A DNA stretch of 38,253 nt from a virus. Each line of letters starts with the position of its first letter. The stretch's first letter is position 1. The position numbers and the translations under genes are program-made. The stretch is from positions 1 through 38,253 of IMG/VR virus record IMGVR_UViG_3300020419_000038; one strand, written 5' to 3'. The notes under the pieces were generated by a model. That model searched no databases. It had not been told where the DNA came from and saw only the letters and a list, made by a program, of their open reading frames with translations. Shown one piece after another: positions 1 through 38,253 of this stretch.

Positions 1-177
1 TCACTCACATTCATTCTCCATTTTTATGTCGATTAATTCACCGATAATGCTATCAATTTGATTTACAGCCCCTTGAATTTTATAGGTTTCACAAATGTTT
101 ATAAATTGATTGACAGTGTAATTACCTATTTTTTCATTAAGGTCTTCATAAATACGATCATTGTCTTGGCAACTCAT
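1..177 (-). CDS. hypothetical protein, 58 aa
   Basis: Small acidic protein of unknown function. The stop TGA lies exactly at the window edge. The start at 177 is chosen because GGAG lies six bases upstream of this ATG. An in-frame ATG four codons upstream (189) lacks a ribosome site, and starts further upstream would run into the tRNA. No motif is recognised; predicted helical. It follows the tRNA-Cys on the same strand and is the last gene of the minus-strand early block in this window. Confidence 0.55.
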   Translation of the reverse strand: MSCQDNDRIYEDLNEKIGNYTVNQFINICETYKIQGAVNQIDSIIGELIDIKMENECE

Positions 178-203
178 TGCTATCTCCATAGTGGTGGGGT
201 TAT

Positions 204-277
204 TGGAGAGGGCAGAAGGAATCAAACCTTCATAAATGGATTTGCAGTCCATTGCATACTCATTCTGCCATGCCCTC
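204..277 (-). tRNA. tRNA-Cys (anticodon GCA), CCA encoded
   Basis: Read on the minus strand, all parts of a tRNA are present. The 7-bp acceptor stem is GAGGGCA/TGCCCTC (271-277 with 208-214). There is a short D arm, a 5-bp anticodon stem ATGGA/TCCAT with loop CTGCAAA giving anticodon GCA, and a 5-bp T stem GAAGG/CCTTC with loop TTTGATT. Discriminator U73 is as expected for cysteine tRNA, and the CCA tail is encoded at 204-206. The acceptor is perfectly paired, so this looks functional and not an attachment remnant. It lies between the ParB-like gene and a small gene, probably on the same transcript. Confidence 0.93.
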
Positions 278-437
278 AGTTTAAGACAACAATGGGGCGA
301 CCTGTAAAAAGGCTCACTTTACAACCCCACCATTGTCAGTTTAGTGCAACCCTTGTCAGCATCGAGAATGTACTACTTCTTCTTCCAGTCCTTGCTCTAG
401 GAGTCGGTATGTATGCTCCTCTACTGCACTAAATTCT
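278..437 (-). other. structured intergenic region between parB-like gene and tRNA-Cys
   Basis: No gene is seen. A perfect 9-bp inverted repeat, TTTAGTGCA (340-348) with TGCACTAAA (425-433), starts five bases after the ParB-like stop codon and encloses AGGAG/CTCCT. A second fold pairs CAATGG (290-295) with CCATTG (330-335) around TGTAAA/TTTACA (303-308 with 318-323). That second fold includes one copy of the genome-wide CCCCACCAYTRY motif (325-336). It may be a 3' UTR or processing region ahead of the tRNA; no T-run terminator is seen. Confidence 0.45.
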
Positions 438-2057
438 TTATTTTTTGAAAGGATTAAAGCCTTTACTCTTAGAGTCGTTAAAAGCTTCTAGTACTGATTT
501 AATAGCATCTCCCTTTTTGACATCTTCAAAAAGCTCATCACCAGTCAGTATTGTATAAAGCTTTCTAAGCCTTGGAGTATTATATTTAGCTAACCAATTT
601 CCGAATGGTTTGAACCACTTTTTCTCGTTGATTTTATAATCGTAGATCGATTTGAACTCTTTGAATCTAAAGTCAAAAGATTTACAACTTTGAATAGCCA
701 AAATACCAAGGATACGATTGAGTTCAACAGTGTCAAGGTTATAGTAATACTGAAAAGGAGTAATTCTACTAGCCTTGCAAACTTCATAAGCCCTGTCATA
801 AATTTCAGTAATAGCTGTGTCAACAGGTGAAGTGTAGTCATCTTTACTGACCTCCGTTATATGATTAAAATTTGAATTAGTTGCAAAGTATCCATGACCA
901 GGAATATTATAATTATGGTTATAGCCATTAATGGTATTGGCACAAATTGATGCCATAGCAAACTTACCATGGTCAAACTTATCCATGTTTTCAAGCATAT
1001 AAGTTCTCATAAACTCATTATAATAAGCCCATAACATTTTATTTTGTGGCTTTGAATACTCATAAGGAGTTTCTTCAGGTACATCTACATCCTTACCATC
1101 TGCGTCTACAGCTCCAGTAGGTTTCTTATCATCAACTGGCTTTTCAATCATACGAATTTCAGATAGCTCACCTCTATAAGGCATATACTGAATAATCAAT
1201 ACAGTTTCAGAGTCTTTCATCCTTTTTGGAGGACGTTCAAGATTCTTGCACTTAGGTGAATCATAAATTGACATATCATTTAAGAAATGAATACCTTTGA
1301 AAGGCTTTTTCTTTCTTTCTTCGATAATGCCGTTGATATGTTTCATTGTAAGCAATTCAAATGCTTTTTGGTTAGTGATAAAAACATTGTCTGAAAACAA
1401 ATCTTTCTCAAGACCAAGAGCTTCTTCGTGACCTTCAGTAGAAAATATAGCCATTTTGGCATCTATCTTAGAGCCATTGATATAATTATAAACTAAATTA
1501 GCACTATATCTGTGTTTACCATGTTCCTTAAAGAATTTGTTTTGAGTCTTGTGATTACCCATTGCTAAAGCTTCAGCAACAGAAATACCAAATTCCATAG
1601 CTCTGAACTTCTCTTTTGCAAGAGGCGACAGATCAGCTAATTTTACACGTTGTTTAACCCATTTCTGAGTACGTCCAAACTGAGCAGCTATACTGTCAAA
1701 GTCACCATAACCTTCTGCACATATTGCTTCAATAGCTTCACATTCGTCCATTGGATGCATATCTTCGTGCATCATATTAGCATGAAGACCAACTTCTTTT
1801 TCATTTGCATCTTGCTCAAGAACTTTACATTCGATAGTTTCAGCTGAGTTGTTACCATGGATTTGTAACAAAGCTTTAAGCCTTCTGTTACCATCTGTAA
1901 CAAAATAGCCAGAACCATTTTTCTTAACAACAAGGTTTTTAAGTAAACCATTATGTTTGATAGAGGCGACAAGTCTCTCCATATTTTCATCTGAGCCTTG
2001 TGTTTTTCTGACATTATTCTCTGTCGGCTTCAGGTCGCTTAGAGCAATTTCTTGCAT
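438..2057 (-). CDS. ParB/Srx-superfamily DNA-binding protein
   Basis: 539 aa. Residues 1-105 match the ParB N-terminal fold: ENNVR near 13-17, the nucleotide-binding loop TDGNRRLKAL at 54-63, and HANMMHEDMHPMDE at 92-105, which resembles the ENxQRxxxxPxxE box of ParB. A helix-turn-helix follows at about 120-140 (DSIAAQFGRTQKWVKQRV). The long C-terminal part (about 200-539) has no recognised domain. Such proteins bind DNA and act in partition, transcription or nuclease roles; no ParA is present, so a classical partition system is unlikely. AGGAG lies seven bases upstream of the start. It is the last protein gene before the tRNA in the minus-strand early operon. Confidence 0.85.
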   Translation of the reverse strand: MQEIALSDLKPTENNVRKTQGSDENMERLVASIKHNGLLKNLVVKKNGSGYFVTDGNRRLKALLQIHGNNSAETIECKVLEQDANEKEVGLHANMMHEDMHPMDECEAIEAICAEGYGDFDSIAAQFGRTQKWVKQRVKLADLSPLAKEKFRAMEFGISVAEALAMGNHKTQNKFFKEHGKHRYSANLVYNYINGSKIDAKMAIFSTEGHEEALGLEKDLFSDNVFITNQKAFELLTMKHINGIIEERKKKPFKGIHFLNDMSIYDSPKCKNLERPPKRMKDSETVLIIQYMPYRGELSEIRMIEKPVDDKKPTGAVDADGKDVDVPEETPYEYSKPQNKMLWAYYNEFMRTYMLENMDKFDHGKFAMASICANTINGYNHNYNIPGHGYFATNSNFNHITEVSKDDYTSPVDTAITEIYDRAYEVCKASRITPFQYYYNLDTVELNRILGILAIQSCKSFDFRFKEFKSIYDYKINEKKWFKPFGNWLAKYNTPRLRKLYTILTGDELFEDVKKGDAIKSVLEAFNDSKSKGFNPFKK

Positions 2058-2066
2058 ATAATTCTC

Positions 2067-2381
2067 CTATTGGTTATATAATTTTTCTTGGGAGGCTGGT
2101 TGGGCGCTCCTTCCAGTCTTCCACTTGCCATTTTCTATGGCTTTTACAATTTCCCTGGCTTGTTCTTCGTACCAACAGAGAAATATTTGATTGGTAGGAT
2201 CAAATCGTGGATCTAATCCTAGCTTGTGTTCATTAAAATTTTGGACAAAATCAGAAAGCTTTTCGGTCCACCAATGAACTTCACTTAGATGGACAATGTG
2301 AATTTCATCAATATTGTGAGGCTTTTGATATTTATGGAATGTTGTAATATTCCGAGCAATGATATGATTTTGTTCACTCAT
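2067..2381 (-). CDS. hypothetical protein, 104 aa
   Basis: Unrecognised early protein, rich in His and Trp in its middle section, with no membrane segment. Its ATG overlaps the stop of the upstream gene by four bases (ATGA), which indicates translational coupling. The ParB-like gene starts nine bases after its stop. Function unknown; probably a small DNA-metabolism or host-takeover protein by position. Confidence 0.7.
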   Translation of the reverse strand: MSEQNHIIARNITTFHKYQKPHNIDEIHIVHLSEVHWWTEKLSDFVQNFNEHKLGLDPRFDPTNQIFLCWYEEQAREIVKAIENGKWKTGRSAQPASQEKLYNQ

Positions 2382-2779
2382 TGTGTTTCTGCCATTCTAA
2401 TCATCTGTCTTTCTCTTTCGAGAACTTCAAACTGAGATGGAAATTTAACAACACATCTGCCACTTAAAAGATCGTCACTTAAAGCTTTAGGTATGCTGAT
2501 TGAATCACCAGAGGCGACATCAACACCTAAGATTACAAGTTTTCCAACAATAGGCATTGGATAAAGGTCAGGAACATAACTAAAAAATTTAACTCCTGCT
2601 GTGTACAAACCATTATCATCAAAGAAAATAGTTCCACCTTGATTGTCATAAGTATATCCGACACCACCAAAAGCATCACAACCTATGAGAGATTGCAAAA
2701 GTGTTATGTCTTGTTTTTTAGGTTTGTAGTCTATAATTTTTACTGATTTTTCAGTTGGATTTATTAGTGCTGCTTTCAT
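2378..2779 (-). CDS. hypothetical protein, possibly DUF3846-like
   Basis: 133 aa. The N-terminus (MKAALINPTEKSVKIID), a glycine-rich beta segment (about 36-62) and the sequence PMPIVGKLVILG (about 74-85) resemble the DUF3846 family of small phage proteins, whose function is unknown; the match is by eye only. It is coupled to its neighbours: the ATG touches the stop of the zinc-motif ORF upstream, and its own stop overlaps the next start. Confidence 0.65.
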   Translation of the reverse strand: MKAALINPTEKSVKIIDYKPKKQDITLLQSLIGCDAFGGVGYTYDNQGGTIFFDDNGLYTAGVKFFSYVPDLYPMPIVGKLVILGVDVASGDSISIPKALSDDLLSGRCVVKFPSQFEVLERERQMIRMAETQ

Positions 2780-3081
2780 TATCTATCTCCACAATCTATA
2801 CAAAGTCTTGAGGTTTCTCCTGCCCACTGGTCAGGTTTTGGATGACAACCACATACAATGCAGTAGTCTAAGCTACGATTTTGTCTGCGATGTACTTCGA
2901 CATTAACGCTACGACCACCCACAGAGGTGCGCCAATAACTGACACGAGAAGTGTTGGGTTGATTCCAAAAGCTATAAGCATTAATAGGATCAAGGCTGTT
3001 GAGGCGAGATGAATTGTCACGAACCACCCTAGCCATTGAGCCTTGTTGTTGATTAGGCTGATTTTCTTTATGTTTTGCCAC
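2779..3081 (-). CDS. putative zinc-ribbon small protein, GTG start, overlapping frame
   Basis: 100 aa. The C-terminus (about residues 74-98) has CIVCGC followed by CIDCG, a CxxC...CxxC pattern typical of zinc binding. The first 70 residues are Gln/Asn/Ser-rich and lie over a second ORF (2868-3083) in another frame of the same strand. The two share one strong ribosome site (AAGGAG) with starts two bases apart, in the string ATGTGG: ATG for the membrane ORF and GTG for this one. The zinc pair lies mostly beyond the end of the other ORF. Possible alternatives are a frameshifted extension of that ORF or an internal start. Confidence 0.5.
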   Translation of the reverse strand: MAKHKENQPNQQQGSMARVVRDNSSRLNSLDPINAYSFWNQPNTSRVSYWRTSVGGRSVNVEVHRRQNRSLDYCIVCGCHPKPDQWAGETSRLCIDCGDR

Positions 3082-3083
3082 AT
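2868..3083 (-). CDS. small membrane protein, two TM helices
   Basis: 71 aa. Two hydrophobic helices are evident: about residues 17-41 (WLGWFVTIHLASTALILLML and onward) and about 44-63. A basic N-terminus and a short charged tail flank them. AAGGAG lies seven bases upstream of the ATG. The whole gene lies within a second open frame (2779-3081). Function unknown; holin-like or membrane-remodelling roles are possible but not supported by context. Confidence 0.6.
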   Translation of the reverse strand: MWQNIKKISLINNKAQWLGWFVTIHLASTALILLMLIAFGINPTLLVSVIGAPLWVVVALMSKYIADKIVA

Positions 3084-3206
3084 TTAATTCTCCTTAGTTA
3101 ATTTTTTATTAAGCCTTCTGTCTTTGGCTTTGGATGCTTTCTTAAAAGCCTTTTCCCATTTGCGTGAGGTGCTGTGGGTCTTGTCCCTTTTGACTCTCAT
3201 AGTCAT
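3084..3206 (-). CDS. very basic 40-aa peptide
   Basis: The sequence is dominated by Lys and Arg (for example KAFKKASKAKDRRLNKKL) with no hydrophobic core, so it may bind nucleic acid. The start at 3206 overlaps the stop of the upstream membrane peptide (ATGA). A second ATG at 3200 has AGGAG at a better distance and may be the real start. A longer upstream reading exists in this frame, but its extra residues lie across the membrane-peptide gene and look unlike protein. Confidence 0.55.
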   Translation of the reverse strand: MTMRVKRDKTHSTSRKWEKAFKKASKAKDRRLNKKLTKEN

Positions 3207-3352
3207 GCTCCTGGAGGAGGCACTACAAGAGCCATAAAAACTGTGATGATATATAAGATTACGATTAAAAGGATCAGGGTTGCTATGTCCTGAAACCATT
3301 GAAAGGCAGTACTCTTTCTAAGCTCTGCCAGAATTTCCTGAAGTACTTCCAA
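3203..3352 (-). CDS. single-TM small protein, TTG start
   Basis: 49 aa. It begins at TTG five bases after a perfect AGGAGG. The sequence is an amphipathic N-terminus (MEVLQEILAELRKS), then a strong membrane helix (about 20-44, with IATLILLIVILYIITVF), ending in PPPGA. It overlaps the 3' end of the preceding gene by 35 bases and the next start by four. The topology suggests an inner-membrane peptide. The unusual start codon and short length make it easy to miss. Confidence 0.6.
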   Translation of the reverse strand: MEVLQEILAELRKSTAFQWFQDIATLILLIVILYIITVFMALVVPPPGA

Positions 3353-3551
3353 AGTTACCTCCTATAATGTTGCTAATGTCTTCTTGGGTTCTCATTCGAT
3401 TAGACAAGAGAGTCAGTCTTTCATTTATAATCCCATTTTTAATGTCTATAGCCGTTATAAGCTCTATAAGCTTTTCATCTCTTTCTTTGATGTAATCTTT
3501 GACTTTAGAGATAACTACATCGGCTAACATTTGATCTTTATCTATTTCCAT
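3318..3551 (-). CDS. hypothetical protein, 77 aa
   Basis: Probably a helical or coiled-coil small protein (KVKDYIKERDEKLIELITAI) with a Gly/Ser-rich tail. The start at 3551 is set by CAGGAGG four to five bases upstream. The reading continues open to 3635 but passes into the terminator behind ssb, so those extra residues are rejected. It is the first gene after the ssb terminator. Confidence 0.6.
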   Translation of the reverse strand: MEIDKDQMLADVVISKVKDYIKERDEKLIELITAIDIKNGIINERLTLLSNRMRTQEDISNIIGGNFGSTSGNSGRA

Positions 3552-3583
3552 AATTCCTCCTGAGGCTGTAATTAATTTGCACG

Positions 3584-3611
3584 AAAAAAGGGGCTGTCTT
3601 TCGACAACCCC
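3584..3611 (-). terminator. rho-independent terminator after ssb
   Basis: On the minus strand a 9-bp stem (GGGGTTGTC/GACAGCCCC, one G-U pair) is closed by a GAAA tetraloop and followed by six T. It lies 31 bases after the ssb stop and separates ssb from the downstream small-gene cluster. Confidence 0.9.
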
Positions 3612-3641
3612 AGTTTCTGTTTCGGGAGGAAACATCTGTTC

Positions 3642-4100
3642 CTAAAAAGGAATTTCGTCATCAAGGTTAGTAGCTCCACCACCATTGGTATTGCTTTTTG
3701 ACTTACCTTGAGTTGTGTCGTTAGCACCCTCCGTTGGCTTAGAACCAGCTAAACGTATCATTGAGGACATACCAGCAATCTTAATTTTGAAAGCCTTCTT
3801 TTGAACGCCATCTTGCTCGTAACTGTCAATTTGAGGAAAGCCTCTGATAAAAACTGTTGAACCAGACTTTAAATGTGGCTCTATAATGTTAGTTACAACA
3901 CCAGATGGTTTACCATTTCTGGGCTTACCATCCCAAGCTTCAACGTTATACCAGTGAGTTTTACTTTGTTTCTCACCTTGCTTGTTAGTGTAATTTTCAT
4001 TAACTGCGACAGAAAAGTTAGCAACCTTTGTGTCGTTAACAGGTTTAATTTCAGGGTCTTGACCCAAGTTACCTGATACTGTGATTTCTGCTAAATTCAT
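3642..4100 (-). CDS. ssb: single-stranded DNA-binding protein
   Basis: 152 aa, OB-fold SSB. N-terminal MNLAEITVSGNLGQDPEIK matches the usual start of bacterial and phage SSBs. HWYNVEAWDG (about 49-58) and the strand STVFIRGFPQIDSYEQDG are family features. After a Gly/Asn/Ser-rich linker it ends in DDEIPF, the acidic tip that recruits replication and repair proteins. GAAGGAG lies upstream of the start. The gene stands behind an unusually long structured leader (4101-4405) and has its own terminator, so it is probably expressed and regulated separately. It would serve the annealing protein and exonuclease at 34-36 kb. Confidence 0.95.
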   Translation of the reverse strand: MNLAEITVSGNLGQDPEIKPVNDTKVANFSVAVNENYTNKQGEKQSKTHWYNVEAWDGKPRNGKPSGVVTNIIEPHLKSGSTVFIRGFPQIDSYEQDGVQKKAFKIKIAGMSSMIRLAGSKPTEGANDTTQGKSKSNTNGGGATNLDDEIPF

Positions 4101-4229
4101 AGCCTTCTCCTTCTACTAAGTTTAAATTTACGAGTTACCCTTGAAGCGAGACTTCCTAGACGGCATCCCCTGCTACAAATTGTAGTTACTTCAACAAGGA
4201 GTTAATTCTCAGGCAACTCACTAAAATAA

Positions 4230-4403
4230 CCCTTGGCTTTCACCAAAGGCAATTCACAAACTTGACGTAAGGTTAGGGGTGAGGTATGTAGAAACCAGAG
4301 CCATCAAGAACGCTTGTTTATGTACATACGAGTATATCAGTCGAAAACTCTGTCACGGCATTGCTACTGTGTCGACTCAGTATCCGTGCCACTCACCCAT
4401 TAA
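4230..4403 (-). ncRNA. structured leader RNA of ssb: four-way junction plus GNRA hairpin
   Basis: The 305 bases between 4101 and 4405 hold no gene. On the minus strand, P1 GGGTGAG/CTCACCC (4392-4398 with 4277-4283) closes three arms. P2 is CACGG/CCGTG (4384-4388 with 4354-4358), topped by ACTG/CAGT. P4 is GAGT/ACTC (4347-4350 with 4330-4333). P3 is a perfect GTATGTA/TACATAC (4323-4329 with 4284-4290), containing CAAG/CTTG. P4, P3 and the 3' strand of P1 abut without gaps. Downstream, an 8-bp hairpin with a GAAA loop spans 4230-4249. Strand choice rests on the GAAA loop and on the direction of ssb. It could be a cis-regulatory leader or a processed small RNA. Confidence 0.55.
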
Positions 4404-4405
4404 GG

Positions 4406-4690
4406 CTACTTGGGGGGAACGTTTACCCAAACAACCTTAAATCCTTTTCTTCTTGGCTTTTCACATCCTTTAACTTTCTTCATTATGTAAAGAACGATTG
4501 ATATTATCGCACCACCAATAACTGCTGCCATCATTCCTGCAAAGGTTCCTGCAAAAAGAACAATAAGCAGAGCAGAGGAAGCAATATCGATAGGAACATC
4601 AAAAGCCAAAACCCTTTTAATGTTGAATTTGAATAAAAGGAAAAGTATCGCTAATGCAGAAAATATTCCTGCTGTAATAAAAAATGTCAT
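4406..4690 (-). CDS. membrane protein, about three TM helices
   Basis: 94 aa. Hydrophobic segments lie at about residues 2-22 (FFITAGIFSALAILFLLF), 36-58 and 55-74 (Ala/Gly-rich, then IISIVLYIM), followed by a basic tail (KKVKGCEKPRRKGFK). The start is set by GGAGG five bases upstream. The stop lies eight bases before the first helix of the ssb leader RNA. Function unknown; it could alter the host membrane early in infection. Confidence 0.65.
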   Translation of the reverse strand: MTFFITAGIFSALAILFLLFKFNIKRVLAFDVPIDIASSALLIVLFAGTFAGMMAAVIGGAIISIVLYIMKKVKGCEKPRRKGFKVVWVNVPPK

Positions 4691-4709
4691 GAAATCCTCC
4701 AGAGGAAAT

Positions 4710-4940
4710 TTACAGTTTCTTGTAATTTTTCTTATAGTGAGTTTTGATGTAGTTAGAAGCATCCTTACTTACAGACATAACTGTCATTCCTGATGCTTTG
4801 ACTTGCTTCTTTGAAAGGTAAAAACCTTTCTTTGAAGAGGTGTAAACCTTATGTGCAACACAAGTTAAAGCTAATGTTACAAATGCTGTATTAGTCATTG
4901 TGCTTACAGCTGCTCTATCTAATTTATCAGTAATAGTCAT
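4710..4940 (-). CDS. hypothetical basic protein, 76 aa
   Basis: One moderately hydrophobic stretch (about 18-30, AFVTLALTCVAH) precedes a Lys-rich C-terminal half. The start at 4940 is chosen for GGAG six bases upstream; the frame is open to 4973 but without a ribosome site. It follows the terminator at 5002-5039, so it begins a new segment together with the membrane gene downstream. No family recognised. Confidence 0.5.
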   Translation of the reverse strand: MTITDKLDRAAVSTMTNTAFVTLALTCVAHKVYTSSKKGFYLSKKQVKASGMTVMSVSKDASNYIKTHYKKNYKKL

Positions 4941-5001
4941 AATGTTCTCCATGATTGAGGCGACACTCACCACTTGTGCCGTGTGCCAGGGTTTTCAGAA
5001 T

Positions 5002-5039
5002 AAAAAAAAGAAGGGGAAGAAGCCGAAGCTCCCTCCCCT
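5002..5039 (-). terminator. rho-independent terminator with UUCG loop
   Basis: On the minus strand a 12-bp stem (two G-U pairs) is capped by TTCG and followed after TC by eight T. It lies 20 bases beyond the stop of the 318-aa gene. Confidence 0.92.
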
Positions 5040-5059
5040 GTCGATGAATTTAGCGATTT

Positions 5060-6016
5060 CTATAAGCCATCTGGTATTTCAACCAGTCCGATTTCTTCAT
5101 GTCTATGGTGAAGATGGTAATCGAAGTTCTCACGATCGTTAACTAAATTCGCTATTGTTAACCTTTGATTACTGGCTTTCTTCTTGTTCAGATTTGCCAT
5201 CTCTTGAAGAGTGGTGTATTTGCCGAAGTTAATACCAGTTTGACCAAGAACCTTAGGTCTAAGATGATTGACACAGACTGCAAAGGCATTGTTTAGAATC
5301 AGCCATTGATTACGAAGTCTTGCAATCTTTTCCTCAAGATCATCAATCTTATTTTGATTAATCTCAGTACCAAGGTCTGCCCTTGTTTCGGTTCTTAATT
5401 CAGCTTTAAGCTTGTCAGCAGCTGTCACGCAGTTGTCACGCATCTTTTCGAACATACGGCAGATTTGATCTCCAAGTTTCGCTTGGATTATCACATCCTC
5501 GCCATCGTCAAAAAGATTAACAAGTGTCATGCAAGTTGCTATTAGTTTAGCAGGAAATGCTTCATCATAAGTAGGTTTTGGTTGACCTTGAAATGCTCTA
5601 GCTATTGCATCAAGTTGCTCAACTGTGATCTGCTCACTCTTTCTAGCTACATATTCCTCAGTCTTCCTTTTCTCTTCAAGATTACGAGCAAGTTCTTCTT
5701 CTTCCTCTTTCCTGAAGTCCCTCTTCTCATTCTGAAGGATAGGGTGAAGTGGACGAGGATCAATCTTGACTTCCTCTCTAATTCGGTGCAAACCCATCTT
5801 TGGGTCAGCCTTGTACAATGGATTAGTAGGATAACCAAATTCTTCAAAATAGCTGATCATATAGTCAATAAGTTTGGCTTTACCCAATCTCTTGTCTAAT
5901 TTCATTGATTCTGTATCACGAACCATATCTTGAAGTTGCTTTAAAGTGTTAGCCTCCAGAGTTGATCTGTAAGGCTTAATCTTTGATTGTTCATTATCTA
6001 TAAGTTTTTCTAACAT
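5060..6016 (-). CDS. hypothetical helical protein, 318 aa
   Basis: Unrecognised early protein. It is highly charged: a Glu/Lys/Arg-rich coiled-coil region lies at about 98-125 (RDFRKEEEEELARNLEEK) and another at about 205-240. The middle contains FDDGEDVIIQAKLGDQICRMF. There is no membrane segment and no catalytic motif visible by eye. It is preceded by a hairpin (6039-6066) and followed by a strong terminator, so with the 71-aa gene upstream it forms a discrete two-gene unit. Its size and early position suggest a DNA-associated or structural-scaffold role, which is a guess. Confidence 0.75.
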   Translation of the reverse strand: MLEKLIDNEQSKIKPYRSTLEANTLKQLQDMVRDTESMKLDKRLGKAKLIDYMISYFEEFGYPTNPLYKADPKMGLHRIREEVKIDPRPLHPILQNEKRDFRKEEEEELARNLEEKRKTEEYVARKSEQITVEQLDAIARAFQGQPKPTYDEAFPAKLIATCMTLVNLFDDGEDVIIQAKLGDQICRMFEKMRDNCVTAADKLKAELRTETRADLGTEINQNKIDDLEEKIARLRNQWLILNNAFAVCVNHLRPKVLGQTGINFGKYTTLQEMANLNKKKASNQRLTIANLVNDRENFDYHLHHRHEEIGLVEIPDGL

Positions 6017-6038
6017 TATTTACGCTCCTATTAGTTAG

Positions 6039-6066
6039 AAGGGTAAGACATCATTGTCCTACCCTT
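6039..6066 (-). other. intergenic 12-bp hairpin
   Basis: AAGGGTAGGACA pairs with TGTCTTACCCTT (one G-U) around a four-base loop between two minus-strand genes. No T-run follows on either strand, so this is more likely an RNA-processing or stabilising element than a terminator. Confidence 0.6.
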
Positions 6067-6082
6067 GATTAAAATGGCTTTT

Positions 6083-6298
6083 CTATGTCATTGAGAGATG
6101 ATTGTTCAAGTCCTTGTACAATCTTGCTAATTCGTATTCTGAATCAGTGTTATTGATATTGAATAAGATCATCTCGATCTCTGACTCAATGATCTCTGAC
6201 ATATCGCCATTGTCAGTAACTTCAAGGATTCTTTCCAAATCCTCTGATCTTGGCTTTAACTTAGTTTCTTTACTAAATAATTCTAATTGATTAGTCAT
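6083..6298 (-). CDS. hypothetical acidic protein, 71 aa
   Basis: Acidic, predicted all-helical, rich in Glu, Ile and Leu, with no recognised motif. AGGAG lies six bases upstream of the ATG. It is the first gene of the leftward early block, so its promoter should lie between 6299 and about 6420; no clear -35/-10 pair could be picked there. A small regulator or anti-host protein is possible, but nothing proves it. Confidence 0.65.
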   Translation of the reverse strand: MTNQLELFSKETKLKPRSEDLERILEVTDNGDMSEIIESEIEMILFNINNTDSEYELARLYKDLNNHLSMT

Positions 6299-6400
6299 AA
6301 TACGCTCCTATTAAATTGTTAAAAGATATATTCAGACACCAATAAGCATTGGCACTGAAGCTCAAACGACCTCCCTTAAATTTCTCTAATCAATACCTGA

Positions 6401-7037
6401 ACGGAGAATAAAATCGTCTTTGTCGACCTCTTGGGAGCTATTTTATTTGGAGAGAACCACACTTGTGGACTTTTTCTTCTGATAGAAAAAGGGGTCTTTA
6501 TTCTAGGCTAATTTGGGAGCGTCATCATCTAATGATATCGTGCCTAATGTTTGTTGTTGGATGGATATCACGACCGAAGGAAGGGGAACTTTCAAAGTTC
6601 GATGAGATGATTAACACCATCTTGCATCTCTTCACTTGCAAGGTGGATGTGGTTCACTATCGGAACGCAGGAAGTAGCTGGTAAGCGTCCCCTGAGAGAG
6701 GTCGTTTGCTTAACACAGTACAGGTGGAAAGACGAGGAGCAACGTCCCTTTATAATGTAATTTTGCTTCTTCAGCAAACCTTTACATGGTGCTTTCAGAG
6801 CAGATGAGGAACGTTAGTGGTAATGTCAGCTTTAGCTGGCATAACGGAGTGGAACATCTGATCTTACGCAATAAAGGAAACGGACTCAATATTACCTCGC
6901 ATAAATAAAATCCCGTGAGGGAACTTATAGCCCTGATCGTTACACGAATGTGCCGAAACACCTCTTCGTGGTTCGGTGTAGCTTGGCAACTTGTTGCCTA
7001 TGCGTAATAGAGCAGGACTAGCTACAGTAAGGGTTAC
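6401..7037 (+). ncRNA. large structured non-coding RNA upstream of terS
   Basis: No credible gene lies between 6299 and 7109, but plus-strand helices are dense. They include AATAAAAT/ATTTTATT (6407-6414 with 6440-6447), CTTTTTC/GAAAAAG (6470-6476 with 6485-6491), GAACTT/AAGTTC (6586-6600), a 10-bp stem (6617-6626 with 6637-6646), and ATGTAA/TTACAT around TTTGCT/AGCAAA (6755-6787). A three-tier arm spans 6801-6860 (CAGATG, CGTTA and TGTCAGC pairing in nested order). TCCC-GTGA-GGGA is a GNRA hairpin at 6911-6922. A possible H-type pseudoknot spans 6943-6976. TGTAGC/GCTACA (6977-6982 with 7021-7026) encloses GGCAA-CTTG-TTGCC. GNRA and CUUG loops fix the plus strand. The size and phage setting recall GOLLD or ROOL RNAs; identity is not established. 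Confidence 0.75.
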
Positions 7038-7109
7038 AGAAATGTGAATAGACATCATTTTGACCATAGTTAGTATACTCGTCAGTACTAAAAACTTAAT
7101 GGACTTTCG

Positions 7110-7544
7110 ATGACCAAAGCAAACACACAACAACAACAAAAGTTTAAGAAAGCCGTTGTGCCAATGGATGAGATAAAAGAAAATGCAACGTTAATCAAAC
7201 ACAGTCACTCCAAAGTAACAGAAGCACAAGCAGACTTGGTGCATATGATCTTGCATGATGGTTGCAACCCAACAGAAGCTGCTGAACGAATTGGAAGAAA
7301 CAAATCTTGGGCTTATAACACATTGAATAAACAACATATTATCGATTACAGGAAAGAGATATCGATGAGAACATTAGGATGGGACGCAATACAAGGACTA
7401 GCGACCATGAGAGAGTTGCTTAATGCTAAGTCATCCTTCGTCAGACTTGAAGCCAGTAAAGATTTAATGGATAGAGCTGGACTGCGTAACGATGCTCCTG
7501 TTAGTCACAATACAGCTGTACAAATAAACTTTAATGTTGATTAG
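7110..7544 (+). CDS. terS: terminase small subunit (putative)
   Basis: 144 aa. A helix-turn-helix is visible at about 54-70 (PTEAAERIGRNKSWAYNTL), the DNA-recognition region expected of small terminases. The C-terminal half (AIQGLATMRELLNAKSSFVRLEASKDLMDRAG) resembles the oligomerisation helices of this family. It would recognise the packaging site and load DNA onto TerL. It opens the late operon, two genes before terL, and follows the large structured RNA. There is no clear ribosome site; the start is the first ATG in frame with a polar N-terminus. Confidence 0.8.
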   Translation: MTKANTQQQQKFKKAVVPMDEIKENATLIKHSHSKVTEAQADLVHMILHDGCNPTEAAERIGRNKSWAYNTLNKQHIIDYRKEISMRTLGWDAIQGLATMRELLNAKSSFVRLEASKDLMDRAGLRNDAPVSHNTAVQINFNVD

Positions 7545-7610
7545 GGGGTCCCATCGCCTAAGTACCTCAATTTCATAAGGCACTTAAAAAACGGCAACGA
7601 ACTCCCCTAA
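7541..7610 (+). other. long intergenic hairpin after terS
   Basis: TTAGGGG (7541-7547, overlapping the terS stop) pairs with CCCCTAA (7604-7610). Inside, GCCT/AGGC and TAAGT/ACTTA offer alternative pairings. No T-run follows immediately. It may protect or process the mRNA, or act as part of a packaging site; only the dyad is certain. Confidence 0.45.
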
Positions 7611-7697
7611 ACGTAAACCACACACACGAAAGACTTGTGAAAAGACAAACTCTAAAAAAAATTTTATTTTAACTTATATTTTTTCAAGGAGCAATCA

Positions 7698-8333
7698 ATG
7701 GGTGAATCAAAACCAGAAGAACAAAAAGAAGACAAGACAACTCCAACCTTCAAGCAGAAAAAGCCAAGTAAGGGTTCAGGGCTTACCATATCATCATCTC
7801 CTGGCACAAATTCAGGAGCAACTATCAGCACTTATGATGGTGGTGAAACTGGTGCAAAGGAAACGAGCAATATCTATCAAGACCCTAACACAGGATCAAC
7901 GATTGCTACTGGTGAAGCTAGAAAGAACATTTCTGAAGGTGGCGATTACAAGGTTGTCGCTTCTACGTCTTCTAAAACACAAACAACAAAGAAAACTCCA
8001 ACAGATAAGGAAAGACCAAACATGGGATTTTCTTCTACAGGAATTGGGGAATTAGAATCCACTATTAAAACTGGTAATGTTTTAAAGACAAATTACACTA
8101 GAGAATATGATGAAGCAGGATATGAAATGCCTGATCCTGTAGCTGAAAAACAAAAAGAAATACTCAAAGGTCCAAGACCCAGTAAAGATTTAATAACTGG
8201 TGAAGATTTAAAATATTCAGGTCCAGAAAGCACAACTTCAATTAATAAAATATCACCTTCGCTAAGAAGGGCATTGTTAGGTGGTGGCATGGGAAGTGTT
8301 CTTAGAAGATTATCTGGTCTTCAACCTAAATGA
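7698..8333 (+). CDS. hypothetical low-complexity protein, 211 aa
   Basis: A Lys/Glu/Thr/Ser/Gly-rich, probably disordered N-terminal two-thirds leads to a short ordered C-terminus (SPSLRRALLGGGMGSVLRRL). AAGGAG precedes the ATG. The stop overlaps the terL start by four bases (ATGA). A gene between terS and terL in a short-tailed phage may assist packaging or capsid maturation; no family is recognised. Confidence 0.7.
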   Translation: MGESKPEEQKEDKTTPTFKQKKPSKGSGLTISSSPGTNSGATISTYDGGETGAKETSNIYQDPNTGSTIATGEARKNISEGGDYKVVASTSSKTQTTKKTPTDKERPNMGFSSTGIGELESTIKTGNVLKTNYTREYDEAGYEMPDPVAEKQKEILKGPRPSKDLITGEDLKYSGPESTTSINKISPSLRRALLGGGMGSVLRRLSGLQPK

Positions 8334-9877
8334 AATTAGACTATAAACCCCCAGGTCAAGTCGCCAAGAGTTTTATGAAAGATGCCTCTTTTGTTAGAGG
8401 ACTTAGAGGACCTGTTGGTTCTGGTAAATCTGTTACTTGTTGTATGGAGATTATGCGTAAAGCTACTCTTCAGAAACCCAATGAAAAAGGAGTAAGGAGA
8501 ACTCGTTGGGCTGTTATTCGTAATACCAATCCTCAATTAAAAACCACCACGATAAAAACTTGGAGAGATTGGTTTGATGATGATCTTGGAAGGTTTATAT
8601 GGTCACCTCCTTATACCCATCATATGAACTTTGCTTTGGCTGATAAAACCATTGTTGAATGTGAAGTCATCTTTTTGGCTTTGGATAAAACGGAAGACGT
8701 TAAGAAACTATTGTCATTGGAGCTGACTGGCGTTTGGATTAACGAAGCCAGAGAAATTGGTAAATCGATTGTTGATGCTTGTACTATGCGTGTTGGAAGA
8801 TTTCCATCTATGAGAGATGGTGGTCCTTCTTGGTTTGGTGTGATAATGGACACCAATGCTCCAGATGAAACCCATTGGTGGGGAATAATGTCTGGAGAAG
8901 TTCCGACACCTGAATATTTAACAACAGATGAGAAGCTTCTACTTGTCAAACCTGATGACTGGAATTTTTACAGTCAGGCAGGAGCAATGAAGGAAAGACT
9001 CGATGATGCAGGAAACCTTGCAGGATATGACGACAATGTTAATCGAGAAAACAGAGATAACCTTCAGCCAGATTATTATAACAAAATTATATTGGGAAAA
9101 TCTCCTGCTTGGGTAAAAGTTTACGTCTTAAATGAATACCAAGCATTAATGGATGGTAAACCAGTATATCCAACTTTTAGAAAGGATACTCATGTCGCAA
9201 AAGAACCGATCGAACCAACCGACCAAAACGATGTCATTGTGGGAATTGACTTTGGCAGAAGTCCATCAGCAGTTTTCTGCCAAAACCTTGCCCTCGGAAG
9301 ATGGATCATCTTCGGAGAATACGTTACACAAGATATGGGCGCACAACGTTTCGCAGAGGGACTCAAAAGAGAAATCGCAAGAAACAACTGGGACAAACTA
9401 ACCTTTAAATTTATTGGTGATCCTGCAGGAAATCAGATGGCTCAGACAAATGAGACAACACCATTTATGATCCTCCGTGCAGCTGGTATTAAAGCTTATC
9501 CAGCAAATACAAATGATACGGCAATAAGAATTGAATCTGTTGAATCTGTTATTAACCGATTAGTTGATGGAAAGCCTGGATTAGTTATTTCTCCTCTTTG
9601 TACTAATCTTATCTCTGGCTTTGAAGGTGGCTATAATTATAAACGCATGGTGTATATGGGTTCCGAAAAGTATGACGAAAAGCCAAACAAGAATAGGTTT
9701 AGTCATGTTCATGATGCTTTGCAGTATGCAATGCTTGGAGGTGGAGAAGGAAGAAGAGTTTTAACAGGAAACCAACCCACAAAACTCCCCACCACTGTTG
9801 AGAGAGCAAGTAACCCTTTTCAGAGACTTAAAAGAAGAAACAGATCGACTTATGTCGATCGAATGGCAGTCAGGTGA
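8330..9877 (+). CDS. terL: terminase large subunit (packaging ATPase/nuclease)
   Basis: 515 aa. The ATPase domain has Walker A GPVGSGKS at 27-34 and the Walker B-like TGVWINEA at 133-140 with catalytic Glu139. The nuclease domain (RNase H fold) has acidic residues in GIDFGRS (Asp307), FIGDPAGN (Asp364) and HVHDALQYAML (Asp462). It pumps DNA into the prohead through the portal and cuts the concatemer. It is coupled to the upstream gene by ATGA and to the next gene by an overlapping GTGA. A copy of the CCCCACCAYTRY motif lies inside its 3' end at 9787. Confidence 0.97.
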   Translation: MKLDYKPPGQVAKSFMKDASFVRGLRGPVGSGKSVTCCMEIMRKATLQKPNEKGVRRTRWAVIRNTNPQLKTTTIKTWRDWFDDDLGRFIWSPPYTHHMNFALADKTIVECEVIFLALDKTEDVKKLLSLELTGVWINEAREIGKSIVDACTMRVGRFPSMRDGGPSWFGVIMDTNAPDETHWWGIMSGEVPTPEYLTTDEKLLLVKPDDWNFYSQAGAMKERLDDAGNLAGYDDNVNRENRDNLQPDYYNKIILGKSPAWVKVYVLNEYQALMDGKPVYPTFRKDTHVAKEPIEPTDQNDVIVGIDFGRSPSAVFCQNLALGRWIIFGEYVTQDMGAQRFAEGLKREIARNNWDKLTFKFIGDPAGNQMAQTNETTPFMILRAAGIKAYPANTNDTAIRIESVESVINRLVDGKPGLVISPLCTNLISGFEGGYNYKRMVYMGSEKYDEKPNKNRFSHVHDALQYAMLGGGEGRRVLTGNQPTKLPTTVERASNPFQRLKRRNRSTYVDRMAVR

Positions 9878-10053
9878 TATGGCTTTTAGTTGTAATTTTA
9901 CATGGAACGGAGATTCAGGAAGATGTCTTTTTCAATGATCTTAATACGTGTTTGGACTATGCATCCAAAATCAGAGAACAAAACACACATCAACAAACGG
10001 CTTTTTCAAGGGTTTATGTCACGACTTACTGCATACCTAAAGCCAAAGACTGA
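9874..10053 (+). CDS. hypothetical 59-aa protein with hydrophobic N-terminus, GTG start
   Basis: It reads from a GTG overlapping the terL stop (GTGA). The hydrophobic N-terminus MIWLLVVILHG is signal-like, then comes a charged, helix-prone middle (DLNTCLDYASKIREQ), ending YCIPKAKD. Small proteins of this shape commonly lie near structural genes in marine phages (from memory, not searched). A second frame from an ATG at 9879 stops after 19 codons. No strong ribosome site, so translational coupling is assumed. Confidence 0.6.
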   Translation: MIWLLVVILHGTEIQEDVFFNDLNTCLDYASKIREQNTHQQTAFSRVYVTTYCIPKAKD

Positions 10054-10058
10054 GTTAT

Positions 10059-10134
10059 GAGGGGTGCTTGTGCGCTTTAACTTTAACTTTATTGTGATTC
10101 GATAACAATTTTCAATGATAAGCAAGTACCCCTC
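10059..10134 (+). promoter_or_regulatory. hairpin in front of an SD-less start codon
   Basis: GAGGGGTGCTTG (10059-10070) pairs with CAAGTACCCCTC (10123-10134): 12 bp with one G-U in RNA. An inner ATTGT/ACAAT stem is present. The 3' arm ends six bases before the ATG at 10141, and no Shine-Dalgarno sequence separates them. The only purine-rich SD-like stretch, GAGGGG, is the paired 5' arm. Confidence 0.5.
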
Positions 10135-10140
10135 ACCAAA

Positions 10141-10542
10141 ATGACAAAATGGATTGTATGCTTTACTCCTCATGCAAACAGAGGAACATGGAAACTTCTT
10201 AGTTTCTGGAGACCGAAACATCAGCATTGTTTTGCAACACGATATGATGCAAAATTAGATGCTTGGATATATGTTGAATGTTCTTCGCATAGATTTCATT
10301 TTGACTTAAGAACTGGCGATCAGGCAACAGAGCTTATTCATTATCTAATCACAGAATGTGAGTGTATTCAGATAGAAGTTGAACCACAACCAGTCTATCA
10401 TCCTCGATTTTTATATTGTGTCAGTTTTGTCAAACATTTGATCGGAATTAGAGGATTTTTTATCCTTTCACCCTACCAGTTGCGATGTGAATTGCTAAAA
10501 CTGGGTGGAAAGGTCATTTTCAATCAATTAGAGGAGAAATAA
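10141..10542 (+). CDS. hypothetical protein, 133 aa
   Basis: Rich in aromatic residues and Cys/His. The sequence MTKWIVCFTPHANRGTWKLL and later HQHCFATRYDAKLDAWIYVECS suggest a compact alpha/beta fold. Similar genes often lie between terL and the portal in marine podoviruses (from memory). No catalytic motif is recognised. Translation starts just behind a 12-bp hairpin without a clear ribosome site. Confidence 0.7.
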   Translation: MTKWIVCFTPHANRGTWKLLSFWRPKHQHCFATRYDAKLDAWIYVECSSHRFHFDLRTGDQATELIHYLITECECIQIEVEPQPVYHPRFLYCVSFVKHLIGIRGFFILSPYQLRCELLKLGGKVIFNQLEEK

Positions 10543-10776
10543 ATGGGATTTGGAAGAAGAAGACCTAGTAAATCACAAGAACAGATAGATGCAGAAGCTG
10601 CTGAAAAAGCAAGACTTGCTAAAGAAAAAGAAGCTCAAGAAGCTTATTCTGCTAATGAAAAAAGAATTACTGATCAAGGATTGAGAGGTATTCGTTCTTT
10701 AATGACTGAAGACGAAGGTGGTCTTAATCTTCAAGGTAAAGTCAAAAAAATGGGTTCAGGTTCAATAAGGTATTGA
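10543..10776 (+). CDS. hypothetical charged protein, 77 aa
   Basis: An Ala/Glu/Lys-rich helix (about 10-45, QEQIDAEAAEKARLAKEKE) makes it probably coiled coil. GAGGAG lies upstream. It ends in GSIRY because its last codons encode the AAGG ribosome site of the portal gene, which starts one base after the stop. The gene at 18133 ends the same way. Possibly a virion or connector accessory protein. Confidence 0.7.
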   Translation: MGFGRRRPSKSQEQIDAEAAEKARLAKEKEAQEAYSANEKRITDQGLRGIRSLMTEDEGGLNLQGKVKKMGSGSIRY

Positions 10777-10777
10777 T

Positions 10778-12361
10778 ATGAGAAGTGAAGTTAATGGTGA
10801 CGCAAGTCCAGCTCCTGCAGGAGGAGACAAACATGATAAAGACTTTAAACTTGTCATGGATCGGTTCAAAAAAGCAAAAAGCAGATGGCAGTCTTGGGCT
10901 GACCTTTGGGAAGAGTGTTATGACTATGTTTTGCCTCATAGAGAGAGTTTTCATAAAACTTCAGCTGCTCAACGCAGAACTGAGAACATTTATGATGAAA
11001 CAGCCGTAACAGGACTGCCTAAATTTGCTTCAAGACTCCAACTTGGCTTTTTTCCACCCAATGGAAGAGCTTTTAAACTGGCTCCTGGTCCTGAACTGCC
11101 AAAAGAGATGCAATCTCGCTCATTAATGCAGGAATTAGAAAGAATTACCGATCTTTTGCACGAAGGATTGAGAAATTCCAACTTTAATGCAGAATTACAC
11201 GAAGGTTTGCAGGATTTAGGTCTTGGAACAATGAATTTGATGGTTGAAAGTGGTCGTTTTGTCGGAGACTTACATTTTACGTCTGTTCCACCGACAAATG
11301 TTGCTATTTTGCCTGGGGCTATGGACACAGTTACCGACTGGTTTCGATGGAACGAAGACTGTGACATTACCGATGTAAAACACCGATATCCGTATGCTAA
11401 GTTTAATCAAGCTATGAAGGACGTACAACGTAGAGACCCTCGTAGGAAGACAAAGATAGTAGAAGCTACCATTTATGACTCCACAGATCGTTTTAAGGAC
11501 GAATACACCTACTTTCTAGTGTCTGAAACAGATAAAGAAGTTCTCTATAAAGCAACACTCAAAGGAAGTGGATCTGTTCCATGGATTACGACAAGATGGA
11601 GCAAATCAGGTTTTGAAGTATGGGGAAGAGGACCATTGCTACAAGCAATGCCAGCAATTAAGACTTTGAATCTTACAGTACAGTTAATTTTAGAAAATGC
11701 AGAAATGGCGATTGCAGGATCGTATGTGTACGATGATGATGGTGTATTTAACCCAGACAACATTACCATTCAGCCTGGAACTTTTATTCCTCGAAGCCCC
11801 GGCTCTAATATCGACTCCTTGCAATCTCCATCCAGATTTGACGTTGCACAACTTGTTATTGAAGATATGCGAAGAAACGTCAGAAAAGCATTGTTTATTG
11901 ATGAACTTGATACAAGACCTAATGCAAAAACTCCTTTATCAGCGACAGAAGTATCTGAAAGACTAGCTGATGTCGCTAGAGACATGGGAGCTGTAGCAGG
12001 ACGGATGCAGAAAGAATTTCTACAGCCTCTTGTACAAAGAATTATACAAATCTACACACAACAAGGATTAATCGATATTCCTAAAGTTGATGGTAGAGAA
12101 TTAAGAATTGTTCCTGTGTCTCCATTACTGAGGGCGCAGGATCAACAGGATGTTTCTGATTTCGTAAGATTTCAGCAAACTGTTGCAGGAACTTTCGGTC
12201 CTGAAATTACCCCAGCACTATACGATCAAGAAAAAGTAATCAAGTTTTTGGCAGATAAGTTTGGCATTTCAGAAGAACTGTTAGCAAACAAACAACAGGT
12301 TGAAGCGAACATCCAACAAGCAATGCAGCTAATGCAACAACAACAAATGGGTGGACAATGA
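10778..12361 (+). CDS. head-tail connector / portal protein (T7 gp8-like)
   Basis: 527 aa, close to the usual size of podovirus connectors. The N-terminus (FKKAKSRWQSWADLWEECYDYVLP, then NIYDETAVTGLPKFASRLQ and LGFFPPNGRAFKL) is characteristic of the phage head-to-tail connecting family. The C-terminus is Gln-rich. It forms the dodecameric ring at the capsid vertex, docks TerL and nucleates assembly with the scaffold. It overlaps the next gene by four bases. Confidence 0.93.
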   Translation: MRSEVNGDASPAPAGGDKHDKDFKLVMDRFKKAKSRWQSWADLWEECYDYVLPHRESFHKTSAAQRRTENIYDETAVTGLPKFASRLQLGFFPPNGRAFKLAPGPELPKEMQSRSLMQELERITDLLHEGLRNSNFNAELHEGLQDLGLGTMNLMVESGRFVGDLHFTSVPPTNVAILPGAMDTVTDWFRWNEDCDITDVKHRYPYAKFNQAMKDVQRRDPRRKTKIVEATIYDSTDRFKDEYTYFLVSETDKEVLYKATLKGSGSVPWITTRWSKSGFEVWGRGPLLQAMPAIKTLNLTVQLILENAEMAIAGSYVYDDDGVFNPDNITIQPGTFIPRSPGSNIDSLQSPSRFDVAQLVIEDMRRNVRKALFIDELDTRPNAKTPLSATEVSERLADVARDMGAVAGRMQKEFLQPLVQRIIQIYTQQGLIDIPKVDGRELRIVPVSPLLRAQDQQDVSDFVRFQQTVAGTFGPEITPALYDQEKVIKFLADKFGISEELLANKQQVEANIQQAMQLMQQQQMGGQ

Positions 12362-12618
12362 CCAAACAAAAAGTAGAGAGTTCTATCGATGGTAGAGCTT
12401 ATTCTAAAGAAGTTGAAGACGATATAAATTCCAAAGCTTATGCCTTATTTGGCTCTGGTGTCGGAAAAGCATTTCTTCAATATCTTGAAAATATAACCAT
12501 ACATAATATTCATGCCCCAAACACACCAGCTGAGCAATTATCCCACTATGAAGGACAAAGATGGACAGTTGCACTTATAAAAGCCAGATGTGAAATGGGT
12601 AGAAAACTATCAGATTAA
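12358..12618 (+). CDS. small portal-associated protein, Bbp19-like (tentative)
   Basis: 86 aa. The segment LFGSGVGKAFLQYLENIT ... HYEGQRWTVALIKARCEMG resembles the Bbp19-like small proteins encoded beside the portal in many podoviruses, which are of unknown function; the match is by eye. The ATG overlaps the portal stop. Scaffold follows after 12 bases. Confidence 0.6.
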   Translation: MTKQKVESSIDGRAYSKEVEDDINSKAYALFGSGVGKAFLQYLENITIHNIHAPNTPAEQLSHYEGQRWTVALIKARCEMGRKLSD

Positions 12619-12630
12619 TAAGGAGTTAAA

Positions 12631-13455
12631 ATGAGTGATGAAGTACAAACAGCAACGCAAGAGGGGCAGACCTCCGAAACAACAAGAGACAGTGGTGAAG
12701 AAGGATACCAAACAGACACAGCGACCAATTACGGCAATGTACAACCTGAAAGTAATCAGGCAGAGACTAACGATAACCAAGCTGATTCAAGACCTGATTG
12801 GCTACCTCAAAAGTTTGAGACGCCAGAGCAATTAGCTCATTCCTATAAAGAACTAGAAGGTAAGTTTCATACTCGAAAAGAAGAGTTTCGTAACTCTATT
12901 CTTGAAGAATTGCACTCAGAAGCTGATACAGATGTTCCTACATCCCCAGGTGATTACGATGTTAACGTAAATGTACCAGAGGGTATGGAATGGAATGTTG
13001 ATGAGTCTGATCCTATGCTTGGATGGTTTAGAGAAAAAGCTCACAATTATGGATTAAATCAAGAAGAGTTTGATGGTTTGGTTAATGAGTATATTGCAAT
13101 GGACAACACTAGAGGTCCAGATTGGAATGAAGAAGCTGAAGCTCTTGGCGAACACGCAGACAGAAGACTTGAAAGAGTTGATACTTGGGCGAGTTCAAAT
13201 CTATCTGAAGAAGCTTATGGCAAGTTTGCAAATATTAGAGCAGATGCTGATACTGTTAAACTCTTTGAAGAGTTAATGGAACTGAATGGTCAGCCAAGAT
13301 TTAACATGACTTCAGATACTGCTTTTCAAGAAACTCTTGATAAAAATGATCTTAAAGCTATGCAAGCTGATCCTAAGTACTGGAGAGATAAAGACCCAGC
13401 ATTTATCAATAAGGTTCAGCAAGGCTTTGCTCAAATAGCAAAACTACAGAAATAG
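12631..13455 (+). CDS. capsid assembly scaffolding protein
   Basis: 274 aa, very acidic, with a disordered Gln/Thr/Glu/Asn-rich N-terminus and a helical C-terminus (KDPAFINKVQQGFAQIAKL). PDWLPQKFETPEQLAHSYKELE (about 55-75, given in part) is typical of T7 gp9-like scaffolds. Its position between portal and major capsid supports this. It guides prohead assembly and is absent from mature particles. AAGGAG precedes the start. Confidence 0.88.
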   Translation: MSDEVQTATQEGQTSETTRDSGEEGYQTDTATNYGNVQPESNQAETNDNQADSRPDWLPQKFETPEQLAHSYKELEGKFHTRKEEFRNSILEELHSEADTDVPTSPGDYDVNVNVPEGMEWNVDESDPMLGWFREKAHNYGLNQEEFDGLVNEYIAMDNTRGPDWNEEAEALGEHADRRLERVDTWASSNLSEEAYGKFANIRADADTVKLFEELMELNGQPRFNMTSDTAFQETLDKNDLKAMQADPKYWRDKDPAFINKVQQGFAQIAKLQK

Positions 13456-13621
13456 TAATGTGAATTAACAACGTTATTTTTGTATGGCACTTTAGGGGTA
13501 CTTGAAAGCCCAGAAGCTAACATAGTAGCCCTGAAGTCGACAATTAGGACAACTACATCGTTGGAAGCAGACGGAACAACTGGACAGTAAATTGTAACTT
13601 TTAACTTTTTAGGAGATATAA
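13456..13621 (+). promoter_or_regulatory. long leader of the major capsid gene
   Basis: 166 non-coding bases. It starts with ATGTGAATTAAC (13458-13469), a motif shared with other unit boundaries. It contains hairpins GCTA/TAGC (13516-13529) and ACAATT/AATTGT (13540-13545 with 13590-13595) enclosing CAAC/GTTG. It ends in AGGAG six bases before the capsid ATG. A dedicated promoter or stabilising 5' UTR for the most abundant virion protein is likely; no clear -35/-10 pair is visible. Confidence 0.45.
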
Positions 13622-14461
13622 ATGGCTTTATCAACCATTAGTACTTCCTTTATCGAGGAGTTTGAGTCTGGTGTCCACATGGCATACCAACGTATGGGTT
13701 CTAAACTCCGAAACACTGTTCGTAACAGAAATGGCGTTAAGAACAAGACTACGTTTCAAAAAATCGGTAAGGGTTTTGCGACAACAAAAGCGAGACATGG
13801 TTCTATTGCACCTATGAATTTAGAACACACTAATGTCAATGTAACATTAGAAGACTATTTTGCAGGTGAGTGGATTGATGATCTTGATCAACTTAGAATA
13901 AACCACGATGAGATGATGGTGGCTCAGCAATCAGGTGCTTATGCACTTGGCAGAAAGACTGATGATCTTATCTTGGCTCAAATGACAACAACAACATCAG
14001 CACATGATGAAACTACAAATGGTATCACATTAGCCTGGGCTTTAGAGCTTATGGAAAAATTTGGTAACAATGAAGTTCCAGATGATGGCAGACGTTTTGT
14101 CGTAGTCGGACATGAACAATGGTCACAGTTAATGCAACTAGATCAGTTTAGCAGAAGTGAATATATTCCAACTGCTGAATTACCATTTTCAGGTGGAATG
14201 ACTGCGAAGAGATGGCTCGGCTTTATGTGGTTTGCTCATTCAGGACTTACTGGATTGAACGGATCAGGTGCAGCTGGAACAACTCATAAAGAATGTTTCG
14301 CTTATCATGCAGATGCACTAGCTCATGCTATTGGTGCTGATATTAGTTCAAATATGCAATATCACAACGATAAGGACAGTTACTTTGTATTAAACAAAAT
14401 GCAAATGAACTCATGCCTGATCGATGTTGAAGGTGTATTTGAATGTGAACTGAAGAATTAG
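13622..14461 (+). CDS. major capsid protein
   Basis: 279 aa. Its place directly after the scaffold, with its own leader and strong ribosome site, fits the major head protein. The sequence shows typical capsid features of marine podoviruses: a short N-arm (MALSTISTSFIEEFESGVHMAYQ), LEDYFAGEWIDDLDQLRIN, and RRFVVVGHEQWSQLMQ leading to a late AYHADALAHAIGADI beta segment. An HK97-like fold is expected from the family. It forms the icosahedral shell. Confidence 0.88.
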   Translation: MALSTISTSFIEEFESGVHMAYQRMGSKLRNTVRNRNGVKNKTTFQKIGKGFATTKARHGSIAPMNLEHTNVNVTLEDYFAGEWIDDLDQLRINHDEMMVAQQSGAYALGRKTDDLILAQMTTTTSAHDETTNGITLAWALELMEKFGNNEVPDDGRRFVVVGHEQWSQLMQLDQFSRSEYIPTAELPFSGGMTAKRWLGFMWFAHSGLTGLNGSGAAGTTHKECFAYHADALAHAIGADISSNMQYHNDKDSYFVLNKMQMNSCLIDVEGVFECELKN

Positions 14462-14471
14462 GAGGTAGAAC

Positions 14472-14744
14472 ATGGCGTTTGTAAAAACAAATTTATCTCT
14501 GGTTTCTTATTCAGGAAATGGCTTTCACATCTGGCACTATACGACAACAGATGCAAAAGCTACGATTGACAGTGCAAACTACTTCAACGATGCCTCAAGT
14601 GAGATGAACGTTGGCGACATAATATTCGCTAATACATCAACTGGTGGTACTCCAGAGTATGGAATGTTCTGCGTCAATGCTAACTCAGGTGGTGCAGTAG
14701 ACACGGCTGATTTAGTTTCTTTATCAGGAACTGACACCGACTAA
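14472..14744 (+). CDS. small virion protein, possible capsid decoration protein
   Basis: 90 aa, almost all beta: Thr/Ser/Gly/Asn-rich with MAFVKTNLSLVSYSGNGFHIWHY and VGDIIFANTSTGG. Proteins with this pattern follow the capsid gene in many marine phages and are presumed virion-associated (from memory). GGAGG lies upstream. The stop and the next ATG overlap (TAATG). Confidence 0.6.
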   Translation: MAFVKTNLSLVSYSGNGFHIWHYTTTDAKATIDSANYFNDASSEMNVGDIIFANTSTGGTPEYGMFCVNANSGGAVDTADLVSLSGTDTD

Positions 14745-14890
14745 TGGGTGTTAAGAAAAAAAAGTTAGTACCACCTTCTCCCAAGGGTGGTACTAGCCCT
14801 AAAGCTGAACCTAAAATGGAGCGTAATAGGGTTCAGTTAGGAAGTCGTGCATCTATAGGTAAAAAAGCTAATCTAGGAGTAAAGGTCTGA
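14744..14890 (+). CDS. hypothetical basic 48-aa protein
   Basis: It starts at the ATG overlapping the previous stop and ends with a TGA whose last base begins the next ATG. The sequence is Lys/Pro/Gly-rich (MGVKKKKLVPPSPKGG at the N-terminus; LGSRASIGKKANLG later), likely disordered. Tight coupling on both sides argues that it is real. Confidence 0.6.
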   Translation: MGVKKKKLVPPSPKGGTSPKAEPKMERNRVQLGSRASIGKKANLGVKV

Positions 14891-15444
14891 TGGATTACAA
14901 GGCAACAAAAAGATTACTTAAAAAAAAGTACAAACAAAGTGTTCCTTTTTTTAAAAAGTCAGTTAAAGAACTAAAGAAAACTGGTATTAAAACTGGTAAA
15001 AGTATTGCTAAAACTGGTAAGGAAATAGCAAAAGATATTTCTAAAAGTAAAGTTGTTAAGCAGAATGTTAAAACAGCACAAACTAATGTTGCAACTGCTA
15101 AACAAGGTTTAACATCAGCTGGAGCAGCTGCAAAGTCAACAGCATCCAATATTTACAGTAAAGCAAGCTCAACAGCATCTAGCATTTATAGTCAGTCACC
15201 TGTTAAAGTTGATCAAAAAGTTGTTAAGAAGCTCAACAAGAAAGTTAAGCAAACTACAAAGCCATACGTTAAAAAGGCTATGAAAATGGGTGGTGGAGCT
15301 TTGCAGGGAGTTATTGATGTAGGTATGCCAATGCCTGACATTGTTAAAGATTTTGGGTCAAGTTTATGGGATAGAGCTACATCAACAAAATCAAAGTTTA
15401 TGGGTTCATCTAAAAAGAAAAAAGAGAAAGGACCATGGGGGTAG
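14890..15444 (+). CDS. Lys/Ala-rich basic protein, 184 aa
   Basis: Residues 1-125 are dominated by Lys, Ala, Thr and Ser in repeated short blocks (KTGIKTGKSIAKTGKEIAKD, SKASSTASSIYS), resembling histone-H1-like or DNA-condensing tails. The C-terminal third is less repetitive (GGGALQGVIDVGMPMPDIV) and ends KKKKEKGPWG. It lies between capsid and tail genes, so it is probably in the virion and may contact packaged DNA. This is inference; no family recognised. Confidence 0.65.
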   Translation: MDYKATKRLLKKKYKQSVPFFKKSVKELKKTGIKTGKSIAKTGKEIAKDISKSKVVKQNVKTAQTNVATAKQGLTSAGAAAKSTASNIYSKASSTASSIYSQSPVKVDQKVVKKLNKKVKQTTKPYVKKAMKMGGGALQGVIDVGMPMPDIVKDFGSSLWDRATSTKSKFMGSSKKKKEKGPWG

Positions 15445-15447
15445 ATC

Positions 15448-15585
15448 ATGCCTGAAACATCTGACGGAAAAAAATATCCATACACAAAAGAAGGTATGGC
15501 AAAAGCAAAAGCCAATCAATCAAGGCTTGATAAAAATAAAAAGAAAATGGGTAAAAAGAACGTAAATGGCTCCAACTACTCCTAG
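15448..15585 (+). CDS. hypothetical basic 45-aa protein
   Basis: Reads MPETSDGKKYPYTKEGMAKA followed by a Lys-rich tail. Short proteins with GKKYPYTKEG near the structural genes are frequent in marine phages (from memory). It overlaps the start of tail tubular protein A by 20 bases in another frame. Confidence 0.6.
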   Translation: MPETSDGKKYPYTKEGMAKAKANQSRLDKNKKKMGKKNVNGSNYS

Positions 15586-16198
15586 TACCGATATTGAAGT
15601 AGCACAAAAGGCTATGGTCTTAGTAGGACTAGAGCCTTTAACTTCATTTACAGACCAGACAGACGAAGCTCTGGTTATGAATACGATTTATGAAGATATC
15701 GTACAAGATTGCCTTGGACAAAATAATTGGAACTTTGCACTTGGTCAGAAAACACTTAGTAGATTAACAGATGAGCCAGTTGATCGATGGGATGCAGCTT
15801 ATGCTTTACCGACAAATCCTGCCGTGATGCAAGTTCAAACAGTTACAATAGATGACCAACCTCAAAGGTATGACATCTATGAAAGAAATATTTATATCAA
15901 TGCTCAAGTAGATGACGTTGTAGTTTTAAACTATGTCTATCGACCTGAGACACAATACTTTCCTCCAACATTTACTTTATGGTTAATTTATCGCTTAACT
16001 TCTGTTTTGGCTTTATCAGTTACTCGTAAAGCAGATGTTGCAGATTCTTATACTAAACTGGCAGAACAGCAATTTAGAAGAGCCAAAGCCAGAGATGCTC
16101 AACAGGTAACAACACAATCTGTCAGGTTGAGCAGATACCACAGAACAAGACTAGGTGCTGGAATAGTAAATATAATTGAAGGCACTACAACAACCTGA
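15566..16198 (+). CDS. tail tubular protein A (T7 gp11-like adaptor)
   Basis: 210 aa, the expected size of gp11-like gatekeepers. Family features are the N-terminal DIEVAQKAMVLVGLEPLTSF, CLGQNNWNFAL, and WDAAYALPTNPAVMQV followed by a late helix (RKADVADSYTKLAEQQFRRAK). The protein forms a ring under the portal that joins it to the nozzle. The order portal, capsid, tube A, tube B is that of T7. Confidence 0.9.
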   Translation: MAPTTPSTDIEVAQKAMVLVGLEPLTSFTDQTDEALVMNTIYEDIVQDCLGQNNWNFALGQKTLSRLTDEPVDRWDAAYALPTNPAVMQVQTVTIDDQPQRYDIYERNIYINAQVDDVVVLNYVYRPETQYFPPTFTLWLIYRLTSVLALSVTRKADVADSYTKLAEQQFRRAKARDAQQVTTQSVRLSRYHRTRLGAGIVNIIEGTTTT

Positions 16199-16204
16199 TG
16201 GACT

Positions 16205-18133
16205 ATGGCACTACTCAGACAATATTACACAAACTTCTCTTCTGGGGAGCTTTCACCTCTCCTCAGTTCGAGGATTGACTCAGAAGCATATCGTAATGGT
16301 GCAAACCAACTGCGAAATGTTAGAATTAGGGCGCAAGGTGGAGTAACCAGAAGACCTGGTTTACGATACCTTCAGACTCTTTCAAATGTCACTTATCAAG
16401 CTGAACCATTTGTTTACGATGAAGACGAAGCCTATATTATTCTTTTTAGCTCTAATCGTATTGATGTTGTTAATGCGTCATCACCCACAACGATTGCAAC
16501 CTCAATCACATCATCTGTACCTTGGACTAGCCAAGTTGGAGAACTAACAGTTGCTCAAGCAGGAGATACAATGTTTGTTACTCATCCTGATTTGGTTACA
16601 CAGAAAATAATAAGAACTGGTGCAAATACATTTAGTATAAGTCCTTTTACTTTTGATGCAGATGGTGGAATGAGCTATCAGCCTTATTATAAATTCGCAA
16701 CACCATCCATAACAATAACTCCAAGTGGAACATCTGGATCAGGTATTACATTAACAGCAAGTTCTAGTGCTTTTGTATCAGCTCATAATGGAACCTACAT
16801 ACGATTAGTTGATGATGCTAACACAGTACGTCATGCTTTAATAACTGGTTATACAAGTGGAACAGCTGTAACAGCTACTCTTTCTGGTGCGATAGCAAAT
16901 ACAAATGCCATTACAAATTGGTCTGAACAAGTCTTTTCTGCAACCAGAGGTTATGCAAGAACAGTTACTTTTCACGATCAAAGATTAATTTTTGGAGGAA
17001 GCCGTGATCTTCCAAACTTTTTATTTATGTCCAAGTCAGCTGTATTTACAAACTTTGATGTAGGTACAGGATTAGATGATGAATCAATTCAAGTGCAGAT
17101 TGCAGAAAATCAAGTTTCTGAAATCAAATCACTAGGATCGCTTAAACACCTAACCATATTTACATCGGAGCAAGAACTCTATGCCCCTACATCAGAAAAC
17201 AAACCTCTCACTCCTTCAACAATCGCTATCAAGAAGCAAACGTCGTTTGGCAGTGGTTCAGTCCAACCTACAGACTTTGATGGCGCCCTCGTCTACCTCA
17301 CAAAATCAAAAGGAGCAATTAGAGAATTTATCTACTCAGACTTATCGCAATCCTACAACTCGGATGCCTTAACAATATTATCTCCTCACATATTGGGAAC
17401 ACCAGTCGGCATGACTGCTCAGAGAGAGTCATCAGATCAGGTCGAAGGTTATTTATATGCCGTTAACTCAGATGGTCATATGCCAGTCTTTATGTCGATA
17501 AGAAAAGAAAAGCTTCAGGGTTGGACACGATATGAAACCAACGGAAGTTTTAAGAATGTGGTTAACTCTAACAGAAAAATTTATTGTATTGTTGAAAGAA
17601 CGATTAACAGTTCAACTGTTACGTCTCTGGAGCTTCTTGATAATTCTTATTATCTCGACATGGCAAGTCAGCAATCAGGAGGTTCAAGTAATACCTGGAC
17701 GGCATCACATCTTCCGAACACTCAAGTCTATGTCAAGTCTGGAAACTATTCCCTCGGACAATATACGACAAACGGAAGTGGTCAGGTAACATTAAGTGAA
17801 GCTGTAACATCTGTTGAAATCGGATTAAATTATACTCCGACTATACAAACACTTCCACCAGAGTTTCAGCTTGATGACGGAATATCTGTTGGTCAGAAAA
17901 GACGTATTGTTAGAGCAGTTCTTGATTTAAACGAAACACTTAGTGTGAAAGCCAAAGGAACAAATGTTTTGATAAGATCGGTTACAGATGATTTTTCCTT
18001 AGAGCCAAGTGCATTGACAACAAGGAAAGAAATATACTTTCTAGGGTGGACCAAAGACGGAAAGGTAACAATCAGTTCTGAAGAGCCTCTTCCACTAGGT
18101 CTAAACGGAATTTTACTGGAGGTAGAAGTTTAA
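16205..18133 (+). CDS. tail tubular protein B (T7 gp12-like nozzle)
   Basis: 642 aa, beta-rich. The N-terminus (LLRQYYTNFSSGELSPLLSS, then NQLRNVRIRAQGGVTRRPG) is a hallmark of this family, and RTVTFHDQRLIFGGSRDLPN (about 255-275) is the second conserved box. It forms the tail nozzle and anchors the fibres. It overlaps the next gene by one base (TAATG). Confidence 0.93.
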   Translation: MALLRQYYTNFSSGELSPLLSSRIDSEAYRNGANQLRNVRIRAQGGVTRRPGLRYLQTLSNVTYQAEPFVYDEDEAYIILFSSNRIDVVNASSPTTIATSITSSVPWTSQVGELTVAQAGDTMFVTHPDLVTQKIIRTGANTFSISPFTFDADGGMSYQPYYKFATPSITITPSGTSGSGITLTASSSAFVSAHNGTYIRLVDDANTVRHALITGYTSGTAVTATLSGAIANTNAITNWSEQVFSATRGYARTVTFHDQRLIFGGSRDLPNFLFMSKSAVFTNFDVGTGLDDESIQVQIAENQVSEIKSLGSLKHLTIFTSEQELYAPTSENKPLTPSTIAIKKQTSFGSGSVQPTDFDGALVYLTKSKGAIREFIYSDLSQSYNSDALTILSPHILGTPVGMTAQRESSDQVEGYLYAVNSDGHMPVFMSIRKEKLQGWTRYETNGSFKNVVNSNRKIYCIVERTINSSTVTSLELLDNSYYLDMASQQSGGSSNTWTASHLPNTQVYVKSGNYSLGQYTTNGSGQVTLSEAVTSVEIGLNYTPTIQTLPPEFQLDDGISVGQKRRIVRAVLDLNETLSVKAKGTNVLIRSVTDDFSLEPSALTTRKEIYFLGWTKDGKVTISSEEPLPLGLNGILLEVEV

Positions 18134-18585
18134 TGGGTAGTCCAGCAATATTTATTTCAGTAGCATCAACATTAGTTGGTGCAAAGATGCAAAGAGATTC
18201 TTATGAAATGGAAGCACAAGCAAATGAAGAACAAGCTAATATGGCAGAAATTGAAGCTCAACAACAATCTGGTGCTAGAAGAAATCAGTTTCTTCAAATG
18301 ATGTCAGCTTTAAATGTAAGCGAAGGAAGTCGTGGTATATCGGTTGGTCAAGGTGGTTCTTCAAAAGCATTACAAGAAAATGAAAAAAAGTATCTTGCTT
18401 CAGATTTAAGTTCAATAAAGCTAATGGGAATGAACAAAGCTAGACAATATAGATTAGGTGCAAGTCAATCAAGGTTATCTGGTAAAGCAGCTCTTATTAG
18501 TGGAGTTGCAAGTGCTGGTGGTGAATACCAAAGCTACAAAGAGCGAACTAAACAAAGAGATAAAAACAAATCAATAAGGTATTAA
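18133..18585 (+). CDS. internal virion protein (T7 gp14-like)
   Basis: 150 aa. The N-terminus is mildly hydrophobic (AIFISVASTLVGAKM), followed by a long Gln/Ala/Glu helix (YEMEAQANEEQANMAEIEAQ) and GSRGISVGQGGSSKALQENEKKY, which is typical of small ejected core proteins. It is expected to be ejected with DNA and to help form the channel in the outer membrane. It ends in NKSIRY, with AAGG of the next ribosome site inside the last codons. Confidence 0.75.
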   Translation: MGSPAIFISVASTLVGAKMQRDSYEMEAQANEEQANMAEIEAQQQSGARRNQFLQMMSALNVSEGSRGISVGQGGSSKALQENEKKYLASDLSSIKLMGMNKARQYRLGASQSRLSGKAALISGVASAGGEYQSYKERTKQRDKNKSIRY

Positions 18586-21500
18586 ATGGCTTATCAACCT
18601 ACAAGACAAAATCAATTTGGAGTATCTCCTGTAAATACTTCAAGAGGTACTGGATATAGAGATTTAGCTAATTCTTTTTCAAATATTGGCAAAGCCTTTA
18701 ATCAAGTTGCACAAGCCAGAAGAGAAACTCAATTTTCAAATGCAATGATTGATGCTGAATCAGCTGGAATGTCAGCAGTTAAAAGAGATGAAGAAACTGG
18801 TAAATTAATTCCTATTAATAATTTAGATTGGGATTCTGGTTTAGAATTTACTGAAGACAGAAACAGAGTTGAACAAGCTTATAAAAAAACAGCTATAACA
18901 GCCTATTCTACTGCATTAAAAAATGATGCAAATGCTTTTGCAGGTCAACTATATTCAGAAAATTTTCAAAAACCTGATGCTATTAAATCTGCTTCAGATG
19001 CTTTTATGCTGAAACAACAACAAGAACTTCCTCCAGAGGTTTTTGCTAAAATACAACCACATATTGAATCTTCGTTTATTCAAAGCATTAACCAAGCAAG
19101 AATGAATAAACTAAACTTTGAAAGAGAGTCTGCTAAATCAGAAGCTTTGACATTGATTAACACTCTTACCAATAAAGCAGCCTCTATAATGGAAAATAAT
19201 GCTTCTATTGGGGTTAACACAAATAATGATATAGGAAGTCAAGAAAGACTATCTGAAATATATGACGAGTTTGATGATGTAAGAGAACTTCTTAATTTTG
19301 CTGGTCTTCCAAAACCAGACATAGATAAACTTCTTGATGCTTCTAAACAGGAAATTAATACAAGACTTGCATCATCATATATTAAGAAATTTTTTAAAGA
19401 CAGTGGTGAAGACATTCCTAAGTCATTTGAAGAGATATATAATTTCGTAACAAGTATTAAATCAAATGATAAGTTTTCAAGATTTATGGATGGAGAAAAA
19501 CTTGAAACTGCTATGGAGCAGTCTTTACAGGAAATTATTAATATAAGAAATGCAACAAAAACTGCTGACAGGCAAGCACAAGAAGGGTCATTCTGGTCAG
19601 CACTTCTAGATATATCATTAGGAAGCAAAGGTCCTAATACAATAAAAGAAATTAGTGACATTTACAAAATAAGAACAACTGACGGAAAGGCACTAGATGA
19701 TGAATTTCTTCAAAGGCTAGTAAATGCTTGGAGTGATCCAACTGGAAAAACAAATAAAAAAAATGACACAATAGCAGCAGACGTTCTTCAAAATGAAACA
19801 GCAAGTTTGTTAGGAAAATTTGAAAACGATCCTAAAAATGCAGCATTATATTCACAACAAATAGTAGAAAATCTTGCTAAGCTTGAAGCTGGAACTAGCA
19901 GTGGTAGAGAAGGTAATTGGAATTGGGGTGGTTTTTCAGCTAAGTTTTTTGCAATTCAAAAAAAGCAATGGGTTGAAGAATTTAAAAATAGCACAGCGAA
20001 TGAAATAACTAAAATTAAAATAGCTATGGCAAATAATGATTTTAGCTATACACCTGGATTTTTTCAAGATCGTTTAGAGCCACTTAAGAAAGCTGGCATT
20101 GTTGGATTTGGTAAAGGTCCAATAATGAATGAATTAGATTACACTTCACTAGTTATAAAATATAAAAATAAATACAATGAACATCTTGATAAACTAAGAA
20201 TAGAAGAAAGAGTTCTTTATAATTCAAAGATGGGTAATTCTAATCAAATAGATGATTTAAAAGCTATTGGAAGATATCCTGAACAAGTAGTTGTTAACGG
20301 ACAAAATGTTCCTTTAAATATTTTTCATGCAGACAAAACAATTAGAGATGCAAGCATGGAAGCAGTAATTAATTTTAGTGTGGAATACAATACAATACAC
20401 GATCAGCTAGATGCTTTAAGAAGCTTTGAAAACATTGATAATGAAGAAACTTTTAAACAATTACTAAGTGCTTACAACAACATTATTAGTGGTCAAAAAG
20501 CTAAAACAAAAGACCCATTTAATGACTCTGTAAGATATACTCAAGCAATAGCACATATGGAAAACAATGGTATTAACACAGCATTGTTGGAATATGCTAG
20601 AGTTGTTCCTTTTGACGTAGCAAGAGAAGCTTTTTCAACAATGAGGAAAGATGATTCCAACAGAAAAAAGAACGCAATGATACCTCAAGGTGAGGATCCA
20701 CAAATTTATTGGAAAAACCTAATGGCTCAAGCAGTTGATGACAAAACATGGACTGCTTGGATTGTCGAGGGGTTAAGGCTTTGGAAAGACTCAGGAATAA
20801 ATGACGATCTTTCAGATCAGCAAAGAGCAATGATTGATAAGTTTAAAGGACAATCTGGTGGTGCAGATTTAGGTAGTGCAATATTTGATCAAAACCCAGC
20901 ATTGTTTGATTTTATGGTTAAGACTATTGAATCAAAAATTATACATGGACAAGCAGTTAATGATTCAAAAGGACATCAAGCAGCAATCATATCTACACTT
21001 GGAGAAATAGGAACTAACATTGGCTTTACGGAAGATTTTGACGGAACAGTTAGACTGGAAATGTTTCCTTATTTAGCAACATTTCAAGCCAAAGTAGAAA
21101 AAGTTGCCCCGGGTCTTACTCTTCAAAAGTCAGACGTTATGAAAAATATCTTTGATACGTTTAACAGATTAAATGAAGTAAACGGCATACAATGGGAAGA
21201 AAAAGACAAACAAAATTTTATGAACAAAGAATACGTTCTTGAAGCCAATCAGGGATTTGGGGAAGAGCCTGACTACAAAGTATGGATGGAGACAGGTGAC
21301 GGTAATCGTATTCTAATATTAAATAACTACAGTTATCAGTACGAACATTCGAATGATCAAAAAGCATACGAAAAAGGAATAAAAAGATTACAAGACATCA
21401 AAAACAATCATAACATTGATCCCACGACATTTGCTTATATGCAAAAGATTTGGACATTAATCCCTGGAATGGATGAGGTTGTTCAAAATAGGCTCATCAG

Positions 21501-21690
21501 AAAATATCAAAACATTGGAGCCCTTGAAACACAGAAAACAGTTATGGAGTTATTTAATCTTTATAACAAAGCTGGAGCTTACCTTTCTCCTTATGGCTTT
21601 GAGCCAATTCCTCCAGAAACAATCATCAAACATGAAGATGCTTGGCAAGATATGTTTAGTGCATTACTGACACTTGGAATTGATTATTAA
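18586..21690 (+). CDS. internal virion protein, 1034 aa
   Basis: A large, mostly helical, polar protein in the position of T7 gp15. It begins with a Gln/Asn-rich region (MAYQPTRQNQFGVSPVNTSR) and continues with many charged helices; no enzyme motif is visible. It is presumably part of the internal core and ejected into the periplasm during entry. It overlaps the next gene by one base. Assignment rests mainly on order and size. Confidence 0.7.
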   Translation: MAYQPTRQNQFGVSPVNTSRGTGYRDLANSFSNIGKAFNQVAQARRETQFSNAMIDAESAGMSAVKRDEETGKLIPINNLDWDSGLEFTEDRNRVEQAYKKTAITAYSTALKNDANAFAGQLYSENFQKPDAIKSASDAFMLKQQQELPPEVFAKIQPHIESSFIQSINQARMNKLNFERESAKSEALTLINTLTNKAASIMENNASIGVNTNNDIGSQERLSEIYDEFDDVRELLNFAGLPKPDIDKLLDASKQEINTRLASSYIKKFFKDSGEDIPKSFEEIYNFVTSIKSNDKFSRFMDGEKLETAMEQSLQEIINIRNATKTADRQAQEGSFWSALLDISLGSKGPNTIKEISDIYKIRTTDGKALDDEFLQRLVNAWSDPTGKTNKKNDTIAADVLQNETASLLGKFENDPKNAALYSQQIVENLAKLEAGTSSGREGNWNWGGFSAKFFAIQKKQWVEEFKNSTANEITKIKIAMANNDFSYTPGFFQDRLEPLKKAGIVGFGKGPIMNELDYTSLVIKYKNKYNEHLDKLRIEERVLYNSKMGNSNQIDDLKAIGRYPEQVVVNGQNVPLNIFHADKTIRDASMEAVINFSVEYNTIHDQLDALRSFENIDNEETFKQLLSAYNNIISGQKAKTKDPFNDSVRYTQAIAHMENNGINTALLEYARVVPFDVAREAFSTMRKDDSNRKKNAMIPQGEDPQIYWKNLMAQAVDDKTWTAWIVEGLRLWKDSGINDDLSDQQRAMIDKFKGQSGGADLGSAIFDQNPALFDFMVKTIESKIIHGQAVNDSKGHQAAIISTLGEIGTNIGFTEDFDGTVRLEMFPYLATFQAKVEKVAPGLTLQKSDVMKNIFDTFNRLNEVNGIQWEEKDKQNFMNKEYVLEANQGFGEEPDYKVWMETGDGNRILILNNYSYQYEHSNDQKAYEKGIKRLQDIKNNHNIDPTTFAYMQKIWTLIPGMDEVVQNRLIRKYQNIGALETQKTVMELFNLYNKAGAYLSPYGFEPIPPETIIKHEDAWQDMFSALLTLGIDY

Positions 21691-24600
21691 TGGAAACTAA
21701 ATTTAATTTGCAATTTCCAGATGCTCCAAAGTTAGATAATTTTCCAGAGCCAACACCTAATAAAACTATTTTAGATGAAATGTTTACTTACAGTGGTGAA
21801 TTTGACCCTGAGGTTAAACCTGAAAATGTTATACTTGATAAAGAAATCTTTCCATTTTCCCACGATGGTTCTGGCAATATGGCTAGAGCATTTAGACAGT
21901 TTAACGTTATTGAGCCACTCTACAGAAATCTTATAGCAAGCAGAAAATGGGATGACCAAGAAGGATATGATGCTTTACAAAGCAGATATATTGAGCAAAT
22001 ACCAGAAAACCACAGACATAGATTTATGAATGTTGGAAGTGATGCTGAGCTTATTCAAAAGATAGAGTGGTATAATCAAGACATGGAAGATATGGAAATG
22101 CTTATGACAGGATCAAGTTTTTATCCTATTATGACTGCTTCTTTATTTACTCCTACAACATTTGCACCATTAGCTCCTATTAGTGTTTTAAGATCAGGGA
22201 ATATTTGGAAAAGATTTGCAAAAGGAGCTTTGTTTACTTCAGCAGTTATTGCACCAGAAGAACTGTTGGCTGTAAAAGAACTTCATTCAAGAGATGCTAG
22301 TCATGCTGCAATAGCACTTGGTGGAGCTTCTTTAATAGGTGGAAGTCTTACAGCTGCTTTAGGTGGTAAGGGATTTGCCACAAGTAGTAAATCTTTACTT
22401 TTATCTTCAACAGATTCTGACCAAATATACAGATCAGCAGGAGCTTCTGCAAATCCATCAAGAGCTAGGGAAACAGCTAGAGCAACAATGGAGGGAGATG
22501 CATTAGCAGAAACTGGTATTGGTCTCGAAAAACTAAGTTGGAACCCAACAATAAGACTTCTTAAAAGTGATAATTGGGTTGCTCGTAAGATTGCTCCTCA
22601 ACTTGTAGACATTGGTGGGATGATACAAAAAAAGATTAGAGGTAGGATTCCTGAAGAAACAGATCAATCAGTAGAAACAACTTTTAGAGCAAGGTGGCTT
22701 CCTGGCTTATTAAAAGGCATTAAACAGATAGACAAAGAATATTTAACATATAGAAATATTGTAGCTAAAGAAGGTGACATTGGCAGATCATTGCAAATGA
22801 TTAAAACTTCTCTTTCTGATTTGGTAGGTGACAGAGGTCCATTTTTAACTCAAGCAGAATTTCGTGTAAGAGTTTCTCAAGCAATGAGAAGAAAAGATGT
22901 AGACCCTATTGATGACGGTGCAACACCTTTTGTAAATGCTTCTGCAAAAGAGTTAAGAAAACACTTTAACGATATTCGTGATGAAGCAGTAAGTGTTAGA
23001 TTATTTGAAAGACAAGCTCAGAAAGTAATTGCAGGACTAAAAAAACAATTATCAGAAACAACTGATCCTGCAAAGAAAACAGCTCTTCAAGATCAGCTTA
23101 ATACTGCTTTAGCCAACTTAACAAGAATGAGAACTCATGGAGTAAATGTTGGTGGAGAGTATCTTACAAGAATATTTAGACAAGATAAGGTTTTAGCTAA
23201 CCAAGAAGGATTTTTAAGAATAGCTAAAAATCATTTTATGACTAACGAAGGAATGAATGCAACTCAAGCTAGTGCAGCTGCAAGAGGTGTTCTTGACGAA
23301 GTAACTCATGGAAAACCATATTTAGACTTAGATGATGCTTCTCAAATAGATTGGATAACCCAAGCTGGAAGTTCAAAAGCCAGAACTTTTGGAATTAAAG
23401 ATGACTTAATAGAAGAGTTTCTTGAAAACGATATTGAAGTTATTTTAAGACATCACACTAAAACAATGGGAACTGACATAGAACTCACAAGAGCTTTTGG
23501 CGACATAAATATGAGAAGTCTTCTTGATGATGTAGTTGATGAATATAAAAAACTGATGAACGATGCTCCAGATGCAAATACAAGAAGAGAATTAAAAGCT
23601 AAAATGGAAAATGATCTTCGTGATATTAAAGGCTTAAGAGATAGAATAAGAGGAACTTACGGAGCATCTAAAGACCCACATCAACTCTCTAGTCGATTTG
23701 TAAGAGGTATGAAAAGCTTCAACATACTTGTTGGAATGGGTAGTGCTACATTGTCATCAATTCCTGACATTGGAAGAGTTGTAATGACAGAAGGTTTTAC
23801 TAACTTTAATGAAAAGGGATTAAAACATTTTTTTAAGCAAAGCTCTACTATCATTAAACAACTTTCGGATAAAGAATTAAGACAAGCAGGAATTGCAGCT
23901 GATGCAATATTAGGATTAAGAGCTTCAGCATTTTCTGATGTAGGTGACTTATTTGGAAGTAGAATGGGTTTTGAAAGAGGTCTTAACAAAACAACAGGTA
24001 TGTTTTTTCTAGCTAATGGTCTGAATTACTGGAACCAAACAATTAAATCATTCGCAGGTAATGTTATTATGATGAGAATGACACAAGACATTATGAGACC
24101 TTGGGCTCGTTTAAGTAAAAGACAAAGAGAAAAATTTTTAGCTAATGGTATTAATCAGCAAGATCATTCGATTATGCAGATGAATATTAGAAACAAAGGT
24201 CAAAAGGTTGATGGCGAATGGATGCCTAATACAGAGTTATGGACTGACAGAACTCAAGCAATGAAATTTAGAAAAGCTCTTAATCAAAGTGTTGACAGAA
24301 CTATTGTAACCCCAGGAGCTGGAGACAGAGCTTTATGGACATCAACTGAAATTGGTTCACTTATTACTCAATTTAAAGGTTATGGACAAGGAGCAACAGT
24401 AAGAGTGTTAACTTCAGGTCTTCAGGAAAAAGACCAAGCTTTTTGGCAAGGTGCTTTCTTAATGGTTGGTCTTGCCTACTTTGTAAATGAAGCAAAGAAA
24501 ATACAGTATGGAATTGAAAAAGAAGATACCTTTATGGAAGGTTTAATCAATGCAATAGACAGAAGTGGAACACTTGGTTGGTTCACAGATGTTAATAATT

Positions 24601-24860
24601 CATTAGAAAAGATATCTGATTTTAAAATAGGAATGAGAGCTATTTTTGGAGATGATGTTCCTAAGAAAATGCCAGTAGGTCAAAAGATTGGAGCTATAGC
24701 AGGTCCTGCAGGAAGTAATCTTACAAATATTGGTGGTGTGGCAGCAGATGTATTAAGTGGTAATGGGAGTCAGGAAACGTTTAAGAGTGCAAGATTTTCC
24801 ACTCCTGGAGGTAATCTTACTCCAGCTGATCCTATTTACGATTTTATATTTGGTACATAA
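21690..24860 (+). CDS. internal virion protein, 1056 aa
   Basis: Second large ejection-type protein, in the place of T7 gp16. An Ala/Gly hydrophobic segment lies at about 200-230 (AIALGGASLIGGSLTAALGG), and another at about 925-940 (QGAFLMVGLAYFV), so it may insert in membranes. A charged helical middle (about 420-480, SVRLFERQAQKVIAGLKKQL) may be coiled coil. No lytic transglycosylase motif is seen near the N-terminus, unlike T7 gp16. The gene ends immediately before a motif-rich intergenic spacer. Confidence 0.7.
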   Translation: METKFNLQFPDAPKLDNFPEPTPNKTILDEMFTYSGEFDPEVKPENVILDKEIFPFSHDGSGNMARAFRQFNVIEPLYRNLIASRKWDDQEGYDALQSRYIEQIPENHRHRFMNVGSDAELIQKIEWYNQDMEDMEMLMTGSSFYPIMTASLFTPTTFAPLAPISVLRSGNIWKRFAKGALFTSAVIAPEELLAVKELHSRDASHAAIALGGASLIGGSLTAALGGKGFATSSKSLLLSSTDSDQIYRSAGASANPSRARETARATMEGDALAETGIGLEKLSWNPTIRLLKSDNWVARKIAPQLVDIGGMIQKKIRGRIPEETDQSVETTFRARWLPGLLKGIKQIDKEYLTYRNIVAKEGDIGRSLQMIKTSLSDLVGDRGPFLTQAEFRVRVSQAMRRKDVDPIDDGATPFVNASAKELRKHFNDIRDEAVSVRLFERQAQKVIAGLKKQLSETTDPAKKTALQDQLNTALANLTRMRTHGVNVGGEYLTRIFRQDKVLANQEGFLRIAKNHFMTNEGMNATQASAAARGVLDEVTHGKPYLDLDDASQIDWITQAGSSKARTFGIKDDLIEEFLENDIEVILRHHTKTMGTDIELTRAFGDINMRSLLDDVVDEYKKLMNDAPDANTRRELKAKMENDLRDIKGLRDRIRGTYGASKDPHQLSSRFVRGMKSFNILVGMGSATLSSIPDIGRVVMTEGFTNFNEKGLKHFFKQSSTIIKQLSDKELRQAGIAADAILGLRASAFSDVGDLFGSRMGFERGLNKTTGMFFLANGLNYWNQTIKSFAGNVIMMRMTQDIMRPWARLSKRQREKFLANGINQQDHSIMQMNIRNKGQKVDGEWMPNTELWTDRTQAMKFRKALNQSVDRTIVTPGAGDRALWTSTEIGSLITQFKGYGQGATVRVLTSGLQEKDQAFWQGAFLMVGLAYFVNEAKKIQYGIEKEDTFMEGLINAIDRSGTLGWFTDVNNSLEKISDFKIGMRAIFGDDVPKKMPVGQKIGAIAGPAGSNLTNIGGVAADVLSGNGSQETFKSARFSTPGGNLTPADPIYDFIFGT

Positions 24861-24924
24861 CCCCACCACTATCGAGGGAGTGATGTGAATTAACGAATGA
24901 GGTGCTAAATGATAGAGGTAATAT
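24861..24924 (+). promoter_or_regulatory. spacer with three recurring motifs before the fibre operon
   Basis: These 64 bases contain CCCCACCACTAT (24861-24872), ATGTGAATTAAC (24883-24894) and GAGGTGCTAA (24899-24908). Each recurs elsewhere in the window at gene boundaries. The position before the tail-fibre gene suggests a transcription start or processing site. The fibre ribosome site is GAGG further downstream. Confidence 0.45.
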
Positions 24925-27123
24925 ATGGCTACTATATCTATTGCAGACAACGATGCACGAGTTCAATACACACAAGCTGTAACGGCTAACAGTACAACTC
25001 TTACGATTGATTTTCCATTCTTTGATTTGGACGACATGAAGGTTATTGTTACAACCAGTGCAGGAGTTGACACAACTTTATCAAGAGGTTCTGGAACAGG
25101 CACATTTGCAGTTTCAGGAACATCGGTTGATGATGGTTATTCAGGTGGCTCAATTACATTGGGTGACAGTTATGACAACACTCATACATACACTATCTAT
25201 CGAGATATAACAGCTGCTAGAACTACTGACTTTGCTACGTCTGGTCCTTTTAACATATCATCATTAAACACAGAGTTAGATAAGATATATGCGATTATTC
25301 AACAGATAGAAACTGAGAACAACAGAGCATTAACTCTTCCAAATTCAGATGCAACTGCAAGTATAATATTACCACCTAAAGCATCTCGCCTTAATAAGTA
25401 CTTGGCTTTCCATGAAACTACTGGACTAGCAGTGGTGGGGGGAAATGTTGCCGATACTGGTACTGTTGCTGGTCAGTCTGCTAACATATCAACTCTTGCA
25501 GGAATTAATGCAAATATCACAACAGTCGCAGGAATTTCCTCTAATGTAACAACAGTTGCTGGAATAAGTTCTAATGTTACGACAGTAGCTGGAATACAAG
25601 CTAACGTTACCACAGTTGCAGGAGCAAATAGTAATGTTACGACTGTGGCAAATAACATTGCTAGTGTTAATACAGTTGCAACAGATATTGCTAAAGTAAT
25701 TGTAGTAGCAAACGATTTAAATGAAGCTGTATCAGAGATAGAAACAGCTGCTCTTGATCTTCAGGAAACAACATCTGAAATTGACGTTGTTGCAAACAAT
25801 ATAGCAAATGTTAATACTGTTGGTGGCATATCTGGTAATGTTACAACAGTCGCAGGAATACAAGCTAATGTTACAACACTTGCAACAGGAACTACAGGAG
25901 GTAATGCAAACCTTACGCAGATTAATGCAGTTGCAGGTAATTTAACAAACGTCAATGCAGTAGCAACAAATGCAACAAACATAAACGCAGTAAATAGTAA
26001 TTCAAGTAACATCAATATAGTAGCTGGAGATACAACAGAAATTAATGCAGTCGCAGGTAATGCTACTAACATTAATGCTGTAGCAACTAACGCAACAAAT
26101 ATTAACAACCTAAATGCAAGTGGTGTAATAGCAAATATTTCTACTGTTGGTGGTATATCTTCTAACGTGACAACAGTAGCTGGAATACACGGCAATGTCA
26201 CAACAGTAGCTGGAATAGCTTCCGATGTAACAGCAGTCGCTAATGATGCAACAGACATTGGTGCAGTAGCTGGAAAAGCCACAGAGATTGGAAGGTTAGG
26301 AACAACAGATGCAGTAGCAGATATGGCTCTACTCGGAGTTCAAGCAGTAGTAGATGATATGGCTATACTTGGTGCATCAGGAGTTGTAGGTCATATAGCG
26401 ACAGTTTCAGGAATTTCTAGTAATGTTACAACAGTAGCTGGGATACAAGCCAATGTTACAACAGTAGCTGGTATTAGCTCAAATGTATCTACTGTTGCTG
26501 GAATATCCTCTAATGTAACAACAGTAGCTGGTGACAGTACTGAGATAACTGCCGTAGCAGGTAATTCAACTAACATTAATGCAGTAGCTGGAAATGCGAC
26601 TAATATTAATGCAGTTGCAAGTAACTCTACTAATATCAATGCAGTAAATAGTAATGCTACTAATATTAATTCGGTTGCAGGATCTATATCAAATGTAAAT
26701 ACAGTTAGTGGAGCAATATCAAATGTTAATACAGTTGCTTCAAACTTAAGTTCTATTAATGATTTTGCCGATAAATATAGAATAGGGTCAAGTGATCCAG
26801 GCTCAGCAAATGATGAAGGTGATTTATTTTACAATACATCTACTAATGTTTTAAAGGTCTATACTGGTTCAGCTTGGGAAGCAGGAGTAACGGCAGGAAG
26901 TGGTTTTGCTCCTATTGCTGGTGCTAACTTTACTGGTGCTGTTGACGTCAATAACACATTAACTGCCAACACAATAGCATTAGATAATGGCAGTAATGAT
27001 TGGACAGTCACAGTAACAAGTAACAACTTAATATTTTCATATGCTGGTACTGGTAAAATGAAACTAGAATCAAACGGCAATCTTACTGTAACTGGCGACA
27101 TAATAACAGAAGGAACAATATAA
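24925..27123 (+). CDS. tail fibre protein with extended VAG-repeat shaft
   Basis: 732 aa. The N-terminal 150 residues resemble the tail-binding domain of T7-like fibres (TTLTIDFPFFDLDDMKVIV; TSGPFNISSLNTELDKIYAI). Residues about 180-610 are a long array of degenerate 7- and 14-residue repeats (NVTTVAGISS, NATNINAVAG), which should form a thin trimeric beta shaft. A short C-terminal region (SDPGSANDEGDLFYNTSTNVLKV and after) looks like a tail-fibre domain. It probably reaches the receptor together with the next two proteins. A minus-strand copy of CCCCACCAYTRY lies inside at 25429-25440. Confidence 0.9.
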   Translation: MATISIADNDARVQYTQAVTANSTTLTIDFPFFDLDDMKVIVTTSAGVDTTLSRGSGTGTFAVSGTSVDDGYSGGSITLGDSYDNTHTYTIYRDITAARTTDFATSGPFNISSLNTELDKIYAIIQQIETENNRALTLPNSDATASIILPPKASRLNKYLAFHETTGLAVVGGNVADTGTVAGQSANISTLAGINANITTVAGISSNVTTVAGISSNVTTVAGIQANVTTVAGANSNVTTVANNIASVNTVATDIAKVIVVANDLNEAVSEIETAALDLQETTSEIDVVANNIANVNTVGGISGNVTTVAGIQANVTTLATGTTGGNANLTQINAVAGNLTNVNAVATNATNINAVNSNSSNINIVAGDTTEINAVAGNATNINAVATNATNINNLNASGVIANISTVGGISSNVTTVAGIHGNVTTVAGIASDVTAVANDATDIGAVAGKATEIGRLGTTDAVADMALLGVQAVVDDMAILGASGVVGHIATVSGISSNVTTVAGIQANVTTVAGISSNVSTVAGISSNVTTVAGDSTEITAVAGNSTNINAVAGNATNINAVASNSTNINAVNSNATNINSVAGSISNVNTVSGAISNVNTVASNLSSINDFADKYRIGSSDPGSANDEGDLFYNTSTNVLKVYTGSAWEAGVTAGSGFAPIAGANFTGAVDVNNTLTANTIALDNGSNDWTVTVTSNNLIFSYAGTGKMKLESNGNLTVTGDIITEGTI
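25480..26765 (+). repeat. degenerate tandem repeats in the fibre shaft
   Basis: Blocks of about 21 and 42 bases built on the coding units for NVTTVAGI and NINAVAGN are repeated several dozen times with synonymous drift. They keep parts of the minus strand open, giving spurious long frames there. Unit-number change by recombination is possible. Confidence 0.85.
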
Positions 27124-27731
27124 TGGCATTTAAAGTAGGTTCAAACGCAATAGATACTGATGACGTAGCAGAAGGTTCAAACCAATATTACACAAATGCA
27201 AGAGCTGATGGAAGAATAACAGCAGCAGATACAGATGCACTAAGTGAAGGATCAAGTAATTTATATTACACAAATGCTAGGGCGCAAAGTGTTTCAATAA
27301 ATAATGTTAGCGAAGATAGCACTCCTCAACTTGGAGGTGCATTAGATGTAAACGGAAACAATATCTCATCTACATCAAATAACAATGTTGTAATTGACCC
27401 AAATGGTAATGGTCTTATCCAACTAAATGCTTCTACTACAATACAAGATGGTTCACATAATTTTGATATAGCAAGTCACGATGGAACAAATGGATTACTA
27501 TTAGGTGGCACTCTTGTTACTTCAAGTGCAACCGAAATAAATAAATTAGATGGCTATACTGGTAGTGCAACTGACTTACAAAAGATAGCTGATTATACTG
27601 GTACAGCTTCTGAACTTAATGTTTTAGATTTAAATGCTAACGAAATAGTCGGTGTATTTAAAGTAGCGACATCTGTTCCTTCAAGTGCAAGTGATTTTAC
27701 AGGTAATGTAAAAATAATAATGGTGTACTAA
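27123..27731 (+). CDS. tail fibre-associated protein, 202 aa
   Basis: Two copies of a YYTNARA motif (residues about 22-28 and 48-54) followed by GGALDVNGNNISS are typical of phage fibre modules. The C-terminal half contains repeated SATEINKLDGYTGSATDLQKI units. It starts at the ATG overlapping the previous stop and ends against the next gene. Possibly a second fibre subunit or a shaft extension. Confidence 0.75.
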   Translation: MAFKVGSNAIDTDDVAEGSNQYYTNARADGRITAADTDALSEGSSNLYYTNARAQSVSINNVSEDSTPQLGGALDVNGNNISSTSNNNVVIDPNGNGLIQLNASTTIQDGSHNFDIASHDGTNGLLLGGTLVTSSATEINKLDGYTGSATDLQKIADYTGTASELNVLDLNANEIVGVFKVATSVPSSASDFTGNVKIIMVY

Positions 27732-29224
27732 TGGTTCTATCAGTACTTGATGGCTCAACATTAAGAACACCTCATAATATTTATGTATTAGATGGTTCTA
27801 CTGTAAGAAGGGTAAGACAGATAAGAGCATTAGATGGCTCAACATTAAGACACCCATTTACTAAATCAGACTTTTATGATTTTTCTGGTACAGCAAGTAC
27901 ATTAAATCCAGCTACTTCTGAAGTATTTACTTATACTGTAGGCAATGCGACAAATAGTGGAACTCAAACTGTTTATACTGGGTATCAAACTCAACATTCA
28001 AATACTGGAACAAGGTCTGCTACAAATACTTATTCTTGGACAAATAGTGGTAACGACCCTGGTTCTTCAACCTTTGGAAATTCTATGAACAGAGGAAATT
28101 TAAATGCTGGTCAGACGTTTCAGCATAGAATTTTATCTGGAACTATGTACGTTCCAAATGCTACTCCAAGTAATACTGCAACCTTTCGTATGAACGCTAC
28201 ATTCCGACATTATCGTAGTAGCGGTGTTCCATCTGGTCAGCAATGGGGAAACTCTGCTCTATTTACTGGTGCTAATTTAGCAACTAATACAAGCTGTAAT
28301 TGGTTCACAGCACCAACAACTTACAGCGGACATCATTATACATTTCAAGGTGCTACTGGAAGTTCAGGAGTTTGTAATGGTGGTTATGCTTATGATTGGA
28401 CAAACTATGGATATTCATTAAGTGGTTATTATCCAGCAGTTTTAACAGGTTCACACGGAACAATAACTTTGCCTTCTTCAATCAATTATGCCAATGCTGG
28501 TTTTCAGTGGTATGCTTCTATTCATGCAACAGCTTTTGGTCATTATGGCAGTGCAACAGGAGGTACATCAAACTTTACTGCATATGTAACAGGACAGGAA
28601 TATTATACTTATTATACATATTCAAACAATGTAAGTTCTTCTTCATCAACAGTGAATTTAGGTGCTTCTTTTTCTGTTAGTGGTAGTGGTTGGAGTGTTG
28701 GTGGTACTGGATTAAGTACAAGTAACTCTTCTAGTACTCATGCTGAAAGTATTCGCTCTTCAATAGCAAGTGCATTACCTAGTGGATGGTCTGTAAGTAG
28801 AAGTAATAATGTTGTAACTGTTACTGCTCCTGCAGCTTCAGGCAATGTTAGTGATATGTCTGTAAGTATATCAAATGGTAGTGGTGTTAATGGTGGAACA
28901 AGTCCATCACCTGGCAATTCATCTACTGTAAGACCATCATCAAATGTAAGTGGCAGTAGTTCAATAGTACAAGGTGTAGGTCAAACTGGTAATCTAACTT
29001 CTGCTACAGTAACAAGTGGTGGTAACTCAACGTCAATTAATCTTGCAAGTGGTGCAAATACAGATACTTCTGGTTCAGCGATTGCAAGTGCAATGAATGG
29101 ATTAGCAGATACTACAGCTACTTATGATAATTCATCAAATAGAATGACAGTTGTTTCAGCTAATGACACATCTGTTTCATTATCAAATGCAAACACATTG
29201 AGTGTATCGAAAGTGAGTTTATAA
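27731..29224 (+). CDS. putative receptor-binding fibre protein, 497 aa
   Basis: The N-terminus has three copies of a LDGSTLR-like unit (about 6-12, 20-26, 34-40), which may attach it to the preceding fibre. The rest is Ser/Thr/Gly/Asn-rich with many aromatic residues (TYSGHHYTFQGATGSSG; FTAYVTGQEYYTYYTY), as in distal adhesin domains. It is the last and most repetitive fibre gene, hence a candidate host-range determinant. Function inferred from order and composition. Confidence 0.65.
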   Translation: MVLSVLDGSTLRTPHNIYVLDGSTVRRVRQIRALDGSTLRHPFTKSDFYDFSGTASTLNPATSEVFTYTVGNATNSGTQTVYTGYQTQHSNTGTRSATNTYSWTNSGNDPGSSTFGNSMNRGNLNAGQTFQHRILSGTMYVPNATPSNTATFRMNATFRHYRSSGVPSGQQWGNSALFTGANLATNTSCNWFTAPTTYSGHHYTFQGATGSSGVCNGGYAYDWTNYGYSLSGYYPAVLTGSHGTITLPSSINYANAGFQWYASIHATAFGHYGSATGGTSNFTAYVTGQEYYTYYTYSNNVSSSSSTVNLGASFSVSGSGWSVGGTGLSTSNSSSTHAESIRSSIASALPSGWSVSRSNNVVTVTAPAASGNVSDMSVSISNGSGVNGGTSPSPGNSSTVRPSSNVSGSSSIVQGVGQTGNLTSATVTSGGNSTSINLASGANTDTSGSAIASAMNGLADTTATYDNSSNRMTVVSANDTSVSLSNANTLSVSKVSL

Positions 29225-29433
29225 TGGCAGATTTTAAAAGAAAGTGTGAGTGTGGTAGAGATACAGAAATGTATTATTATTATCAAGCAACAAAGAATGG
29301 TAAAGATAATGGTAAGTTTGATATTTTTAGTGATAAAGTTTTAGACCCAATACCAGATGGATATAATTATGTACCACAAATTTGTAATCCCGGCTGTGAA
29401 AAAAATGTCGGTGATGATGGAATTGTAAGATAG
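29224..29433 (+). CDS. hypothetical Cys-containing protein, 69 aa
   Basis: CEC near the N-terminus (residues 8-10) and CNPGC near the end could bind a metal. Tyr-rich (MYYYYQ). It is coupled to the fibre gene by an overlapping TAATG. No family recognised. Confidence 0.65.
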   Translation: MADFKRKCECGRDTEMYYYYQATKNGKDNGKFDIFSDKVLDPIPDGYNYVPQICNPGCEKNVGDDGIVR

Positions 29434-29450
29434 AAAATTAGGGGTATAAT
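29423..29450 (+). promoter_or_regulatory. candidate sigma70-type promoter for the lysis genes
   Basis: TTGTAA (29423-29428), a 16-base spacer and a perfect TATAAT (29445-29450) overlap the end of the preceding gene and point to the lysis cassette. The ATGTGAAT motif (29507) and a perfect hairpin ATTGGCT/AGCCAAT (29513-29531) with an A5 loop lie between it and the ATG at 29549. Confidence 0.5.
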
Positions 29451-29548
29451 CATACACGGACACTTTGTTTCGACCCTCTGAGAGTCTTTATATCAAGCCG
29501 TTTTTCATGTGAATTGGCTAAAAAAGCCAATAATGCCATAAAATACAG

Positions 29549-30031
29549 ATGGATCCAGTTACGGCATTAGCAACAGCTACAACAGCATTTAACCTTATCA
29601 AAAAAGGTTTCCAAGCAGGGCGAGATGTAGAAGCCATGTATGGAGATATTGGTAAATGGATGGGTGCAGTATCTGATGTTAACCATGCAGAAAAAATGTC
29701 TAAGAACCCTCCTTTATTTAAAAAATTATTTGCAGGATCATCTGTTGAACAAGAAGCAATGGATGCATTTGCTGCTAAAAAAAAAGCAGAGGCCATGGAA
29801 GACGAACTTCGCAGTTGGATAAATATGGTGCATGGTCCTAATGCCTGGAGTGAGCTTCTTAAAATGCAAACGAAAATTAGAAAGCAACGAGCTGAACAAC
29901 TTTATGCTCAAGCTGAGTTTCGTTCAAGAATCTTAAACATCATTGGCATTATTCTTCTTTGCACAATCATTGGAGGAATAGTGATGTGGATTGGATACCT
30001 ATTTTATCTCAAAAGAACAGGAGGATTATAA
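29549..30031 (+). CDS. membrane-anchored protein of the lysis region, 160 aa
   Basis: A mainly helical soluble part (DPVTALATATTAFNLIKKG; a charged helix at about 75-125) is followed by one or two C-terminal membrane helices (about 130-153, IIGIILLCTIIGGIVMWIGY). Proteins of this type frequently precede holins in marine phages (from memory); role unknown. No Shine-Dalgarno is seen; a hairpin stands 17 bases upstream. Confidence 0.7.
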   Translation: MDPVTALATATTAFNLIKKGFQAGRDVEAMYGDIGKWMGAVSDVNHAEKMSKNPPLFKKLFAGSSVEQEAMDAFAAKKKAEAMEDELRSWINMVHGPNAWSELLKMQTKIRKQRAEQLYAQAEFRSRILNIIGIILLCTIIGGIVMWIGYLFYLKRTGGL

Positions 30032-30252
30032 TGGGACCTAGTCCTGAAATTGTAGAAAAATGGAGTCATGCTATTGATAGCTTTAAAGTTATTCCAAGAG
30101 CATTGATACTTTTATATATGTACCTAACCTATACTGTCGTTTTTTGGTATATCGGTTTGGATTCACCATCTTTAGAACAAAGTGGAATGGTGTCAGTATT
30201 GACGTCAGCCCAAGCAGTTGCTCTCGGTTTATTTATGGGAAGGTCGTCATGA
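30031..30252 (+). CDS. small two-TM membrane protein, 73 aa
   Basis: Two hydrophobic helices at about 21-42 (IPRALILLYMYLTYTVVFWY) and 52-70 (GMVSVLTSAQAVALGLF). GGAGG precedes the start, and the stop overlaps the next ATG. Often found with the 3TM holin in marine podoviruses (from memory); it may be a holin partner or pinholin-like protein. Confidence 0.7.
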   Translation: MGPSPEIVEKWSHAIDSFKVIPRALILLYMYLTYTVVFWYIGLDSPSLEQSGMVSVLTSAQAVALGLFMGRSS

Positions 30253-30641
30253 TAGGAACTATACTTTCAGCAGTCTCACCGATTGTTGACAAATTTGTCG
30301 AAGATAAAGATCAAAAAAATAAATTAAAAGCAGAACTTGAACAAAGCATTATTTCTTTAGACTTAGCACAAGCTCAAGCCAACATTGAACAAGCAAAGCA
30401 TAGTTCAATATTTGTTGCAGGAGCTAGACCTGCCATCATGTGGATATGCGCCCTAGGACTAATGTTTCATTTTATATTATTTCCTATTGCTGAATGGATC
30501 ATAACAATTTGGTTTCCAGACTTATTTTTACCAAGCTTAGACACCGAACAAATTCTAGGATTAACAATTTCATTATTAGGATTAGGTGGCATGAGATCAT
30601 GGGAAAAGTCAAAAGGCATAGCTAGGGAGAATATGAAATAA
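30249..30641 (+). CDS. holin of the 3TM family
   Basis: 130 aa. An amphipathic N-terminal region and a charged helix (KNKLKAELEQSIISLDLAQA) precede the family signature: SSIFVAGARPAIMWICALGL, then a second helix with FHFILFPIAEWIITIWFP and a third around QILGLTISLLGLGG with RSWEK after it. It permeabilises the inner membrane to release the lysozyme. The start overlaps the upstream stop (ATGA). Confidence 0.88.
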   Translation: MIGTILSAVSPIVDKFVEDKDQKNKLKAELEQSIISLDLAQAQANIEQAKHSSIFVAGARPAIMWICALGLMFHFILFPIAEWIITIWFPDLFLPSLDTEQILGLTISLLGLGGMRSWEKSKGIARENMK

Positions 30642-30847
30642 TGGACTTAGTACATATCATAGATGGTCTTATTGCTCTGATTGTTATGGGTGGTGGTTGG
30701 TATCTTGGAACACAATCCAGAGAAGTTAAACGTCTGGATATTCTTCTTAATAAGACAAGAGAAGACTATGCAAAAAGAGATGACGTTACTGTGGCAATAA
30801 ACAGATTAGAAGAAAAAATAGACAGAATATTGGAGAGAATGAAATGA
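30641..30847 (+). CDS. small lysis-cassette protein with N-terminal TM and coiled coil
   Basis: 68 aa. One membrane helix (about 4-22, VHIIDGLIALIVMGGGWYLG) is followed by a coiled coil (RLDILLNKTREDYAKRDD; INRLEEKIDRILERM). The shape is that of a spanin-like or accessory protein, but no lipoprotein partner is seen. It overlaps the lysozyme start by four bases. Confidence 0.65.
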   Translation: MDLVHIIDGLIALIVMGGGWYLGTQSREVKRLDILLNKTREDYAKRDDVTVAINRLEEKIDRILERMK

Positions 30848-31251
30848 AAAACTTGGTTGATACAATCAAATTACATGAGGGCTGTGTTCTGACGCCTTAT
30901 GAAGATACTGTAGGGGTTTTAACGATTGGCTACGGACATAACTTAGCCGAAGGCATTGACCAGGAGACAGCTGACTTTATTCTTAGCAGAGACTTAGAGA
31001 AACACTCTCAAGAGCTAGATAAGCATAAACCCTTTTGGAGAGAGCTTCCTGACAATATTCAGATTGTTCTGTTATCTATGCAGTTTAATATGGGTTGGAA
31101 TAGATTTTCCAAGTTCAAGAAGTTTTGGAAAGCCATAGAGGACAATGATGTATTGACTGCTGGAAAGGAAATGCAAAACTCGAAGTGGTGGGGTCAAGTA
31201 AAAACAAGAGGTCCTCATTTAAGAGACATTCTTGTAGGGTCTACAAAATAA
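30844..31251 (+). CDS. endolysin, T4-type lysozyme (GH24)
   Basis: 135 aa. The catalytic triad has T4 lysozyme spacing: Glu12 (LHEG), Asp21 (YEDTVG) and Thr27 (VLTIGYGHN). LLSMQFNMGWNRFSKFKKFW and the Trp-rich end match the family. There is no signal peptide, so release depends on the holin. It cleaves peptidoglycan between MurNAc and GlcNAc. Last gene of the plus-strand late operon. Confidence 0.95.
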   Translation: MKNLVDTIKLHEGCVLTPYEDTVGVLTIGYGHNLAEGIDQETADFILSRDLEKHSQELDKHKPFWRELPDNIQIVLLSMQFNMGWNRFSKFKKFWKAIEDNDVLTAGKEMQNSKWWGQVKTRGPHLRDILVGSTK

Positions 31252-31361
31252 AAAGAGGGACAGTATTAACTAATCCCCCTTCCTACTAGATGTACAATAT
31301 AATTTTAAATAGTATTTAGACCAAATTTTGACCTTTCATAATTTATGAGCTTTCGCTCTGG

Positions 31362-31589
31362 TTAACTGCCATCATTATTGAGACAGAATTTCTTTAGTTT
31401 CATTCTTCTTAACTGTTCAAGTCTTTTCTTTCTAGTGTTTCTATGAAACAAATCCCATTCACCTCTGTTTATTGAATCCATCATCTGTGGAATGTCTCCA
31501 ATAGATGTTGATTGGTAGACAAGAGTTTCTCTTGGGTAGTATTTTCCGTACTTGTCATACTCTTCTGCTTGGGGATCATCTTTGAACAT
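31362..31589 (-). CDS. hypothetical protein, 75 aa
   Basis: Polar N-terminus (MFKDDPQAEEYDKYGKYYPR), a middle SIGDIPQMMDSINRGEWDLF and a basic end (RKKRLEQLRRMKLKKF). It lies convergent to the lysis genes and inside the late transcript before its terminator, so late transcription would be antisense to it. A TATAAT lies on the minus strand at 31626-31631 without an obvious -35. It may be expressed in the prophage state. Confidence 0.55.
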   Translation of the reverse strand: MFKDDPQAEEYDKYGKYYPRETLVYQSTSIGDIPQMMDSINRGEWDLFHRNTRKKRLEQLRRMKLKKFCLNNDGS

Positions 31590-31638
31590 TGTGAATACTC
31601 TTTTCTTAATAAAATGTTATATATAATTATAGCACCTC

Positions 31639-31676
31639 GAAAGGCTTCTCCCCCTCGGAGAAGTCTTTCTTTTTTT
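31639..31676 (+). terminator. strong rho-independent terminator of the late operon
   Basis: A 13-bp stem (31639-31651 with 31657-31669, one G-U) with loop CCCTC is followed by seven T. It ends rightward late transcription before attP. Confidence 0.95.
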
Positions 31677-31679
31677 ATA

Positions 31680-31988
31680 CTTTGTCATAACTTTGTCACA
31701 AGATACCTACATAACGCAATGTGAATAGTACTATTGTGAAAGAAATGCTTAGATACTGATACATTGCTTGACTCGGCAGTGGTGGGGATGAAGAGGCTCT
31801 AAGTGTTGCATCGGCTACGTTTGGAGCCTTTTCTGATTTGGAGCGGGCGAAGAGATTCGAACTCTCGACCCTAACCTTGGCAAGGTTACAGTCCCCTCAG
31901 TTAAACTATTGTAATTGTTATAATAAGTCCTAGGCATTTCGGTACTTTGTCAGAAGTTTGTCAATCGTCCTTTTTTAGGAGTTTGTCC
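31680..31988. other. phage attachment site attP with arm-type sites
   Basis: The core (31839-31888) is the 3' part of a tRNA-Gly on the minus strand: anticodon arm TAACC-TTGCCAA-GGTTA (anticodon GCC), T arm with TTCGAAT, acceptor strand CGCCCGC and TCCA. The matching 5' acceptor GCGGGCG is missing, so the gene is not functional; on integration it would restore the host tRNA. Direct repeats CTTTGTCA at 31680 and 31691, and CTTTGTCA/GTTTGTCA at 31945 and 31956, are both spaced 11 bp, with a further GTTTGTCC at 31981. They flank the core as expected for integrase arm sites. The integrase gene lies about 1.1 kb away. Confidence 0.9.
31718..31787. other. motif cluster inside the attP left arm
   Basis: ATGTGAATAG overlaps a perfect 12-bp palindrome AATAGTACTATT (31724-31735), and a minus-strand CCCCACCACTGC follows at 31776-31787. 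Both motifs recur at other gene boundaries. They may be protein sites for excision or for promoter control. Confidence 0.4.
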
Positions 31989-32134
31989 AGACCATTAATT
32001 ATTGGCTTTTTAAAATCATAAAAAGTATCTTTAACAATCCATGGTTTTTTGGGTTTATTGTTTTTAGGAGCCGTTTGTCTAGTCTTTTTTTCCTTTTTAG
32101 AAGGAGTATGTTTTGCACCTATAAGTTTAGCCAT
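31961..32134 (-). CDS. hypothetical basic 57-aa protein
   Basis: Starts five bases after GGAGG. The first 30 residues are Lys-rich (KHTPSKKEKKTRQTAPKNNK), followed by PWIVKDTFYDFKKPIING. The CCCCACCATTGT motif overlaps its ribosome site (32143-32154), and its 3' end lies over the right-arm integrase sites of attP. It could be a DNA-binding accessory of integration; that is inference. Confidence 0.6.
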   Translation of the reverse strand: MAKLIGAKHTPSKKEKKTRQTAPKNNKPKKPWIVKDTFYDFKKPIINGLDKLLKKDD

Positions 32135-32228
32135 TTAAACCTCCCCACCATTGTCGTTGTCGGCATTAATATTGCATAAATAAGATGTGCTTAACTGCCA
32201 CCACAAAGTAGAGGATAGGCATTAAGCA

Positions 32229-33029
32229 CTAATTAATGAATTTACCATTTGCAGCTCTGCTTTTACCTACATTAGTAGTATCAAAAAATGTTTTGAGCCT
32301 TATTCTTTTATTAGGTGAAGTGTGGTGATTATATAATGTTTCAATATTATGAGTAAAATCAGTTCTACTTCCCTGGTTTTTTAGCTTGGCAGAATTGTTC
32401 AATAATCTTTGTTCAAATATTTTCCAATCAAAAGAAGGATCATATAGTGCAGAAATCATTGCACTAACAAATGAGTTCTTTCTAAAATATTGAAAAAACT
32501 CTCCAATATACATTATTCTTTCTGCAATAGTTTTTGCTCTCTCCAAGTCATCTACTTTAAAGATACCAATTTTAAAGTTGTTACGATCAACAGAGTTTGA
32601 CCAACCTTTTCCATTAAGCATTGCCATGGATTCAGTAATTCCGAATTTATAAGTTCTAAAGAACCATTCTAGTATTTCGTAATCTTTATGACCCAGCTTA
32701 ACAAAGCTCATCATATATTCTTCCATTGTCCATTTTCTACTAGAAGAATTTAACTTTCTAATACTAACTAAATCCAAACCTTCTTTGATAATATAATCTA
32801 CTGGTTTGTTAACAAGCTTACAGGCTTCAAGTCTGTGTTGACCATCGCACACTTCCATTTTTTCATTAACAATAATAGGAACTTCTAAATCTTTTTCCTT
32901 AATAAGCTTAGCTAGATTTAAAACATGATTTTGAACTATATCTCTATTACCCAAGATATAACCAAATATAGAATAATCTGTTGTCGTATAAATCTTTGTA
33001 GTATCAGTACCAATATTTAATAAGTTCAT
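32229..33029 (-). CDS. ParB-like nuclease-domain protein next to the integrase
   Basis: 266 aa. The N-terminal domain contains VPIIVNEKMEVCDGQHRLEA (about 50-69), where DGQHR is the ParB/Srx-superfamily nucleotide-binding box. The remaining 190 residues are helical and unfamiliar. It overlaps the integrase stop by four bases (ATGA), so the two are co-translated. Such proteins often act as DNA-binding regulators in phages. It is unrelated beyond the domain to the 539-aa ParB-like protein at 438-2057. Confidence 0.8.
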   Translation of the reverse strand: MNLLNIGTDTTKIYTTTDYSIFGYILGNRDIVQNHVLNLAKLIKEKDLEVPIIVNEKMEVCDGQHRLEACKLVNKPVDYIIKEGLDLVSIRKLNSSSRKWTMEEYMMSFVKLGHKDYEILEWFFRTYKFGITESMAMLNGKGWSNSVDRNNFKIGIFKVDDLERAKTIAERIMYIGEFFQYFRKNSFVSAMISALYDPSFDWKIFEQRLLNNSAKLKNQGSRTDFTHNIETLYNHHTSPNKRIRLKTFFDTTNVGKSRAANGKFIN

Positions 33030-34042
33030 TCTAATTTCTCCAATGTATTGACCAGATGGTCAGGATTTAAATTGATGTAATGCACAACACTTGCTGGTGA
33101 TCTCCAACCACCAAGAGCCATTAGAGAATAGTTAGTTGCGTCAGCATCAAGAACTAATCTACTCGCCCAATGGCTTCTCCAGTTATGTACTTTAAATTGT
33201 TGTATGTTTGCCCTTTTAAGAGCTGCCTTATGAGCAGTTTTAATAGGACTCCCATTCTTCTTGCTGGTATAGCTGTATGGTTTTCCACTTGGAGTGAGGA
33301 ATACAAAGCCACTCCGTTCTCTGTTGATTCCACGCAAAGCCTCATAGACTCTTGAGTGAATTGGTAAAGACCGATAGTCACCATTCTTGGTATTCCAGAG
33401 TGTAACTCGCCTTTTATCCATATCGATGTCTTCCCATTTGAGACTGAGTGCTTCTGCAGTTCTAGCACCTTGATAAGCAAGGAAATATATGAGTGGTTGA
33501 AGTATTGGGTTATAAGCATTGATTAACCTTTCTGCTTCTTCTTTTGATAAATACCTTGGCTTTGGCTTTTCAGTCTTGCGAGTTGGTATTTTATTAATTG
33601 TAATATGTGGCTGTTCACCATGAGCATGATTAAGAACAGCTACAAGATTAGAACGATATCTATTAACTGTGTCATTCTTAACTTTGGGAATGACAGATTT
33701 AACAAATCCTGAAAAAGCATATCCATTAATTAAATTAACTTCTGTATTATCAAAGTACTTTAAAAGCTTATCAATACGATCAGCATCATTTTTATGAATT
33801 GTTGTTTTAGAATTTATGTAATCAAGAACTGCCATATTGAAATCTAGGAAAGTACGTTTTGATTGTTGCCTTTCAAGTTCCTCGAGAATTTCTTTTTCTC
33901 TTCTAACTGAATAGGCTTTTGCGTCTTCATACGAAGTGCGTTTTGTACTTTCTCTAATCCTGAACTTTCTTCCGTTTGAGAGGAGGATTGTGTCCCTGAT
34001 ATAGTAGAATGGACTAATCTTGTCTTTTTTGAGCTTAAGCAC
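33026..34042 (-). CDS. int: tyrosine integrase
   Basis: 338 aa. The catalytic set is visible: Arg194 (QGARTAEALSL), Lys219 (NTKNGDYRSLP), His286-x-x-Arg289 (VHNWRSHWAS), Trp313 in place of the second His (GGWRS) and nucleophile Tyr322 (VVHYINLN). The N-terminal about 60 residues are an arm-binding domain and about 65-150 the core-binding domain. It recombines attP (31839-31888) with a host tRNA-Gly gene. It follows an excisionase-like gene and overlaps the ParB-like gene. Confidence 0.97.
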   Translation of the reverse strand: MLKLKKDKISPFYYIRDTILLSNGRKFRIRESTKRTSYEDAKAYSVRREKEILEELERQQSKRTFLDFNMAVLDYINSKTTIHKNDADRIDKLLKYFDNTEVNLINGYAFSGFVKSVIPKVKNDTVNRYRSNLVAVLNHAHGEQPHITINKIPTRKTEKPKPRYLSKEEAERLINAYNPILQPLIYFLAYQGARTAEALSLKWEDIDMDKRRVTLWNTKNGDYRSLPIHSRVYEALRGINRERSGFVFLTPSGKPYSYTSKKNGSPIKTAHKAALKRANIQQFKVHNWRSHWASRLVLDADATNYSLMALGGWRSPASVVHYINLNPDHLVNTLEKLE

Positions 34043-34251
34043 CTTACCTGTATACTCCTAAGAAGTTCCCACAAGTCCTCTTCAGTTATAAACCATTTTG
34101 AACCTGTCTTGAAATATGTAATAAAATTATTTTTAATTGTTCTCTTTAACCACTTTTCGTTCCAGCTTGTTTGTGGTCGCCCAATCTCCCCCAATGCTTC
34201 ATGGAGGGAAAGCAATCGAGGGAAATTAGGCTTTGCATCTTTAACAACCAT
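33844..34251 (-). CDS. excisionase-like DNA-binding protein with long overlap into int
   Basis: 135 aa. Residues 1-70 look like a winged-helix/MerR-type excisionase: PRLLSLHEALGEIGRPQTSW, then KRTIKNNFITYFKTGSKWFI and TEEDLWELLRS. The remaining about 65 residues lie over the integrase N-terminus in another frame, are Ser/Gln/Lys-rich and look unselected. It would steer excision versus integration. Its stop and that arrangement imply translation of int starts inside this gene. The upstream ATG lies directly after the annealing-protein stop. Confidence 0.6.
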   Translation of the reverse strand: MVVKDAKPNFPRLLSLHEALGEIGRPQTSWNEKWLKRTIKNNFITYFKTGSKWFITEEDLWELLRSIQVRCLSSKKTRLVHSTISGTQSSSQTEESSGLEKVQNALRMKTQKPIQLEEKKKFSRNLKGNNQNVLS

Positions 34252-34860
34252 TTAAGATGCTTTGTCCTTTAGTTGAGATCTTTTATTTCTAAATGTAGTT
34301 TCAACATTGCCTTTTAGACTTGCAGGAAGTCTTGCTTCCTTTATTTTCTTGGCAATAGCATCAAGAGCTTTTTCATCTTTAGCTTTCTTGATATCAGCTA
34401 TAAACTGAATAGCTTTTTGCCTAAAATCATCAAGGTCTTCCACGTTAGATGTTTCCATTGGAAGGTCTTCCCCAGCATATACATTGATACCTAATCCGTG
34501 ATAAGCAAGAGCTTTAGTCAAGCATCTCTGGTGAGCCGTATTAACTGCAAAAGAGTCAGGAAATTGCATAGCCTTGTTACGATTGTCAGTAACAGGAAAT
34601 ACTTCTTCAATAGTTATACCTTGAATAGTAACAGAAACACCAACCCAAGTATTACCTTTAGTGTCTCGCATAAAAGGTAAGCGATTGTCTTGGTTATCAG
34701 AATAGACAGTTTTAACAAAAGTAGCTTCTGGGTAGTTGTCTTTAACTGCCTTCCAAGCATGAGTCCAAGAGAGATAAGTAAACTGACCTTTCTTCTCTGT
34801 CATACTGGAAACGTCTATACCAGATAGTGTTTGAAATACGGATAATTTAGAATTAGCCAT
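34252..34860 (-). CDS. DUF1071-type single-strand annealing protein (Sak3-like)
   Basis: 202 aa. The sequence FQTLSGIDVSSMTEKKGQFT, YLSWTHAWKAVKDNYPEATF and, later, FPDSFAVNTAHQRCLTKALA followed by YHGLGINVYAGEDLP are the signature of DUF1071 recombinases. They anneal complementary single strands during phage recombination. The C-terminus is a Lys/Glu helical tail. It pairs with the YqaJ exonuclease upstream, overlapping by eight bases, and with the phage SSB. Confidence 0.92.
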   Translation of the reverse strand: MANSKLSVFQTLSGIDVSSMTEKKGQFTYLSWTHAWKAVKDNYPEATFVKTVYSDNQDNRLPFMRDTKGNTWVGVSVTIQGITIEEVFPVTDNRNKAMQFPDSFAVNTAHQRCLTKALAYHGLGINVYAGEDLPMETSNVEDLDDFRQKAIQFIADIKKAKDEKALDAIAKKIKEARLPASLKGNVETTFRNKRSQLKDKAS

Positions 34861-35737
34861 TAGCGACCTCCTTTAATTGATTGATTTTGATTGACGGCTC
34901 ACGACCTTTGGTTCTGGTCATGGTTAATTGGTAGCCTTTAAGATTACCACCAAGCTTATGTTTCATCTGACGACATAACTTAGGCATCAAATGTCTTAAC
35001 TCAACTTTGGCATAATCTGCATCATGCTTGGCTTCCTTTTCTTTGAGAATTGATTGACAGTTTGAGTCAACCTCTCTGCCAACAGCTGCATCGAATTGCT
35101 CAAGCTCTGATAGTTCCATTGTGTACATATCAGTCCATTGAGCAGGCATAAGGTCTTCGGCACCTTTAGGCTCAACACCAAACTCATACCAGTTCCACCA
35201 CTGCAACGCATTGTGCAGATAAGCATCGATATATTCCTGGTCACGATTGATCTTGCGATACTGAACAGTTGCATTAAGACCAAACAATACTGTTAACCAA
35301 CAGTAATCTGTCATACCAGTATAGATATGGTGTTGAAGCTGAGCAGAATATAAGTCAGCAATCTTATCCATATCCCACATACCAAAATGACATTTAGCCT
35401 CAACAGGAATAAATGGATCAGCTTTGGTTAAAGCATCATAAGTTGAATGAATAGGAACAGATAGATTTCCCTTTTTGTGAACTCTGGTCCTGCCAAGTTG
35501 ATAACTTCCGATTTTGATATCAGAAGTTGTTTCAAACGTATCAAGCACAAATGGTTCACAATATGTACCCAAGTCCATTCGTAGTTGTGTTGATTTTGGA
35601 AATACCTTTGAAGTAGCATTATGCTTTTCTTCAATCAGTTCATACCATTTTTCTAAATCGGCAGATGCAATAATCTTAGCTTCAGAGGAGCCGATATAAT
35701 ATTTTCTCTCATCAAGCTGCTTTTGACTTAGCGCCAT
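34853..35737 (-). CDS. YqaJ-family recombination exonuclease
   Basis: 294 aa from the ATG at 35737, chosen for GGAG seven bases upstream; the frame is open to 35785 inside the preceding gene. Motifs of the lambda-exonuclease/YqaJ fold are IGSSEAKIIA (about 15-24), GTYCEPFVLD with Glu61, HSTYDALTK with Asp101, PVEAKCH with Glu113 and Lys115, and the helix YSAQLQHHIY. It degrades one strand of double-stranded ends to give a substrate for the annealing protein. Confidence 0.93.
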   Translation of the reverse strand: MALSQKQLDERKYYIGSSEAKIIASADLEKWYELIEEKHNATSKVFPKSTQLRMDLGTYCEPFVLDTFETTSDIKIGSYQLGRTRVHKKGNLSVPIHSTYDALTKADPFIPVEAKCHFGMWDMDKIADLYSAQLQHHIYTGMTDYCWLTVLFGLNATVQYRKINRDQEYIDAYLHNALQWWNWYEFGVEPKGAEDLMPAQWTDMYTMELSELEQFDAAVGREVDSNCQSILKEKEAKHDADYAKVELRHLMPKLCRQMKHKLGGNLKGYQLTMTRTKGREPSIKINQLKEVANG

Positions 35738-35999
35738 TCTTTCTCTCCATAGTTGGTTTGTCATTAGGAATGAAGTCCTTTTCAAGAACTCCTACGTCAT
35801 CAGGATCGCAATCTGGTTGTACATTTGCGTCTTCCCAATATTCTTTTGATTTGTAAGTAAATAGCTGTGAATCGAATTGATTGTTTCTACCAAATTCTTT
35901 TATGGCTCTAGTCCATTTACCATTGTTGATATAAACTCCATTAAGCATTGGAGCGATCTCCTTTACTAAAAATCTAAAGTGTTTTCTAGTTAGTCTCAT
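35712..35999 (-). CDS. hypothetical protein, 95 aa
   Basis: N-terminal MRLTRKHFRFLVKEIAPMLN, then NNGKWTRAIKEFGRNNQFDS and an acidic stretch (QPDCDPDDVGVLEKDF). It is the first gene of the recombination operon. GAGGTG lies upstream, and an operator-like inverted repeat sits 18 bases before the start. It overlaps the exonuclease by 26 bases. No family recognised. Confidence 0.65.
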   Translation of the reverse strand: MRLTRKHFRFLVKEIAPMLNGVYINNGKWTRAIKEFGRNNQFDSQLFTYKSKEYWEDANVQPDCDPDDVGVLEKDFIPNDKPTMERKNGAKSKAA

Positions 36000-36016
36000 A
36001 ATATTAGCACCTCAAA

Positions 36017-36032
36017 GCCTAGTTATCTAGGC
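36017..36032. promoter_or_regulatory. operator-like inverted repeat before the recombination operon
   Basis: GCCTAG-TTAT-CTAGGC is a perfect dyad. Twelve of its bases (CCTAGTTATCTA) recur exactly in the Cro promoter at 37175-37186. It is probably a CI/Cro-type binding site controlling the leftward early promoter. Confidence 0.65.
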
Positions 36033-36041
36033 ACAATAGTT

Positions 36042-36068
36042 AAAAAAAAGGGGAAGGAAATCTTCCCC
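36042..36068 (-). terminator. rho-independent terminator after the repressor
   Basis: On the minus strand GGGGAAG/CTTCCCC with a five-base loop is followed by eight T, 16 bases after the repressor stop. It insulates the recombination operon from repressor transcription. Confidence 0.9.
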
Positions 36069-36083
36069 CAAGTTAAAATTAAA

Positions 36084-36674
36084 TCATTCCATATCCCTAA
36101 TAACCTGAACAACCACGCCTAATATATCAACAAGAGCCAAGTCCACGTTGGGATGTTTCTTAGTTGATCTAGCGAGTAGATATGGAGGTTGATATTCATA
36201 TATAGAAAACTGATCTATATTTTTTATCAAGACCACTTGACCTTCTTTGGCTTTCTTCTTCGGATCAACGACTATTACATCTCCAGGGTAAATACTACCT
36301 CTTCCAGCTGAGTCGTAAGTGTCCCAAGCCACAGGAACTGCAAATGCATCAGCCGATACCTTTGCAGTGGTACTTATTGTGTCTTTCGTTTCTTTCATTT
36401 CATTTCCTTCAATCTGCATCAATCTGATGCTGAAGGTATTTAATTTACTAGTCTCCTGACTGCCAAAAGCAAATGGGTAAGACCCTGCTTTTGCACCGAG
36501 CAATCCAATCGATTTCGCAGATAAACACCAAGGTTTCTCTTTAATGAAGCGTTGAAGAGTTGAAGCTCCAACACCAGATTCCATCGCCCAATAACGAGCA
36601 GACCAGCCCTTTGTTCTCATAGTATCTGTCACCCATTTGTGGACAGTCTCTATGAGCTTCATTTCGTCTGACAT
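36084..36674 (-). CDS. CI/LexA-like repressor with S24 domain lacking the catalytic lysine
   Basis: 196 aa. The N-terminal helix-turn-helix lies at about 24-46 (WSARYWAMESGVGASTLQRF). The C-terminal S24 fold has DSAGRGSIYPGD (121-132), where Ser122 has the same spacing to GD as the LexA nucleophile. It continues through VIVVDPKKKAKEGQVVLIKN. In the following strand (FSIYEY) the position of the catalytic Lys is Tyr159. Self-cleavage is therefore unlikely. It should maintain lysogeny by binding the sites at 36017 and 37167. An in-frame GTG four codons upstream (36686) is a possible alternative start; the ATG was chosen because AGGTG lies at a usable distance. Confidence 0.88.
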   Translation of the reverse strand: MSDEMKLIETVHKWVTDTMRTKGWSARYWAMESGVGASTLQRFIKEKPWCLSAKSIGLLGAKAGSYPFAFGSQETSKLNTFSIRLMQIEGNEMKETKDTISTTAKVSADAFAVPVAWDTYDSAGRGSIYPGDVIVVDPKKKAKEGQVVLIKNIDQFSIYEYQPPYLLARSTKKHPNVDLALVDILGVVVQVIRDME

Positions 36675-37047
36675 AATTAATAGCACCTTTTATAATTATT
36701 CTTAAACTTAGATATTTGTAAAATTGACTGTAGCGTGTATTTCTACCAGTCGCCTTACTCAAAAGTGTTCTACCTTCTTTCCAAATAAAACTCCACAGAA
36801 AGATCATAGAAAGCATATTTAATATTTTTGGTGGAGAATTAAGTCTTATACAAATCCCCCAACCAACTCTTTTTCTTGGTCTGTTGGACCACTGCATACC
36901 TAATCCATTTCTATCTTTTAGGTATAATCCCCAACCAGTTCTCATACCTGTTCCAAGACCACCAATCGGTGAGTCTGCATTACGGCTTTGACTTAGGGTT
37001 TTTTGAAATAGCCCCCAACCCCATTTAGTGTTTGTTTTATGTCTCAT
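36541..37047 (-). CDS. Trp/Gly-repeat protein with hydrophobic segment
   Basis: 168 aa if read to its stop; the first 124 are unique and the rest overlap the repressor gene in another frame. Four units of GWG or GLG followed by hydrophobic residues occur: WGWGLFQ (about 9-15), TGWGLYL (about 37-43), GLGMQW (about 48-53) and VGWGICI (about 61-67). A hydrophobic stretch ILNMLSMIFLWSFIW lies at about 75-89. At DNA level the plus strand shows CCCCAACC at 36857, 36929 and 37013. GGAGGTG stands five bases before the ATG. It would be co-transcribed with the repressor, like lysogenic-conversion or superinfection-exclusion genes. No family recognised. Confidence 0.5.
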   Translation of the reverse strand: MRHKTNTKWGWGLFQKTLSQSRNADSPIGGLGTGMRTGWGLYLKDRNGLGMQWSNRPRKRVGWGICIRLNSPPKILNMLSMIFLWSFIWKEGRTLLSKATGRNTRYSQFYKYLSLRIIIKGAINYVRRNEAHRDCPQMGDRYYENKGLVCSLLGDGIWCWSFNSSTLH

Positions 37048-37089
37048 TTAGCACCTCCGTTTTAGACATTTATTAAATTTGGACTCTTA

Positions 37090-37115
37090 GTAAACACCAT
37101 TTTGTAGGCATTTAC
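37090..37115. promoter_or_regulatory. imperfect dyad in the repressor/Cro intergenic region
   Basis: GTAAACACC and GGCATTTAC form an inverted repeat (GTAAAnnCC/GGnnTTTAC) with an eight-base spacer. It differs from the CCTAG operator type. It may be another regulator site or part of the leftward repressor promoter. Confidence 0.4.
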
Positions 37116-37157
37116 AAATAAAAAATTATAAAAATAGGTATTTTGTTTAGATTTATA

Positions 37158-37187
37158 TTGATTATGCCTAGATACCTAGTTATCTAT
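37158..37187 (+). promoter_or_regulatory. Cro promoter with overlapping operators
   Basis: TTGATT (37158-37163), 17 bases and TATCTA (37181-37186) fit a sigma70 promoter. GCCTAGATACCTAG and CCTAGTTATCTATG, two overlapping half-conserved copies of the 36017 dyad, fill the spacer and -10. Transcription would begin close to the AGGAGG of the gene at 37208. Repressor binding here would block it. Confidence 0.65.
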
Positions 37188-37207
37188 GTATTAGGAGGCA
37201 TTGCTAT

Positions 37208-37447
37208 ATGAGTAACTTTGAGTCGAGTTATACTCGAATATTAATCGAACAATTTAGAAAACGCAGAATGGCACTAGGTGTTGCACAGACTAGTGTTGAC
37301 GACCGAATAGGTGTTGCAGCTGGACTAGTAGCTAAATGGGAAACTGGGAATAGAAAGCCAACAAGTTTTAATTTGCATTGTTGGGCTGAAGCCCTCGGAT
37401 GCTCAATTAAACTAGAGGAGAACCCCAATGCGAATATTAGGTATTGA
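37208..37447 (+). CDS. Cro-like helix-turn-helix regulator
   Basis: 79 aa. The HTH_3 fold is at about 8-63: RILIEQFRKRRMALGVAQTS, VDDRIGVAAGLVAKWETGNR, then KPTSFNLHCWAEALG. AGGAGG lies 11 bases upstream. It is divergent from the repressor and expressed from the operator-bearing promoter, as expected for Cro. It overlaps the ruvC-like gene by 20 bases. Confidence 0.85.
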   Translation: MSNFESSYTRILIEQFRKRRMALGVAQTSVDDRIGVAAGLVAKWETGNRKPTSFNLHCWAEALGCSIKLEENPNANIRY

Positions 37448-37931
37448 TCCAGGTCTAAGTGGGGGAATCGCACTTATAGATACAACTGATAAAGATAATC
37501 AGTCTATTCAAGCGATTCGAACACCTATCTATTCATTTAAGAAAGGAAACAAGAATAAAAGATTTCTTGATATGCTTTCTATCATTAACTACATGATCGA
37601 ATTTGAACCAGATCATGCTTTTATTGAGAAGCAACAACCCTATCCAAAACAAGGTCTATCATCTACGTTTATGACAGGTCTAGGCTATGGAATTTATTTA
37701 GGGCTGTTAGTATCTCAAGGTGTCGCTTATACCGAAGTAGCACCTACCAAATGGAAGAAAACCCTCGGTATATCAGCTGATAAAGATGAAGCTCGTAAAA
37801 GAGCATCAGAGCTTATGCCATCTGCTTCTGAATTATGGCAACTTAAATGTGAAGATGGTGTTGCAGAGGCTGCTCTACTTGCCTATTACGGCATACAAAG
37901 TGGCTCTGCAACGTCCAAGATTCTACATTAA
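37428..37931 (+). CDS. RuvC-like Holliday junction resolvase
   Basis: 167 aa. RNase H-type active-site acids are seen in MRILGIDPGLSGG (Asp7), HAFIEKQ (Glu67) and CEDGVAEAALLAYYG (Asp143, Glu147). The length matches RuvC-family phage resolvases. It resolves branched DNA before packaging or after recombination by the exonuclease/annealing pair. AGGAG precedes the start. Confidence 0.92.
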   Translation: MRILGIDPGLSGGIALIDTTDKDNQSIQAIRTPIYSFKKGNKNKRFLDMLSIINYMIEFEPDHAFIEKQQPYPKQGLSSTFMTGLGYGIYLGLLVSQGVAYTEVAPTKWKKTLGISADKDEARKRASELMPSASELWQLKCEDGVAEAALLAYYGIQSGSATSKILH

Positions 37932-37936
37932 ATAGA

Positions 37937-38253
37937 GTGTACTTCAAAGACACAAAGCAAGAACAATGGAAGATAAAGGCATTGTATCGTCTCAAATACC
38001 CAGACATCGCCAAACTGATGGATTCGGTACGAAAACATTTTCCTGAAGCTCAATTAGTTAAAGTTCGTGAATTAAAAGTGTCTGATACAAAACTCTATTT
38101 AGATTGCCCTTTTAGTGACAGAGATTTGGTCAAGAAGTTAGGGGCAAAATGGGATCATTCCAGAAAGAAATGGTTTGTACCAGCTGATGTTGATAAAACT
38201 CCGTTTAAGAAATGGGGAGTTCCAGATATAAAAGAAGGTAAAGAAATTAAAAT
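37937..38253 (+). CDS. DUF5710-like protein, cut by the window end
   Basis: The frame is open from a GTG at 37937, six bases after the RuvC-like stop, to the last base. KLYLDCPFSDRDLVKKLGAK followed by WDHSRKKWFVPADVD matches the DUF5710 pattern (hydrophobic strand, then KxLGAKWD, KKWYVP), a small domain often attached to phage or plasmid primases and DNA-processing proteins. The start is uncertain: no good ribosome site, and an ATG at 38019 is possible. If the molecule is circular the frame would end at position 61. Confidence 0.6.
   Translation, partial: MYFKDTKQEQWKIKALYRLKYPDIAKLMDSVRKHFPEAQLVKVRELKVSDTKLYLDCPFSDRDLVKKLGAKWDHSRKKWFVPADVDKTPFKKWGVPDIKEGKEIK

Follow-up and report, generated by a model that had tools for sequence, protein, structure and literature searches.

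Between the early and late genes of a virus, we found a conserved and strand-biased array of hairpins, the last domain of which, D3, also occurs in filamentous phages and on plasmids. The DNA analyzed, referred to as the window in the following, comprises 38,253 nucleotides (positions 1 to 38,253 of IMG/VR record IMGVR_UViG_3300020419_000038). By homology, D3 can be assigned to a family of elements of ~70-100 nt common to filamentous ssDNA phages, plasmids and tailed phages, in which it lies before terS, the gene for the small terminase subunit. We lean towards the view that the whole block is a modular, strand-specific hairpin array that acts as single-stranded DNA (ssDNA), with at least one of its hairpins being an initiation element similar to ssi and Frpo elements.

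A first-pass annotation of the window had described a dense plus-strand fold directly before terS, in about 640 bases without a credible gene (6401-7037), and had likened it to the GOLLD and ROOL RNAs. While the region indeed holds no conserved gene, and covariation supports a large, conserved and strand-biased fold, the block is larger and better bounded at ~6331-7024 (Table 1), and the likeness to GOLLD and ROOL did not translate into membership, as described below. Relatives were gathered by TerL and terS searches of IMG/VR, of which 73 with sufficient upstream sequence were retained after removal of near-duplicates. Among them, terS is repeatedly separated from a minus-strand early gene by several hundred bases, and in these ~70 marine phage contigs, collected as the annotation had suggested, the fold is kept by compensatory changes. 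Outside this set, the whole block yielded no blastn match among INPHARED phages, and a pattern method found no terS relative in GTDB genomes; 67 GTDB matches to a 16-mer from the 5' domain of group C were rejected, as they lack the TG-repeat context and many share another, apparently coding, context.

The annotation had staked its proposal on the region folding better than dinucleotide-preserving shuffles, and this is the case: RNA folding gives z-scores of -4.8 for the plus and -2.5 for the minus strand, and DNA folding -5.7 and -6.1. The preference for the plus strand is also seen in the relatives, with a mean MFE z of -4.35 against -3.41 and the plus strand ahead in 18 of 25 (a third of the 73). 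Likewise, the consensus energy is lower for the plus strand in nine of ten groups, and GNRA-type loops are enriched on it (19 versus 5 on the minus strand). The earlier description of hairpins as stable only on the plus strand was nonetheless too strong, given that the majority of stems form on the minus strand too. The GC content of the block exceeds that of its surroundings.

Table 1. Coordinates of the structured block and of neighboring genes in the window
Feature	Positions	Strand	Remarks
P0, 5' strand	6331-6355	+	long-range closing helix; RNAduplex with 6540-6565, -26.8 kcal/mol, z -4.5
P0, 3' strand	6540-6565	+	same RNAduplex pairing; holds TTG repeat 6551-6559
P1 hairpin	6406-6448	+	arms 6406-6414/6440-6448; covariation; conserved CTTTGTCGAC...GGAGCT inside
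P2 hairpin	6470-6491	+	arms 6470-6477/6484-6491; compensatory changes
P3 hairpin	6524-6536	+	ATCAT-CTA-ATGAT
Nested arm	6801-6860	+	
GTGA hairpin	6911-6922	+	TCCC-GTGA-GGGA; few homologues
D3 domain	6928-7024	+	compensatory changes in counted helices; covariance model R1
D3 closing stem	outer 6928-6931/7021-7024, inner 6932-6935/7013-7016	+	missed in the first-pass annotation
D3 hpA	6943-6945/6950-6952	+	
D3 hpB	6953-6957/6972-6976 and 6959-6961/6968-6970	+	
D3 hpC	6985-6990/6993-6998	+	
terS promoter, sigma70-like	7049-7079	+	TAGACA, 19-bp spacer, TATACT; conserved in relatives
terS, first late gene	7110-7544	+	PHROG 2538 terminase small subunit
First gene of leftward early operon	6083-6298	-	
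SSB, early operon	3642-4100	-	
DUF3846, early operon	2378-2779	-	
ParB-like, early operon	438-2057	-	
tRNA-Cys	204-277		sole tRNA; near contig start

The comparison of relatives supports the helices of P0, P1, P2 and D3. P0, which had been overlooked before, closes the 5' half through a core pairing (6340-6355/6540-6556) that is present in the MFE fold, and reaches a mean z of -3.1 across 64 loci, 32 of which score below -3. The 3' strand of P0 consists of a simple repeat, which is (TG)n, (GTA)n or (TTG)n in different phages and is present in 68 relatives; between phage groups, the 5' strand varies along with the repeat unit. When P0 strands are swapped, the mean pairing energy weakens from -30.1 kcal/mol with the own partner to -25.7 kcal/mol within the same repeat class and -19.0 kcal/mol with another class. 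We rejected a pairing between the TTG repeat and CAACAA in terS, since these CAA codons are conserved irrespective of the repeat present.

In 12 sequences of P1, five pairs changed on both sides (15 cells), with a covariation score matched by none of 500 shuffles. All seven counted pairs of P2 changed on both sides, with 100% pairing and no G.U in 84 cells, and the counted helices of D3 show compensatory changes with no G.U in 269 cells across 12-13 phage copies, the controls for both counts being within-column shuffles, which are blind to relatedness. P3 is kept by many relatives and swapped for CACAAT/ATTGTG in others. Another phage group has a hairpin GAGC...GC that is maintained through both-side changes at two pairs, again with no G.U in 84 cells; in the IMG/VR contigs with this hairpin, a TG repeat lies behind it in 25 of 25 and the promoter further on in 24 of 25.

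In the 3' half, the nested arm, the GTGA hairpin and the CTTG hairpin (6985-6998) were all found where the annotation had placed them. The outer stem of the nested arm, CAGATG/CATCTG, is replaced by GAATGAAT/ATTCATTC in one relative (L234) and by GATCAT/ATGATT in another (L232), and one pair of its inner stem is broken in some relatives. A proposed H-type pseudoknot found no support: L003, L086 and the group-B relatives have breaks in its helix 6943-6948/6965-6970 and instead form adjacent hairpins with compensatory changes, namely hpA and the first of the two hpB helices listed in Table 1.

The arrangement of these modules is mosaic, as the position of D3 is occupied by D3 in some phages of a group and by another pair of hairpins in others. 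For instance, L092, L032 and L255 resemble L096, L267 and L309 in the 5' part and differ from them in the module carried where D3 would lie, as if modules had been exchanged. The divergent phage L414 also has D3 immediately before a terS gene. Since the sequence alignment (A2) misplaces the D3 outer stem and hpB between groups, we counted these pairs on hand-aligned arms and restricted the covariance model R1, which was trained on tailed-phage copies only, to hpA, hpC and the inner stem. R1 scores positions 6928-7025 of the window, one of its training sequences, with 91 bits.

Beyond the tailed phages, R1 finds D3 in Pf1 (E 8e-5), in further filamentous or related contigs (L400, which encodes the Pf1 coat protein, L415, L443, L447 and L463) and in plasmids (L495, at 9e-5 and 5e-4, L492, L496, L493 and L502), with no match at E up to 1 on 35 unrelated viral contigs. 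A scan of IMG/VR for the D3 core also returned many short isolate contigs. With the Pf copy as query, blastn yielded 21 Pf-type phage records (Pf1 included) and 30 plasmids, with no enterobacterial plasmid among the matches listed. The plasmid copies are nearly all intergenic, mostly alphaproteobacterial, and occur in up to three places per plasmid. The Agrobacterium plasmid L495, for example, has two copies ~800 bp apart (at 4188 and 5005), and several further plasmids are matched by blastn at two or three places each. D3 alone was found outside these phages, the other modules having no plasmid match. A search of the literature for the D3 core sequence gave no match either; as most subscription papers lay outside it, this speaks only weakly for novelty.

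The genes next to these copies are informative as well. In Pf1, D3 sits between PA0719 and gene 5, which encodes the ssDNA-binding protein. Of the 15 plasmid records read, six have relaxase or tra genes in the stretch; other records have genes for ssb, DUF932, ParB, a zincin metallopeptidase or DUF3560, and some have none of these close by. The gene set of the early operon in the window (438-4100, minus strand) resembles that around some plasmid copies. Furthermore, the gene just left of D3 is on the opposite strand in 10 of the 15 plasmid records, as in the window, whereas in three Ti-type plasmids it is on the hairpin strand; gene orientation alone therefore does not settle the question of DNA or RNA.

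With its D3 domain in filamentous phages and plasmids, the block reads more as an ssDNA start signal than as a GOLLD- or ROOL-type RNA, and the proximity of D3 to relaxase, tra, ssb, DUF932 and ParB genes points in the same direction. Loops of two nucleotides or of the GNA type are characteristic of stable mini-hairpins in DNA, and the loops of hpC also favor DNA, as they are mostly TT, TC, TA or GNA triloops (GAA, GCA, GTA, GGA), with longer ones in a few copies (L002, L414). DNA is likewise favored by the absence of G.U from the counted P2, D3 and GAGC helices, an argument that is limited to these helices, since 101 of 980 pairs are G.U when D3 copies are folded with RNA parameters (MFE) and hpB contains a G.T in the Pf copies. 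Finally, no upstream sigma70 promoter for a plus-strand RNA is conserved among relatives and no intrinsic terminator was found, including before terS, which again argues for DNA. On the other hand, this reading is weakened by the G.U pairs in P0 and P1, of which those in P0 suit an RNA made from the plus strand's sequence (z -3.7 versus -2.6; 45 of 62), and by the fact that in a dsDNA phage the plus strand is only transiently single-stranded.

A known precedent for such a signal further favors DNA, namely the Frpo/ssi ssDNA promoters in leading regions, some of which lie immediately upstream of ssb (PMC11541004). Like the block, they are strand-specific intergenic hairpins that belong to elements with a single-stranded phase and lie near leading-region genes and ssb or upstream of them (PMC11541004). 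The block has hairpins that are kept by compensation and show a strand preference, most of its stems being possible on both strands, and for D3 alone there are carriers that pass through an ssDNA stage, namely filamentous phages and transferred plasmids. It differs in its fold, with a short multi-hairpin D3 and a modular block, and in its hosts, which are dsDNA phages. Unlike Frpo, it has no clear -35/-10 in a stem; the matches within the folds are scattered on the minus strand and none is conserved. Primase-type ssi elements do not require a -35/-10. D3 has no sequence match to ssi/Frpo elements, and we regard D3 and the block as candidates for an ssi/Frpo-like element whose membership is unproven.

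If the block acts as ssDNA, its hairpins would offer a duplex-like platform at the time when the plus strand is single-stranded. On this platform, a host polymerase (primase, or RNA polymerase as at Frpo) would begin an RNA, which would then prime the synthesis of the complementary strand. The leftward operon (SSB, ParB-like, DUF3846) would be transcribed from the hairpin strand, and the same RNA may also serve as its first transcript. P0-P3, the nested arm and the alternative 3' modules might have a shared role as parts or alternatives of the same signal. More tentatively, we propose as a possibility that D3 is the founding member of a new family of structured initiation elements on ssDNA, common to filamentous phages, plasmids and dsDNA tailed phages, and that the tailed phages bear it in a modular, recombining array beside a leading-region-like early operon.

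The main rival to action as ssDNA is a large structured plus-strand non-coding RNA of the 'ornate' GOLLD/ROOL kind, produced early or at the transition from early to late genes and functioning in trans. In this case, D3 would be an RNA module present on several kinds of mobile elements, for example an anti-defence RNA. Such an RNA would account for the multi-domain fold of ~700 nt with its covariation, the plus-strand bias in energy, the P0 wobbles, the raised GC content and the GNRA loops, although the plus-strand enrichment of the latter fits DNA just as well. ROOL RNAs have multiple pseudoknots; the block is similar to them in size (~660 nt) and phage location, but it has no covariance-model match and its one proposed pseudoknot is broken in relatives. 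GOLLD is an expressed RNA, raised during lysis, and is often found near tRNA islands in phages or prophages. The block resembles it in size, phage location and a modular fold with one conserved part, the 5' part of GOLLD being variable and its 3' part conserved (PMC12286853); it differs in that the sole tRNA of the window is ~6 kb away and in that D3 is also found in filamentous phages and plasmids.

The search of Rfam that the annotation had recommended speaks against these classes: in a cmscan of 6250-7150 against Rfam 15, GOLLD and ROOL were absent at E up to 10, as they were in nine relatives at E up to 5. Neither gathering nor permissive thresholds gave a family match, STAXI (RF01728) included, and sub-threshold matches (snoRNA, HDV-like at E 7.7) were rejected as noise. 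STAXI is otherwise an instructive comparison. It is an RNA-like structure that occurs in repeats in the vicinity of ssb, antirestriction, topoisomerase and integrase genes, and its authors considered a role as ssDNA but favor RNA (PMC2864571); it consists of tandem pseudoknots with UUCG loops, in which it differs from the block. The trans-acting RNA is unlikely in our estimate, given that no Rfam family matches, that no conserved plus-strand promoter and no terminator were found, that the counted helices lack G.U, that the hpC loops are DNA-like and that homologs of D3 occur in ssDNA phages and in the vicinity of relaxase, tra or ssb genes.

The block could also be a cis-acting RNA leader of the late operon that controls transcription elongation or translation of terS in a put- or Q-like manner. 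It always lies immediately upstream of terS in these phages, on the same strand and with no terminator in between, and a small inverted repeat in the start-site region of the terS promoter varies with compensation. Yet this promoter, which overlaps the conserved AATGTGAATAGACA (7041-7054) and was missed in the first-pass annotation, separates the block from terS, and D3 is present in filamentous phages and plasmids that lack terS; we thus consider a leader improbable. In most relatives, the promoter is TTGACA-N19-TATAAT-like, with near-consensus hexamers, and its 19-bp spacer is a feature of MerR-activated promoters. A role in packaging or as a late switch, also suggested by the annotation, has the position before terS as its sole positive evidence; terS is preceded by a conserved promoter of its own, situated after the block. 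A packaging site (pac/cos) or packaging RNA for the terminase is very improbable, since, despite the position before terS even in L414, D3 occurs in Pf1 and plasmids, neither of which has a terminase, and compensatory arm changes are unexpected for a double-stranded protein-binding site.

The cultured pelagiphage Hodr (L082, OQ414635) offers an experimental system for structures at the early/late boundary. R1 finds no D3 in it, and at the same boundary it has a 170-nt near-perfect inverted repeat (3585-3760; z -7.0 and -7.9), which extends from the RBS of a minus-strand early gene to a tiny plus-strand ORF and is followed by a TTGACA-N17-TATACT promoter.

Should the block act as RNA after all, it would represent a large phage RNA family not in Rfam 15. 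If, however, D3 founds a family of ssDNA start signals, a type of signal that is otherwise familiar from conjugation would be at work in tailed phages and would tie them to the leading-region logic of that process. Pf-type filamentous phages would gain a testable start signal for their complementary strand, and alphaproteobacterial plasmids a candidate family of ssDNA promoters or ssi elements. It would also caution that what looks like a conserved RNA structure in a phage may be an ssDNA element.
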